Assembly: GCA_022772525.1 (NCBI GenBank)
Contig: JALFAD010000059.1
Span: 1 to 64,000 of the forward strand
Origin: Clostridiales bacterium
Lineage (GTDB): Bacteria; Bacillota; Clostridia; Oscillospirales; Oscillospiraceae
DNA length: 64,000 bases
Direction of reading: 5' to 3'
This document shows positions 1 through 64,000 of the stretch, piece after piece. The position numbers and the translations under genes were made by a program. Within the stretch, counting starts at the first letter, position 1. Every line of letters starts with the position of its first letter. The notes beneath the pieces are model-generated. The model worked only from the letters and a program-made list of their open reading frames with translations. It was not told the DNA's origin and ran no database searches.

Positions 1-204
1 CGGGGGTGGTGCTCCGCGCAGCGAATCAAAATCAAAATGATTGCCGGTGGCAATCATACCTTGATTTATTAGCTGTCGAGCGCAGCGAGACTGATGAGGA
101 TCGGCGAAATGTATCGATTATGAATGCAGTTCGTAAAAAAGGTACTATTTTGAAGGCTGTACCTACTTATTTGACCGCATTCCGCATCAAAGGCGGCCGC
201 CGTT

Positions 205-253
205 CCTCATCCGCCCCCTTCGGGGGCATCTTCCCCCCCCCCGGAGGAAGGTG
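205..253. repeat. Solo hairpin module (CCTCATCCG / CCCCC-TTCG-GGGGG / CTTCC..GGAGGAAGG), same layout as the modules at 20951, 21373 and 47571
   Basis: cctcatccgcccccttcgggggcatcttcccccccccggaggaaggtg; same order of motifs as the other copies, different middle stem. Confidence 0.55.
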
Positions 254-291
254 TTGGTCCGCTATATTCCCCTATACCTCCCCAGCGTATG

Positions 292-331
292 CAAAACCGG
301 CCCCGTCCCGTGGACGAAGCCGGCTTCATAT
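292..331 (-). terminator. Rho-independent terminator of mreB-like gene
   Basis: Minus strand AAGCCGGCTTCGTCCACGGGACGGGGCCGGTTTTG, just 3' of the CDS stop. Confidence 0.5.
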
Positions 332-338
332 TGCGTTG

Positions 339-1385
339 TTATCCCCGCATGGCCCGGCGGCGGGCGATGTTGATGGGGCCTTCCTGCATGTTGTTAATCC
401 ACGCAAGGCTCTTGCCCGCGCCGTAGGCGGTGCAGGAATCCGGGTCGTCCGCCAAAATGCAGGCAATGCCCGTGCGCTCCATCAAAAGCAGATCCATGCC
501 CCACAGCTGACCGCAGCCGCCGGTGATGGTGATGCCGTTTTCCGACACATCGGACACCAGTTCCGGGCTGGTCTCCTCCAGCACCGCCAGCACCTCGTCG
601 GCAATCTGCCGGGCGGGACGGCGCAGAACCTCGTAAATCTCCGTGGAGGTCAGGGTCACCATCTTGGGCATGCCAGTCTTGAAGTCCCGGCCCTTGATGT
701 TCATGCTGCGTTCCTCGTCCCGGGGGTAGACCTGACCGATCTGAATTTTCACGCTCTCGGCGGTGACCTGCCCAATGACCAGGCCGTGCTGGCGGCGGAC
801 ATACCGGGCGATCATCTCGTCAAAGTAGTTGCCCGCGATTTTCAGGGAGGAGGACACGGCAACGCCGTTCATGCTCAGCACCGCGATGTCCGTGGTGCCG
901 CCGCCGATGTCCACCACCATGTGACCGCTGGCCCCGCGAATATCCAGACCCGCGCCCAGACCCGCCGCCAGAGGCTCCTCAATCAGGAACACTCGGCGGG
1001 CGCCGGCCTCGATGGCGGCGTTGATAACGCTTCGCTCCTCCACTTCCGACACACCGGAGGGGACGGACACAACCACACGGGGCTTAGGGGTGAACAGGCC
1101 CGCCTTGGTAGCGGTCTTGAACATTTCCTGCAGCATTTTGACGGTCATTTCGTGGTCGGAGACGATGCCGTCCTTCAGCGGGTGCATGGCAACCACGTTG
1201 CCGGGGGTACGGCCCAGCATATTCCGGGCGGCAGCGCCTACCTGCAAAATTTTGCCGGTATTTTTATCCACCGCCACCACCGACGGCTCGCGGACAACCA
1301 GGCCCTTGCCGTCGGCGTAAATCAGAACATTGGACGTGCCCAAATCCACACCCAAGTCGTTAGAAAACATAGAAAACAGAGACAT
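339..1385 (-). CDS. mreB: MreB/Mbl-family rod shape-determining actin homologue
   Basis: MSLFSMFSNDLGVDLGTSNVLIYADGKGLVVREPSVVA...VVDIGGGTTDIAVLS...ITGGCGQLWGMDLLL; ORF start trimmed to conserved Met. Confidence 0.93.
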   Translation of the reverse strand: MSLFSMFSNDLGVDLGTSNVLIYADGKGLVVREPSVVAVDKNTGKILQVGAAARNMLGRTPGNVVAMHPLKDGIVSDHEMTVKMLQEMFKTATKAGLFTPKPRVVVSVPSGVSEVEERSVINAAIEAGARRVFLIEEPLAAGLGAGLDIRGASGHMVVDIGGGTTDIAVLSMNGVAVSSSLKIAGNYFDEMIARYVRRQHGLVIGQVTAESVKIQIGQVYPRDEERSMNIKGRDFKTGMPKMVTLTSTEIYEVLRRPARQIADEVLAVLEETSPELVSDVSENGITITGGCGQLWGMDLLLMERTGIACILADDPDSCTAYGAGKSLAWINNMQEGPINIARRRAMRG

Positions 1386-1395
1386 AGTGACACCT

Positions 1396-2046
1396 TTACT
1401 TTCGTGCAGCCGCAACCGCGGCACAATGTACTTCCTTCGCCCCGGCGCTGAGCAAGACACGGGCGCATTCTCCGGCGGTGGCGCCGGTGGTGAGAATGTC
1501 GTCCAGCAGCAGAACCCGTTTCCCCCGGACGTCCGCACCGTCCAGAAGATGGTACGCACCCAGCACATTGGCCTTCCGGGCCGCCGGATCTTTCAGGCGG
1601 GATTGGGGACGATTGTTGCGAATCTTTTTTAATGCGGAAACCGGAGGCAGTCCCAGTTCTTTCCCCACGGCCTTTGCCAGCAGCTCCACCTGATCGTAGC
1701 CCCGGCGCAGCTTACGCAGGCGGCTCACGGGAACCCAGGTCAGCACGTCAAAGCCCTCTGGGTACTGTGTCAGCAGCTTCATGGCAAGAATTCTGCCGTA
1801 GGAACCGCTGTAGGAGCGGGCGTTTCGGAACTTATAACGCAGAAGACTTTCTCTTACGTTCCCTTCATAGTACCAAACTGCGGCGAAGCTGTCAAGAAAT
1901 TGCAGCTTAATTTTGCGATTTGGGTACTCCGGGGCATCCACCCGGCAGGCTCTGCACAGGTCGGTTTCCCCGTCTTTTAACAGCTGCCGGCACAGCACGC
2001 ACTTTGGCGGAAACAGCAGCTCCATGAGAAAATGGTACAATTTCAT
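1396..2046 (-). CDS. comF: ComF family phosphoribosyltransferase-like protein
   Basis: FPPKCVLCRQLL..CRAC N-terminal zinc motif, VLLLDDILTTGATAGEC PRT motif; start trimmed. Confidence 0.9.
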   Translation of the reverse strand: MKLYHFLMELLFPPKCVLCRQLLKDGETDLCRACRVDAPEYPNRKIKLQFLDSFAAVWYYEGNVRESLLRYKFRNARSYSGSYGRILAMKLLTQYPEGFDVLTWVPVSRLRKLRRGYDQVELLAKAVGKELGLPPVSALKKIRNNRPQSRLKDPAARKANVLGAYHLLDGADVRGKRVLLLDDILTTGATAGECARVLLSAGAKEVHCAAVAAARK

Positions 2047-4256
2047 CCCACTTTCCCCTGCAATCTCAGCTTTAAGCCGCTGTAACGGCGGTTTTTCTTT
2101 GCGTTCTCCACCATAACGCCCACGGTTTCCTCCCGGCCCACAATCACCAAAAGCTCTCTTGCCCGGGTGATGGCGGTATAGAGAATGCTGCGGCTCAGCA
2201 GATACGGTGAGCCGTTCCACGCGGCAAGCACCACCGCCCGGTACTCGCTGCCCTGACTTTTGTGCACCGTCATGGCGTAGGCCGGCTCCAACTCGTTCAG
2301 CTGGGTGAAATCATACTCCGCCACCCGGTCATCAAACAGAACCGTCAGGGTTTCCGACCCGGTGTCGATGGATTGAATCGTACCCACGTCGCCGTTGAAA
2401 ATCCCCGCGCCGACTGCGCTTCCATCTGTTGTTTTCCACAATATATCATAATTGTTGCGAATCTGCATCACCCGGTCGCCCTCCCGGAACAGGTAATCGC
2501 CGAAGGTGCGTTCCTTTTTCTCCGGGGCGGGCGGGTTCAGCGCCGCCTGAAGGAGCCGGTTCAGGTTCACCGTGCCCACGGCTCCCTTGCGCGTGGGGGA
2601 CAGCACCTGAATCTGATCAGCGGGAATCCCCATTTTCTGCGGCAGCCGCACGGCGCACAGATCCCGGATCAGGCTGCACACCGCGTCCTCGTTGTTACGC
2701 CGCATGAAGAAAAAGTCGCTGGTGACGCACCTTAAATCCGGCATTTCCCCCTGATTGACCCGGTGGGCGTTCATGACAATCAGGCTCTGCTGGGCCTGCC
2801 GGAAGATTTCCGTCAGCCGCACCGAGGGCAAACAGCCGCTTCGCAGCATATCCCCAAAGGGGAAGCCCGGCCCCACCGGGGGCAGCTGATCCGGGTCGCC
2901 CACCAGAATCAGCCGCTTGCCCGCAGGGATCGCCCGAAGCAGGCAGTGCAGCAGCTGGATATCCACCATGGACATTTCGTCCACAATCACAGCGTCGCAT
3001 TTTAAAGGATTTTCCTCGTCCCGGGCGAAGAACATTTTCCCCGTAGCCGGGTCGATGCCCGCCTCCAGCAGCCGGTGGATGGTGGAGGCGTCCTCCCCCG
3101 TGACCTCGGAGAGCCGCTTTGCCGCTCTGCCGGTGGGAGCCGCCAGAAGGGTTTTCAGCTGCATCCGGCCCAGAAGTTCCAGGATTCCATTCAAAATGGT
3201 GGTTTTTCCCGTGCCGGGGCCGCCGGTAATCAGGAGCAGCCCGGAGGTCGCCGCCTCCCGGATGGCCTGAAGCTGCTGACTCGAATAGTCAATGCCGCTG
3301 TCTCTGGCAACACCGTGAATCAGTTTGTCCAGATTTTTCGGCTCTGGGAAGGTGTTGTTCGCAAACTCCAGCAGCCGCCGGGAGACTTCTGTCTCCGCTT
3401 CGTACAGCTGCGGCAGGTAGATGACGGTAATGCCCGCCAATTGTTCCCGGTTCAGCCTGTCCGCTTCCAGCAGACGCTCCACCGCCTGCCTGACCGTGTC
3501 TTCCTCCACGGTCAGGAGCCTTGCGGTGGCGGCAACCAGCTTGTCCTCCGGCAGGAAGCTGTGACCGCCGGTGAGGTTGTAACTCAGTTCAAATTGGACA
3601 CCAGCTTCCACCCGCCGGGGGTCGTCTCCCGCCACCCCAAGCTCGATGGCAAACCGATCCACCGCGGAAAAGTCCGCCTCCAGCTCTTCATCCATCAGCA
3701 GGTAGGGGTCGTCGTACAGAAGCTCCATGGTGCTGTCGCCGTAGCGCTTGTATGTACGCACCGCCAGCTCCGCCGGCAGGTGGTGCAGGGCAAAGAATTC
3801 CATGATCTGCCGCATTCCCACCTGCAGGCGGAATTCCTCCCCAATGGCCCGGGCCTTTTCCCGGGAAATCCCGGCGACCTCCGCCAGCCGTTCCGGCTCC
3901 CGCTCCATGACGGCGAGGGTCTGATCCCCGAAGCGGTCAACAATTCTCGCCGCCATCCGGGGGCCGATGCCCTTGATGACCCGGCTGGACAGGTAATTCA
4001 GGATTTCCATGGTGGTCTGGGGCATGAGCCGCTCCAAAAATTCCGCCTCGAACTGCCGCCCATAGCTACTGTGATTGCTCCATTTCCCCGTGACCATGAG
4101 CTGTTCGCCCACGGCGGGCAGGGGGATCGTGCCCACCACCGTCACCGTCTGCCCGCCGCCTACGTTCAGCCGCAGGACAGCGTAGCCGTTTTCATAATTC
4201 TGATACACCACGGCGCTGACCGCGCCCTGAAGAATCTCCAGTTCCTGTTCCGCCAA
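2043..4256 (-). CDS. recD2: RecD2-type ATP-dependent DNA helicase (SF1B)
   Basis: GGPGTGKTTILNGIL Walker A, VDEMSMVD Walker B, AMTVHKSQGSEY motif. Confidence 0.92.
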   Translation of the reverse strand: MAEQELEILQGAVSAVVYQNYENGYAVLRLNVGGGQTVTVVGTIPLPAVGEQLMVTGKWSNHSSYGRQFEAEFLERLMPQTTMEILNYLSSRVIKGIGPRMAARIVDRFGDQTLAVMEREPERLAEVAGISREKARAIGEEFRLQVGMRQIMEFFALHHLPAELAVRTYKRYGDSTMELLYDDPYLLMDEELEADFSAVDRFAIELGVAGDDPRRVEAGVQFELSYNLTGGHSFLPEDKLVAATARLLTVEEDTVRQAVERLLEADRLNREQLAGITVIYLPQLYEAETEVSRRLLEFANNTFPEPKNLDKLIHGVARDSGIDYSSQQLQAIREAATSGLLLITGGPGTGKTTILNGILELLGRMQLKTLLAAPTGRAAKRLSEVTGEDASTIHRLLEAGIDPATGKMFFARDEENPLKCDAVIVDEMSMVDIQLLHCLLRAIPAGKRLILVGDPDQLPPVGPGFPFGDMLRSGCLPSVRLTEIFRQAQQSLIVMNAHRVNQGEMPDLRCVTSDFFFMRRNNEDAVCSLIRDLCAVRLPQKMGIPADQIQVLSPTRKGAVGTVNLNRLLQAALNPPAPEKKERTFGDYLFREGDRVMQIRNNYDILWKTTDGSAVGAGIFNGDVGTIQSIDTGSETLTVLFDDRVAEYDFTQLNELEPAYAMTVHKSQGSEYRAVVLAAWNGSPYLLSRSILYTAITRARELLVIVGREETVGVMVENAKKNRRYSGLKLRLQGKVG

Positions 4257-4533
4257 ATCTCTCTGCCTCCCGTTCCAGCCGGGAAAGCAGTTCTTCCCGG
4301 CTGCACACTTCTATATCTTCCATCTGCGCATCCAACGTGACCGCGATCAGGGGACAGTTTACGAGTCCCAGTCCCCGCAGCCAGCGGTAGCGGCGGCAGA
4401 TGCCTTCCTCCGGAGTGCCTGCATACACCAGCGCGCAGCCCCGCAGCCCCGGCAGCAGCCAGCCCAGCGCCGCCCAAAGGGCGCTGAGCGCGCCGTAGGC
4501 TGCCAGCGTACCCATCAGAATCGCAAAGACCAT
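4192..4533 (-). CDS. Small hypothetical membrane-associated protein overlapping recD2 start
   Basis: 113 aa with hydrophobic N-terminus, co-directional; no recognised family. Confidence 0.45.
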   Translation of the reverse strand: MVFAILMGTLAAYGALSALWAALGWLLPGLRGCALVYAGTPEEGICRRYRWLRGLGLVNCPLIAVTLDAQMEDIEVCSREELLSRLEREAERFGGTGTGDSSGRGQRRGVSEL

Positions 4534-4698
4534 ATGCTCACCTCAACGGCATCCTATTCCGCCGGATGTGTTTTGTGCTATTTTACACCACTTTCCTACA
4601 AAAGAAAAGAGGGTAGTTTCATCTTTTGTGAACAAAGTGGAAACAATAGGGCATAACTGCCAAGGGATGCGAAAAGATTCGCAGATTGTCCTTGCATT

Positions 4699-4727
4699 TT
4701 GACAGCAAAAAAGCTATAATATAGTAT
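4699..4727 (+). promoter_or_regulatory. Candidate sigma-A promoter for atp operon (TTGACA-N17-TAGTAT)
   Basis: Direct match upstream of first operon gene. Confidence 0.5.
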
Positions 4728-4751
4728 AAATTGAGTGACCATGGAGGAACC

Positions 4752-5009
4752 ATGAAATTTATCGCGCTGCTGGTGTGGGTCGGTCAATTCGGCTTTTCCG
4801 CCATCTTCCCCACCGTATTTTTTCTGCTCGTTGCCGTGTGGCTTCAGGGCAAATTCGGGTTTGGCATGTGGATCGTGGCGGTTTGCGGCGTTCTGGGCAT
4901 TCTCACCAGCATCAGTGCAGCCCGCTCCTGTCTGCGTTCCCTGCGCAAGGCGGCGGAGGAAGCCAGCGGCAAAAAGGACCACCCCGTCAGCTTTAACGAC
5001 CACACCTGA
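4752..5009 (+). CDS. Small AtpZ/AtpI-like membrane protein at head of ATP synthase operon
   Basis: Two hydrophobic segments, operon position; start trimmed to MKFIALL. Confidence 0.55.
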   Translation: MKFIALLVWVGQFGFSAIFPTVFFLLVAVWLQGKFGFGMWIVAVCGVLGILTSISAARSCLRSLRKAAEEASGKKDHPVSFNDHT

Positions 5010-5032
5010 TTTAAAAAGAAGGAACCTGTCCC

Positions 5033-5509
5033 ATGAAATTACAACCCGCTTCCCGTAAGGAGCTTTCCCGCATCGCCCTGGGCACCCTGATCTGCGACGG
5101 CGTAATGATTGCCGCCCTGTTTTTACTGAGCCTTGTGGGCGTCGGCACCTTTGACGTTTTCCGCATCCTGCTGGGCGCCGCCTGCGGCTCCGTGGTGGCA
5201 GTTGCGAATTTTGCCATCCTGTGCCTGACGGTGCAGAGCGCCGTGGAGATCGAAAACAAGAAGAAAATGAAGGCCCGCTTCCAGCTCAGCTACAATGTAC
5301 GCTTATGTTTGCAGGCCGGCTGGGTGGTGCTGTGCTTCGTGCTGAAGCCCATCCATTTTGTGGCGGGCGCGGCCCCGATTCTGTTCCCCAACGTGGTGAT
5401 CTTCTTTCTGCAGAGCCGGAACAAGCTGTTTCCGCCCAGCAACGCCCCCGCCAAGCCCATGGCTGACGAGGACGAGCCGGAGGACACCCTTGGCCCCTTT
5501 GAAGTATAA
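5033..5509 (+). CDS. ATP synthase subunit I-like protein
   Basis: Four hydrophobic segments, directly upstream of atpB. Confidence 0.65.
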   Translation: MKLQPASRKELSRIALGTLICDGVMIAALFLLSLVGVGTFDVFRILLGAACGSVVAVANFAILCLTVQSAVEIENKKKMKARFQLSYNVRLCLQAGWVVLCFVLKPIHFVAGAAPILFPNVVIFFLQSRNKLFPPSNAPAKPMADEDEPEDTLGPFEV

Positions 5510-5540
5510 CCATCCGTAGACAATGAGGTGATTGTGTTTT

Positions 5541-6419
5541 ATGGAAGTATCAATCAACGGCGCGAAAATCCTTGCAACCTTTGAAAATGTTCCCATTTTC
5601 GGCACGGTGCAGATCACCCAGACACTGGTGGTGTCCTGGCTGATCATGCTCATCATTTCCGCGCTGTGCATCTGGCTTGGTTCCAATCTGAAGGTCACCG
5701 GCATCTCCCGGAAGCAGGCGGTGGCGGAGATGATCTACAACGCCCTTGTGAACTTCGTCCGGGGCAACATGGGGCCGGAATTTGACCGCTACATCCCGCT
5801 GGTGGGCGCCATTTTTGTCACGAGCGTGGTTTCCAACCTGATTAGCTTACTCGGCATCTGGAGTCCCACCGCTGACCTGATGACGGAGCTTGCCTGGGCG
5901 CTGGTGGTCTTCGTGCTGATTACCTATCACAAGATCAAGGCCTCCGGCATTGGTGGCTATCTGAAGGGCTTTCTGGAGCCTATCTTCGTTCTGGCTCCCA
6001 TCAACATCATGAGCGAACTCTTCACGCCCGTTTCCATGGCCTGCCGTCACTTCGGCAACATTCTGTCCGGAACTGTCATCGGTGCGCTGATTTATGCCGC
6101 GCTGACCACCGCCAGCCATGCTCTGTTCCATCTTCTGGGTTCCAGCCTTGCCGTTGCCCTGATTGTAACGCTTGCGGGCGCGGCCCTGCTGTTCCTCGGG
6201 AAAAAAGCAAAGAAGAAGTTCTTCTTCATTCTGGGCATCATTATCGCGGTTCTGGGCGTTCTCGCCGTTCTCACCAATCTGGGCGCCGCCTATCCCTGGC
6301 TGACCATCGGCATTCCCGCCATTCCCAGCCTGTACTTCGACTGGTTCGGCGGCTGCATTCAGGCGTTCATTTTCTGCACGCTGACCACCCTCTTCATCAA
6401 ACAGGCCGCAGGCGATTGA
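5541..6419 (+). CDS. atpB: F0F1 ATP synthase subunit a
   Basis: MACRHFGNILSGTVIG (essential Arg motif), LYFDWFGGCIQAFIFCTLT; ATG at 5541 after GAGGTG. Confidence 0.93.
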   Translation: MEVSINGAKILATFENVPIFGTVQITQTLVVSWLIMLIISALCIWLGSNLKVTGISRKQAVAEMIYNALVNFVRGNMGPEFDRYIPLVGAIFVTSVVSNLISLLGIWSPTADLMTELAWALVVFVLITYHKIKASGIGGYLKGFLEPIFVLAPINIMSELFTPVSMACRHFGNILSGTVIGALIYAALTTASHALFHLLGSSLAVALIVTLAGAALLFLGKKAKKKFFFILGIIIAVLGVLAVLTNLGAAYPWLTIGIPAIPSLYFDWFGGCIQAFIFCTLTTLFIKQAAGD

Positions 6420-6456
6420 CTGCCGCCATTTGAATACAAAAAGTAATCAATTTTAG

Positions 6457-6741
<285 letters not shown>

Positions 6742-6788
6742 TTCCGGCATTCTGATTCATTCATTTTACGCCGGAAGGAGGCAACGCA

Positions 6789-7298
6789 ATGGATACCCTT
6801 TACCAGTCCTTAGTGACGGTAAACCCCGTGACCCTGATCGCGCAGATCTGCAATCTGTTCCTCCAGCTGCTGATCGTGAAGATCTTCTTTCTGGACAAGA
6901 TCAAGGCCATTATCGACCAGCGCCGGGAAGCTGCCGACAAGCAGATCACCGAGGCGGAAAACGCCAAATCCGAAGCGCTGGCCATCAAGCAGACCTACGA
7001 GCAGAATATGCTGGAGGCTAAGGCAAAGGCAGACGATCTGCTCATGACCGCCCAGCGTACCGCCAATTCCCGCAGCGAGGAGATCATCTCTCAGGCACAG
7101 CAGCAGGCCGCCCAGATCAAATCCAAGGCCGCTGCCGACATCGAACTGGAGAAAAAGAAGGCCCTCAACGAGGCCAAGAACGAGATTTCCGACCTTGCCA
7201 TGGCAATCGCCGGCAAGGTGGTGGCCCGGGAGCTGAACGCTGGCGATCAGGCAGATATGATCGACCGCTTCATCGACGAATTGGGTGATAACGTATGA
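6789..7298 (+). CDS. atpF: F0F1 ATP synthase subunit b
   Basis: N-terminal TM plus long amphipathic helix, operon position. Confidence 0.92.
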   Translation: MDTLYQSLVTVNPVTLIAQICNLFLQLLIVKIFFLDKIKAIIDQRREAADKQITEAENAKSEALAIKQTYEQNMLEAKAKADDLLMTAQRTANSRSEEIISQAQQQAAQIKSKAAADIELEKKKALNEAKNEISDLAMAIAGKVVARELNAGDQADMIDRFIDELGDNV

Positions 7299-7834
7299 CG
7301 GAAGTTGGAAATGTCTACGGCGAATCCCTGTATGAACTGGCGAAAGAGGAATCTCTCTCCTCCCAAATCGGGCAGCAGCTGGCCGCTCTGCGGGAAGGCT
7401 TTCGTCAGGAGCCGGATTTTATCCGTCTTCTTTCCTCTCCCAACCTGACCAAGGCGGAGCGCTGTCAGATTCTGGATGACAGTTTTCGGGAAAAGGTACA
7501 CCCCTATGTGCTGAATTTCCTGAAAATTCTCACAGAAAAGGGCTACATGCGCCATTTCGGTGATTGCTGTGAGGCCTATACCGAGCACTTTGATCAGGAT
7601 AACGGCAATCTGCGGGTAACCGCAGTCACTGCCGTGGCACTGTCGGAAGCGCAGAGTGCCAGAATCACCGAAAAACTGAACCGAATCACCGGCAAGCACA
7701 TCATTCTGCAAAACCGGATCGATCCCGCGGTCTTGGGCGGCGTCCGCCTGGACTATGACGGTCAGCGGCTGGACGATACCGTGTCCCACCATCTGGACGC
7801 GGTGCGGGAGCTGCTGAGCAAAACCGTACTCTGA
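7295..7834 (+). CDS. atpH: F0F1 ATP synthase subunit delta
   Basis: OSCP/delta family sequence, operon position. Confidence 0.92.
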   Translation: MTEVGNVYGESLYELAKEESLSSQIGQQLAALREGFRQEPDFIRLLSSPNLTKAERCQILDDSFREKVHPYVLNFLKILTEKGYMRHFGDCCEAYTEHFDQDNGNLRVTAVTAVALSEAQSARITEKLNRITGKHIILQNRIDPAVLGGVRLDYDGQRLDDTVSHHLDAVRELLSKTVL

Positions 7835-7852
7835 CGAGAAAGCAGGGACTGT

Positions 7853-9361
7853 ATGGAACTGAGACCCGAAGAAATCACAAAAATTATTCGTAGTCAGATC
7901 AAAAACTACGAGCACAAAATGGAAGCCAGTGAAACCGGCGTTGTCATTCTGGTAGGCGACGGCATTGCCAAAGCCTCCGGTCTGGACAAGTGCATGTCCG
8001 GCGAATTGGTTGAATTCCCCGACGGCTCCTTCGGCATGGCCCAGAATCTGGAGGAAGACACCGTATCCATTACCGTTCTGGGCAGCGATCAGGGCATCAA
8101 GGAGGGCGACACCGTCAAGCGTACCGGCCGGGTGGTGTCCGTTCCCGTGGGCGCTGGGCTCATCGGCCGTGTTGTGAACGCTCTGGGCGAGCCTATCGAC
8201 GGCAAGGGTGCCATCGAGGCTGAGGGCTACCGGGCCATCGAAATGCCCGCCCCCGGCATCATCGAGCGGCAGCACGTCTCCCGCCCCCTGCAGACCGGCA
8301 TCAAGGCCATTGACTCCATGATTCCCATCGGTCGGGGCCAGCGTGAGCTGATTATCGGCGACCGCCAAACCGGTAAGACCACCATCGCAACCGACACCAT
8401 TCTGAACCAGAAGGGCAAGGACTGCATCTGCATCTATGTTGCCATCGGTCAGAAGCGTTCCACCGTGGCTCAGGTGGTGGAGAGCCTGACCGTCGGCGGC
8501 GCCATGGACTACACCATCGTGGTTTCCGCCACCGCCTCCGAGCTGGCTCCCATGCAGTATATCGCCCCCTATGCGGGCTGCTCCATGGGTGAATACTTCA
8601 TGCACCAGGGCAAGGATGTACTGGTGGTCTACGACGACCTGAGTAAGCACGCGGTGGCCTACCGTGCCATCTCTCTGCTGATCCGCCGTCCCCCTGGACG
8701 GGAGGCTTACCCCGGCGACGTGTTTTATCTCCACTCCCGTCTGCTGGAGCGCGCGGCACAGCTGTCCCCCGAACTGGGCGGCGGCAGCCTTACTGCTCTG
8801 CCCATCATTGAAACCCAGGCAGGCGATGTTTCTGCCTACATTCCCACCAACGTTATCTCCATCACCGACGGACAGATTTTCCTGGAGAGTGAGCTGTTCA
8901 ACTCCGGCGTTATGCCCGCCGTGAACCCCGGTATCTCCGTGTCCCGTGTCGGCGGCGACGCCCAGATCAAGGCCATGAAGAAGGTTGCCGGCAGCCTTAA
9001 GCTGCTGTATTCCCAGTACCGGGAGCTGCAGAGCTTTGCCCAGTTCGGATCCGATCTGGATGCAGACACCAAGTCGCGTCTGGCATTGGGCGAACGCATC
9101 GTGGCGGTGCTGAAGCAGAAGAACGGTTCCCCCAAGGAAGTGGCCCAGCAGGTCTGCATCATCTACGCCGTCACCCACGGCTATCTGAATTCCATCGCCG
9201 TGGAGCAGGTGCCGGAGTTTGAGAAGCGGCTGGAAGAGCACATGGATAACTACCACGCGGACGTGCTGGAGGCTATCCGTACCACCGGCAAGCTGGAAAC
9301 CGATACCGAAACCGCGCTGAAAGCCGCTCTGGACGAGCTGGTGGCTCAGTTCACGGCATAA
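7853..9361 (+). CDS. atpA: F0F1 ATP synthase subunit alpha
   Basis: [37 protein letters not shown]. Confidence 0.98.
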
Positions 9362-9377
9362 GGAAGGAGGGTTTCCC

Positions 9378-10226
9378 ATGGCTGGCGTTTCCACCAAGGA
9401 AATCAAAAACCGTATCCGAAGCATGGAAAGCACCAAGCAGATCACGAAAGCCATGGAAATGGTCGCTGCTTCCAAGCTTCGCCGCGCTCAGGCGCAAATT
9501 GCCAATTCCCGCCCTTATTTTGAAATTCTGCGGGATACCATCGAAAATATCACCCGCTCTAACCGGGACTTTTCCTCCCCGTACCTCAAAAAGCAGGAGG
9601 GCAGGAAAATCCTGTATGTGGTCATCGCAGGCGACCGTGGTCTTGCCGGCGGCTATAACAGCAATGTTCTGAAGCTGGTCTACTCCCAGATTCAGGATAG
9701 GGAAGCCACCGTTTTGCCCATCGGCAAGAAGGCCGTGGACAGCTTTAAGAGCAAGGGCATTCCCGTGCTCACGGATTCCTACGCGGAAGCCGCTTCTGTG
9801 GGCATCGGCGACTGCTTTTCCATTGCCAAGCAGCTGTGCAAAGCGTTTTTGGATGGTCAGTACGATGAAGTGTACGTTGCTTACACCGACTTCGTGTCCA
9901 TGCTTGCTCAGTCCCCAGACTTTATGAAGCTGCTGCCTTTGGAGAAGCCCGAGGCTAAGGAGGCTGAGCCGCCCCGCCGGTGTGATACCCTGTATGAGCA
10001 TCCGGCGGAGGAGGTTTTCGCCGCCATCGTTCCCGAGTATCTGGGCGGCGTACTGTATGGCGCGCTGTGCGAGAGCCGGGCCTCCGAGCAGGCTGCCCGC
10101 CGCTCCGCCATGGATTCCGCCACCCAGAACGCTGACGATATGATCGCCGACCTGAGCCTGAAGTTCAACCGGGCACGTCAGGCAGCCATCACTCAGGAGA
10201 TCACTGAGATCGTCGCCGGTTCCTGA
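9378..10226 (+). CDS. atpG: F0F1 ATP synthase subunit gamma
   Basis: IKNRIRSMESTKQITKAMEMVAASKLRRAQ. Confidence 0.97.
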   Translation: MAGVSTKEIKNRIRSMESTKQITKAMEMVAASKLRRAQAQIANSRPYFEILRDTIENITRSNRDFSSPYLKKQEGRKILYVVIAGDRGLAGGYNSNVLKLVYSQIQDREATVLPIGKKAVDSFKSKGIPVLTDSYAEAASVGIGDCFSIAKQLCKAFLDGQYDEVYVAYTDFVSMLAQSPDFMKLLPLEKPEAKEAEPPRRCDTLYEHPAEEVFAAIVPEYLGGVLYGALCESRASEQAARRSAMDSATQNADDMIADLSLKFNRARQAAITQEITEIVAGS

Positions 10227-12082
<1,856 letters not shown>

Positions 12083-12087
12083 AGCTT

Positions 12088-12122
12088 CACCCCGATAACC
12101 GTTCAGGTTATCGGGGTGTTCC
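12088..12122 (+). terminator. Terminator of atp operon
   Basis: CACCCCGATAACC-GTTCA-GGTTATCGGGGTG then TT. Confidence 0.85.
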
Positions 12123-12123
12123 T

Positions 12124-14052
12124 TTAGGATTCTCCGTAATAATCCACATCCAGAATCAGATTGTTGATTCTGGTAAATTTCTGCACTCGTTCGGCAATCT
12201 CCTTCCGGATTTCCGGTGTGACGGTCAACTCGCTTCCATCAATGGAAAACAGTTTCTTCGTGGATGCGTCATAGGCAGCGTTTCCGTAGATCCAGCTGCC
12301 ATTGGAGAAGGGAGCGAACCCGTCGTATCGTTCGTCAAAGGCATCGCTGCCGATGTAGTCATAGGGACTGTCAATGCCCAGCAGGTTCAGCACCGTTGGC
12401 AGAACGTCCGAGGTGTTCAGCACCTTCTCTACTTCCATGGGCTCCAAGCCGGAACTCCAAATAAAGCAGGGGGTCTTTTCCAGCAGCAGCTTCTTATCTA
12501 CCCCGGACAGCTCCAGCAAAGCTTTCTCGTTCTTATAGCCATAGGTGTAATGGTCGGTGACGCCGATAATCACGGTGTTTTCCAGTTCTCCCTTTTCTTC
12601 CAGCTCACAAAGCAGCCGGGCAAACAGGTCATCTACCAGCTTCGCTTTCAGAAGCGCACAATCTGTCTCCTCGTTGCCAGTAAGGCCCTTGAATTCCGGG
12701 TACTTTTTCAGGCCCCAGTAGCTGAGTACCTCATTATATTTATAACTCAAGTGGGCAGATCGGGTGATGATAAAATTCAGGCGTTTTCCCTCCCGGAAAA
12801 ATTCGCTGTTCAGCTCCCCGTTGTCGAATAGAAGCTGATCGTCGTACAGCAGCTGCTTTGCCTTGTCGGCAGACATTCCCGTTAAGTAATCCGCATAGCT
12901 GACATAGGCCTGATAGCCCATAGCTTCTGAGAACACCCCGCGGCTGTAGAAACTGGGGCTGTTGTAGTGAAATTCCTCCGCGCTGTAGCCCGCCTGCCGC
13001 AGCAGAAACGCCAGCGACTGCCGGAAATCGTTGGTCACGTAGTCGAAGGCGTAGCCGCCCTGGCTGCTGAGGAAGGAGCCGGTGTTGATGCAGAATTCCG
13101 TGTTAAAGGTGCGGACGCCGCCGTATGCCGGGGTGTAAAACCGGGTAAAATTGATGCCCTCGGACATGAGGCGGTTCAGGGTGGGGGTATACTCCCCCAG
13201 CATCCAGTCGTCCATGGACTCCATCAGCACCAGTACCACATTTTTCCCGTCCAGCAGGCCGGTCATGGCGTTTTCCTCCGGCTTGTCCTTTTCGGTGAAA
13301 TAGGCATCAATTTCCCGGCGACCCACCTCATGAGCTTCCACATAAGCCGGCGTCAGCGGGTATATGGCATTGGTATAAACATCCTTGCACAAGGTCTGAT
13401 ACAGGCCGCAAACCTGATAAAGCCGGTGGGTATTGAACAGGTTCTCATAGGCGGCCTGTGCGGACTGGGCCCGCCCATAATCGGAACCCGCGTATTTGAC
13501 GCCCTCATCCCGCCCGAACACCGCCAGCGGCAGCAGATAAGCCCCAGCCGCCGCCGATACGCACAACAGTGCGGACACCAGCGCCAAACGCCAGTTGTAC
13601 CGCCACCGGGGGAATTTCCAGACAAGCCCCACCCCCAGTGCAACCAGACCAATCACGCCCAGCCACCATGCAAGCGGATAGCTAAGCAGAACGGAAGCGT
13701 AATTTGCTCCCTCGGAGGCATAGCGGAAATCTGACAGCCACATCATTTCCCCAAAGAGGATATAATAGCCGGTCTGGACGATGGCGTACACCGTAATCAG
13801 GCCATACAGCGCCCCGTACACGATTCTGCCCGCCTTTGCGGGCAGCAGCCAGACAATCGCGCTCAGCAGCGCCGCCCACAGCGCGCCAAACGCCAAAGGC
13901 CACAGCTGTTCGGCGGTAAATGCCTTGGGTTTCCAGGAAAGGAAGCAGAACGCGAACAGTTCCACAAGAAAAAAGGACACCGGCAGCAGCCAGAACGGTG
14001 CTGTCCGCCGCCTTGCGCCCGTTTTTACGGCAGTTTTTTCATACATTCCCAC
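12124..14052 (-). CDS. LTA synthase/phosphoglycerol transferase family sulfatase
   Basis: N-terminal TM segments plus [38 protein letters not shown] sulfatase-fold motifs. Confidence 0.85.
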
Positions 14053-14227
14053 GCGGGATCGCTCCTTTTACAAACTTGCCCACATTGTAGCACAAAAAGT
14101 CTCGGGTGTATACTGTTGTTTTTCTTGGAATCAGACAATTTTCATAAAAAATATAATTCCCTCTTGTAAATTCTCCCAAATTGGCGTATACTTACCCTAT
14201 ATTTCAGCAAGAAAAGAGGAGTCCCCC

Positions 14228-15619
<1,392 letters not shown>

Positions 15620-15629
15620 GAGAACAAAC

Positions 15630-15672
15630 AATCCCCCTGATTCTGCTTTCCGTGGAATCAGGGGGAATTACT
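15630..15672 (+). terminator. Terminator of asnS
   Basis: AATCCCCCTGATTC..GAATCAGGGGGAATT. Confidence 0.8.
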
Positions 15673-15679
15673 ATGTATG

Positions 15680-15862
15680 GTGAAATATTTTGCTGACGCA
15701 AAATGTGAAATAATGCCTCTGGCATTGTGAAATTTTCCGCTGACGCGGAAAGTGAAATGAAGTAAATCCACCCACGCCCGCAGGCATTTCGCATTGCAAA
15801 GCAATATTTCACGCCCGCAGGGCATTTCACAAATCCCGCAGGGATTTATTTCGTTGAAAAAG
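15680..15862. repeat. Hairpin-array repeat, copy 1 (GTGAAAT...ATTTCAC)
   Basis: Hairpins ATTTTGC-TGAC-GCAAAAT, AATGCC-TCT-GGCATT, TTTCCGC-TGAC-GCGGAAA, ATTGC-AAA-GCAAT, GCCC-GCA-GGGC, AAATCCC-GCA-GGGATTT separated by GTGAAAT/ATTTCAC. Confidence 0.9.
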
Positions 15863-15928
15863 AGGCTGTCTCACTAAGAAAACGCGCACAAATAGAAGAA
15901 CTATGTTCTGAATAAAACAGCCCCCTAC

Positions 15929-16276
15929 TCATTGCCCATTCCCCTTGGCGGTATTAATGGAGGCAATCAGGATGCGCCGAATCGTGCCGCATTGGGTATA
16001 GAGATCCGCAGCAGCATCCCTATTCAAAATATCAGACCTCACAAACAACTCCAGCCAATACTCTGTCTCATAGCATTCTTTCAATGCAATTTGCAATTTA
16101 GCAATGAAATCCGGCTTTCCATGCGCATAATTTGCTTCACGGATATTCGCTCCGATGGAAGTTGCACTGCGCTCCAGTTGATTCACCAATGAATAATGGC
16201 CCTTGATTGTTTCGGTCAGCTTAATAACCTTGACCGCAAAATCGGTTGAAATATCTCGAAGTTTTGATTCTGACAT
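15929..16276 (-). CDS. Four-helix-bundle protein (S23 / 23S rRNA IVS-type, avd-like fold)
   Basis: NQLERSATSIGANIREANYAHGKPDFIAKLQIALKECYETEYWLELF; start at MSESKLRDIS with AAGGTGGT RBS. Confidence 0.85.
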   Translation of the reverse strand: MSESKLRDISTDFAVKVIKLTETIKGHYSLVNQLERSATSIGANIREANYAHGKPDFIAKLQIALKECYETEYWLELFVRSDILNRDAAADLYTQCGTIRRILIASINTAKGNGQ

Positions 16277-16329
16277 AGGAATACCACCTTTCTCGCAAGG
16301 ATTATACCGTAAGGAAGAGGGATTGTGAA

Positions 16330-16506
16330 GTGAAATATCCTTCGGATGTGAAATAATACCCTTCGGGTATCGTGATATTTTCCGCTGACGCGGAAAGTGA
16401 AATGAAGTAAATCCACCCACGCCCGCAGGCATTTCACATTACAAATCAATATTTCACGCCCGAAGGGCATTTCACAAATCCCGCAGGGATTTATTTCGTT
16501 GAAAAA
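16330..16506. repeat. Hairpin-array repeat, copy 2 (direct orientation to copy 1)
   Basis: Same backbone as 15680-15862; first two stems replaced by ATCC-TTCG-GGAT and ATACCC-TTCG-GGTAT, still paired. Confidence 0.9.
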
Positions 16507-16541
16507 AGAACCCTTTGCTAAAAAGCAAAGGGTTCTTTTTT
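16505..16541 (-). terminator. Terminator of tRNA-Gly
   Basis: AAGAACCCTTTGC-TAAAAA-GCAAAGGGTTCTT with T run on minus strand. Confidence 0.85.
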
Positions 16542-16542
16542 C

Positions 16543-16618
16543 TGGAGCGGGTGACGGGGCTCGAACCCGCTACCTCCACCTTGGCAAGGTGGCGCTCTAC
16601 CAGATGAGCTACACCCGC
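16543..16618 (-). tRNA. tRNA-Gly (GCC), CCA encoded
   Basis: GCGGGTGTAGCTCATCTGGTAGAGCGCCACCTTGCCAAGGTGGAGGTAGCGGGTTCGAGCCCCGTCACCCGCTCCA. Confidence 0.97.
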
Positions 16619-16675
16619 AACGGACATGGCTTATTATACCGAATTTTCAGTTTTTGTCAAGTCCTATTTTCAAAA

Positions 16676-17803
16676 TTACCCATCATTTTCTGTGGGCTGT
16701 GTCTCCGGCGCAGTGGTCTCTGCCGTAACCGGGCTGCCGGTGCATGCAGGGTATTCGGAATAATCCCAGACGTAGCCCTCCATTTCCGCGTCCGTCTGCT
16801 CCCGATACCTTCCGTTTTCGCTGCAACGCAGCAAATCCACGTGGTAATACTCCTCCCCGTCCAGAAGAATGTTCCAGGTCCATGGCTCTCCGTCCCGGGT
16901 GCCGGTGACGGTCATGCAGGTCAGCCCCGCATCCCGGCACATGGCGGCATAGACCTGCGCGAAGGCCCGGCTGTCGCCGGTGCCGTGGCGCAGAAGGCTG
17001 TAGGCCGGCGTGATGGAGGTTTCCTGCTTATACTCAAAGCGCTCCATCAGAAAGGCATAGAGCTGGGAAAACTTCTGATAGTCGTCTCCATCGCCGCTGA
17101 CGTACAACACTGCCGAGTCAAATACCGGCTTGACCTGTGCCTGCATCCGGCGCAGAGAGTCCCGGCTGGTCTGGTAGGAGAAAATCAGCTCCACCACCCG
17201 GCTGTCCCCTGCGCCGTACTGCGCCTGCGTCACCTTGGGGACTTCCATAATAGTCTCCGGGTGGTCGTTGGCGTAATCCTGCGCAAACTGAGAAAAATCC
17301 GTATTCTCGTACCGGTTCACCAGCATTACAATGCCCGCCTCATAGCCCTCCAGCGCGTTTGCGACGATGGTGCGGGCCTGCTCGCTGTCCGCCGCTCTGC
17401 GGATGCGCTGAAGCTCCGTGGAATTGTGGCGATAAGTTACGGTGATGGACACCGCCGGCAAGCCGCTGCTGGAACCGATCTCATATTGAATATCCTCCAC
17501 CGCATAGGCCCCCACCGGGTCACTGTGCGTCACATTGAATACCGCCCGCCGGACACCAGCCTCCAGCGTGTCCTCCGGGTATTCCTCCACATGGATGGCA
17601 GCGACCTCCGTGCCGGCAGAGACCAGTTGCTTCAGCGCGCTCAGAAACTCCATATAATCGGCGGCAACAATGGTATCCGTGTGGGATACCTGTTTCGGCG
17701 CCTCATGGGGCGTTACGGACACAAAGCTTCCGTTCAGCCAGCCGCAGCCCCCCAGCAGCAGGCACAACGCCGGAATCAGCGGCAGCAGCTTTCGTTTCAT
17801 GAC
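16676..17803 (-). CDS. Transglutaminase-like lipoprotein with altered catalytic residues
   Basis: Lipobox LLLGGCGW; GTGDSRAFAQVYAAMCRDAGLTC...WTWNILLDGEEYYHVDLL. Confidence 0.7.
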   Translation of the reverse strand, partial: VMKRKLLPLIPALCLLLGGCGWLNGSFVSVTPHEAPKQVSHTDTIVAADYMEFLSALKQLVSAGTEVAAIHVEEYPEDTLEAGVRRAVFNVTHSDPVGAYAVEDIQYEIGSSSGLPAVSITVTYRHNSTELQRIRRAADSEQARTIVANALEGYEAGIVMLVNRYENTDFSQFAQDYANDHPETIMEVPKVTQAQYGAGDSRVVELIFSYQTSRDSLRRMQAQVKPVFDSAVLYVSGDGDDYQKFSQLYAFLMERFEYKQETSITPAYSLLRHGTGDSRAFAQVYAAMCRDAGLTCMTVTGTRDGEPWTWNILLDGEEYYHVDLLRCSENGRYREQTDAEMEGYVWDYSEYPACTGSPVTAETTAPETQPTENDG

Positions 17804-17814
17804 ACACACCTCTT

Positions 17815-18678
17815 TCACAGTGCGTTGCGGTGATACCGACTGAAGCCGTCACCCAAAACCTGATGAGCCTCCTGCACAATCACAAAGGCCGCCGGATCAA
17901 TTTCCATGACCAGTTCCTTCAGCTCCGTGATCTGCTGGCGCTTGACGGCAGTCAGCACCACCATCATTTCCTGATGGGTGTAGCTGCCCTCGCCATGGAG
18001 GAAGGTCGCGCCCCGGTCCAGCCGGTCATTGATGGCCTCCGCGATTTTCTGGTGCTCCCGGGTCATAATCAGGGCGACCTTGGAATAGTCAAAGCGGTAT
18101 ACCACCGCGTCCATGACCTTGCCGCACAAAAATACGGTCACGCCGGTGTACAGGGCCTTGTTGAGGTCCCGGAACACAATGCCCGTAATCACCGCCACCA
18201 TGGCGTCAAAGCACATGGAAATCTGCCCGATGGGCACATCCCGGTAGCGCAGCTTCAGCAGCCGCACCACGATGTCCGAGCCGCCCGTAGAGGCCCCGGC
18301 GGCAAACACCGCGCCAAGCCCCAAACCGCACAGCACGCCGCCGTACAGCGCGCCGATCAGCGGTTCCGTAGCGGGCATGGGAATCAGGGCAAAGGCGTCG
18401 ATCAGGACAGAGCTGCACAGCATCCCCGTCAGGGAGCCGAAAAAGAAGCGCTTACCGATTTTCAAGCCGGCAATCAGAAAGAGGGGGAGATTGATCAGCA
18501 CAGAAAGGCTTCCCACGCTGCCGCCTCCCAGCAGCTCCACCGCCACCAGCGCAAGGCCGGAAATACCGCCGGTACTGATGTCATTGGGGAGCAGGAAGCA
18601 GGATAAACCCAGTGCGAACAGGGCACTGCCCAGAATCGTCACGACGATCCAGCCATATTTTTTCTGAAAATTGCTCAT
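17815..18678 (-). CDS. YitT family membrane protein (DUF2179)
   Basis: GGISGLALV, GGSDIVVRLL, C-terminal ...MTREHQKIAEAINDRLDRGATFLHGEGSYT... Confidence 0.9.
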   Translation of the reverse strand: MSNFQKKYGWIVVTILGSALFALGLSCFLLPNDISTGGISGLALVAVELLGGGSVGSLSVLINLPLFLIAGLKIGKRFFFGSLTGMLCSSVLIDAFALIPMPATEPLIGALYGGVLCGLGLGAVFAAGASTGGSDIVVRLLKLRYRDVPIGQISMCFDAMVAVITGIVFRDLNKALYTGVTVFLCGKVMDAVVYRFDYSKVALIMTREHQKIAEAINDRLDRGATFLHGEGSYTHQEMMVVLTAVKRQQITELKELVMEIDPAAFVIVQEAHQVLGDGFSRYHRNAL

Positions 18679-18682
18679 AGGG

Positions 18683-20929
18683 TCAAACCTCAAAGGACTG
18701 CTGCTTCTCCGCCGCGTCCTCTTCCTTGAGAAGTGCACCGGCGGAGGGGATCGTCTTGGTGCGGTAGCGTCCGGGATTTGTGATGCCGCTGTTTTCCAGC
18801 AGCACGGCGTTTTGCAGCACCGCCTTCTTTTTCAGGGTCATCACCGCCACACCCTGCGTATTTCTGGTGGTCTTGGGCAGCAACTGGGCGGTGGAGAAGA
18901 TGGCGGCCCGGCCGTCGGAGGAATACAGGGCGATCTGGGTGTCCTCCTCCAGCGCCATAGCGGTCACCAGCGGGCTCTTATCCGAGTAAGCGCCGGTGAG
19001 CTTTCTGCGGTTGGTTTTCGTCTCGTAGGCGCTGAGGGGCACCTTGGCGGCCTTGCCGTTTTCAAAGAAGAACAGCACAAAGCCCTTGTAGTCCCCGCAG
19101 AACTGCAAGCTGACCATGTTCTCTCCCGGCTCGAAGCCCAGCTTCTGGGGCAGGTAATCGCCCAGAAGGGATGCCTTGCCGTCGTCAAAGTCGGAAAGCC
19201 GGGCCTTGTAGCACTGGAACTTGTCGGTGAACACCAGGAACTCCGCCCGATTGGTGGTTTCCTTCGTGAAGGACAGGCTGTCGCCCTCCTTGAACTTCTG
19301 TTCGCCGCTCATGCGCAGGGACTGCTGCGTGATTTTCTTGAGGTAGCCCTCTTTGGACACGAACACGGTGACAGGATAGTCGGGAATCTCCTCCCCCTCG
19401 TCCTCGGGAGTGGATTCCGAAACGTCATAAAGAATCTCCGTCTTCCGGGGCTGGCCGTACTTGTCGGAAACCGCCTGCAACTCCTTGATAATGACGTTTT
19501 TCAGCTTCCGGGGGCTGTCCAGCGTCTCCCGCATATCCGCGATTTCCTGCTCCAGCTGGGAGATGGCCTTGGTCTGTTTGAGAATGTATTCCTTGTTGAT
19601 GTTGCGCAGCTTGATTTCAGCCACGAAATTGGCCTGCACCTCGTCGATGCCGAACTCGATCATCAGGTTGGGCACCACTTCGCTGTCCATCTCCGTCTCC
19701 CGGATGACGCGAATGGCCTTGTCGATGTCCAGCAGAATCCGCTCCAGGCCTTTCAGCAGGTGGAGCTTTTCTTCCTTCTTGCCAATTTGGAAGAACAGCC
19801 GCCGTTTGATGCAGTCGGTGCGCCAAGCCGTCCACTCGTCCAGAATCTCCCCCACGCCCATGACCCGGGGCATGCCCGCAATCAGAATGTTGAAGTTGCA
19901 GGGGAAAGAGTCCTGTAGTGTCGTCATGCGGAACAGCTTCTGCATGAGCTTATCCGGGTCAGCGCCCCGCTTTAAATCAATAGTCAGCTTCAGGCCGCCA
20001 AGGTCAGTCTCGTCCCGCATATCGGCGATTTCCCGGATTTTTCCCGCCTTAATCAGCTCCGCCACCTTGTCCATGATGACCTCCGTGGCAGTGGTGTAGG
20101 GAATCTCCGTGATTTCAATGAGGTTGCCCTCCTTGACATAGCGCCACTTGGCCCGGAGCTTAAAGCTGCCCCGGCCGGTGGAATAGATTTCCCGGGTGGC
20201 CGCCTCGTCGAACAGCAGCTCGCCGCCGGTGGAGAAATCCGGGCCGGGCAGGGTTTCCAGAATGTCGTGGTCGGGATTCTTCATCAGGGCGATGGCGGTG
20301 TCGCAGACCTCCTTCAGGTTGAATGAGCAAATGTTAGACGCCATGCCAACGGCGATGCCCTGATTGGCGGACACCAGCACGTTGGGGAAGGTGGTAGGAA
20401 GCAACGCCGGCTCCTTCATGGTGGCATCGTAGTTGTCCACCATGTCCACAGTGTCGCTGTCGATGTCCTTGAAAATCTCACCGCAGATGGGGTCCAGCTT
20501 GGCTTCCGTATAACGGGAGGCGGCGTAGGCCATGTCCCGGGAGTAGACCTTGCCGAAGTTGCCCTTGGAGTCCACGAAGGGGTGAAGCAGCGTCTCGTTG
20601 CCCCGGGCAAGGCGGACCATGGTCTCGTAAATGGCAGCGTCGCCGTGAGGATTTAAGCGCATGGTCTGACCGACAATATTCGCCGACTTGGTTCTGCCGC
20701 CGGTCAGCAGCCCCATCTTGTACATGGTGTACAGTAGTTTTCGGTGGGAGGGCTTGAAGCCGTCGATCTCGGGAATGGCCCGGGAGACAATCACCGACAT
20801 GGCGTAGGGCATATAGTTAATTTCCAGCGTTTCGGAAATCGCCTGCTCGGTGGTGGAACCGTGAAGGCCCATAATCCCGTCGGTGTTTACTTTTTTCTTC
20901 TTTTCAGGTTCCTTATTCTTTCGTGCCAT
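18683..20929 (-). CDS. Type IIA DNA topoisomerase subunit A (divergent GyrA/ParC-like)
   Basis: [40 protein letters not shown] active-site Tyr region. Confidence 0.92.
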
Positions 20930-20950
20930 ATTGCACTCCTTACTGATAAT

Positions 20951-21000
20951 GCCCTCCCCTTTGGGGAGGGTGGCCGAGCGTCAGCGAGGTCGGGAGAGGT
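20951..21000. repeat. Hairpin module, left (inverted) copy flanking DUF559 ORF
   Basis: GCCCTCCCCTTTGGGGAGGGTGGCCGAGCGTCAGCGAGGTCGGGAGAGGT. Confidence 0.8.
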
Positions 21001-21010
21001 GCGGACGCTC

Positions 21011-21316
21011 TTATTCTTTTGTCCTCGATGAAACAGCAGCGTCAATCACTTCACATACACCGCGCAGATGATACAGCACGTCGCTGTTAGAGAATCGAAG
21101 CACCTGTATCCCCAGCTGTTCCAGACATGCGCTTCTGTGTGCATCGTACGCTTGACCGGCAGGCTCATAGTGCTGTGATCCATCCAGTTCAATTGCCAGT
21201 TTTGCCGCTGCACAGTAAAAATCAAGAATGTAGTTCCCGCAAGTGACCTGTCTGCAAAAACGAATCGGATAGTTGTGAAGGTATTCATACCACAACCGTC
21301 GTTCTTCCTTGGTCAT
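21011..21316 (-). CDS. DUF559 (endonuclease-like) domain protein
   Basis: MTKEERRLWYEYLHNYPIRFCRQVTCGNYILDFYCAAAKLAIELDGSQHYEPAGQAYDAHRSACLEQLGIQVLRFSNSDV. Confidence 0.85.
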   Translation of the reverse strand: MTKEERRLWYEYLHNYPIRFCRQVTCGNYILDFYCAAAKLAIELDGSQHYEPAGQAYDAHRSACLEQLGIQVLRFSNSDVLYHLRGVCEVIDAAVSSRTKE

Positions 21317-21372
21317 TGCTTTTCATAAACTCTGTGCTTTGGATGTGAGCTTGCTGTTATGGTTCATAAAGC

Positions 21373-21421
21373 ACCTCTTCCGTCACGGCTTCGCCGTGCC
21401 ACCTTCCCCAAAGGGGAAGGC
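21373..21421. repeat. Hairpin module, right copy flanking DUF559 ORF
   Basis: ACCTCTTCCGTCACGGCTTCGCCGTGCCACCTTCCCCAAAGGGGAAGGC. Confidence 0.8.
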
Positions 21422-21425
21422 TTAT

Positions 21426-23411
21426 TTACGAAATGTCCGCCAGCTCCAGATATTTCGCGCCGTTTTCGGCGATAAAGTTCTTCCGCTCCTGCAGGGCATC
21501 GCCCAGCAGCACGTCAAAGTAATGGGCGGTGCGCTCGGCGTCCTCGGGCATGACCTTAATCAGGCGGCGGGTCTCCGGGTTCATGGTGGTCATCCACATC
21601 ATCTCCGGGTCGTTTTCGCCAAGGCCCTTGGAGCGCTGGATGGTCACCTTTTTGCCCTCCAAATCTTTGAGAATCTTCACCTTTTCCTGCTCGTTGTAGG
21701 CAAACCAGGTCTTGTCCTTGCAGGTGATCTCAAACAGCGGAGACTCCGCGATATACACATAGCCGTCCCGAATCAGGGTAGGGCACAGCCGGTAGAGCAT
21801 GGTGAGAATCAACGTGCGAATCTGGAAGCCGTCCACGTCCGCATCGGTACAGATGACTACCTTGTTCCAGCGCAGCTGGGATAAGTCAAAGCTGGACAGC
21901 TCCTTGGCTTTCTTGCCCTGCACCTCCACGCCGCAGCCCAGAACTTTCATCAGGTCTGTGATGATGGGGCTGGCAAAAATTTTGCTGTAGTCTGCCTTCA
22001 GGCAGTTGAGAATCTTGCCCCGGACGGGCATGATGCCCTGAAATTCCGCGTCCCGGCTCATTTTGACGCTGCCCAAGGCGGAATCGCCCTCCACGATGTA
22101 GAGTTCCCGGAGGTTTGCATCCTTGCTGCGGCAGTCTACGAATTTCTGAACCCGGTTGGCGATGTCGATGGAACCGGACAGCTTTTTCTTGACGCTACTT
22201 TTGGTCTTTTCAGCGGATTCTCTGGCCCGCTTGTTGACGAGAATCTGCTCGGCAGCCTTTTGGGCTTCCTGGGCGTTCTCGATGAACCAGACCTGCAGCT
22301 GCTCCTTAAAGAAAGCCGTCATGGCGTCCTGCGTGAACTTGGAATTGACGCTCTTTTTGGTCTGATTTTCAAAGCAGCCGATGGTGGAGAAGCAGTTGGT
22401 GACCAGCACCAAAGAGTCCTGAATGTCCTGAAAAATGATCTTATTCTCATTTTTCGTATATTTATTGTTGTCCCGCAGATATTTGTCAAAGGCCGCGGTG
22501 AAGCCCAGCCGCACCGCCCGGTCGGGGCTGCCGCCGTATTCCAGCCAGGAGGAGTTGTGGTAATACTCGATGTGGCTGACCTGCTTGGAAAAGCAGAAGG
22601 ACGCGGTGATTTTCAGCTTCATTTCGGGGCGGTTGTCCGCGTCCCGGCCCCGGCGTTCCGTCTCCCAGTAGGTGGGCATAGTGAAGGCGTTGTCCCCCAC
22701 CAGCTCCTCGATGTATTCCCGGATGCCGCCTTCGTAGCAGTATTCCTCTTCCTCAAAGGTTTTGCCCACCTGATTGCGGAATTTGAATCGGACGCCCTTG
22801 TTGACCACGGCCTGACGGCGCAGCACGTCCCTGTAGTATTCCACGGGGATGTTGATGTCCGTAAAGACTTCCTTGTCCGGCTTCCAGCGAAAGACTGAGC
22901 CGGTTTTCTTCCGGTCGGCAGGTGACTTTTTCAATCCGCCAATGTTTCTGCCCTTTTCAAAGTGCAGGTCGTACCGGAAGCCGTCCCGGCGGATGGTAGC
23001 GTCAAAGTATTCGGAAGCGTACTGGGTGGCACAGGAGCCAAGGCCGTTGAGGCCCAGAGAATACTCATAGTTTTCCCCGTTCTCGCCGTACTTGCCGCCG
23101 GCGTACATCTCACAGAACACCAGCTCCCAGTTGTAGCGCTTTTCCTTTTCGTTGTAGTCCACGGGACAGCCCCGGCCGAAGTCCTCCACCTCCACGGAGA
23201 GGTCCTCGTAGCGGGTGACGATGATGGTGTCGCCGTGGCCTTCCCGTGCTTCATCGATGGCGTTGGAGAGAATCTCAAACACCGCGTGCTTACAGCCCTC
23301 CAGATCGTCAGAGCCGAAAATGACCGCGGGACGCTTGCGCACCCGGTCCTCGCCCTTGAGCATGGAGATGCTGGAATTTCCGTACTGTTCTTGCTTATTT
23401 TTTGCCATAAT
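21426..23411 (-). CDS. Type IIA DNA topoisomerase subunit B (divergent GyrB/ParE-like)
   Basis: NAIDEAREGHGDTI, LYIVEGDSALGSVKMSRD, RSKGLGENDPEMMW; start at MAKNKQEQYG. Confidence 0.92.
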   Translation of the reverse strand: MMAKNKQEQYGNSSISMLKGEDRVRKRPAVIFGSDDLEGCKHAVFEILSNAIDEAREGHGDTIIVTRYEDLSVEVEDFGRGCPVDYNEKEKRYNWELVFCEMYAGGKYGENGENYEYSLGLNGLGSCATQYASEYFDATIRRDGFRYDLHFEKGRNIGGLKKSPADRKKTGSVFRWKPDKEVFTDINIPVEYYRDVLRRQAVVNKGVRFKFRNQVGKTFEEEEYCYEGGIREYIEELVGDNAFTMPTYWETERRGRDADNRPEMKLKITASFCFSKQVSHIEYYHNSSWLEYGGSPDRAVRLGFTAAFDKYLRDNNKYTKNENKIIFQDIQDSLVLVTNCFSTIGCFENQTKKSVNSKFTQDAMTAFFKEQLQVWFIENAQEAQKAAEQILVNKRARESAEKTKSSVKKKLSGSIDIANRVQKFVDCRSKDANLRELYIVEGDSALGSVKMSRDAEFQGIMPVRGKILNCLKADYSKIFASPIITDLMKVLGCGVEVQGKKAKELSSFDLSQLRWNKVVICTDADVDGFQIRTLILTMLYRLCPTLIRDGYVYIAESPLFEITCKDKTWFAYNEQEKVKILKDLEGKKVTIQRSKGLGENDPEMMWMTTMNPETRRLIKVMPEDAERTAHYFDVLLGDALQERKNFIAENGAKYLELADIS

Positions 23412-23570
23412 TCTTAACCTGCCTAAGCATTCCATAGTAAATCTAGGTTATTATATGCAGAAAGTGGCAAAAAGTCAAGGAAGGGGCAGTCCCAAGCCGC
23501 CCTACCATGGGTATCCACAATCATAAAACCCTCTGATCTGCCCATACTACCTGCAAAAGGAGCTGATCGT

Positions 23571-24872
23571 ATGGAATCCATCTGGCGGGAATCTGCCCAG
23601 CTTCCCCAGTATCCCCAGCTGGAGGGGGACGTATCCACAGATGTGCTGGTCATCGGCGGCGGCATGGCAGGGCTTTTGTGCGCCTACCAATTGAAGAAGG
23701 CGGGTGTGGACTGCATCGTTGCGGAGAGAAAGCGCATCGCCTCCGGCGTTACCGGAGACACCACCGCAAAACTTACAAGCCAGCACGGGCTGATCTACAG
23801 CAAACTTGCGAAAAAAGGCGGATTGGAAGCCGCCAAACTCTATTTGCGGGCAAACGAGGAGGCCCTGTCCGAATACCGGGCGCTGTGCGTGGACATTTCC
23901 TGCGATTTTTCGGAGCAGAGCCACACTGTCTATTCCCGGCAGGGGGTTCAAAATCTGGAGGACGAACTCGCTGTTTTATCCCGGCTGAATTATCCGGCGG
24001 AGCTGGTAGGCGGGCTTCCCCTGCCCTTTCCCACAGTCGGCGGTATACGGTTCCCCCATCAGGCCCAGTTCCACCCGCTGAAATTCTTAAGCGGCATCGT
24101 GAAGAATTTGACCATTTACGAAAACACCCCCGTCCTGTGCCTGGACAAAACGGGAGCCGTTACAGAGCATGGTACCGTTCACGCAAACACCGTCATTGTC
24201 TGCACCCATTTTCCCTTCCTGAACAAGCACGGAAGCTACTTTCTCAAGCTGTATCAGCAGCGCTCCTATGTGCTTGCGCTGGAAAACGTCCCCATTCCCG
24301 ATGGAATGTATCTGGACGCCCGGGAAAACGGGCTGTCGCTACGCAGCTGGGACGAGAAACTGCTGCTGGGCGGCGGCGGGCATCGGACGGGTAAATCCGG
24401 CGGCGGCTGGGCGGAACTGGAGGCTTTTGCGCAGGCCCATTACCCCGAAGCAAAAATCGTCAGCCGCTGGGCCACGCAGGACTGCATGAGTCTGGACGGG
24501 ATGCCCTATATCGGGCAGTACAGCGCGTCCACGCCCAATCTCTACGTTGCCACAGGCTTCAACAAGTGGGGCATGACCACCTCCATGGCGGCGGCCCGGA
24601 TTCTCGCCGATCTGGTTCGCGGCAGAGAAAACCCCTATGCTCCCCTTTTTTCCCCCTCCCGCAGCTTGCTTCATCGTCAGCTGGGCATCAACGCGCTGGA
24701 AGCCACGGTCAATCTGCTCACCCCCTCCCGAAAGCGCTGCCCCCACCTGGGCTGCTCCCTGAAATGGAACGCTCAGGAGCGCAGCTGGGACTGCCCCTGC
24801 CACGGCTCCCGGTTTTCCGAGGGCGGACAGCTTCTCGACAACCCCGCAACCGGTGATCTGCCGAAGAAATGA
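23571..24872 (+). CDS. FAD-dependent oxidoreductase with C-terminal Rieske domain
   Basis: DVLVIGGGMAGLLCAYQLKKAG; CPHLGCSLKWNAQERSWDCPCHGSRFS. Confidence 0.92.
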   Translation: MESIWRESAQLPQYPQLEGDVSTDVLVIGGGMAGLLCAYQLKKAGVDCIVAERKRIASGVTGDTTAKLTSQHGLIYSKLAKKGGLEAAKLYLRANEEALSEYRALCVDISCDFSEQSHTVYSRQGVQNLEDELAVLSRLNYPAELVGGLPLPFPTVGGIRFPHQAQFHPLKFLSGIVKNLTIYENTPVLCLDKTGAVTEHGTVHANTVIVCTHFPFLNKHGSYFLKLYQQRSYVLALENVPIPDGMYLDARENGLSLRSWDEKLLLGGGGHRTGKSGGGWAELEAFAQAHYPEAKIVSRWATQDCMSLDGMPYIGQYSASTPNLYVATGFNKWGMTTSMAAARILADLVRGRENPYAPLFSPSRSLLHRQLGINALEATVNLLTPSRKRCPHLGCSLKWNAQERSWDCPCHGSRFSEGGQLLDNPATGDLPKK

Positions 24873-24943
24873 TGGTTTTTCCTCTTGTTTTTTTCAAACT
24901 CTGCGGTTATAATATCCTCAGAAATAAATAGGAGGTCATTTTC

Positions 24944-25177
24944 ATGGCTGTTAAAATTGAAAAATCCACCATCATTGGTGACATTCTGGACATCGCGCCT
25001 CAGGCTGCGCCTCTGTTCTTCGCCATCGGTATGCACTGTCTGGGCTGCCCCTCCTCCCGGGGAGAGACCGTGGAGGAAGCCTGCATGGTTCACGGCGTGG
25101 ACTGTGAGTCCTTCCTGGCTCAGCTGAACCACTTCCTGGAGGCTTACGAGGCTTCCGAGGCGGAAAAGAACGCCTGA
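24944..25177 (+). CDS. DUF1858 domain redox disulfide protein
   Basis: IGDILDIAPQAAPLFFAIGMHCLGCPSSRGETVEEACMVHGVD. Confidence 0.9.
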   Translation: MAVKIEKSTIIGDILDIAPQAAPLFFAIGMHCLGCPSSRGETVEEACMVHGVDCESFLAQLNHFLEAYEASEAEKNA

Positions 25178-25190
25178 GTATCACGTATTT

Positions 25191-25220
25191 TGCAGGAGCG
25201 GCGTGTCCGCTCCTGCTTTT
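25191..25220 (+). terminator. Rho-independent terminator
   Basis: GCAGGAGCGG-CGTGT-CCGCTCCTGC-TTTTTT. Confidence 0.85.
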
Positions 25221-25235
25221 TTCGGAGGAAACACC

Positions 25236-25904
25236 ATGAAGCTCCCTCTATCTGACCGTCTGGCGGCCTGCTGCCGCTTCGTCCATCCCGGCGACTGGGT
25301 GGCGGACGTAGGCTGTGACCATGGCTATCTGAGCATTCATCTGCTGCAAACCGGCATCGCCAGCCATGTCTACGCCGCCGATGTGCGCCAAGGCCCCCTG
25401 AGCAGCGCAAAGCGGAACGCGGCAAGCTACGGTGTGACGGAACACATCGACTTTTTTCTCTCCGATGGCGTGCAGAGCCTACCCCGGGATTTTGACACGC
25501 TGGTCTGCGCCGGCATGGGCGCGGATACCATGGAGTCCATTCTCGCTGCCGCCCCGTGGCTGCAAAGCAGCCGCTATCGGATGATTCTGCAATGTCAAAG
25601 TAAGACGCCAAGCCTACGGCGGTACTTAAGCGAAACCGGCTGGGCCATTTCCCGGGAAACCGTTCTCCGGGACGGGCGGTTCCTGTACACCGTCATGGAG
25701 GTACTGTGGCAGCCGGAAGCGCCGAAGCTGACGGTGGGACAGTGGTACTTCCCCCCTGCTCTGCTGGAAAACCCTTCACCGGAAGCTGCGGAATACTGCC
25801 GCTGGGTGCTGGATGGCCTGCGGCTTGCGGTTCAGCACCGCCCGGATAATGAGAACCGGCAGGCCCTCAAAGAACTGGAAGCACTGGAGGAGGAAATGAA
25901 ATGA
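25236..25904 (+). CDS. trmK: tRNA (adenine(22)-N1)-methyltransferase TrmK family
   Basis: VADVGCDHGYLSIHLLQTGIA, VCAGMGADTMESIL. Confidence 0.88.
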   Translation: MKLPLSDRLAACCRFVHPGDWVADVGCDHGYLSIHLLQTGIASHVYAADVRQGPLSSAKRNAASYGVTEHIDFFLSDGVQSLPRDFDTLVCAGMGADTMESILAAAPWLQSSRYRMILQCQSKTPSLRRYLSETGWAISRETVLRDGRFLYTVMEVLWQPEAPKLTVGQWYFPPALLENPSPEAAEYCRWVLDGLRLAVQHRPDNENRQALKELEALEEEMK

Positions 25905-26692
25905 CAACTGTTGGCGATATTTTAATCTATCTTGAGGCCCTTGCTCCCCGCTCTATGAAAATGGACTGGGACAACGTGGGCCTGCTCTGCGGCGGCAGAG
26001 ACCGCCCGGTGACAAAAATTCTGGTCGCCCTCGATCCCTTTGAGGGCGTGTGCGAGGAAGCCGCCCGATGGGGCGCGGAGCTGATTGTCACCCACCATCC
26101 CCTGATTTTCCAGCCCCTCAAGGCCGTGACGGATGAAACTTCCATAGGGCGGGCGGTGCAGCTGCTGTGTGCAAACGGTATCAGTGCCATCAACGCCCAT
26201 ACCAATCTGGACTGCGCTCCCGGCGGTGTCAACGACTGTCTTGCCGCCGCACTGGGACTGCGGGAGGTTCGGGTCATCGCACCCTCCGGCGTGGACGAGC
26301 TGGGCAGGCCTTGGGGCCTGCTGCGGCAGGGTGTCGTGGAAAACCAGACTCTTTCCGACTTTCTTTCCCATGTAAAAACCGCGCTGAACTGCGAAGGTCT
26401 GCGCTATGTGGACAGCGGCAGAGCCGTACATCGGGTGGCAGTCGGCGGCGGGGCCTGTGCTTCGGAACTGATGGAAGCGGTGAACGCCGGGTGCGACACC
26501 TTCGTCACGGCGGACGTGAAATACAACCAGTTCTGGGATGCCCACGACCTGGGCCTGAACCTCATCGATGCCGGGCATTTTGCCACGGAAAACCCGGTGG
26601 TAAGCCTGCTTGCCGCGAAAATTGCCGCGGAATTTCCCGAGATAAGCGTAGAAATCTCCAAAACCCACCGAGACTGCATGAAATTCTTCTGA
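25901..26692 (+). CDS. Nif3-like dinuclear metal centre protein
   Basis: MKMDWDNVGLLCGG, LIVTHHPLIF, NAHTNLD, DAGHFATENPVV. Confidence 0.93.
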   Translation: MTTVGDILIYLEALAPRSMKMDWDNVGLLCGGRDRPVTKILVALDPFEGVCEEAARWGAELIVTHHPLIFQPLKAVTDETSIGRAVQLLCANGISAINAHTNLDCAPGGVNDCLAAALGLREVRVIAPSGVDELGRPWGLLRQGVVENQTLSDFLSHVKTALNCEGLRYVDSGRAVHRVAVGGGACASELMEAVNAGCDTFVTADVKYNQFWDAHDLGLNLIDAGHFATENPVVSLLAAKIAAEFPEISVEISKTHRDCMKFF

Positions 26693-26771
26693 AACGGGTT
26701 GATTTTTTTCCTTTCCTCTGCTAGAATAGATAAGCAATTGTTATACTTTAACCAGAAAGGGTAGATATAGA

Positions 26772-27500
26772 ATGTCCGGACATTCCAAATGGCATAACAT
26801 TCAGAAAACCAAGGGTGCGCAGGACGCCAAGCGCGCGGCTGCCTTTACGAAGATCGCCAAGGAGTTGATCGTGGCTGTGAAGGAGGGCGGCAGCGCCGAC
26901 CCCGCCTACAACTCCCGCCTTGCCACCGTCATCACCAAGGCTAAGGCCGCCAATATGCCCAACGATAACATTAAGCGGTGCCTTGAGAAGGCTGCCGGCG
27001 CCGGCGGCGACAACTACGAGTCCATCACCTACGAAGGCTACGGCCCCGGCGGTGTCGCCGTCATTGTGGAGACCATGACCGACAACCGCAACCGCACCGC
27101 CGGTTCCATGCGTCACCACTTCGACAAGTTCGGCGGTAATTTGGGCGCTACCGGCTGCGTCAGCTGGTCCTTTGACAAAAAGGGCGTGCTGGTCATCGAC
27201 AACTCTGAAGGAGAGCTGGACGAGGACACCGTAATGATGGATGCCATGGACTGCGGCGCGGACGACTTTGAGGCAGAAGATGACTGCTTCACCATCTATA
27301 CCGACCCCGACGACTTCAACGCCGTAGCCGACGCCCTCACCGCCAAGGGCTACAGCTTCGTCTCCGCCCAGATTGAGATGGTGCCCCAGAACTACCAGAA
27401 GCTGGAATCCGAAGAGCAGATTTCCCTGATGGAAAAGCTGCTGGACATCATGGAAGAGGACGACGACGTGCAGAACGTGTGGCACAACTGGGAAGAGTAA
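26772..27500 (+). CDS. YebC/PmpR family transcriptional regulator
   Basis: MSGHSKWHNIQKTKGAQDAKRAAAFTKIAKELIVAVKEGG. Confidence 0.97.
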   Translation: MSGHSKWHNIQKTKGAQDAKRAAAFTKIAKELIVAVKEGGSADPAYNSRLATVITKAKAANMPNDNIKRCLEKAAGAGGDNYESITYEGYGPGGVAVIVETMTDNRNRTAGSMRHHFDKFGGNLGATGCVSWSFDKKGVLVIDNSEGELDEDTVMMDAMDCGADDFEAEDDCFTIYTDPDDFNAVADALTAKGYSFVSAQIEMVPQNYQKLESEEQISLMEKLLDIMEEDDDVQNVWHNWEE

Positions 27501-27521
27501 TTATCAAGCTCATGAAATGAA

Positions 27522-27561
27522 GGTCTGGCTGTTTTCGAGAGAAAATAGCCGGATTTTTTCA
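27522..27561 (+). terminator. Terminator of yebC-family gene
   Basis: GGCTGTTTTC-GAGA-GAAAATAGCC then GGATTTTTT. Confidence 0.7.
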
Positions 27562-27620
27562 AAAGGGATCGGTTTTTGTGCTGCGGCTCCGGGTTATGCG
27601 TACCCGGGCCGATTGTTCGA

Positions 27621-27792
27621 TTCATACTATTTCTCGATAAAATGGTTAACACCATTTTATCCTGCGCTTATCGCGCAGGCCGCCACTGGCGGCGAGAAAT
27701 GTATGGACTACGTTTTTTAGCGGCGATGCCGCTGACCGCGAGAACGCGGTCTCATAAAACGGTATTGAACCGTTTTATGAAAAACTAGTATC
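27621..27792. repeat. Inverted pair of linker-free four-way-junction hairpin arrays
   Basis: Unit 1: outer TTTCTCG/CGAGAAA enclosing three contiguous hairpins; unit 2: outer ACTA..TTTT/AAAA..TAGT enclosing three contiguous hairpins; outer ends CATACTA/TAGTATC inverted. Confidence 0.85.
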
Positions 27793-27821
27793 ACCACAAA
27801 GAAACAAGGGAGTGGATTTCC

Positions 27822-29276
27822 ATAGTATTCTCCAGTCTGATCTTTCTGTATGGCTTTTTGCCGCTTTCCCTGTTGGCGTACGCTTTGTGCCGAGGCAACC
27901 GCCGGGCGCAAAATTCAGTCCTGCTGATCTTTTCGCTGATCTTTTACGCCTGGGGGGAACCCAAATATGTCCTTCTGCTGATGGCGATGGCCTTCGTTGC
28001 CTGGCTTTGTGCCGGACAGGTAGCAAAAACCGACGGCATCGTGAAGAAGATATGGCTGGCGACCGCCGCAGTGATCGTGCTGGCACTGATCGGATATTTC
28101 AAATACGCGGGCTTGATCTGCGGCATTTTCGGGCCGGTTCCCGAATTTGTGCAGAAGATCGCGCTACCCATCGGCATTTCCTTCTATACCTTTCAGCTGC
28201 TGACCTATGTGGTGGATGTGTACCGGGGGGAAGCGCAGCCGCAAAGGAGCTATTGGAATGTGCTTCTGTACGCAGCACTGTTCCACCAATGCATTGCCGG
28301 CCCCATTGTCCGTTACCAGACCATCGAACAGGAGCTGTTCGGGCCCCGGCAGCCGGAAATTGCTCCCGGTGTGTCCCGGTTCTGTGCCGGTCTTGCCAAA
28401 AAGGTTTTGCTGGCAAATCCCTGCAGCTCCCTGGCAGATACGATGCTGCTTGCCGACAGTACGGCGGCAGACGCAGCCCTTCTGACACAAAACCTGGAAG
28501 CACTGAGCTCCCTGTCCGTTCTGGGGGCCTGGCTGGGCATCCTCGCCTATGCGCTTCACATCTATCTGGATTTCTCCGCCTATTCCGACATGGCCATTGG
28601 CATGGGCCAGATGCTGGGACTGCATTACCCCGAAAACTTCAACTATCCCTATATCTCCCGAACCGTTACGGAATTCTGGCGGCGGTGGCATATTTCCCTG
28701 AGCACCTTTTTCCGGGACTATGTCTACATTCCCCTGGGCGGAAGCCGGTGCAGCGTGCCGCGAATGGTACGCAACACCTTCATCGTCTGGGCGCTCACCG
28801 GCCTGTGGCACGGCGCCAGCTGGAACTTTGTGTTGTGGGGACTGTGGTTCTTTGTTTTTTTAATGCTGGAACGGGCGGGTCTGAAAAAGCTGCTGGAGAA
28901 AATTCCGATACTATCCAACCTGTATCTTCTGGTGGTGGTTGCCGTGGGCTGGGTCATCTTCCGGTTTACGGATATCCGCCTGGGCTTGACGCTGGTGAGA
29001 TCCATGTTTGGCTTAAACGGAAATCCTTTGACAGAATTTACCGCGGAAATACAGCTGCAGAGCAATCTGTTCCTGCTGCTGGCTGCCGCCGTGGCATCCG
29101 TGCCGCTGATGAAGCATTTGAAAGAGAAACTGGAAGTACTGGTTTCCTGCCAGAGATCCTTGGAAACGGTATGGAACGTGGTTGTCTATTCCGTGATCCC
29201 GGTGGTGCTTTTGCTGCTTTCTACTGCCTGTCTGGTAGGGAACAGCTACAATCCATTCATCTATTTCCGATTTTGA
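27822..29276 (+). CDS. AlgI/DltB-like MBOAT O-acyltransferase (start codon uncertain)
   Basis: YLDFSAYSDMAIGMGQMLG, RTVTEFWRRWHISLSTFFRDYVYIPLGG, GLWHGASWNFVLWG; canonical N-terminus VFSSLIFLYGFLPL begins at an ATA codon (first conventional in-frame start TTG at 27858). Confidence 0.85.
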   Translation: MVFSSLIFLYGFLPLSLLAYALCRGNRRAQNSVLLIFSLIFYAWGEPKYVLLLMAMAFVAWLCAGQVAKTDGIVKKIWLATAAVIVLALIGYFKYAGLICGIFGPVPEFVQKIALPIGISFYTFQLLTYVVDVYRGEAQPQRSYWNVLLYAALFHQCIAGPIVRYQTIEQELFGPRQPEIAPGVSRFCAGLAKKVLLANPCSSLADTMLLADSTAADAALLTQNLEALSSLSVLGAWLGILAYALHIYLDFSAYSDMAIGMGQMLGLHYPENFNYPYISRTVTEFWRRWHISLSTFFRDYVYIPLGGSRCSVPRMVRNTFIVWALTGLWHGASWNFVLWGLWFFVFLMLERAGLKKLLEKIPILSNLYLLVVVAVGWVIFRFTDIRLGLTLVRSMFGLNGNPLTEFTAEIQLQSNLFLLLAAAVASVPLMKHLKEKLEVLVSCQRSLETVWNVVVYSVIPVVLLLLSTACLVGNSYNPFIYFRF

Positions 29277-29293
29277 GGAGGGAATTCATACTT

Positions 29294-30649
29294 ATGTGTC
29301 AAAAGCCGATCAAGCCCGGAAAGAAATATGCCCTGCCCTTTTTTCTGGTATTGGCACTGCTGACGGCTGTTTCCCTGATTGTCCCTCTTCGTCCGACGTT
29401 TTCCTACAGCGAAAAGCGCGAGCTGACGAAATTTCCGGCGTTTTCTGTGGAAGCGCTGCTATCCGGGGAATATTTTGACGATATTACTCTGTGGTTTTCC
29501 GATACCTTTCCCGGCCGGGAACAGTGGCTGGATGTATCCCAGTCCATGGCTTCCCTGCACGGCTATTCCAAAATTGCCATCGCCGGCGCGTTGGACGAAA
29601 TGGAGGTAATCCCCAGTTCTCCAGAGCCGGAAACACCGGCCGCCGTTTCGGCAGCTACCGAAGCCCGGGAAGAAGCCGCCCGAAGCGAGACGGCTGATGC
29701 CGGCGCGTCCGATGTCACAGAAGCATCCGGCAGCGCGGGCGCACCCGAGATCGATGTCAACGAGATCTATCTTGGAAAAGCGATCCAAATCGGTGATGCC
29801 GGCTATAATCAGCTGAGCATTTCCACAGCTATGAGCGATAAATACGCCAAAACCATCAGTGCCTTTGCCGACCGCATGGCTCAGGAAGGCATTCGCGTTA
29901 TCAGTGCGCCGGCGCCTACTGCTATCGGCATTATGGTGGATGATTCGTATTTAACACAGCTGCGCTGCACCCCTCAAGACGAGATGCTGGACTACATGCA
30001 CGGTCAAATGAGTGACAACGTGCTGAAGGTCGACACAGTCCGCAAGCTTCAGGCCCACAACGGGGAATACATCTATTACCGCACGGATCATCACTGGTCC
30101 GCGCTGGGTGCCTACTATGCCTACCAGGCTCTGTGCGAGGCTGCCGGCATGGAGCCTGTGGCCCTGGAGGACATGGAATACAAAAATCAGGGGGAAATGA
30201 TCGGTTCCATCTACGGCAAGGTTCCCTATCCGAAACGACTGAAAAAGGATGAGTTGGAGTGCTGGATCCCCCAGGGCAACATCACCATGTACCTCAGCGA
30301 GACCACGTTTTCTGAATTTCCAATGATCCGGGATGTATCCAACGAAAAATCAGAAGGGAAATACTGTGCCTTTCTGGCTGCCGACGCGCCCATTGTCCAT
30401 ATTGTCAATGACGATATCCCGGATGGCCCCAACTGTCTGGTGGTAAAGGACTCCTTCGGTAACTGCTACGTTCCCTATCTGAGCCAGAATTACCACAATG
30501 TTTATGCCATTGACTACCGCAAGTACTGGAAGTACAGTATGGCGGATTTTGCCCGAAAGTTCAACATTGATGATGTGATCATCGCGCCGTACATGATTGC
30601 CACCCAGGCCACCGACGCCAACGAATGGTTCCAGGCCCACTTCCGCTGA
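29294..30649 (+). CDS. DHHW/AlgJ-like protein paired with MBOAT
   Basis: YIYYRTDHHWSALGAYYAYQALCE; follows MBOAT gene. Confidence 0.85.
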   Translation: MCQKPIKPGKKYALPFFLVLALLTAVSLIVPLRPTFSYSEKRELTKFPAFSVEALLSGEYFDDITLWFSDTFPGREQWLDVSQSMASLHGYSKIAIAGALDEMEVIPSSPEPETPAAVSAATEAREEAARSETADAGASDVTEASGSAGAPEIDVNEIYLGKAIQIGDAGYNQLSISTAMSDKYAKTISAFADRMAQEGIRVISAPAPTAIGIMVDDSYLTQLRCTPQDEMLDYMHGQMSDNVLKVDTVRKLQAHNGEYIYYRTDHHWSALGAYYAYQALCEAAGMEPVALEDMEYKNQGEMIGSIYGKVPYPKRLKKDELECWIPQGNITMYLSETTFSEFPMIRDVSNEKSEGKYCAFLAADAPIVHIVNDDIPDGPNCLVVKDSFGNCYVPYLSQNYHNVYAIDYRKYWKYSMADFARKFNIDDVIIAPYMIATQATDANEWFQAHFR

Positions 30650-30659
30650 CACTTATTCG

Positions 30660-30800
30660 GCATCTTCTTCGCTTTTCACAGTAGATTGGGAAGTTTAGCG
30701 TATTGCTGTGATAGCCTTTGACGGTTCTTGGGGACAGCCGCCGAAGCTGGCAGTCCAAAATAAACTCATTATGAGATATGGTAAATGCTTGAGTATACGG
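30660..30800 (-). pseudogene. Remnant of tyrosine recombinase/integrase N-terminal domain
   Basis: Minus strand HNEFILDCQLRRLSPRTVKGYHSNTLNFPIYCEKRR, truncated. Confidence 0.6.
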
Positions 30801-30811
30801 CAGATATACTG

Positions 30812-30878
30812 GGGCAACACCGCACAATGGGAACTGCGGGCTTCGGCGGATCTTTTGCCCCATTATGCGGTGCTGCCC
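30812..30878. repeat. Foldback element with 20-bp inverted arms
   Basis: GGGCAACACCGCACAATGGG ... CCCATTATGCGGTGCTGCCC. Confidence 0.8.
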
Positions 30879-30908
30879 TGGGAAATTCCTCCATAGAGGA
30901 AAGGCTTT

Positions 30909-30937
30909 CCGAAACCGCTCCTGCGGAGCGGTTTCGG
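30909..30937. repeat. Perfect 13-bp hairpin
   Basis: CCGAAACCGCTCC-TGC-GGAGCGGTTTCGG. Confidence 0.85.
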
Positions 30938-31060
30938 AGTACACACGCTTTCGTGCTTTTCATAATACGCAAAGCACTCACCTTTTTACGCTTAATCGCT
31001 TCTATCTCAAAAATACCTCTTTACAAACCGGGGAATCCATGCTATAATCCCGTCAGTTCT

Positions 31061-31137
31061 GGCCCGGTGGTGCAGTCGGTTAGCACGCCAGCCTGTCACG
31101 CTGGAGGTCGACGGTTCGAGTCCGTTCCGGGTCGCCA
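31061..31137 (+). tRNA. tRNA-Asp (GTC), CCA encoded
   Basis: GGCCCGGTGGTGCAGTCGGTTAGCACGCCAGCCTGTCACGCTGGAGGTCGACGGTTCGAGTCCGTTCCGGGTCGCCA. Confidence 0.97.
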
Positions 31138-31138
31138 T

Positions 31139-31171
31139 AGAAAAGCCATCCGTTTGGATGGCTTTCTTCTA
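31139..31171 (+). terminator. Terminator after tRNA-Asp
   Basis: AGAAAAGCCATCC-GTTT-GGATGGCTTTCTTCT. Confidence 0.8.
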
Positions 31172-31341
31172 TACTGGAAAGCAGTATTTCAGTTTGGAGC
31201 ATTTCCTGCGGCTTGTTCTGCTTGTGAAATGTAATATTCATAAATTTATAAAAGAAAATTTTATTTTGGCTATGTCCTTTTTTTCCATTTTGTGTTATAC
31301 TAGGAAAAGAAGCGTTATTTTGGAAAGGAGGGGTTTCCCGT

Positions 31342-32532
31342 ATGCGTTCTGTCCGTCAGATTTGCGGACTGTTGACCGCTTTGGCTCTCATTGCTTCCAC
31401 TGCAGCTCCCGCCCGGGCCGTGGAAGAGACAGACGTTTCCCCGGCTGAGGAATCTGCCGCCATGGGCGCGGCATATTACGTGGAAGCTCCCTCCGATTCT
31501 GAAGACCCGGAGGTCATAACCTCCGCCACAGAGCCGGAGGAAACTGTGCCCGCGGAGACAGGGGCTGCGGAAACCGAGCCTGCCGAAACGGAAACGGAGA
31601 CAGATCGATTTGGCTGGACAGAGGTCTATACCCACGAGTTCCCCCTGTACTCCCAGTTGGACTATCCGAACACGCGCTATGGAAACGGCACCGTCGCCAC
31701 CAGCGGTTGCAGCATCACTTCCCTTGCCATGGTGGCCTCCTACCTGACGGGACATGCCTACTATCCGGACGAGCTGGCGGGCTACTTTGGCGGCTATGGG
31801 GAAAACAATGTGCAGCGCTTTGAATACGGCGCTCAGCAGCTTCAGCTTCCCATTCACAAGGCAGATACCATTCTCGATGTTTTCGCCGCTCTGAAAAATG
31901 GCGATGTGGCGGTTCTTTTGATGAACCATATGTCGATTTTTACCGATACTCAGCATTTCATTGTGCTGACCGGTATCAACGAGGAAACCGGAAAGATCAT
32001 GGTCTATGACTCCTATCCGCCCAACTATGGGAAATGGGACTTAAAACGTGGCTTCGTAGAAGGATTTGAGGAAAAAGACCTGATGCTTGGCTACCATGGC
32101 GGCTGGATCTTCAACGTCCGGGGAATGCCGGAGGTTCCCTTCATTTACACGGAGGAAAAGCCCGACGTGGAACCCCGATACCCCGGTGTGGAGCTGACCT
32201 GGGAGCAGCAGCAGCTGCTGGCGAAGCTCATCTGGCTGGAAGCCCGGGGCGAATCCAAGGAGGGGCAGCAGGCCGTTGCCGAGGTGGTTCTCAACCGTCT
32301 TGTCTCCGGCAAATTCGGCGACACACTGGAAGAAGTGATTTACGGCGAGGGTCAATTCCGAACGACCCCGTTCCTGGATGAGGCCGAAGCCTGGCAGGCG
32401 CAGTATGAAGCCATTGACGATGCGTTGGAAGGCCCTTACATACTTCCGATGGATGTGATGTACTTCGCGACCTACCCGGAGAACGATCAGGTGTGGGGAA
32501 AAATCGGCGGACATATTTTCTGCTATGGATAA
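31342..32532 (+). CDS. Secreted C39-like peptidase + SleB-type cell wall hydrolase fusion
   Basis: Signal peptide; TSGCSITSLAMVASYLTG and THFIVLTGI-like His region; LLAKLIWLEARGESKEGQQAVAEVVLNRL (SleB). Confidence 0.88.
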   Translation: MRSVRQICGLLTALALIASTAAPARAVEETDVSPAEESAAMGAAYYVEAPSDSEDPEVITSATEPEETVPAETGAAETEPAETETETDRFGWTEVYTHEFPLYSQLDYPNTRYGNGTVATSGCSITSLAMVASYLTGHAYYPDELAGYFGGYGENNVQRFEYGAQQLQLPIHKADTILDVFAALKNGDVAVLLMNHMSIFTDTQHFIVLTGINEETGKIMVYDSYPPNYGKWDLKRGFVEGFEEKDLMLGYHGGWIFNVRGMPEVPFIYTEEKPDVEPRYPGVELTWEQQQLLAKLIWLEARGESKEGQQAVAEVVLNRLVSGKFGDTLEEVIYGEGQFRTTPFLDEAEAWQAQYEAIDDALEGPYILPMDVMYFATYPENDQVWGKIGGHIFCYG

Positions 32533-32543
32533 CGATTTGCGGC

Positions 32544-32573
32544 AGGCACGTCATGTGCCTGCCGTTTTTTCTG
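32544..32573 (+). terminator. Rho-independent terminator
   Basis: GGCAGGCAC-GTCAT-GTGCCTGCC-GTTTTTT. Confidence 0.85.
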
Positions 32574-32634
32574 TCGTATCCGAAACCACCGCACCGGAAT
32601 CGCATCCGCCGCGATAATTGGAATTTTATTCGTA

Positions 32635-33177
32635 TCATTCCTCCCCCAGCGTCACCAGCCGGGGGCTGTGCTCCATGGCGGGAAGGATTTTCTCCAGCAG
32701 ATCCGACATGTGTAACCGCAGGGAGGACGTATTGATACAGGGGTGGCAGCCAAAGAATTCGCCCTTCACCACCTCCGCGTCCATCAGCAGCTCCACTTTG
32801 TGTTCATGGTCATTCATCAGGCCCAGCACGCTGACGGAACCGGGGGTGATGTCCAGCAGGGCCAGCATGTCCTCCGCAGAGGCAAAGCTCAAGCGGGAGG
32901 AACCGATTTCCTTCGACAGCACACTGGTCTTAAAGTGCTTTTCTCCGGGCAGCATCAGCAGATAGAACTTCGTCTTCTGGCGGTTGCACAGCAGCAGGTT
33001 CTTGCAGATTACCGCGTTCAGTGTCCGGTCGATTTCCTCGCAGGCCTCCATGGTCATGGCAGGCTCGTGGTCAATTCTCTGGTATTCGACACCCAGACTG
33101 TCCAGCAGATCATAGCAGCGAATTTCCTTGGCAAGCCGCCCTGTGCAGTCGGCGGGGCGTCCATTTTGCAGTTCCAT
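32635..33177 (-). CDS. YbaK/ProX-like aminoacyl-tRNA editing deacylase
   Basis: NLLLCNRQKTKFYLLMLPGEKHFKTSVLSKEIGSSRLSFAS; GSVSVLGLMND. Confidence 0.88.
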   Translation of the reverse strand: MELQNGRPADCTGRLAKEIRCYDLLDSLGVEYQRIDHEPAMTMEACEEIDRTLNAVICKNLLLCNRQKTKFYLLMLPGEKHFKTSVLSKEIGSSRLSFASAEDMLALLDITPGSVSVLGLMNDHEHKVELLMDAEVVKGEFFGCHPCINTSSLRLHMSDLLEKILPAMEHSPRLVTLGEE

Positions 33178-33188
33178 ATCTCTTTCTC

Positions 33189-33734
33189 CTATAGCTCTTT
33201 CATCATCAGAATGCTCTTGCTGGAGGAGCCGTCCTTCAGGCGGTATGCGTCCGGTACTTCGGCAATCTGTCGGAAACCCATTTTCTCATAAAGATGGCGT
33301 GCCCGCTGGTTTCCCTCAATGTAGTCCAGCTCCAAATAGGCCAGCCCTCGCGCCCTTGCCAGCGCAATCATCTCCGTAAACAAGGCCGTTCCGATGCCCA
33401 GCCCCCAGAATTTCCGGAGCAGGCCGATGGCAACGCTGCCCCGATGGCGGGTCTTGATTCGGCGGTTCATGGTCAGCATCGCGTTTCCCGCCAAGCGGTC
33501 CTCCACGAAGCAGCAGGGCATCACCTGATCCGGGCTGTTCAGAATGTCATCGATGAAAGCCGCCTCCCCCGCCGCATCCATGGTGCACTCCTCGGGATAA
33601 CGAAGCAGAAAGTCAGTCTCTGCGGCGGTTGTCTTCATGAAAGCCACCATTTCGGCGGCATCGCCGGGCTGGGCGCTGCGCAGGATGGCTTCCCTGCCAT
33701 CCTTTAAGCGGATGGTTTTCTCGGCAAGTTCCAT
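33189..33734 (-). CDS. GNAT family N-acetyltransferase
   Basis: GLLRKFWGLGIGTALFTEMIALARARGLAYLELD...NQRARHLYEKMGF. Confidence 0.9.
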   Translation of the reverse strand: MELAEKTIRLKDGREAILRSAQPGDAAEMVAFMKTTAAETDFLLRYPEECTMDAAGEAAFIDDILNSPDQVMPCCFVEDRLAGNAMLTMNRRIKTRHRGSVAIGLLRKFWGLGIGTALFTEMIALARARGLAYLELDYIEGNQRARHLYEKMGFRQIAEVPDAYRLKDGSSSKSILMMKEL

Positions 33735-33743
33735 AGTTTCACC

Positions 33744-34556
33744 TCATTTTCTCAGCTGCCAGAAGGCCACGGCGCTGGCAGCGGCAACATTCAGAGAGTC
33801 CACCCCGTGATACATGGGGATTTTTACGGTGTAATCACAGCTTGCGATGGTGGTGTCCGTCAGGCCGTCGCCCTCGCTGCCCAGCAGCAGCGCGATTCTT
33901 TCCTCCGCCATCAGATTTGAGTCATCGATGGAGACAGAGTTGTCGCTGAGGGCCAGCGCGGCGGTTTTGAAGCCCAGTGCCTTCAGCTGCTGCATGCCCT
34001 TTTCGGGCCAGTCCCCGGTGTAGGCCCAGGGAATCTGGAACACCGTGCCCATGCTGACTCGGGCGCTACGGCGGTACAGGGGATTGCTGCACCCCGGTGT
34101 CAGCAGCACCGCGTCCATACCAAGCGCCGCGGCGGACCGGAAAATCGCGCCTACGTTGGTGGGATTCTGGACGTTTTCCAGAATGACCACCCGGCTTGCC
34201 TCCCGGCAGATTTCTTCCATTGTCGGCAGCTTCGGGCGGCGCATGGCGCACAGTACGCCCCGGGTCAGGTGGTAGCCGGTGAGATTGCACAGCACCTCCT
34301 CATCTGCGGTAAATACCGGGATGTCCGGGCATCGGGCAAGAATCTCCCGGGCGGAGCCGTCAATATCCTTGCGTTCCATCAGCAGCGACACCGGCTCACA
34401 GCCTCCGTCCAGCGCACGGCATATGACCTTGGGACTTTCGGCAATGAACATTCCCTTTGCCGGCTCAAACCGGTTTAACAGCTGGGCCTCGGTCAACCGG
34501 GCATACACGTCCAGCGCCGGATCGGAAAAGTCTGTGATCTCCACGATCTTCGCCAT
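33744..34556 (-). CDS. TrmH/SpoU family RNA methyltransferase
   Basis: LENVQNPTNVGAIFRSAAALGMDAVLLTPGC, LLLGSEGDGL, KIPMYHGVDSLNVAAASAV. Confidence 0.92.
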   Translation of the reverse strand: MAKIVEITDFSDPALDVYARLTEAQLLNRFEPAKGMFIAESPKVICRALDGGCEPVSLLMERKDIDGSAREILARCPDIPVFTADEEVLCNLTGYHLTRGVLCAMRRPKLPTMEEICREASRVVILENVQNPTNVGAIFRSAAALGMDAVLLTPGCSNPLYRRSARVSMGTVFQIPWAYTGDWPEKGMQQLKALGFKTAALALSDNSVSIDDSNLMAEERIALLLGSEGDGLTDTTIASCDYTVKIPMYHGVDSLNVAAASAVAFWQLRK

Positions 34557-34699
34557 ACCCTCACCTCTGAATCAAACTTTTCCTATCTTATCAGACTTAA
34601 GAGAAAAAGTCAAAGCGAATGTGATTTTATCACAGAAAACGCCGGACGCTTGCTGTATAATCAGGGCATAATAAAAGAAAAACCAAGGAGGGTACAGCA

Positions 34700-35005
34700 A
34701 TGTCTGTCATGAAGATTACGAAGGACAATTATCAGGAAGCCGTTTTGAACGCGGACCGGGAGGTTCTGCTGGATTTCTGGGCACCCTGGTGCGGCCCCTG
34801 CCGGATGGTCAGCCCCATTGTAGACGAAATCGCCGGGGAGCGGAAGGATATTCTGGTGGGCAAGGTCAACGTGGATGAAGAGATGGAACTTGCCGCGCAG
34901 TTTCAGGTCACGAGCATTCCCACGCTGGTGGTTCTGAGAAACGGTCAGGTGGTGAACCGAGTGGTCGGAGCCAGACCCAAGGACGCCATCCTTTCCCTGC
35001 TGTAA
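34700..35005 (+). CDS. trxA: Thioredoxin
   Basis: DFWAPWCGPCRMVSPIVDEIA. Confidence 0.95.
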   Translation: MSVMKITKDNYQEAVLNADREVLLDFWAPWCGPCRMVSPIVDEIAGERKDILVGKVNVDEEMELAAQFQVTSIPTLVVLRNGQVVNRVVGARPKDAILSLL

Positions 35006-35010
35006 TGAGG

Positions 35011-35042
35011 ACACCGCCCATCTTCGGATGGGCGGTGCCTTT
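35011..35042 (+). terminator. Terminator of trxA
   Basis: CACCGCCCATC-TTCG-GATGGGCGGTG. Confidence 0.85.
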
Positions 35043-35177
35043 CTGTTTGCTGAAATGCAGTTAATTTGTATAATTCCGGCTTCCGAAATTATATAAAATG
35101 ACAAATCTTATTCGCCGCAGAAAAAATCTGGGAAAATTTGTTTACATTTGTGTCGAAATCGGGTATAGTGAACCGCG

Positions 35178-35274
35178 AACAGAGTAGGAGACCCCGCGTT
35201 AAGTGCCACCGGGACGGGGAGTTTGCCCGGAGGACGAAGGATTTTTCCACGATGAGGTCACCGCACCCGCTGTT
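35178..35274 (+). ncRNA. THF (tetrahydrofolate) riboswitch-like aptamer
   Basis: AGAGTAGGAGACCCCGCGTTAAGTGCC...GGACGAAGG...GGTCACCGCACCCGCT, matching recalled conserved THF riboswitch segments; upstream of ECF S component + folC. Confidence 0.82.
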
Positions 35275-35393
35275 GCATATGGGATATCCTCCTTTATGTA
35301 GCAACGATACTCGGTCGGGCGAAGGCTTCGGCTGTGGGCTTTGTGTGCCCTGTTGTTGCTGCCTTTCCCCACGGGTCAGCCTAAATCTGTCAT

Positions 35394-35427
35394 ACACTCC
35401 CCGACGCCTTGCGCGCCGGGGTGTTTT
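35394..35427 (+). terminator. Candidate riboswitch expression-platform terminator
   Basis: CACTCCCCGACGCC..GCGCGCCGGGGTGTTTTT upstream of folT-like gene. Confidence 0.7.
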
Positions 35428-35492
35428 TGATTCGGCACCCCCGGGGCAGCGACAGGTCAGATGCGTTCGCAACATCAAAAGGAGGAATCTCT

Positions 35493-36056
35493 ATGAACAA
35501 ATCAACCAGACCCTTTACCACCAAAACCCTCGCCTACTGCGCCCTGCTGGCAGCGCTCAGCGTTGTGCTGGCCCGGCTCATCATCCCCATGCCCAACGTG
35601 ACCACCCGGTTCTCCATCGAGGCGGTGCCCATTTTCCTTGCCGGTATGCTCTTTGGGCCCATGGCTGGCGGGCTGGTAGGCTTCAGCGCTGATCTGGTAG
35701 GCTGCCTGTTCTCCGGCTTCGGCTACAATCCCCTGTTCTGCCTGCCGCCTATTCTCTACGGTGTCTTCGGCGGCGTGTTCCGCCGGTATCTGGCCGCAAA
35801 TCCCACCCTGCCCCGTCTGGGTCTGTCCTTCCTGCCTCCCGTGGTAATCGGCTCCATCCTGTGGCAGAGCGCCGCGCTGTCCTTTGTCTACAACAGCAAG
35901 GGCAGCTTTACCGCCAGCCTCATTTACTTCCTGTCCACCCGCTCTGTCCAGTTCGCCGTGACGCTGGTGCTGGATGTGCTGATTATTTATCTCCTCCTGC
36001 GTACCCGGGTCTTTGAGCGTATGGGCATCTGGCCCCCTGTGGCAAAGGAAAAATAA
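35493..36056 (+). CDS. folT: ECF transporter S component, folate type (FolT-like)
   Basis: Alternating hydrophobic segments; RFSIEAVPIFLAGMLFGPMAGGLVGFSADLVGCL; THF-like leader and folC neighbour. Confidence 0.85.
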   Translation: MNKSTRPFTTKTLAYCALLAALSVVLARLIIPMPNVTTRFSIEAVPIFLAGMLFGPMAGGLVGFSADLVGCLFSGFGYNPLFCLPPILYGVFGGVFRRYLAANPTLPRLGLSFLPPVVIGSILWQSAALSFVYNSKGSFTASLIYFLSTRSVQFAVTLVLDVLIIYLLLRTRVFERMGIWPPVAKEK

Positions 36057-36077
36057 ACCCGAAAGGAACGAATCCCC

Positions 36078-37355
36078 ATGAACGCCGCGCAAGCCATTGA
36101 ATATATCCACTCCGTCTGCTGGAAGGGAAGCATTCCCGGACTGGGGCGAACCCAGACCCTGCTGAAAAAGATGGGAAATCCGGAGAAAAAGCTGAAATTT
36201 GTTCACATCGCCGGCACCAACGGCAAGGGCAGCACCGCTGCCATGACCGCTTCCATCCTGCGCAAGGCGGGCTACCGGACAGGACTGTACACCTCTCCCT
36301 ACATCTACCACTTTCACGAGCGGATGCAGGTGGACGGCGTGGAGATCTCCGACGAGGAGCTGGCGGAGGTGACGGAATTTGTAAAGCCTCTGGCAGACTC
36401 CATGGAGGAGTCCCCCACGGAATTTGAGCTGGTTTCCTGCATTGCCTTTGAATACTTCTATCGGAAGCAATGCGACATCGTAGTGCTGGAGGTTGGCATG
36501 GGCGGCGCGCTGGATTCCACCAACGTCATTGAGGTGCCCGAAGTTGCAGTTATTACCAACATCGGCCTTGACCACACCGAGTATCTGGGTGACACCATTG
36601 AAAAAATCGCGGAAACCAAATCCGGTATCTTCAAGGAAAATGGTCATGCCGTGGTCTACCGGGGCGCGCCCTCCGTGGAGGCGGTCTTTGAGCGGGTCTG
36701 CGCCGAACGAAATGTCAGCCTGAAAAAGGCGGATTTTGACTCTCTGGTGCTCAAATCCCACACGCTGGAGGGTCAGGTCTTCGACTGCGGCAGCCGGAAA
36801 AATCTGGTGCTGCCCCTGCTGGGAGATCATCAACTGCACAATGCCGCTGTGGTGTTGTCCATTGCCGACACGCTGATCGAGGAAGGCTGGAAGATCACCG
36901 AGCAGAATATCTATGACGGCATTCGGGACGTGCGCTGGCCCGGGCGGTTTGATATCGTCTCCCGGCAGCCTCTGTTCATCATCGACGGCGGCCACAATCC
37001 CCAGTGCATTGAAGCGCTGGTGAAGAACATTCAGGATTATCTCACCGGCAAAAAAGTCGTTGCCCTCACCGGCGTGTTGGCGGATAAGGACTACGCGGAT
37101 ATGTACCGCCCGGTGATGCCGCTGGTTGACCGGTTTGTGTGCATCACGCCTCCCAATCCCCGGAAACTGGAAGCGTTGAAGCTTGCCCAGTATCTCCGGG
37201 AGGTCGGAGCGGACGCCGATGCCTGTGAAACCATTGCGGAGGGTGTCAAAAAGGCCATTGAGCTGGCCGGGGAAGACGGCGTGGTGCTGTGCTTCGGCTC
37301 CCTGTACTCCATCGGAGCCATCCGGGACGCGCTGGTGGAACTGGGCAGAATCTAA
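36078..37355 (+). CDS. folC: Folylpolyglutamate synthase/dihydrofolate synthase
   Basis: FVHIAGTNGKGSTAAMTASIL, GLDHTEYLGDT, DGGHNPQCIEAL. Confidence 0.95.
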   Translation: MNAAQAIEYIHSVCWKGSIPGLGRTQTLLKKMGNPEKKLKFVHIAGTNGKGSTAAMTASILRKAGYRTGLYTSPYIYHFHERMQVDGVEISDEELAEVTEFVKPLADSMEESPTEFELVSCIAFEYFYRKQCDIVVLEVGMGGALDSTNVIEVPEVAVITNIGLDHTEYLGDTIEKIAETKSGIFKENGHAVVYRGAPSVEAVFERVCAERNVSLKKADFDSLVLKSHTLEGQVFDCGSRKNLVLPLLGDHQLHNAAVVLSIADTLIEEGWKITEQNIYDGIRDVRWPGRFDIVSRQPLFIIDGGHNPQCIEALVKNIQDYLTGKKVVALTGVLADKDYADMYRPVMPLVDRFVCITPPNPRKLEALKLAQYLREVGADADACETIAEGVKKAIELAGEDGVVLCFGSLYSIGAIRDALVELGRI

Positions 37356-37360
37356 CAACA

Positions 37361-37387
37361 AAGGGCGGTCAGTCGACCGCCCTTTCT
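37361..37387. terminator. Terminator after folC
   Basis: AAAGGGCGGTC-AGT-CGACCGCCCTTT. Confidence 0.8.
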
Positions 37388-37429
37388 CATTCTCCTTCAA
37401 ACTTCTTCTTGGCCCCCGCGAATTACAAT

Positions 37430-38386
37430 TTATCTGTCTGCAACGTCAGGTCGTGCCTCAATATTTGTCTGCCGCACCAGATAGATGGGCCGGTGCTTGG
37501 TTTCCAGATAGGTCTTTGCCAGATACTGGCCTACAACGCCGATGCCCAGCATCTGAATGCCGCTGAGCAACAGCATGATACACACCAACGAAGGCCAGCC
37601 GGAGGTGGGATCCCCGAATACCAGCGTCCGCACAATGACCACAACGATCATCACCAGTGCCAGTGCGCAGCAGATCAGGCCAAACACCGAGGAAATCACC
37701 AGCGGCGTTGTGGAGAAGGCTACGATTCCCTCGATGGCATACAGGAACAGCTTCCAGAAGCTCCACTTGGTCTCCCCGGCGACCCGCTCGATGTTCTCAT
37801 ACTCCAGCCACTTTTTCTTAAAACCGATCCAGCCGAAAATGCCCTTGGAGAACCGGTTGTACTCCCCCATGGACAAAATCGCCTCTACCACCTGACGGCT
37901 CATCATCTGGAAATCCCGGGCGCCGTCCACGATCTCCGCGTCGGACATTTTGTTGATGAGCCTATAGAACATTCTGGCAAAGAAGGACCGGATCGGCGGC
38001 TCTCCCTTCCGGGTCACGCGGCGGGAACCGACGCAGTCATAGCCCTCCTCCTTGATGGAGCGGTACATTTCCGGCAGCAGTGCGGGAGGATCCTGCAAAT
38101 CCGCGTCCATGATGACCACGTAATCCCCCGTGGCGTTCTCCAGGCCCGCATAGATACCCGCCTCCTTGCCGAAGTTTCGGGAGAAGGAGATGTACTTCAC
38201 CCTGCTGTCCCGGCGGGAAAGCGCCACTATTTTCTCCAATGTTCCATCCCGGGAGCCGTCGTCGATAAACAGGAATTCAAATTCCACGCCGCGCATCTGC
38301 TCCGCTACGCTGGTGACCGCAGCGAAAAAAAGTTCCAGCGCCGGTTCCTCATTATAGCAGGGCACCGCAATTGAAATCTTATCCAT
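37430..38386 (-). CDS. GtrB/DPM-like glycosyltransferase family 2 membrane protein
   Basis: ISIAVPCYNEEPALELFF, VVIMDADLQDPPALLPEMY, two C-terminal TM segments. Confidence 0.92.
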   Translation of the reverse strand: MDKISIAVPCYNEEPALELFFAAVTSVAEQMRGVEFEFLFIDDGSRDGTLEKIVALSRRDSRVKYISFSRNFGKEAGIYAGLENATGDYVVIMDADLQDPPALLPEMYRSIKEEGYDCVGSRRVTRKGEPPIRSFFARMFYRLINKMSDAEIVDGARDFQMMSRQVVEAILSMGEYNRFSKGIFGWIGFKKKWLEYENIERVAGETKWSFWKLFLYAIEGIVAFSTTPLVISSVFGLICCALALVMIVVVIVRTLVFGDPTSGWPSLVCIMLLLSGIQMLGIGVVGQYLAKTYLETKHRPIYLVRQTNIEARPDVADR

Positions 38387-38516
38387 GCTCTTTCACCCTT
38401 TCCGCGTTTTTTGTATTATACATCCGTTCTCACCCTTTGGCAACACGGAGGGCGAAAATACTTGACAAACCGTGAGAAATGTTTTATCCTTTTTTAGGCT
38501 GAAAGGAGAATACTTT

Positions 38517-40025
38517 ATGGAGAAAAAGGCTCAAAAGCTGCCTTACGGCGCTTTCTTTCTATTGATTTTCGCGTTTCTCTTCGTCTGGTTTACCAGAATA
38601 CACCCTCTGATTCCCTTTGATGGAGATGACTGGTCCTATCTTGCGTATGCCCGTCTTGCCACTCCCATCTGGGGCGAATGGAATCCATCAAAGGTGTTTC
38701 CCGAGGTTCTGTATCCCTTTTTTGCCACCATCGCGGCGCATGCCCTGACACCCCTTACCGGAGATTACATCACAGCCCAGACAATCATGCACGCGTTCGT
38801 GGTCAGCGCCGCCATTACCGGATACCTGTGGTGCTTCGCCTGCCTGATGCGCAGAGTATTCTCCTGTTCCCGGGCAACCACCGCAATTCTCTCTGTTCTC
38901 TTCTTTGCTCTGCATTTTCTGGTCTTCCGTACGGAGGAAGAAAACAACCTGTATCTTTTCCACTGCGTCTCGGTAAACTGCTACTATAACTATCTGCTCC
39001 CGATGCTGCTCAACGCCTCCTGTGTCATGCTTCTTCTGGCAAACCCCAGGGCGGACGCGTTCCTGCGCACCGGAAGGCCGGAAATCATTGGTCTCGTATA
39101 TGTGATTGTCTATCTGGCAATCTTCTCCAGTCTGCCCGCCAGCGGCATTCTCGCGGCACACGCCGGGAGCTGTCTTCTGCTGGAACTGATTCGTCAGAGG
39201 AAACACTTCCGATTCCGGGCATTTCTGCGGGATAACTGCTTCCATGCCGGAATTCTCGCCGCATGGCTGATCAGCGCGGTATTTGAGCTGAGCGGCGGCC
39301 GCGCCGGAAGCGCCATGGCTGGCGGCTCCCTCCTGAGCCGACTGCATCAGACCTGTTTTCTGCTAAAAACCGCGCTGCTGGAAAGTAACCGGCTTTTCCT
39401 TGTTTTCTCCGGCATCGTGGTGCTCGCCGCCATGGTGTGTATGCTGTTCAGCGGCGGCGTCCGCAGTCTGGAACCGAAGCTGGCTTCGGTTCTGGGAACC
39501 ATCCTGATCTCTACAGCCGCGGTTTTCGTCTACATGATTCTGCTCTGCGCCGCAGTGGGCCCGGCAAAGATCTCCGCCTGCGAGTATCTTTTCGTAATCT
39601 ATTTTCACATTCTTCTACTGGTGCTGCTGGCGCTGGGGTATCTGGTGGGACGCTTTCCCAAGCTGATGCTGGTTCTGCCGCTGCTTACCCTGTTTCTTGT
39701 CTCCAGCATTAACACCGGAGGGAACACCTTCCGGGATTCCAACACCTGTGAGCTGCCCGCTGAAACGTGCGGCGCGCTCAGCCGGTACATTGTAGGGCAG
39801 TTTCAGGCTGCTGATGCCGCTGGCAGGCAGGAGATGACACTGTACGTCCCCCAATTTACCGCCGACCCCGAGACGGAGGATAACTGGCCCTGCAGTCTGT
39901 TCCTGATGCAGCGCATTCCCGGCACGCTGTATGCCCACGGGATAACCAGTCAGCGAATCGACATTGCCATCGTGGTTGATCCCGCTGTGAACCGCCTGCT
40001 CCATATTCCACTGCCAGATAAATAA
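38517..40025 (+). CDS. Polytopic membrane protein, probable GT-C-like/DUF6056-like
   Basis: Many TM segments; DGDDWSYLAYARL N-terminal motif; divergent from GtrB-like gene. Confidence 0.6.
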   Translation: MEKKAQKLPYGAFFLLIFAFLFVWFTRIHPLIPFDGDDWSYLAYARLATPIWGEWNPSKVFPEVLYPFFATIAAHALTPLTGDYITAQTIMHAFVVSAAITGYLWCFACLMRRVFSCSRATTAILSVLFFALHFLVFRTEEENNLYLFHCVSVNCYYNYLLPMLLNASCVMLLLANPRADAFLRTGRPEIIGLVYVIVYLAIFSSLPASGILAAHAGSCLLLELIRQRKHFRFRAFLRDNCFHAGILAAWLISAVFELSGGRAGSAMAGGSLLSRLHQTCFLLKTALLESNRLFLVFSGIVVLAAMVCMLFSGGVRSLEPKLASVLGTILISTAAVFVYMILLCAAVGPAKISACEYLFVIYFHILLLVLLALGYLVGRFPKLMLVLPLLTLFLVSSINTGGNTFRDSNTCELPAETCGALSRYIVGQFQAADAAGRQEMTLYVPQFTADPETEDNWPCSLFLMQRIPGTLYAHGITSQRIDIAIVVDPAVNRLLHIPLPDK

Positions 40026-40026
40026 C

Positions 40027-40073
40027 GGAATTCCCCCTGTTTACCAGCTTTTTCGGCAAACAGGGGGATTTTT
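40027..40073. terminator. Bidirectional terminator between convergent genes
   Basis: AATTCCCCCTGTTT..AAACAGGGGGATTTTT. Confidence 0.8.
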
Positions 40074-40569
40074 ATTCTCTTTGGTACAGTTTTTGCAGCA
40101 GTTTCCGCATTGGTTCAAACAGCAGCAGCGCCAGAATAAAGTTACCGGCGCAGTGGGCAATGTCAAAGGGAATGCCGGACACCCACCGGGTCAGCGCATA
40201 GGAAAAGCCGCCGATAAACACATCCACAATGCCGCACAGCGCGCCGAATGACAGCCCGAAGCCGCCGGACAGCAGCGCCCAGCCCAGTCTGCCCTGCATC
40301 CGGCGTAGGCAATACGCCGCCACGCCCAGCACCGCCCAGATATACAGGTAATTGATGTTCCACAGGCTGATTCCGTAGAACAAAACCTCCAGCAGCACAT
40401 ACAGGTAGACGGGATAGACCCACTTTTTTCCGAACACCACCGCGAAAAGCATAACGCACAGGCTCACCGGCTCGATATTCGGCAGAAAGCTCATCACATA
40501 CTTTGCCGCGAAGGTCATAGCCCCCAGCACCGCGAACAGCACCAGTTCCCGGACGGTCAGCTTACCCAA
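40072..40569 (-). CDS. ECF transporter S component-like membrane protein
   Basis: VRELVLFAVLGAMTFAAKYVMSFLPNIEPVSLCVMLFAVVFGKKWVYPVYLYVLLE; probable TTG start overlapping upstream stop. Confidence 0.75.
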   Translation of the reverse strand: MGKLTVRELVLFAVLGAMTFAAKYVMSFLPNIEPVSLCVMLFAVVFGKKWVYPVYLYVLLEVLFYGISLWNINYLYIWAVLGVAAYCLRRMQGRLGWALLSGGFGLSFGALCGIVDVFIGGFSYALTRWVSGIPFDIAHCAGNFILALLLFEPMRKLLQKLYQRE

Positions 40570-40954
40570 TGGTGTACACCAGCCGGAAGCTGTCCCCATC
40601 CTTCACCGGGGTGGAATCCGCGCCGGTGACGGCATAGTCCTCCCCCACGTACAGCGCCCAGTAGCTCTGGTTCTCATTCCAGTCCGCCTTTTCACCGTCC
40701 ACCGCAGAAATGGTCAGGCCATAGGGGCCGTCCTCGCCCTCCACCAGGCCTTCCGCCAGCAGAACAGGGCCCAGATATTCCGCATCGGTGTGATACTGGA
40801 ACTGTTTCTCGCTGCCATCGGCGTGAACCACCGTCACGCTTATGGTCTTGGCGCCCGCTTCCGTTGTGGGACGGGCCGCAAAATATACGCCTGCCAGAAT
40901 GGCTGCCAGCGCCACCAGCACAGCCGCCGCAATCAAGGTCTTCTTATTTTTCAA
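40562..40954 (-). CDS. DUF4430-domain exported protein
   Basis: N-terminal TM; ISVTVVHADGSEKQFQYHTDAEYLGPVLLAEGLVEG...WALYVGEDYAVTGADSTPVKDGDSFRLVY. Confidence 0.8.
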   Translation of the reverse strand: MKNKKTLIAAAVLVALAAILAGVYFAARPTTEAGAKTISVTVVHADGSEKQFQYHTDAEYLGPVLLAEGLVEGEDGPYGLTISAVDGEKADWNENQSYWALYVGEDYAVTGADSTPVKDGDSFRLVYTIG

Positions 40955-40975
40955 AACACATTCCTCCCTTTCTGC

Positions 40976-41602
40976 TCAGCAGCACAGAAACATCCCCCGT
41001 CCGCCGCAGCAGAACAGGTTTACCAGGTAGCACAGGCACAGGTTCATGCAGGGGTTGCCGCCCATGGAAAAGCCACGGAAGTTTCCGGCGGTCTGGCGGT
41101 AGTCCGCGCCGCCGTGTTCCATGCGGTTCAGGGCGTTCAGGTACTCCGGGTTGTTCGGATCCATACTCACCGCCCGGCGGATGTGCTCCATAGCTGTAAC
41201 CTGATTGCCCAGCCCGTCATTGGCAAGGGCGCTGAGGTAGTACCACCGGGCGTCCCGCTGGGTAGCATTGTCCAGCGTATTCAGTGCCTCCTGGAACCTG
41301 CCAAAGCGGATGTACTGAGCGGCTGCCTGCTGATACTGGTCGTCGTTCGACTCAGGCCTGCTCTGCTGGCGGTAGCCGCCGAAGGGATCGTAGCCGTAGC
41401 CGCCGGGCTGAGGCTGGGCCTTCTCCGGGTTCTTGATCTGCTCGTAGGCAGCGTTGACCTCCTGCATTTTGCGGGCTGCCTCCTGATCTCCGGGGTTCAG
41501 GTCGGGGTGGTATTTCTTTGCCAGCTTTCGATATGCCTGCTTGATTTCTTCGTCAGTGGCGTCACGGCTGATGCCCAGAACCTTATACGGATCGTCAATC
41601 AT
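40976..41602 (-). CDS. J-domain (DnaJ-like) protein with Cys-rich C-terminus
   Basis: [51 protein letters not shown]; tail [24 protein letters not shown]. Confidence 0.9.
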
Positions 41603-42422
41603 GGCGTTCCTCCTCTTTTCGCTTTCCTCTGTAGTTTACCCAAACGCCGCTGTAGAGAATATTGTCAAGCAACTGCTTGTCCTGCACCAGTGGCAGCTTT
41701 TCAAATTCCGCCGTGCACCGGCCCATGGTCAGCACCAGATAGTCCTCCCACCGGGCCCAGTTTTTTTCCTCGCCCCGGGCAAGGAAGGGGTTATATTTCC
41801 CCCTGCGCTTGTCCTTATCATAGTCCAGTTCCGCGTCCAGCAGATAGATAAACCGTCCCAGTGCGTTGCCCATTTTTCGCAGGATTGGCGCCCACCAATC
41901 CTCCCGCACCACCAGCAGCTCCCCCATCAGCTCGCCGAAAGCCCCTGCCGGCTGGTCCGGGTTGGGGCAGTTTTCCTTTTCCAGCGCCGACAGCTCGTCA
42001 ATGCTCTTTTTGATTGCCTGGCACTGACGGGGCCAGCGGCTTTCGATGTCGGGCAGATGGGGTTCGTAGGCCTGCGCCATCCATTTTGCCGTCCGTTTCC
42101 CGTCATCCTGCCAGTCATCCAGACAGTTATAGTAGGCCAGCGCCACATTCATGTCCGCCGCGTAACGGATATAGTCGTTGTCCAGCCAGTCCCGCCGGGT
42201 GATGGGATGGAGGGCGCAGCTGTTTTTGCCGCTGTCCTCCTCCGGCTCGTACAGGCTCATCAGCAGCAGCGCCAGAAACGCCATATCGTAGCTCAATCCC
42301 AGCCGGGACAGCTGTCCGGACTGCTCCCGAATCCGGCGGCAGATACCGCAGTACACCGCGCTGTAGCGGCGCTGCTGCTCTTTTGTCAGCTCCCGAAGGC
42401 TGGCCGTTACATAACCAAACAT
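41595..42422 (-). CDS. DUF5685 family protein
   Basis: [54 protein letters not shown]. Confidence 0.75.
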
Positions 42423-42501
42423 ACCATTCCCCTCCTTTTGGGGATAATCTTACCGAAATTGTGTGAACAGAACGTAAACACCCCAAAAATTTACAATTTT
42501 T

Positions 42502-43326
42502 TCACTGCTGATTCAGGTAGTGATTCAGCGCGCCGCCGTAAAACAGGATGCTCAGGCAGCAGTACAGCCACAGCATTCCCAGCGCCACCGCGTAAATCGA
42601 CCCAAAAATGTTGGAATAGCTGTTGAAATTTTCCACGTAAATGGAGAAAAGGTCGGAAAACACCAGCCAGCCGATGGAGGACAAGATACCGCCCGGCAAA
42701 CTGTCCGCAAAGCGGTTGCGCTGGTTGGGCAGAACCATGAACATCAGCGTGAAAATCAGGCTCTGCAGAATTAACAGAAAGAAAAAGCGCAGATCAATCA
42801 GATCCATCAGAAAAATCACGACTCCGTTGTCCACCATGCTCAGCCAGCCCAGAAGGGTATTGCCGAACACGTGCAGAAACAATGTCAGCAGCAGCACCAG
42901 CCCAAAGAGGAAGGTATACACTACGCTGATGCCCCGGGTGTAGAGCCAGCCCCGATCCTCCCAAACGTCATACACCGCGTTCAGTCCCCGCAGCAGGCCG
43001 AACACGCCCCGGCTGGCAGACCACAGCGCCGTCAGAGCAGACAGGCCCAGCACCGTGCCGGTGGAATTGGCCCAGGTGCTGTAGACCAGCTCCTCCACCG
43101 TATCCGTCAGCGCATGGGGCAGGAAAGCGTCTATCAGCGCCACCAGTGTCTCCACCTGGATGCCCGTAAACCGCAGAATGCTCAGGAGCATCAGCAGCGC
43201 CGGGAAGACAGACAGAATGATAAAATATCCGGCATAGGCCGCGTGCAGCGGGATCTGTTTTTCCCGGATCGAGAGATATGCGTCCACGGCTTTTCCGATC
43301 AGACCGCCTTTGGGAATTTTACTCAT
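42502..43326 (-). CDS. YihY/BrkB family membrane protein
   Basis: AAYAGYFIILSVFPALLMLLSILRFTG, SRGVFGLLRGLNAVYDVWEDRGW. Confidence 0.92.
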   Translation of the reverse strand: MSKIPKGGLIGKAVDAYLSIREKQIPLHAAYAGYFIILSVFPALLMLLSILRFTGIQVETLVALIDAFLPHALTDTVEELVYSTWANSTGTVLGLSALTALWSASRGVFGLLRGLNAVYDVWEDRGWLYTRGISVVYTFLFGLVLLLTLFLHVFGNTLLGWLSMVDNGVVIFLMDLIDLRFFFLLILQSLIFTLMFMVLPNQRNRFADSLPGGILSSIGWLVFSDLFSIYVENFNSYSNIFGSIYAVALGMLWLYCCLSILFYGGALNHYLNQQ

Positions 43327-43420
43327 CCGATTCCCCCATTTCACGAAAAGGACACAGCCCGCCGCCTTCTTTGGCAGCGGGCTGACCGATTATCACGAAA
43401 TATGTGAAATTGAAACCAAT

Positions 43421-43581
43421 GGAAGCTCTGATGAAGCCGACAAGAGCTGGCAGCGGAAGATTTTGGCACAGGCGAAAGCTTGGAAAGCAGAGGAATACTT
43501 TGTGTATTTCCTGCTTTTCAAGCTGCGCGGCTGGGGCAAAAGATTCGCTGCCCAGCCGCAGGCGGTTTCGTCAGAGTTTCC
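43421..43581. repeat. ~160-bp foldback element, copy 1
   Basis: GGAAGCTCTGATGAAG...TTTCGTCAGAGTTTCC ends; nested inner stems. Confidence 0.85.
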
Positions 43582-43589
43582 ATAAAATA

Positions 43590-45221
43590 TTATTCCGCGG
43601 AAATCAGATAGTAGTACACCGGCTGACCGCCGCTGAGCAGATTTACGTCCGCATTGGGGCAGATGTCCGCGAAGATGTCCGCCGCCTTCTGGGCATGCTT
43701 CTCCTTCACGTCCTCGCCGTAGTAGATGGTGACGTACTCCTTGCCCTCGTCCCGAACCTTCTCCGCCAGAGATTTCAGCAGCACCTTTATGTCCCGGCTG
43801 GTGCCGAAGAGCTGGCTGCCGTAGAGGGCCAGATAATCGCCCTCGTGGATGTCGTAGCCGTCAAAGTCAGAGTTCCGGGCGGCGTAGGTGATCTGCATGG
43901 TGTCCACGGCGCCCAGCGCCTCGGTCAGCGCATCGGTATTCTCCTCCACACTGCCCTCGGGATTGAAGCCCAGCATGGCGGTGACGCCCTGGGGTACGGT
44001 TTTGGAGGGAATCACCACCACGTGCTTGGGAGTCAACGCATCCACCTGCTCTGCCGCCATGATGATGTTCTTGTTGTTGGGCAGGACGAATACGGTCTCC
44101 GCGGGAACACGGTTGACCGCCTCCAGAATATCCTGGGTGCTGGGGTTCATGGTCTGACCGCCGGAAATGATCTGGTCAACGCCCAGATTGAGGAACACAT
44201 CCGCAAGGCCCGCGCCGGCGCAGACGGAAACCACGCCCATAGCCTTTTCCGGCTCGGCAATCTTGGGCTCCTTCTCGCTTTCGGTCATGACCTTCTCGGT
44301 GTGCTGCAGACGCATATTCTCGATTTTCACGGTGACAAAGGAGCCGTAGGTCAGAGCCTCACTCAGCGCCTTGCCGGGATCGTTGGTATGCACGTGCACC
44401 TTGATGATCTCATCGTCGTCCACAAGCACCAGACTGTCGCCCAGCTGGCTGAGGAAGGCGCGCAAATCCTCGGGATTCTTGTCGTTCTCCCGGTCAATGA
44501 TGAACTCGGTGCAGTAGGTAAAGGTGATGTCCTCGGTGTTAAAGTCGGAGAAATCCGCCGCTTCCTTCACGGCGGTGCCTTCGCCGGCGCTCTCCAGAAC
44601 CACGTCCTCACCCTGCATGGAAGACAGCATGGCTTCCAGCGCGGTGACCCAGCCCTTGCCGCCGGCGTCCACGACGCCAGCCTTCTTCAAAACGGGATTC
44701 TGGTTCACGGTGTTGGCCAGCGCTGCCTTCGCTTCCTCAATGGCGGCTGCCTGAACGAACTCGATGAAGTTATTCTCCTGCGCCGCGTCCTGTGCCTTAG
44801 CGGCAGCCAGACGGGCCACGGTCAGAATGGTGCCCTCGGCGGGCTTCATAACCGCCTTGTAGGCGGCATCCACGCCCTCCTGCAGAGCTTCGGCCCACAG
44901 CACGCCGTCGCAGTACTCCAGCCCCTTCAGCTTCCGGGAAATGCCCCGGAACAGCAGGGACAGGATCACGCCGGAGTTACCCCGGGCGCCCCGCAGCATG
45001 GCGGAAGCGGCGATTTTCGCGGCAGTCCCCAGGTCCGGATCCTCCGCCTTGCGAAGGTCGGAAGCGGCGGCGTTGATGGTCATGGACATATTTGTGCCGG
45101 TGTCGCCGTCGGGAACCGGGAATACATTCAGCTCGTTCAAAGCCTGCTTATTGATCTCTATGGCAGCTGCCGCGCTGATAATCATTCTGCGCAGATCAGC
45201 GCCACCCACAGTTTGTTTCAA
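43590..45221 (-). CDS. DAK2-domain fatty acid kinase-like protein (FakA/YloV family)
   Basis: INKQALNELNVFPVPDGDTGTNMSMT, ARGNSGVILSLLFRG. Confidence 0.92.
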   Translation of the reverse strand: MKQTVGGADLRRMIISAAAAIEINKQALNELNVFPVPDGDTGTNMSMTINAAASDLRKAEDPDLGTAAKIAASAMLRGARGNSGVILSLLFRGISRKLKGLEYCDGVLWAEALQEGVDAAYKAVMKPAEGTILTVARLAAAKAQDAAQENNFIEFVQAAAIEEAKAALANTVNQNPVLKKAGVVDAGGKGWVTALEAMLSSMQGEDVVLESAGEGTAVKEAADFSDFNTEDITFTYCTEFIIDRENDKNPEDLRAFLSQLGDSLVLVDDDEIIKVHVHTNDPGKALSEALTYGSFVTVKIENMRLQHTEKVMTESEKEPKIAEPEKAMGVVSVCAGAGLADVFLNLGVDQIISGGQTMNPSTQDILEAVNRVPAETVFVLPNNKNIIMAAEQVDALTPKHVVVIPSKTVPQGVTAMLGFNPEGSVEENTDALTEALGAVDTMQITYAARNSDFDGYDIHEGDYLALYGSQLFGTSRDIKVLLKSLAEKVRDEGKEYVTIYYGEDVKEKHAQKAADIFADICPNADVNLLSGGQPVYYYLISAE

Positions 45222-45239
45222 TTTTTTTACCTCCGATAC

Positions 45240-45590
45240 TTAACCGATCATCATGGAATCGATATAGACATTCACTTCCCGCACCTCGGTACCGGTGCAC
45301 TCGGTGACCTGATGGCGCACTTCCTCAATGATGGATTCGCCCACAGCGTTCATGTTGACGTTATCCACCACAATGTGCAGATCGATGGAAATGGATCCGT
45401 CCTCATTGAACTGAACCTTGACACCCTTGCCCACAGACTCCTTGCGCAGCAGGTGATACACGCCGTCGGTCAGGCTGCGGGCAGCCATGCCCTTCACGCC
45501 GAAGCAGTTGGCGGCGGCGGTTCCCACGATATCGGTGTATACATTGGTGCTCACATTGACGCTACCGTTTTCATTCGCGTGACGTACCAT
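45240..45590 (-). CDS. Asp23/Gls24 family protein
   Basis: GVKGMAARSLTDG, VQFNEDGSISIDLHIVVDNVNMNAVGESIIEEVRHQVTECTGTEVREVNVYID. Confidence 0.9.
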   Translation of the reverse strand: MVRHANENGSVNVSTNVYTDIVGTAAANCFGVKGMAARSLTDGVYHLLRKESVGKGVKVQFNEDGSISIDLHIVVDNVNMNAVGESIIEEVRHQVTECTGTEVREVNVYIDSMMIG

Positions 45591-45615
45591 ATTTTACAAC
45601 CTCCAAAGTTTTAAG

Positions 45616-45712
45616 ATGGGAGATACCAGAGATACAGGATACATAGATACAAGATAATGTCCGCTTTCTGCCAGAATATCTTGTATCTTATATCTTGTAT
45701 CTCAGTATCTTT
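45616..45712. repeat. Low-complexity iterated inverted repeat (AGATAC / GTATCT)
   Basis: GAGATACCAGAGATACAGGATACATAGATACAAGATA ... TATCTTGTATCTTATATCTTGTATCTCAGTATCTTT. Confidence 0.85.
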
Positions 45713-45715
45713 CCG

Positions 45716-47278
45716 TTAGATCATGCTTGCTTCCCAGCAGGCGGGCGCTTCCAAACCCATCATCTTTACGATGGTGGGGGCCACGTTAGCAAGGCCGTAG
45801 TGACCATCCTTAATGACCCAGTCGTGGTCCTTATCATAGATGATGAAAGGAACGGGGTTCAGGGAATGGGCGGTGCGGACAGAGGTCTTGCCCTTCTTGG
45901 TCTCGGTCATCTGGTCGGCGTTGCCGTGGTCAGCCGTAATCAGGACAGTGTAGCCGTACTTGTCGGCGGCTTCCAGAATGGCCTTCAGGCCGTTATCCAC
46001 GCACTCCATGGCGTACACCACCGCCTCCATGACGCCAGTGTGGCCCACCATGTCGCCGTTGGGGTAATTGCAGCGCAGGAACTGAAATTTCTTGGAAGCC
46101 ATGTTGGCAACCATTTTCTCGGTGATCTCCTTAGACTTCATAGCGGGAGCCTGCTCGAAGGGGATGACATCGGAGGGCACTTCCTCGTAGACTTCCAGAT
46201 TCTCGTCCACCTTGCCGGAGCGGTTACCATTCCAGAAGTAGGTGACGTGACCGTACTTCTGGGTCTCGGACAGGGCGTACTCGTGGATGCCGGCCTTGCA
46301 CAGCACCTCGGTTAGGGTGTTGGTAATGACGGGGGGCTGCACCAGATAGTGCTCAGGGATATTCAGGTCGCCGTCGTACTGCAGCATACCGGCAAACTTC
46401 ACGCCGGTGTAGTCGCCCCGGTCGAACTTGTCAAAGTCCTTGCGGTCGAAAGCCAGAGAGATTTCCTGCGCCCGGTCGCCCCGGAAGTTAAAGAGAATCA
46501 CGCTGTCGCCGTTGGCAATTTTCGCCACAGGCTCGCCGTTCCGGGCGATGACGAAAGCGGGCAGGTCCTGATCGATGCAGCCGATCTCGGCCCGGTAGGT
46601 TTCGATAGCCTCCCTGGCGGAAGCGAACATCCGGCCCTGACCCTGCACATGGGTGCGCCAACCCTTCTCCACCATGGCCCAGTTGGCTTCGTAACGGTCC
46701 ATGGTGATCTGCATACGGCCGCCGCCGGAGGCGATGGCGTAGTCGCAGCCGTCGGTGCTGAGCTCGGTCAGCACCTTCTCCAGCATCTCCACGTACTCCA
46801 AAGCGGAGGTGGCGGGCACGTCACGACCGTCCAGCAGGATGTGGCAGTAGGCCTTCTTCACACCCTCAGCGTGGGCCTGCCGCAGCAGGGCGATCAGGTG
46901 GTGGATATTGGAGTGGACGTTGCCGTCGGACAGCAGGCCCAGGAAGTGCATAGCCTTCCCGGTCAGGGCATTGGCAACCAGATCCTTCCAGGTTTCAGAA
47001 GCGTACAAAGCGCCATTTTCGATGGACTCGCCCACCAGTTTGGCGCCCTGAGAGTAGACCTGACCACAGCCCAGCGCGTTGTGACCGACCTCAGAATTGC
47101 CCATATCCTCATCGCTGGGCAGGCCGACGGCGGTGCCGTGGGCTTTCAGGTAAGTATGGGGGCAGGTTTCCAGCAGCATATCCAGCGTAGGAGTCTTTGC
47201 AACCGCGACCGCGTCGCCGCTGCCGCCGTCACCCTTACCAACGCCGTCCATAATGACCAGTACAATCGGTTTTTCCAT
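45716..47278 (-). CDS. gpmI: 2,3-bisphosphoglycerate-independent phosphoglycerate mutase
   Basis: MEKPIVLVIMDGVGKGD, MGNSEVGHNALGCGQVYSQGAK, LITADHGNADQM. Confidence 0.96.
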   Translation of the reverse strand: MEKPIVLVIMDGVGKGDGGSGDAVAVAKTPTLDMLLETCPHTYLKAHGTAVGLPSDEDMGNSEVGHNALGCGQVYSQGAKLVGESIENGALYASETWKDLVANALTGKAMHFLGLLSDGNVHSNIHHLIALLRQAHAEGVKKAYCHILLDGRDVPATSALEYVEMLEKVLTELSTDGCDYAIASGGGRMQITMDRYEANWAMVEKGWRTHVQGQGRMFASAREAIETYRAEIGCIDQDLPAFVIARNGEPVAKIANGDSVILFNFRGDRAQEISLAFDRKDFDKFDRGDYTGVKFAGMLQYDGDLNIPEHYLVQPPVITNTLTEVLCKAGIHEYALSETQKYGHVTYFWNGNRSGKVDENLEVYEEVPSDVIPFEQAPAMKSKEITEKMVANMASKKFQFLRCNYPNGDMVGHTGVMEAVVYAMECVDNGLKAILEAADKYGYTVLITADHGNADQMTETKKGKTSVRTAHSLNPVPFIIYDKDHDWVIKDGHYGLANVAPTIVKMMGLEAPACWEASMI

Positions 47279-47458
47279 AATGTTTAACCTCCAAAAGCGA
47301 GTTTTCGCGCAGTTTTGCATTTTATTAGTCTCCTTATTTTACATCATATTGACGCAAGTTACAACTACTTTTTTATTTTTTCCGTTCCGAACAAAAAAAC
47401 TCCCGGGATCCTCACAAAATGGGTGATTTTCCCGGAAGTTGTTAAAAATATTTTAAGC

Positions 47459-47612
47459 AGGGCTTCCCCTTTGGGGAAGCTGGCAAAAATCTTTGATTCT
47501 TGACTGAAGCGGGCAGAGATCGTCCGAAAACAAAACGCACTCCGGCAAGTTCGTACTGGGATTACCTCTTCCAGCAGCCCTTCGGGCTGCTACCTTCCCC
47601 AAAGGGGAAGGC
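47459..47612. repeat. DUF559-less copy of the hairpin-module element
   Basis: Left GCTTCCCCTTTGGGGAAGCTGGC; right ACCTCTTCCAGCAGCCCTTCGGGCTGCTACCTTCCCCAAAGGGGAAGGC. Confidence 0.75.
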
Positions 47613-47618
47613 ATTTTA

Positions 47619-48596
47619 TCAATACCGTCCCTTGCGGCTGACGCCCCGGAAGATCATGGTGCCTGCCAGCAGCATGGTCAGCACGCCGGCAATAATGACC
47701 ATGCCGATCCAGCCGTCGCCCCCCACCTTCTCCACCGGGTTCACAGGTTCGGTTGCCTCGGTGGTTTCTTCCGTAGTTTCGACCGTGGTTTCCTCCGTGG
47801 TGGCTTCGGTGGTGGGCTCCGTTGTTTCCTCGGTAGTAGGAACGGTGGTCGCTTCCGTAGTCTCCGGCACGGTGGTGGGCGGCACCGTTGCTTCCTCCGT
47901 GGCTTCCGTCTCCGCAAGCGCCGCCACAGCCGCTTCTGCCGCTTCCGTTTCTTCCTCAGTTTCCTCCGTGGAATCCACTTCTACCGTTGTTTTGGTGTCC
48001 TTCACCGGCAGGTTGTCGGGGTCAAAGTTGCCCATCATGATGCCCAAATTGCCGCCGTAGCTGCTGATCAGGCTGGAAGTATACTCACTGGGCCAGGGGT
48101 TATTGGTGGGGAAAAACACGGCGATGTAGTTGCCCGTCCACAGGCAGCTGTCATTGAACCGGGGCATCCCCCCGTCGCAGTACACATATTTCAGGCTATC
48201 ACAGCCCCGGAAAGACTGGGCGCCAAAGCTGCGGAAGGTAGCAGGCAGGTGGATGTACTCGATATCCTCGCAGCCATAGAAGGCCTTTTCTCCGATCTCC
48301 ACCAGTGCGTCGCCAAAATCCACGGTCTCCAGCCGGTCACAGCCGGAGAAATTCTCTTTGCCGACTTTGGTCACGCCGCCCTCCAGCACCACATGGTCGA
48401 TCTTTGTCTTGTAGTCCGCCCAAGGGCAGCCGTCCTCCATGTCACCGCTGCCGGTGACGGTGAGGGTATAATTCTCCAGCTTCCAGGTCAGCCCCTCGCC
48501 GCAGCTGCCGCTGGCGCTGACCGCTCCCGCTGCGGGGGCCAGCAGCATGAGCAGCAGACCTACCAGCAGAAGATTCATAATCCATCTTTTTTTCAT
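47619..48596 (-). CDS. Secreted BspA-type leucine-rich repeat protein with Thr/Glu-rich stalk and C-terminal TM anchor
   Basis: Signal peptide; CDRLETVDFGDALVEIGEKAFYGCEDIEYIHLPATFRSFGAQSFRGCDSLKYV; TTEETTEPTTEATTEETTVETTEETTEATEP; C-terminal TM. Confidence 0.85.
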   Translation of the reverse strand: MKKRWIMNLLLVGLLLMLLAPAAGAVSASGSCGEGLTWKLENYTLTVTGSGDMEDGCPWADYKTKIDHVVLEGGVTKVGKENFSGCDRLETVDFGDALVEIGEKAFYGCEDIEYIHLPATFRSFGAQSFRGCDSLKYVYCDGGMPRFNDSCLWTGNYIAVFFPTNNPWPSEYTSSLISSYGGNLGIMMGNFDPDNLPVKDTKTTVEVDSTEETEEETEAAEAAVAALAETEATEEATVPPTTVPETTEATTVPTTEETTEPTTEATTEETTVETTEETTEATEPVNPVEKVGGDGWIGMVIIAGVLTMLLAGTMIFRGVSRKGRY

Positions 48597-48625
48597 GGGT
48601 TTCATCCTTTCTTTCAGGAAAATGC

Positions 48626-50674
48626 TCAATTCATCGTTCCCTCGGAACGGGCAAACAATTCTCCGATCCGCTCCCGCAGAGCGTTCGCCTCCGGGGTATC
48701 CTCGGCGCCGTGCTCCTCGATCCACCGGGCCGAGGCGGTCTGGGCCTCCTTCAGCGTCGTGAGGTCACAACTCAGATCCGCCACCCGGAAGGCGGGCAGC
48801 CCCGACTGCCGGGAACCAAAAAAGTCGCCGGGGCCGCGGAGCTTCAGGTCCTCCTCCGCAATCTTGAAGCCGTCTGTAGTTTTGCACAGGGCTTTCAGCC
48901 GCTGCAGAGTCTCTGGGTTCCGGTTGCGGGTGGTGAGGATGCAGTAGCTTTTCGCCTTGCCCCGGCCTACCCGGCCCCGCAGCTGGTGCAGCTGGCTCAG
49001 GCCAAACCGGTCGGCGTCCTCAATGACCATCAGAGTGGCGTTGGGCACATCCACCCCTACCTCGATCACTGTCGTAGCCACCATCACATCCGCCTCGCCC
49101 CGGGCGAAGGACGCCATGGCGGTTTCCTTTTCCGCGCCCTTCATCTGCCCATGGAGCAGAGCAATCCGCAGATCGGGGAAAACCGTCTGCTGTAGGGTTT
49201 CCGCCCAAGCGGAGGCCGCCTTCACCCCCAGCTCCTGATTTTCCTCCACCGCCGGGCAGACCACGAAGCACTGATGTCCCTCCCTGACCTGCTTGCGGAT
49301 AAAGGCGTTGATGCGGGGGCGGTAGCTCTCCCCCACAAGGAATGTGTCCACCGTTTCTCTGCCGGGGGGCAGCTCGTCTAAGATCGACACGTCCAAATCG
49401 CCGTACATTAAAAGCGCCAGGGTTCTGGGGATGGGGGTCGCAGACATGACCAGCAGATGGGGGTCTTCCCCTTTCGCCGGCAGCTTCGACCGCTGGGCCA
49501 CGCCGAAGCGGTGCTGCTCGTCGGCAATCACCAGCCCCAAATCCAGAAACTGGGTGGCGTCCGTCAGCAGTGCGTGGGTGCCCACGATCACTGCGGTCTG
49601 TCCGGAAGACAGCCGCTCCCGCACCTCCCGCTTCTGCTTTGGAGTCATGGAACCGGTAAGAAGGTCAACGGACACTCCCAGTGGGTCAAACAGCTTTTTC
49701 AGGGAGGCGTAATGCTGCTCGGCGAGGATTTCCGTGGGGGCCATCAGGGCGGTCTGTTTTCCGTTGTTCGCCGCGCAGAAAGCGGCGGCAGCCGCCACCA
49801 TGGTCTTGCCGCTGCCCACGTCTCCCTGCACCAGCCGGTTCATGGGCGCGCCTCTGCCAAAATCCGACAGAATCTCTTCAATCGCCCGCTGCTGGGCGCC
49901 GGTGAGGGTAAAGGGCAGCGCGCCATAAAAGGGCTTCATGTTCAAATTCGTGTAAGGAGCCGTTTTTTTCTCCGCCCGGGATGCCCGCATCAGGGAAAGC
50001 CCAGCGGAAAACACGAAGAACTCCTCAAAAATCAGCCGCTTTTTCGCCTGCTGAGCCTGCTCCATATTCTTTGGCTGATGGATGGCGAAATAGGCCTCTT
50101 TTGCAGGCAGAATATCATACGCCCGCCGTACAGGCTCTGGCAGAATCTCCGCCGGCGGGTCACAGACCGCCAGTGCCTGAGCGATGGTTTTCAGCATGAC
50201 TCCGTTGCTCAGCCCCGCCGTCAGCGGATAGATGGGCAGAATTCTTCGGGTGGTAATACCCGGGGTCTCCGGCGATTCAAAAACCGGATTCGTCATATTG
50301 TAGCCCACGAAATCCCCGCTGACCACACCGTAAAATATGTACTCTTTTCCGTATTGCAGCTGTTCCGCCGCAAAGCGGTTGTTGAAAAAGGTCACGTTCA
50401 GCCGCCCGGAGGTATCCGCCAGCTGCACCTTGGTCATATCCAGCCCTTTGCGGATGTGGGCGGTTCTGGGGGTGTTCATCACCATGGCCTTGAAGCAGGC
50501 TGGCACATCCGGGGTCAGCGACCCGATGGGCACCAGCCGGGTCCGGTCCTCATAGCCCCGGGGAAAGTGGCAGATCAGGTCGCCCAGCGTAAAAATATTC
50601 AGATTGGCAAATTGCTTTGCCCGGGCCTCGCCGACCCCCTTGAGGATCGTCACCGGGTCCTTGAGCCGCGCCAT
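48626..50674 (-). CDS. recG: ATP-dependent DNA helicase RecG
   Basis: RLVQGDVGSGKTMVAAAAA, HQLRGRVGRGKAKSYCIL. Confidence 0.97.
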   Translation of the reverse strand: MARLKDPVTILKGVGEARAKQFANLNIFTLGDLICHFPRGYEDRTRLVPIGSLTPDVPACFKAMVMNTPRTAHIRKGLDMTKVQLADTSGRLNVTFFNNRFAAEQLQYGKEYIFYGVVSGDFVGYNMTNPVFESPETPGITTRRILPIYPLTAGLSNGVMLKTIAQALAVCDPPAEILPEPVRRAYDILPAKEAYFAIHQPKNMEQAQQAKKRLIFEEFFVFSAGLSLMRASRAEKKTAPYTNLNMKPFYGALPFTLTGAQQRAIEEILSDFGRGAPMNRLVQGDVGSGKTMVAAAAAFCAANNGKQTALMAPTEILAEQHYASLKKLFDPLGVSVDLLTGSMTPKQKREVRERLSSGQTAVIVGTHALLTDATQFLDLGLVIADEQHRFGVAQRSKLPAKGEDPHLLVMSATPIPRTLALLMYGDLDVSILDELPPGRETVDTFLVGESYRPRINAFIRKQVREGHQCFVVCPAVEENQELGVKAASAWAETLQQTVFPDLRIALLHGQMKGAEKETAMASFARGEADVMVATTVIEVGVDVPNATLMVIEDADRFGLSQLHQLRGRVGRGKAKSYCILTTRNRNPETLQRLKALCKTTDGFKIAEEDLKLRGPGDFFGSRQSGLPAFRVADLSCDLTTLKEAQTASARWIEEHGAEDTPEANALRERIGELFARSEGTMN

Positions 50675-50787
50675 GACCACACCGCCTTAAATATCAACTA
50701 ACAGTAACATTATAACCCCGCTGCCGCCAGAAAGCAACGAAATTCTTCCACGTGTTTTCGACAGGCTTCGAAACGAATGGCATGAAA

Positions 50788-50820
50788 AAACTCCCTCCAG
50801 AAAAACGGGAGGGAGATATT
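50788..50820 (-). terminator. Terminator of rpsT
   Basis: CTCCCTCC-AGAAAAAC-GGGAGGGAG. Confidence 0.8.
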
Positions 50821-50830
50821 TTCAGAGAAA

Positions 50831-51094
50831 TCAGGCCAGCTTGTTCAGCTGCAGCGTCATGCTGCTCTTCTTGCGGGCAGCGTTGTTCTTGTGCAGCAGG
50901 CCCTTGACAACAGCCTGATCCACAGCCTTGACAGCCACCTTGTAGGCGGCCTCGGCAGCAGCCTTGTCACCGGACACCACAGCGGCGTTGAACTTCTTCA
51001 GGTCGGTCTTCAGCTCAGACTTGTTGGCCTTGTTCTTCTCGTAAGCAATCTTGGAAGAAAGGACATCCTTCTTGGAGGACTTGATGTTGGGCAT
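50831..51094 (-). CDS. rpsT: 30S ribosomal protein S20
   Basis: MPNIKSSKKDVLSSKIAYEKNKANKSELKTDLKKFN...GLLHKNNAARKKSSMTLQLNKLA. Confidence 0.96.
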   Translation of the reverse strand: MPNIKSSKKDVLSSKIAYEKNKANKSELKTDLKKFNAAVVSGDKAAAEAAYKVAVKAVDQAVVKGLLHKNNAARKKSSMTLQLNKLA

Positions 51095-51240
51095 GGATTT
51101 CACCTCCTTGTGTTAGCTTTCCATACAGACACACATTATAGCGTCTTTTCAAGACAAAATCAACCCCCTTTTTGAATTTTTTTCCCATTGCCGGGACGGG
51201 CCGGTTTTCCCGTCCGGCGGGATGCCTGTCAAGCCCCAAA

Positions 51241-51460
51241 TTTTGCACAAAGAAAACGCCTTGGTAAAAATCCACCACAACCGAAAAAGTGGGTTTTTCC
51301 CGGCATGACCGGTTCCGTCTTATGTCAACCGGAAATGAATATCCACAATCTCCCCTTCCTGTGGAAAACTCCTGTGGATAAACATGTGGAGAATGTGGAA
51401 AACTTTGAGTTATCAACAGGTATCCCGCCACTTTTGTTTTCCACCATCTCCTGTGGAAAG
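51241..51460. other. DnaA-box cluster between divergent rpsT and sigG
   Basis: TTTTGCACA 51241; ATATCCACA 51339; TGTGGAAAA 51360; TGTGGATAA 51373; TGTGGAGAA 51385; TGTGGAAAA 51394; TTATCAACA 51410; TTTTCCACC ~51437; TGTGGAAAG 51452; AT-rich tract at ~51535-51600. Confidence 0.7.
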
Positions 51461-51703
51461 CCTGCATATGTATTTGCATATCGCCGTCCGGTGGTTGCAA
51501 ACGCCCGCGTTACGTCACCGCGATGGAGGTCCGTTTTTTCTTCAAAAAATCTTAAAAAAGTTTACAATCCGTAAAATTTACGTGTCACACTTTGTTACCA
51601 TCCTTCTGCACGCCCCGAAAATTTGTGAAAAACCGCCAAAGATCCTTCCGTATCTTTTCCCGGCAACCGGGCATACTGAGCGTAGACGCCGCAGGAAATC
51701 TCA

Positions 51704-51865
51704 GGAACCTCTGAATTAAATCGGCAAGAGCTGGTGGCGAGGGGTTTTGGCTCAGCCGAAAGTAGTGAAATTGTGGGAATACTTTGTGTATTTCCCAATT
51801 TCAGTGCTGCGCGGATGGGGCAAAAGGCCCATCATCCAGCCGCAGTCGATTGATTCAGGGGTTCC
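51704..51865. repeat. ~160-bp foldback element, copy 2
   Basis: GGAACCTCTGAATTAAATCGG...CGATTGATTCAGGGGTTCC; shares GGAATACTTTGTGTATTTCC core with copy 1. Confidence 0.85.
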
Positions 51866-51905
51866 CTCATCCATGCGGCGATATTTGGAAGCTGTGGAGG
51901 TTTCT

Positions 51906-52685
51906 ATGCAGGGAAAAGTGGAGATCTGCGGCGTGAATACGTCCAAACTCAGCGTTTTGTCCCCTGTGGAAATGGATGTACTGCTCCGCCGGGCCCGGCA
52001 GGGCGACACAGATGCCCGGCAGAAGCTCATTGAAGGCAATCTGCGGCTGGTGCTTTCCGTGATCCAGCGCTTCGATAAGCGGGGCGAAAACCCCGACGAT
52101 CTGTTTCAGGTGGGCTGTATCGGCCTCATCAAGGCAATCACCAATTTCGACCCGGAAAAGCAGGTCAAGTTTTCCACATACGGCGTTCCTATGATCGCCG
52201 GGGAAGTACGGCGCTACCTCAGGGACAACAGCGCCATCCGGGTCTCCCGATCTATCCGGGATGTTGCCTACCGGGTTTTGCAGTGCAAGGATGCCATGAC
52301 TGCCCGTATGGACCGGGAGCCGACGCTGGAGGAGATTGCCCGGGAGCTGGGCCTTCCACAGGAAGAGGTCAGTCAGGCGCTGGACGCGGTGTGCACCCCG
52401 GTGAGTCTGTTCGACCCCGTCTATGCCGACGGCGGCGACCCTCTGACGGTGATGGATCAGGTGCGGGACACCAAAAACACCGAGGACGGCTGGATGGACC
52501 ACATCACCCTGCAAAACGCCTTTCAGGCCCTGAGTAGCCGGGAAAAGCAGATTTTATCCCTCCGATTCTATGACGGAAAGACCCAGATGGAGGTTGCCAG
52601 CACGCTGGGTATCTCCCAGGCTCAGGTGTCCCGGCTGGAAAAGGGGGCCATCAGCTCCATGCGAAAGTCCGTCACAGTCTCTTGA
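51906..52685 (+). CDS. sigG: RNA polymerase sporulation sigma factor SigG
   Basis: KVEICGVNTSKLSVLSPVEMDVLLRRARQGD...; GGAGG RBS. Confidence 0.95.
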   Translation: MQGKVEICGVNTSKLSVLSPVEMDVLLRRARQGDTDARQKLIEGNLRLVLSVIQRFDKRGENPDDLFQVGCIGLIKAITNFDPEKQVKFSTYGVPMIAGEVRRYLRDNSAIRVSRSIRDVAYRVLQCKDAMTARMDREPTLEEIARELGLPQEEVSQALDAVCTPVSLFDPVYADGGDPLTVMDQVRDTKNTEDGWMDHITLQNAFQALSSREKQILSLRFYDGKTQMEVASTLGISQAQVSRLEKGAISSMRKSVTVS

Positions 52686-52800
52686 GTGTGGAGCGTGAAG
52701 TGTGGAGTGATGGTATCGCCTTCGGCGATGAATATAAACTCAGTCATCTCCACTCTTAACGCTTAACTCCTCACTCTCCGCTCTTTACTCTCCACTCTTT
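52682..52800. repeat. Low-complexity iterated inverted repeat (GTGGAG / CTCCAC)
   Basis: GAGTGTGGAGCGTGAAGTGTGGAGTGATGG-TATCGCCTTCGGCGATGA-...TCATCTCCACTCTTAACGCTTAACTCCTCACTCTCCGCTCTTTACTCTCCACTC. Confidence 0.8.
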
Positions 52801-52855
52801 TACGCATATCCCCCGCCGCCAAAGCATAGGGTATTGCGAAAGGGGGGGCAGGGGT

Positions 52856-53128
52856 TTGTCCATCAATTTTTCCGACCTGCAATGCAAAGAGGTCATCTGT
52901 GTGGGCAACGGACAGCGGCTGGGGTTCGTGTCCAATGTGCAAATCGAGATTCCTGAGGGGAATATCTGCGCCATCGTGGTGCCCGGGCCCTGCCGGATTT
53001 TGGGGATCGCCGGACGCCACGAGGACTACATCATTCCATGGAACTGCATCAAAAAAATCGGCCCGGATATCGTTCTGGTGGATACCAAGCCGAACGACTG
53101 CCGTGTGCCGAGGAAAAAGCTGCTGTAG
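52856..53128 (+). CDS. YlmC/YmxH family PRC-barrel sporulation protein
   Basis: NFSDLQCKEVICVGNGQRLGFVSNVQIEIPEGNICAIVVPG...IPWNCIKKIGPDIVLVD; TTG start. Confidence 0.85.
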   Translation: MSINFSDLQCKEVICVGNGQRLGFVSNVQIEIPEGNICAIVVPGPCRILGIAGRHEDYIIPWNCIKKIGPDIVLVDTKPNDCRVPRKKLL

Positions 53129-53196
53129 GACGAAATTTTCCAGATTTTTTTGGAAATAATACTTGCAAATTCCGCTTTTATCCCTTATAATAGCTC

Positions 53197-53300
53197 GGCA
53201 TAGGCTTGAGCCTGTGACAAAAATGCCACACACCCGGGGATCGCGCACCCCTGTGTTTCGGAAACGGAACGGGCAGCGCGGGATGATCGGGGTGGAGGAA
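53197..53300 (+). promoter_or_regulatory. Possible structured leader upstream of rpsB
   Basis: CACACACCCGGGGATCGCGCACCCCTGTGTTTCGGAAACG and flanking stems; inference only. Confidence 0.35.
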
Positions 53301-53322
53301 AAAACAAAAGGAGAATATCAAA

Positions 53323-54054
53323 ATGGCTGTCGTATCTATGAAGCAACTGCTGGAGGCCGGCGTGCACTTCGGTCATCAGACCCGCCGCTGGAACCCCAAA
53401 ATGGCTCCCTACATCTACACCGAGCGTAACGGTATCTACATCATCGACCTGCAGAAGACCGTTAAGAAGCTGGAGGAAGCCTACAACTTCGTTCGTGAAA
53501 CTACCGCTAACGGCGGCAACATCCTGTTCGTCGGCACCAAGAAGCAGGCGCAGGACGCCATCAAGGAAGAGGCTGCCCGCTGCGGCGGTTATTATGTCAA
53601 CTCCCGCTGGCTGGGCGGTATGCTGACCAACTTCCGCACCATGCGCTCCCGTATCGACCGTCTGGCTCAGCTGAAGAAGATGGAAGAGGACGGCACCTTC
53701 GCCATGCTGCCCAAGAAGGAAGTTATCAAGCATCAGGGCGAGATCGCCAAGCTGGAGAAGTACCTGGGCGGCGTCAAGGAAATGAAGAAGATTCCCGCTG
53801 CCATGTTTATCGTCGACCCCCGCAAGGAGCGCAACGCTATCGCCGAGGCCAAGAAGCTGAACATCCCTGTTGTGGCCATCGTGGACACCAACTGCGACCC
53901 CGATGAGATCGACTATGTGATTCCCGGCAACGACGATGCCATCCGCGCCATCCGTCTGATTGCTTCCGCCATGGCCAGCGCCGCCATCGAAGGCCGTCAG
54001 GGCGAGGACACCGAGGCTCCCGCTGAGGCTCCCGTCGAGGCTGCCGCCGAATAA
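53323..54054 (+). CDS. rpsB: 30S ribosomal protein S2
   Basis: [41 protein letters not shown]. Confidence 0.98.
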
Positions 54055-54096
54055 GCTGCCCTACCATACAATATAAGTATCAGGAGGAAATAGAAA

Positions 54097-55026
54097 ATGG
54101 CTTTTACCGCTCAGGATGTTAAGAAGCTCCGTGAAATGACCAACGTCGGCATGATGGACTGCAAGAAGGCCCTGCAGGCCACCGACGGCGATATGGACAA
54201 GGCCGTTGACTGGCTGCGTGAAAAGGGTCTGGCCAAGGCCGCCAAGAAGGCTGACCGCGTTGCCGCCGAGGGCGTGGCTTACGCTGCCGTCATTGACGGT
54301 GTGGGTGTTGCCATCGAGGTCAACTCCGAGACCGACTTTGCCGCCAAGACCGATGCTTTCCTGGATCTGGTCAAGAATCTGGCTGTGGTTGTCGCCAAGC
54401 AGAACCCCGCTGACGTGGAGGCTCTGAAGGCCTGCAAGTATCCTAACTCCGACCTGACCGTCACCGAAATCATGCAGGAGAAGGTCATGTCCATCGGCGA
54501 GAATATGCAGATCCGCCGGTTCGCCCGGTTCGATTCCAACACCTCCGTCGCCTACGTTCACGCCGGCGGCACCCACGGTGTTCTGGTGAATCTGGCTGTG
54601 GAGGGCGGCATCGACGCCACCGAGATCGGCAAGAACGTTGCCATGCAGATTGCCGCCATGTCCCCCAAATACTGGGATAAGACTCAGGTGCCTCAGGCCG
54701 ATGTGGACAAGGAGCTGGCTGTGCAGGTCGCTCTGATGGACAACGACCCCAAGATGGCTTCCAAGCCCGCCGCTGTCAAGGAGAAGATTGCTGCCGGCAA
54801 GATGGCTGCCTTCTACAAGGAGTCCTGCCTGCTGCAGCAGGAGTTCGTCCGTTCCGACCTCTATAAGGGCGACGTCGCCGGCTATATTGCCGACGCTGCC
54901 AAGAAGCTGGGCGGCAAGGTTACCTTCGTGGACGCCATTCACTACATCAAGGGTGAGGGCATTGAGAAGAAGGTTGACGACTTCGCCGCCGAAGTCGCCG
55001 CGCAGATCGCCGGCGCTGCCAAGTAA
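54097..55026 (+). CDS. tsf: Elongation factor Ts
   Basis: VKKLREMTNVGMMDCKKALQATDGDMDKAVDWLREKG. Confidence 0.98.
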   Translation: MAFTAQDVKKLREMTNVGMMDCKKALQATDGDMDKAVDWLREKGLAKAAKKADRVAAEGVAYAAVIDGVGVAIEVNSETDFAAKTDAFLDLVKNLAVVVAKQNPADVEALKACKYPNSDLTVTEIMQEKVMSIGENMQIRRFARFDSNTSVAYVHAGGTHGVLVNLAVEGGIDATEIGKNVAMQIAAMSPKYWDKTQVPQADVDKELAVQVALMDNDPKMASKPAAVKEKIAAGKMAAFYKESCLLQQEFVRSDLYKGDVAGYIADAAKKLGGKVTFVDAIHYIKGEGIEKKVDDFAAEVAAQIAGAAK

Positions 55027-55129
55027 ACTTCCCAACCGTGTCAAAAAGCCCCAGGCAAAGAGAGTTCAGCATAGGGATAACCTAAAAAGGATATTTTCGG
55101 CTGACACTCTTCGAGCGGGACCAATAGAA

Positions 55130-55170
55130 AGGCCACACAACAGGCTACAATGTCTGCTGTGTGGCCTTTT
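55130..55170 (+). terminator. Terminator of rpsB-tsf
   Basis: AAAGGCCACACAACAG..CTGCTGTGTGGCCTTTT. Confidence 0.85.
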
Positions 55171-55199
55171 CCGTTTATGCGTCTTCGCCATTGTCCATC

Positions 55200-55527
55200 A
55201 GCGTGGATAAGCCTACCTCCGAGCCGGAATGCGCAGAAGAATATCTCCAGTTCGATCAAGCTGTACATTTCGTTGACGCTGTCATCGTATTTTTCAAGCG
55301 TCTCCCGTTGCTCCGCTGTCATGGAGTCGTGTAACCTCATCAAAAATTTTCTCTCCCAAGCGAGCAATAACTTTGATTTGCGTTTTTTCGGCAAGGAACT
55401 TATGCAGCCTCTCATTCTGTGCGTCAAATAAAGAATCAGGAATAATAAATGCCATATCTCTGAAGATCTTCGCTCTGGCACAGTTTTCTTCTATAGGATC
55501 CGGACACCCTCTTTCTTTTTTGGACAA
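55200..55527 (-). pseudogene. Degenerate small ORF region (two overlapping frames; DUF6809-like tail)
   Basis: Frame A MSKKERGCPDPIEENCARAKIFRDMAFIIPDSLFDAQNERLHKFLAEKTQ...; frame B MRLHDSMTAEQRETLEKYDDSVNEMYSLIELEIFFCAFRLGGRLIHA. Confidence 0.35.
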
Positions 55528-55582
55528 AAGGTGCTATGATAAGGAGTAAGAAATTGACTTAGAAGTAAAGAAGGTCGTCACC

Positions 55583-56695
55583 ATGAAAACCCCTATCAAA
55601 ATGCTGGTCATCAATCCCGGCTCTACCTCCACCAAGGTCAGCTTCTTTGAAGATGAGAAGAATGTATACACCGAAAGCATCTTCCACGATGCCCCGGAGC
55701 TGTTACAGTATCCCACCACCAACGATCAGATGCCCATGCGCAAGCAGGTGCTTCTGGACTTTTTGCGCTCCCACGGCATGACCCCTGCCGATATGGATGT
55801 CTTTGTAGGCCGGGGCGGCTGCGCCTATTCCCAGGCCTCCGGCGTGATGGAAATTGACGAACAGCTGGTTCGGGACACCGCCGCCGACAAAGGCGGCAGC
55901 GACCACCCGGCAAAGCTGGGTGTCATGCTTGCCTACGAGCTGGGCAGCGAATACGGAAAACCCATGTATACCGTGAACCCCACCAATGTGGACGAGCTTT
56001 GCGACTACGCCCGGCTCACCGGCATTGCGGGGCTGTACCGCCGGGCCCAGACCCATGTGCTGAACCAGAAGGGCATTGCCGCCATTCACGCCAAAAAGCT
56101 GGGCAAGCGCTATGAGGACCTGAACCTGATCGTCTGCCATGTGGACGGCGGCATCACCATCACCGCCCACAAGGCGGGACGTATGATCGACAGCACGGAA
56201 GGCGCTGGCGGTGACGGCCCCTTCACCCCCACCCGGCTTGGCTCTATCCCGGTGATGGAGGTGCTGCAATATCTGGACGAGGGGCACACGACAGCGGAAA
56301 TGCGGGCCATGCTGTCCCGCTCCGGCGGCTTCGTCAGCCACTTTGGAACCTCCGATGCGGCAAAGATTCACGCACTGGTGGAAGCCGGAGACAGCAAAGC
56401 CGTGACCGTCTGGAACACAATGATCTACCAGCTCTGCAAATCCATCGGCAGCATGGCTGCGGTGCTGGAGGGCAAGGTGGACGGCATTCTGCTGACCGGC
56501 GGCCTGATGCGCTACGCCGACATTCTGGAAGGCGTGGAAGCGCGCTGCGGCTGGATCGCGCCGATTTCCGTCTACCCCGGCGAGTGCGAGCAGGAAGCCA
56601 TGGCGGATGCGGTGCTGGAGGTACTCCGGGGGCAGCGGCAGGCAAACCGGTATACCGGTTCCCCAGTTTTTCGGGGCTTTGATTGGGAGAAATAA
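55583..56695 (+). CDS. buk: Butyrate kinase
   Basis: VINPGSTSTKVSFFEDEKNVYTESIFHDAPEL, VCHVDGGITITAHKAGRMIDSTEGAGGDGPFTPTRLG. Confidence 0.95.
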   Translation: MKTPIKMLVINPGSTSTKVSFFEDEKNVYTESIFHDAPELLQYPTTNDQMPMRKQVLLDFLRSHGMTPADMDVFVGRGGCAYSQASGVMEIDEQLVRDTAADKGGSDHPAKLGVMLAYELGSEYGKPMYTVNPTNVDELCDYARLTGIAGLYRRAQTHVLNQKGIAAIHAKKLGKRYEDLNLIVCHVDGGITITAHKAGRMIDSTEGAGGDGPFTPTRLGSIPVMEVLQYLDEGHTTAEMRAMLSRSGGFVSHFGTSDAAKIHALVEAGDSKAVTVWNTMIYQLCKSIGSMAAVLEGKVDGILLTGGLMRYADILEGVEARCGWIAPISVYPGECEQEAMADAVLEVLRGQRQANRYTGSPVFRGFDWEK

Positions 56696-56706
56696 CATTG
56701 TGAAAA

Positions 56707-56739
56707 ATCACCCCTCAGTCCAGTGCTGAGGGGTGATTC
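56707..56739 (+). terminator. Terminator of buk
   Basis: AATCACCCCTCAG-tccagtg-CTGAGGGGTGATT. Confidence 0.8.
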
Positions 56740-56856
56740 TTAGCGCAAAAGCCCCGGCGGGATTGGGCTTACCCGCCGGGGCTGTGCTAAGCCTGCTGAA
56801 AAAGGGGTGAAAAGCAGGTCGTTTAGGAGGTATCGGAATGGATTGGCTTTGTTTAG

Positions 56857-56911
56857 GGAAACTCTGATTCATTCGGCAAGAACTGCTGCGGACGAATGAT
56901 TCAGAGGTTCC
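56857..56911. repeat. 55-bp minimal foldback copy (ends only)
   Basis: GGAAACTCTGATTCATTCG-17 nt-CGAATGATTCAGAGGTTCC. Confidence 0.8.
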
Positions 56912-56922
56912 TGATAGATTCG

Positions 56923-58566
<1,644 letters not shown>

Positions 58567-58839
58567 TTATTCCACAGTCGCGAGAATGTCGCTCATGCGG
58601 ATGACTTTGTATTCTTCTTTGTCCAGCTTGATCTCGGTTCCGGCATACTTGTCGGTCAAAACCTGATCGCCAACCTTCACGGTCACAGGGTTCTCCGCCG
58701 TGCCGGGGCCTACCGCCACAACGGTGGCGATGAGAGATTTCTCCTTGGCGGCAGTCGCCAGAACAATGCCGCTCTCGGTGGTCTGCTCGGCCTCCATGGC
58801 CTGGATCACAATATGGTCAGCCAGTGGTTTCAGTGTCAT
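58567..58839 (-). CDS. groES: Co-chaperonin GroES
   Basis: MTLKPLADHIVIQAMEAEQTTESGIVLATAAKEKS. Confidence 0.97.
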   Translation of the reverse strand: MTLKPLADHIVIQAMEAEQTTESGIVLATAAKEKSLIATVVAVGPGTAENPVTVKVGDQVLTDKYAGTEIKLDKEEYKVIRMSDILATVE

Positions 58840-58880
58840 GTTGATTCCTCCTGTAAAATGACGGGTCGCAAAACGGACAA

Positions 58881-59297
58881 TCAGTCTTCAATGGCAATCA
58901 GGTTCTTCTCCTCCAGAGCAGGCTGCTGCTTCTTGGGAATGAAGATGCACAGGACTCCGTTCTGGAACCGGGCGTGGATATCCTCCTGAGTGACCTTGTC
59001 GCCCACGTAGAAGGTGCGGCGCATGGTGCCGACAAAACGCTCCCGGCGCAGATACTTGGACTTGCCTTCCTCCGGGTCGCTGGAGCGGCTGATGGTGGCG
59101 CTGATGTGCAGATAGCCGTCCTTCAGCTCCGCGCTCACGTTCTCCTTCTCAACGCCAGGCAGATCAATCGCCATCTCAAAGCCCTTCTCGGTCTCACGGA
59201 TATCCGTGTTCATGAGGCCCGTGGTATTGTGGTTGCCGAAAGCGGAATCGGCAATCTCGTCAAACAGGTTTCTCGCAATGGTATAAGTGGTAAACAT
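58881..59297 (-). CDS. Hsp20/alpha-crystallin small heat shock protein
   Basis: DIRETEKGFEMAIDLPGVEKENVSAELKDGYLHISATIS...; start at MFTTYTIARNLF. Confidence 0.95.
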   Translation of the reverse strand: MFTTYTIARNLFDEIADSAFGNHNTTGLMNTDIRETEKGFEMAIDLPGVEKENVSAELKDGYLHISATISRSSDPEEGKSKYLRRERFVGTMRRTFYVGDKVTQEDIHARFQNGVLCIFIPKKQQPALEEKNLIAIED

Positions 59298-59370
59298 AAA
59301 AATTGCTCCTTTCAGCATTGGGGGGCATCCGCCCCGTGTGAATTTGTTTATCCGAATTATACCACCATTT

Positions 59371-59397
59371 TTAGCACTGTCAAGGTCTGAGTGCTAA
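59371..59397. promoter_or_regulatory. CIRCE operator (HrcA site)
   Basis: TTAGCACTG-TCAAGGTCT-GAGTGCTAA vs consensus TTAGCACTC-N9-GAGTGCTAA. Confidence 0.93.
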
Positions 59398-59624
59398 ATT
59401 CATAATAGAAGTTTTTTAATTATGATAAATTACATTTATTAATAAAGGGGGGGAAACCGCACGATAATCCCCCATTGGCAGCCGCTTCTCCGCAGTCATA
59501 ATCATAATTTATCAAATATAATGCAACTTTTTTATTATTTCCCTGCCTTTGGCTTGTATTTCCTTCTCCGGCATGATATCATCACTTCATATTGCCCGAC
59601 CAGGGATGGAGGGGAGCAAACACA

Positions 59625-60524
59625 ATGAACATCTTTCAACTGAGCTGCTTTCTCGCGGTCGCCAACACGCTGAGCTTTGCCAAAGCTGCGGAAAAAATGA
59701 ATATTTCCCAGCCTGCCATCACCCATCAGATCAAGTCTCTGGAAACGGAACTGAATGTGCCCCTTTTCCGGCGGACCACCCGTCTGGTGGAGATCACCCC
59801 GGAGGGCCAGTCCTTCCTTTCCGATGCCCAGAGCATAGTCGCCATCGCCGCCCAGGCGAAGCTGCGCTTCCACAACCCGGAGGAGCGTCCCGTGGAGAAT
59901 CTTGCCATCGGGTGCAGCAGCTATAACCAGCTGACCCTGCTTTCGGACAGCCTGAAGGCCCTCGGCGCGCTTTACCCGAATCTTCACCCCCACCTTGTGG
60001 TGGTTCCCCATGAGCAGCTGTACGCCCTTCTGGAAAACGGAACGGTGGATGTGATTTTCGACATCCGCGGCGGGGAAAAGGAGCACAGCAGGCTGACCTT
60101 CACGGAATTGCTGAAAAGCCCCATTGTCTGTGCCTGCGACAGCAGCTGCCCGCTGGCACAGCGGGAAAGCGTTTCCATGGCGGACCTGAAGGAGCATTCT
60201 CTCATTTTCAGCAATCCAGTTAATCTGATTCCGGATGCCGCCAAACTGCAGTGGGAGCTTGCGGCGGGGAGAAGTCCGGCGGACTTTCACTTCTGTTCCT
60301 CCGTCGAGGCGTCCATTGTCCTGATGCGGGCTGGCTTCGGCGCGGCAGTGATTCCGGAATTTCTGGTGCCCCGGGATGCCCGGCTGATCGTTCTGCCATT
60401 GACGGACGCGCCGGAGGTGTCCTTCGGAATGTTCTATAAACCCTATCCTGGCGACGATGTGCTGCGGAAATTCCTTCAGCTCGCCCGGCAGCACATTTCC
60501 ATATCCAAGGAGGCGCAGACATGA
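59625..60524 (+). CDS. LysR family transcriptional regulator
   Basis: MNIFQLSCFLAVANTLSFAKAAEKMNISQPAITHQIKSLETELNVPLFRRTTR. Confidence 0.95.
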   Translation: MNIFQLSCFLAVANTLSFAKAAEKMNISQPAITHQIKSLETELNVPLFRRTTRLVEITPEGQSFLSDAQSIVAIAAQAKLRFHNPEERPVENLAIGCSSYNQLTLLSDSLKALGALYPNLHPHLVVVPHEQLYALLENGTVDVIFDIRGGEKEHSRLTFTELLKSPIVCACDSSCPLAQRESVSMADLKEHSLIFSNPVNLIPDAAKLQWELAAGRSPADFHFCSSVEASIVLMRAGFGAAVIPEFLVPRDARLIVLPLTDAPEVSFGMFYKPYPGDDVLRKFLQLARQHISISKEAQT

Positions 60525-61678
60525 AAATATCCAAAAGCAGCGCCCAGCAGATCGTGGAAGAAATCGGCAAGCTGGTCAAGCAGAACATCAATCTGATGGA
60601 CGAAACAGGCCACATCGTCGCCAGCAACGACCCCTCCCGAATTGGCAACTTCCACACCGGCGCCTACCGGATCATTCAGAACCATCTGAGCGAATACTAC
60701 ATTACGCCGGAGCTGGAGGCCGAGCTGCCCAACGTCCGCCGTGGCATCAACCTGCCCATTGAGGTGGACGGCGAGGTGCAGGGGGTCATCGGCATCACCG
60801 GCGACTATTCCGAGGTAATCAAATACGGTCAGATCGTCAAAAAAATGGCGGAAATACTGATTCGGGAACGGATGGCGCTGGATAACCGGCAGCTGGACCA
60901 GCGGGTGCGCAGCCGGTTCCTGGAGGACTGGATTCTGGGCAGCGGACTGAGTAACCCCCAGTCTCTGTCTGAGCGGGGCTTTGCTCTGGGAATTGACATT
61001 CGCAGTCCCAGACGGTGTATTGTCACCTCCGCCCGAAACCGGGAGACGTACACCGGCTCTCTGGAAGGGCAGCTGGTGCTGGAAAAGGTAGAGGGACTGG
61101 TCAGCGCCCGCGTTCAGGAGCAGGGCGGAATCATTCTGCGCAACGCCGCCCGACAGATCCTTCTGCTGCGGCGGCAGGAAACCGAAGCCCTGGAGGCGCT
61201 TTGCCGGGAGATTTCCCAAACCGTGCAGGCACGGCTGGGCGTCAGCATGATTTTCGGCATTGACGGCCCGTCTGGGGATGTGCATTCCGCGTACCTGCAG
61301 GCAAACCGTGCCTGGCGGACCTCCGCTTACAGCGACTCCACCATTACCTGCTTCGAGTCGCTGAACACGGAGCTTCTGCTGGACGATCTGTCCCGGGGCA
61401 GTAAGCTGGAATACCTTCGGAAGATTTTCCGGGGCTGTACGGCGGAGGAGGTCGCCGACCACGTGGAGCTGCTGGAGGTCTTCTTCGCGGCGGAGGGCTC
61501 TCTGCAAAAGGCTGCCCAGCGGCTGTTCATCCACAAAAACACCATGCAGTACCGGCTGAAACGTCTGGCGGAGGACACCGGCCTTGACGTCCGTAAGCCC
61601 AGTCAGGCGCCCTCGCTGTATCTGGCGATGCTGCTGTATCTGGACCTCAGCCGCAGTGACGATGCTCTCGGATTCTGA
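60521..61678 (+). CDS. cdaR: CdaR-like sugar diacid/glycerate regulator
   Basis: N-terminal diacid-recognition region plus PucR-type C-terminal HTH (AAQRLFIHKNTMQYRLKRLAEDTGLDVRKP). Confidence 0.88.
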   Translation: MKISKSSAQQIVEEIGKLVKQNINLMDETGHIVASNDPSRIGNFHTGAYRIIQNHLSEYYITPELEAELPNVRRGINLPIEVDGEVQGVIGITGDYSEVIKYGQIVKKMAEILIRERMALDNRQLDQRVRSRFLEDWILGSGLSNPQSLSERGFALGIDIRSPRRCIVTSARNRETYTGSLEGQLVLEKVEGLVSARVQEQGGIILRNAARQILLLRRQETEALEALCREISQTVQARLGVSMIFGIDGPSGDVHSAYLQANRAWRTSAYSDSTITCFESLNTELLLDDLSRGSKLEYLRKIFRGCTAEEVADHVELLEVFFAAEGSLQKAAQRLFIHKNTMQYRLKRLAEDTGLDVRKPSQAPSLYLAMLLYLDLSRSDDALGF

Positions 61679-61835
61679 CGTTTTTTGTCATCCGGAACAA
61701 TATTGGCTAGTTTTTTGCGTTCTTCGAAACATTGTATTTTTATGAGAAACATTATAATATAATAGCCAAGAGGGCAGAGTGAAACATGTGCCGATCTGTG
61801 CATTCTGCTCAATATTCTGTGAGGAGGAATTCATT

Positions 61836-63194
61836 ATGACCGGCCTACCCCTTATTATTGTATTTGTTCTGGCAATCGTAGTAATGATCGTCGCAATCTC
61901 CAAGTACAAGATTCATCCGTTCCTGTCCATCATGAGCGTCTCCCTGATTCTGGCCCTGCTGGCGGGCATCCCGCTGGGCGATATTGCCGGTGTCATCGGC
62001 GCGGGCTTCTCCGGCACCTTCAGTTCTATCGGTATCGTCATCATTCTGGGCGCCCTCATCGGCACCATTCTGGAGCAGACCGGCGCCGCGCTGAAGCTGG
62101 CGGATATGGTCGTCAAGCTGGTGGGTCAGAAGAATCCCGAACTGGCCATCGAGCTGATGGGCTGGGTCGTCTCCATCCCCGTATTCTGTGACAGCGGCTT
62201 CGTTATCCTTGACCCCATCCGCCGCGCTATGGTTCGCCGCACCGCTACCTCCAGCGTTGCCATGACCGTGGCTCTGTCCGCCGGTCTGTACATCTCCCAC
62301 GTGTTCATTCCTCCCACGCCCGGCCCCATCGCCGCCGCCAACACTCTGGGCATCGGCAATAATCTGCTGCTGGTCATGGGCATGGGCGTCGCCGCCTCCA
62401 TTCTGCCCCTGATCGCCGGCCTGCTGTTTGCCAAGTACATCGGCAAGAAGGTCAAGAGCGCCGACGAAACCGGCTCCGCCGCAGAGGCCGTCAAGACCTA
62501 TGAAGAGCTGGTTGCCAGCTACGGCAAGCTGCCCGGCGGCTTCAACGCGCTGGCTCCTATTCTCGTCCCCATCGTCCTGATGGCTATGGGCTCCATCGCT
62601 TCCATGGCTGGCTGGACCGGCATTCTCTTCGACCTGTTCAACTTCCTGGGCAAGCCCGTCATTGCTCTGGCTGTGGGCACCATCTTCGCTGTAATTCAGC
62701 TGGCCACCGCCAAGAAGATGGATAACTTCTATCAGCTGACCAACGACACCCTGAAGGTCACCGGTCCCATCCTGTTCGTCACCGCCGCCGGCGGCGTGCT
62801 GGGTAAGGTCATCGCCTCCAGCGATATGGTCAACTACATCACCGAGAACGCTGCTGTCCTCGGTTCCGTGGGCATCTTCTTCCCCTTCCTGTTGGCTGCC
62901 ATCCTCAAGTCCGCACAGGGCTCCTCCACCGTCGCCATCACCACCACCGCCGGTATCGTGGCTCCCCTGCTGGGCGCTATGGGCCTGGACACGCCCGCAA
63001 AGACCGCTCTGGCTGTTATGGCCATTGGCGCCGGCGCTATGACCGTGTCCCACGCCAACGACTCCTACTTCTGGGTTGTGACCAACTTCGGTCAGATGAC
63101 TCCCGAGCAGGGCTACAAGACCCAGACCACGCTGACGCTGGTTCTCGGCCTGTCCGCTATGGTGGGCATCTTCATCCTGAGCCTGATCTTCTGA
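61836..63194 (+). CDS. GntP family permease (gluconate/glycerate type)
   Basis: IHPFLSIMSVSLILALLAGIPLGDIAGVIGAGFSGTFSSIGIVIILGALIG; PTPGPIAAANTLGI. Confidence 0.92.
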   Translation: MTGLPLIIVFVLAIVVMIVAISKYKIHPFLSIMSVSLILALLAGIPLGDIAGVIGAGFSGTFSSIGIVIILGALIGTILEQTGAALKLADMVVKLVGQKNPELAIELMGWVVSIPVFCDSGFVILDPIRRAMVRRTATSSVAMTVALSAGLYISHVFIPPTPGPIAAANTLGIGNNLLLVMGMGVAASILPLIAGLLFAKYIGKKVKSADETGSAAEAVKTYEELVASYGKLPGGFNALAPILVPIVLMAMGSIASMAGWTGILFDLFNFLGKPVIALAVGTIFAVIQLATAKKMDNFYQLTNDTLKVTGPILFVTAAGGVLGKVIASSDMVNYITENAAVLGSVGIFFPFLLAAILKSAQGSSTVAITTTAGIVAPLLGAMGLDTPAKTALAVMAIGAGAMTVSHANDSYFWVVTNFGQMTPEQGYKTQTTLTLVLGLSAMVGIFILSLIF

Positions 63195-63209
63195 TCTGTG
63201 CATGTTTCC

Positions 63210-63241
63210 GGGCAGGGCGGCATAGCTGCCCTGCCCCTTTT
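63210..63241 (+). terminator. Terminator/attenuator hairpin between permease and kinase
   Basis: GGGCAGGGCGGC-ATA-GCTGCCCTGCCCCTTTT. Confidence 0.75.
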
Positions 63242-63263
63242 GAAACCGAAATGAGGTATCATT

Positions 63264-64000
63264 ATGGATATGACTATGCGCAAGCGCGCCGACCAAATCG
63301 TAGCGGCTTCCATCCGCGCGGTTCAGCCGGATGACGCGGTGGCACGAGCCCTGAAGGGTGTGGTTTTCCCCGGCAGAGTGGTGCTGGTTGCTGCCGGCAA
63401 GGCCGCATGGCAGATGGCAAAAGCCGCCCGGGACTGCCTGGGCGACCGGATTGACAGCGGCGTGGTCGTGACAAAATACGGTCACGTCATGGGGCCGCTG
63501 GGTAATTTTGACTGCCGGGAAGCGGGGCATCCGGTGCCGGATGAGAATTCCTTCGCCGCCACGCAGGCTGCTTTGGATCTGGTGTCAAACCTCACCGAGG
63601 AGGACACCGTCCTGTTCCTTCTCTCCGGCGGCGGCAGCGCCCTGTTTGAAAAGCCGCTAGTGCCCGGAGCGGTCCTGCAGGACATTACGGGCCAGCTTCT
63701 GGCCTGCGGCGCGGACATTGTGGAGATCAACACCATCCGCAAGCGCCTGTCCGCCGTGAAGGGCGGGCGGTTCGCGGAAAGCTGTGCCCCGGCGAAGGTA
63801 TTTTCCATCGTTCTGTCGGACATTCTGGGGGACCCGCTGGATATGATCGCCTCCGGCCCGGCGGTACCGGATACCTCCACCTGCGCCCAGGCGGAGGCCA
63901 TCGCGCAAAAGTATTCCCTGCACCTGACGGAGGAAGCCAAAGTCTGCCTGCATATCGAAACCCCCAAGCAGCTTACCAATGTGACAACCCAGATCACCGG
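63264..64000 (+). CDS. Glycerate 2-kinase (MOFRL/TtuD-type), truncated by window end
   Basis: VVTKYGHVMGPLGNFDCREAGHPVPDENSFAATQAAL, LLSGGGSALFEKPLVPG, IRKRLSAVKGGRFAE; frame open to window end. Confidence 0.88.
   Translation, partial: MDMTMRKRADQIVAASIRAVQPDDAVARALKGVVFPGRVVLVAAGKAAWQMAKAARDCLGDRIDSGVVVTKYGHVMGPLGNFDCREAGHPVPDENSFAATQAALDLVSNLTEEDTVLFLLSGGGSALFEKPLVPGAVLQDITGQLLACGADIVEINTIRKRLSAVKGGRFAESCAPAKVFSIVLSDILGDPLDMIASGPAVPDTSTCAQAEAIAQKYSLHLTEEAKVCLHIETPKQLTNVTTQIT

Follow-up and report, generated by a model that had tools for sequence, protein, structure and literature searches.

The bacterial miniature transposable elements (MITEs), such as RUP, Correia/NEMIS, CIR and YPAL/RU-2, are non-coding, intergenic and stem-forming sequences of less than 200 bp, which carry terminal inverted repeats (TIRs) and are flanked by a target duplication (PMC2229807). 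CIR consists of two inverted-repeat arms and a linker, and YPAL/RU-2 has a length of 168 bp (PMC2229807). The REP, BIME and REPIN sequences, with RAYT transposases, are extragenic and chromosomal, occur in many copies and are often dimeric, in the form of an inverted palindromic pair; the REP unit is a single hairpin of 20-40 bp with a GTAG or CGTC tag (PMC3733652, PMC3116915). Two further groups have been described as RNA. Gut-1 (Rfam RF01706) was annotated as an sRNA (Weinberg et al. 2010, PMC2864571), and the portion of PMC8040213 considered here describes candidate structured RNAs from human microbiomes that are palindromic, with Bacteroidetes examples and possible terminators.

We analyzed a 64,000-nucleotide stretch of DNA from a Clostridiales bacterium (the window), in which an earlier note had pointed out an inverted pair of linker-free four-way junctions between a yebC-family and an MBOAT gene. 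Similar to the MITEs, this block is short and non-coding, both ORFs lying outside its 166 bp, and it has TIRs (TACTATTTCTCG/GAAAAACTAGTA) and a target duplication for which an empty site was found. It differs from them in its 3-bp TNA duplication (MITEs usually duplicate TA), in its TACT termini and in its two linker-free four-way junctions, which are arranged in inverted order. A TNA-duplicating MITE of these bacteria was not found in the literature. The block is very probably one copy of a non-autonomous MITE of approximately 166 bp, moved in trans and folding as DNA. Its family, hereafter family A, is a new family of bacterial mini-transposons of gut Clostridia, of an ordinary kind in a new form, with an unusual twin-cruciform architecture. 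The palindromic microbiome RNAs resemble it in being intergenic structures on both strands, and the part of that text considered notes no match to family A. The features of the window copy are given in Table 1.

Table 1. Features of the family-A copy in the window.
Feature	Position	Strand	Basis
Left target-site duplication, TCA	27622..27624	+	Equal TNA flanks in 60 of 64 scored copies; single TCG in G051
Complete family-A miniature transposable element, 166 bp, native orientation +	27625..27790	+	Homologues in own genome and genus; constant length
Left TIR TACTATTTCTCG, doubling as 5' arm of unit-1 outer stem	27625..27636	+	
Unit 1 hp1 (ATAAAATGGT/ACCATTTTAT)	27637..27660	+	Exact inverted loop in 3 other copies
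Unit 1 hp2 (CCTGCGC/GCGCAGG)	27661..27679	+	Two-sided changes in all 7 pairs (27 copies)
Unit 1 hp3 (CCGCC/GGCGG)	27680..27692	+	Covariation analysis
Unit-1 outer stem 3' arm (CGAGAAA, T, GTATG), inverted internal copy of the terminus	27693..27705	+	
Unit-2 outer stem 5' arm (ACTACG TTTTTT)	27707..27718	+	
Unit 2 hp3' (AGCGGC/GCCGCT)	27719..27733	+	
Unit 2 hp2' (GACCGCG/CGCGGTC)	27734..27751	+	
Unit 2 hp1' (TCATAAAACGGT/ACCGTTTTATGA)	27752..27780	+	Loop inverted between two other copies
Right TIR (GAAAAACTAGTA on +; TACTAGTTTTTC on -), doubling as 3' arm of unit-2 outer stem	27779..27790	-	
Right target-site duplication, TCA	27791..27793	+	

Folding of the window strand with RNA parameters gave -93.3 kcal/mol, compared to a mean of -52.9 for shuffled sequences (z = -9.1), and DNA parameters gave -60.7 compared to -20.9 (z = -13.4); none of 200 shuffles was as low in either case. 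Both folds recovered two adjacent four-way junctions without a linker, each with three hairpins and inverted relative to each other, and all of the stems that the earlier note had listed, six hairpins and two outer stems, were located by the sequence check and the folds. The unit-1 outer stem is longer than that note had it, as it runs on past one bulged T, where GTATG of its 3' arm base-pairs with CATAC at 27623-27627. The proposal that the whole is an inverted duplication agreed with the sister copies, which match their own reverse complements at approximately 63% over the full length. The ends, proposed as ATACTA/TAGTAT, were revised: the exact boundaries, with TCA at each flank, assign TACTA/TAGTA to the element and the remainder to the target duplication.

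Searching the genome of origin with the block returned 11 matches, of which four were full-length, including the window copy. Among 101 sampled genomes of the same genus, 12 contained homologues, as did three genomes from elsewhere in the family. When 85,462 species genomes were scanned by pattern, 80 named loci were obtained, all of them labeled Oscillospiraceae, Clostridia, Eubacteriales, Ruminiclostridium, Bacillota, Pseudoflavonifractor or uncultured bacterium; cultured carriers include Pseudoflavonifractor sp. MSJ-30. Full copies, numbering in the dozens, have a constant length of 165-169 bp and end in TACT...AGTA. The phage, plasmid and IMG/VR records searched for the element, the last by TIR pattern, gave no match. 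The block represents a multicopy, dispersed repeat and is neither a single-locus RNA nor a terminator, and homologous arrays of the kind that the earlier note had proposed to look for occur in its own and related genomes. The position between yebC and MBOAT was correctly given, but it reflects a mobile insertion and not a feature of the locus, the orthologous gap being empty in the relative G051.

In G051, the alignment of this gap runs through the insertion point at 86% identity, and a single TCG stands where the window reads TCA-element-TCA. A 156-bp TACT-ended element of a related family splits an IS200 tnpA gene, and removal of this element together with one TAA restores an open TnpA frame; the uninterrupted IS200 at locus L303, which has 86% DNA identity, reads CTAAGTG, exactly the element-free sequence. 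Another TACT-ended element is nested in the hp1 loop of the sister copy L014, where TAA is duplicated relative to GGTTAATACC. Equal TNA triplets flank 60 of the 64 scored copies: TCA/TCA in 25 of 27 copies of the window subfamily and, among the 37 copies of other subfamilies, TAA/TAA in 32, TGA/TGA in two and TCA/TCA in one. Unequal triplets were found in a few copies (L292, TCA/TAA; L093, TTA/TAA; L081, TAA/TTA). These results show precise insertion of the element at TNA triplets, accompanied by a duplication of 3 bp.

Relative to its triplet, the element was always found in one orientation, with TCA and never TGA, and with TAA rather than TTA; the longer target motif is asymmetric (WTCAG; ATAAR). 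This lock counts against a simple symmetric TNA-cutting transposase, since such an enzyme would not produce it. Both the lock and the asymmetry would fit an element of REPIN/IS200 type. In such an element, an HUH (Y1) or RAYT-like transposase would act on the folded single strand; the left triplet would be target sequence, the right one would form the end of the element itself, and the internal GTATG/GTATT would pair with the target as a guide. Such a system would explain hairpin conservation as well as the lock, and several carrier genomes encode weak Y1_Tnp proteins. In the two main clades, the central base of the left triplet and the internal base are complementary (A:T in 13 and C:G in 11 of 27), although a correlation across two clades does not establish a guide. 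The inverted-pair architecture and the extragenic, chromosomal-only spread also resemble REPINs. However, the element has units of approximately 85 bp with three hairpins each, a TACT terminus and a duplication of 3 bp, and it lacks a RAYT gene at its flanks; it thus does not match REP or REPIN sequences as described. Of five scored copies with a deviant left triplet, four carried the same triplet on the right (L113, L149, L118 and L295, but not L292), which points to a true duplication. The marks of IS200/IS605 derivation, namely the absence of a duplication and an inherited right-end motif, were not found. Furthermore, the Y1 genes lack flanking copies of these elements, and in the carriers G084 and G076 a search for a Y1 gene found none. 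We therefore consider a REPIN/IS200-type origin unlikely.

Candidate genes for the mobilizing transposase were sought in the carriers. The PF01609, PF01797 and PF13586 transposases in the fragmented assemblies of 13-15 carrier genomes were not flanked by TACT...AGTA with equal TNA. A pattern search of nine genomes for paired termini at insertion-sequence spacing gave, among the matches listed, pairs of MITE length only, and no copy adjoined a Y1_Tnp gene of the carriers, save the family-C element inside an IS200 gene. The same genomes contain several unrelated-looking elements of 156-169 bp with the same ends and the same duplication. Under the MITE interpretation, a transposase encoded elsewhere would recognize TACT-type ends and copy or move the element in trans. 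Each four-way-junction unit would form DNA hairpins or cruciforms when the DNA is single-stranded, during replication or transposition. The stems would then stay perfect through template switching or hairpin repair, which would copy one arm onto the other, in addition to any selection by the transposase, and the loops would be left free to drift and flip. A more elaborate version, which we consider improbable, would make the double four-way junction the substrate of a structure-recognizing transposition system common to several 156-169-bp TACT/AGTA families; the internal copy of the terminus would pair with the target triplet and set both the target (TCA or TAA) and the orientation, with the 3-bp duplication still being made. 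Our findings raise the question of what enzyme is responsible for the orientation-locked insertions at TNA, and whether it reads the DNA fold.

The two-junction fold was computed for each subfamily alignment, and most subfamilies yielded it on their own; of 71 copies, L105 and L142 belong to unrelated families. In unit 1, 96.5% of cells were paired and 14 of 33 pairs had changed on both sides, with a covariation score of 0.293, compared to 0.131 for shuffled and at most 0.102 for slid alignments, above every shuffle and slid control. In unit 2, where MAFFT misplaces one hairpin in one subfamily, 95.0% of cells were paired and 8 of 25 pairs had changed on both sides. The covariation proposed in the earlier note was thus borne out in both units, and the neutral decay of the stems that would have spoken against it was not seen: stems stay paired, and loops diverge 2.9-6.3 times as much as stems.

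A very stable fold and strong covariation are also what a structured RNA, either an sRNA or a cis-regulatory element conserved for its RNA fold, would display. However, G.U and A.C events among the stem changes were equal in number (31 and 33), with no preference for G.U on either strand, and consensus stems contained at most one G.U per approximately 70 pairs; the strand-specific constraint expected of such an RNA, with G.U on the sense strand only, was not observed. Four exact loop inversions were found between copies (TAAC/GTTA, TCAAT/ATTGA, AGTC/GACT and GAAT/ATTC), compared to 0-1 in a shuffled-loop null that reached four in 2 of 2000 trials (p about 0.001). Stem arms that remain unchanged around an inverted loop are the residue that hairpin-based strand switching or cruciform exchange would be expected to leave, and these inversions require exchange at the DNA level. 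Among copies between co-directional genes, 10 were sense and 12 antisense, indicating no strand preference. The absence of G.U bias, the faster divergence of loops than of stems, the inverted loops and the absence of strand bias relative to transcription together favor a DNA-level structure. In addition, a scan found no promoter-like site, an Rfam search of the block gave no match at gathering and one chance hit (E = 4), and the orthologous site is occupied or empty depending on the genome. Thus, the stems are apparently kept matched by folding as DNA and not as RNA, and we consider conservation as a structured RNA highly improbable. Covariation of riboswitch grade and a stable, multi-branched fold can stem from mobile DNA, which is a warning for covariation-based RNA discovery.

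We next consider the genes around the copies. Among 51 copies with a gene called on each side (gene calls followed a simple longest-ORF rule, and individual distances are approximate), 25 lay between convergent, 22 between co-directional and 4 between divergent genes, as compared to a background of 28:93:44 at the same loci (Fisher p = 1e-5). The convergent share was therefore 49%, against 13-17% in the background, as would be expected if the element were a bidirectional terminator or mRNA 3'-end stabilizer selected at convergent gene ends. This bias can be explained without a function, since the purging of harmful insertions from promoters and genes would also be expected to produce it. Moreover, the window copy lies between co-directional genes, shortly 5' of the MBOAT start. 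A scan of both strands from 27480 to 27870 for intrinsic terminators (a G+C-rich stem followed by a T-run) found none, in keeping with the earlier remark that the block is more ordered than a normal terminator, and T-runs are unconserved among subfamilies. A terminator or stabilizer role is thus very unlikely. As a MITE, the element would persist mostly where insertion is harmless, at gene 3' ends and especially in convergent gaps, and in some cases exactly within a stop codon, which is regenerated by the duplication. The duplicated triplet is the stop codon of a neighboring gene in 12 of 68 cases. Targeting of stop codons was considered but not adopted: an intergenic gap offers few TNA sites and the duplication regenerates the stop, so that special targeting is perhaps unneeded.

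The carrier genomes also contain families B-E (examples are L272, L273, L275, L280, L289, L291 and L287), which have TACT/AGTA ends, lengths of 156-169 bp and different internal folds, one being a single long hairpin. A central GTCTCATA motif is common to B, D and E, and a B-like copy (L287) is located on contig C84 of the window's own genome. Derivatives of 47-50 bp consist of one terminal hairpin alone (L049, L050, L114, L124 and L295), some with equal TNA flanks (TGA/TGA in L295 and TAA/TAA in L124). Judging by these sequences, bare ends may be mobile, or the derivatives may have arisen by internal deletion. Other mobile repeats were found inserted within family-A copies, in the loop or an arm of hp1/hp1': L014 (contig C32 of the same genome, approximately 64500-64715, just beyond the window) carries a TACTAAACC palindrome, L136 an AGGTTATCGG...CCGATAACCT element with a duplication of approximately 10 bp, and L055 a CAGACTGTC...CACGCTG element. 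Family-A elements seem to be hot spots of insertion, which has also been reported for REPs.

Gut-1 resembles family A in occurring in the same genus, with three hairpins per unit and many copies per genome in inverted pairs approximately 18 nt apart; it differs in its unrelated sequence, its GTGAAAT linkers and its lack of TACT ends. Two inverted pairs of Gut-1 units lie in the window itself (15678-15856 and 16328-16501). All 10 Gut-1 hits in this genome form inverted pairs, five in number, with a spacing of 17-19 nt, and the 30 hits in genome G002 are mostly in inverted pairs. From this arrangement, the Gut-1 "sRNA" looks like half of a dispersed inverted repeat of 3+3 hairpins with GTGAAAT linkers, and it seemingly presents the same covariation trap as family A. 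The window also contains a THF riboswitch (RF01831) at 35178-35274, with a score of 80.6 bits.
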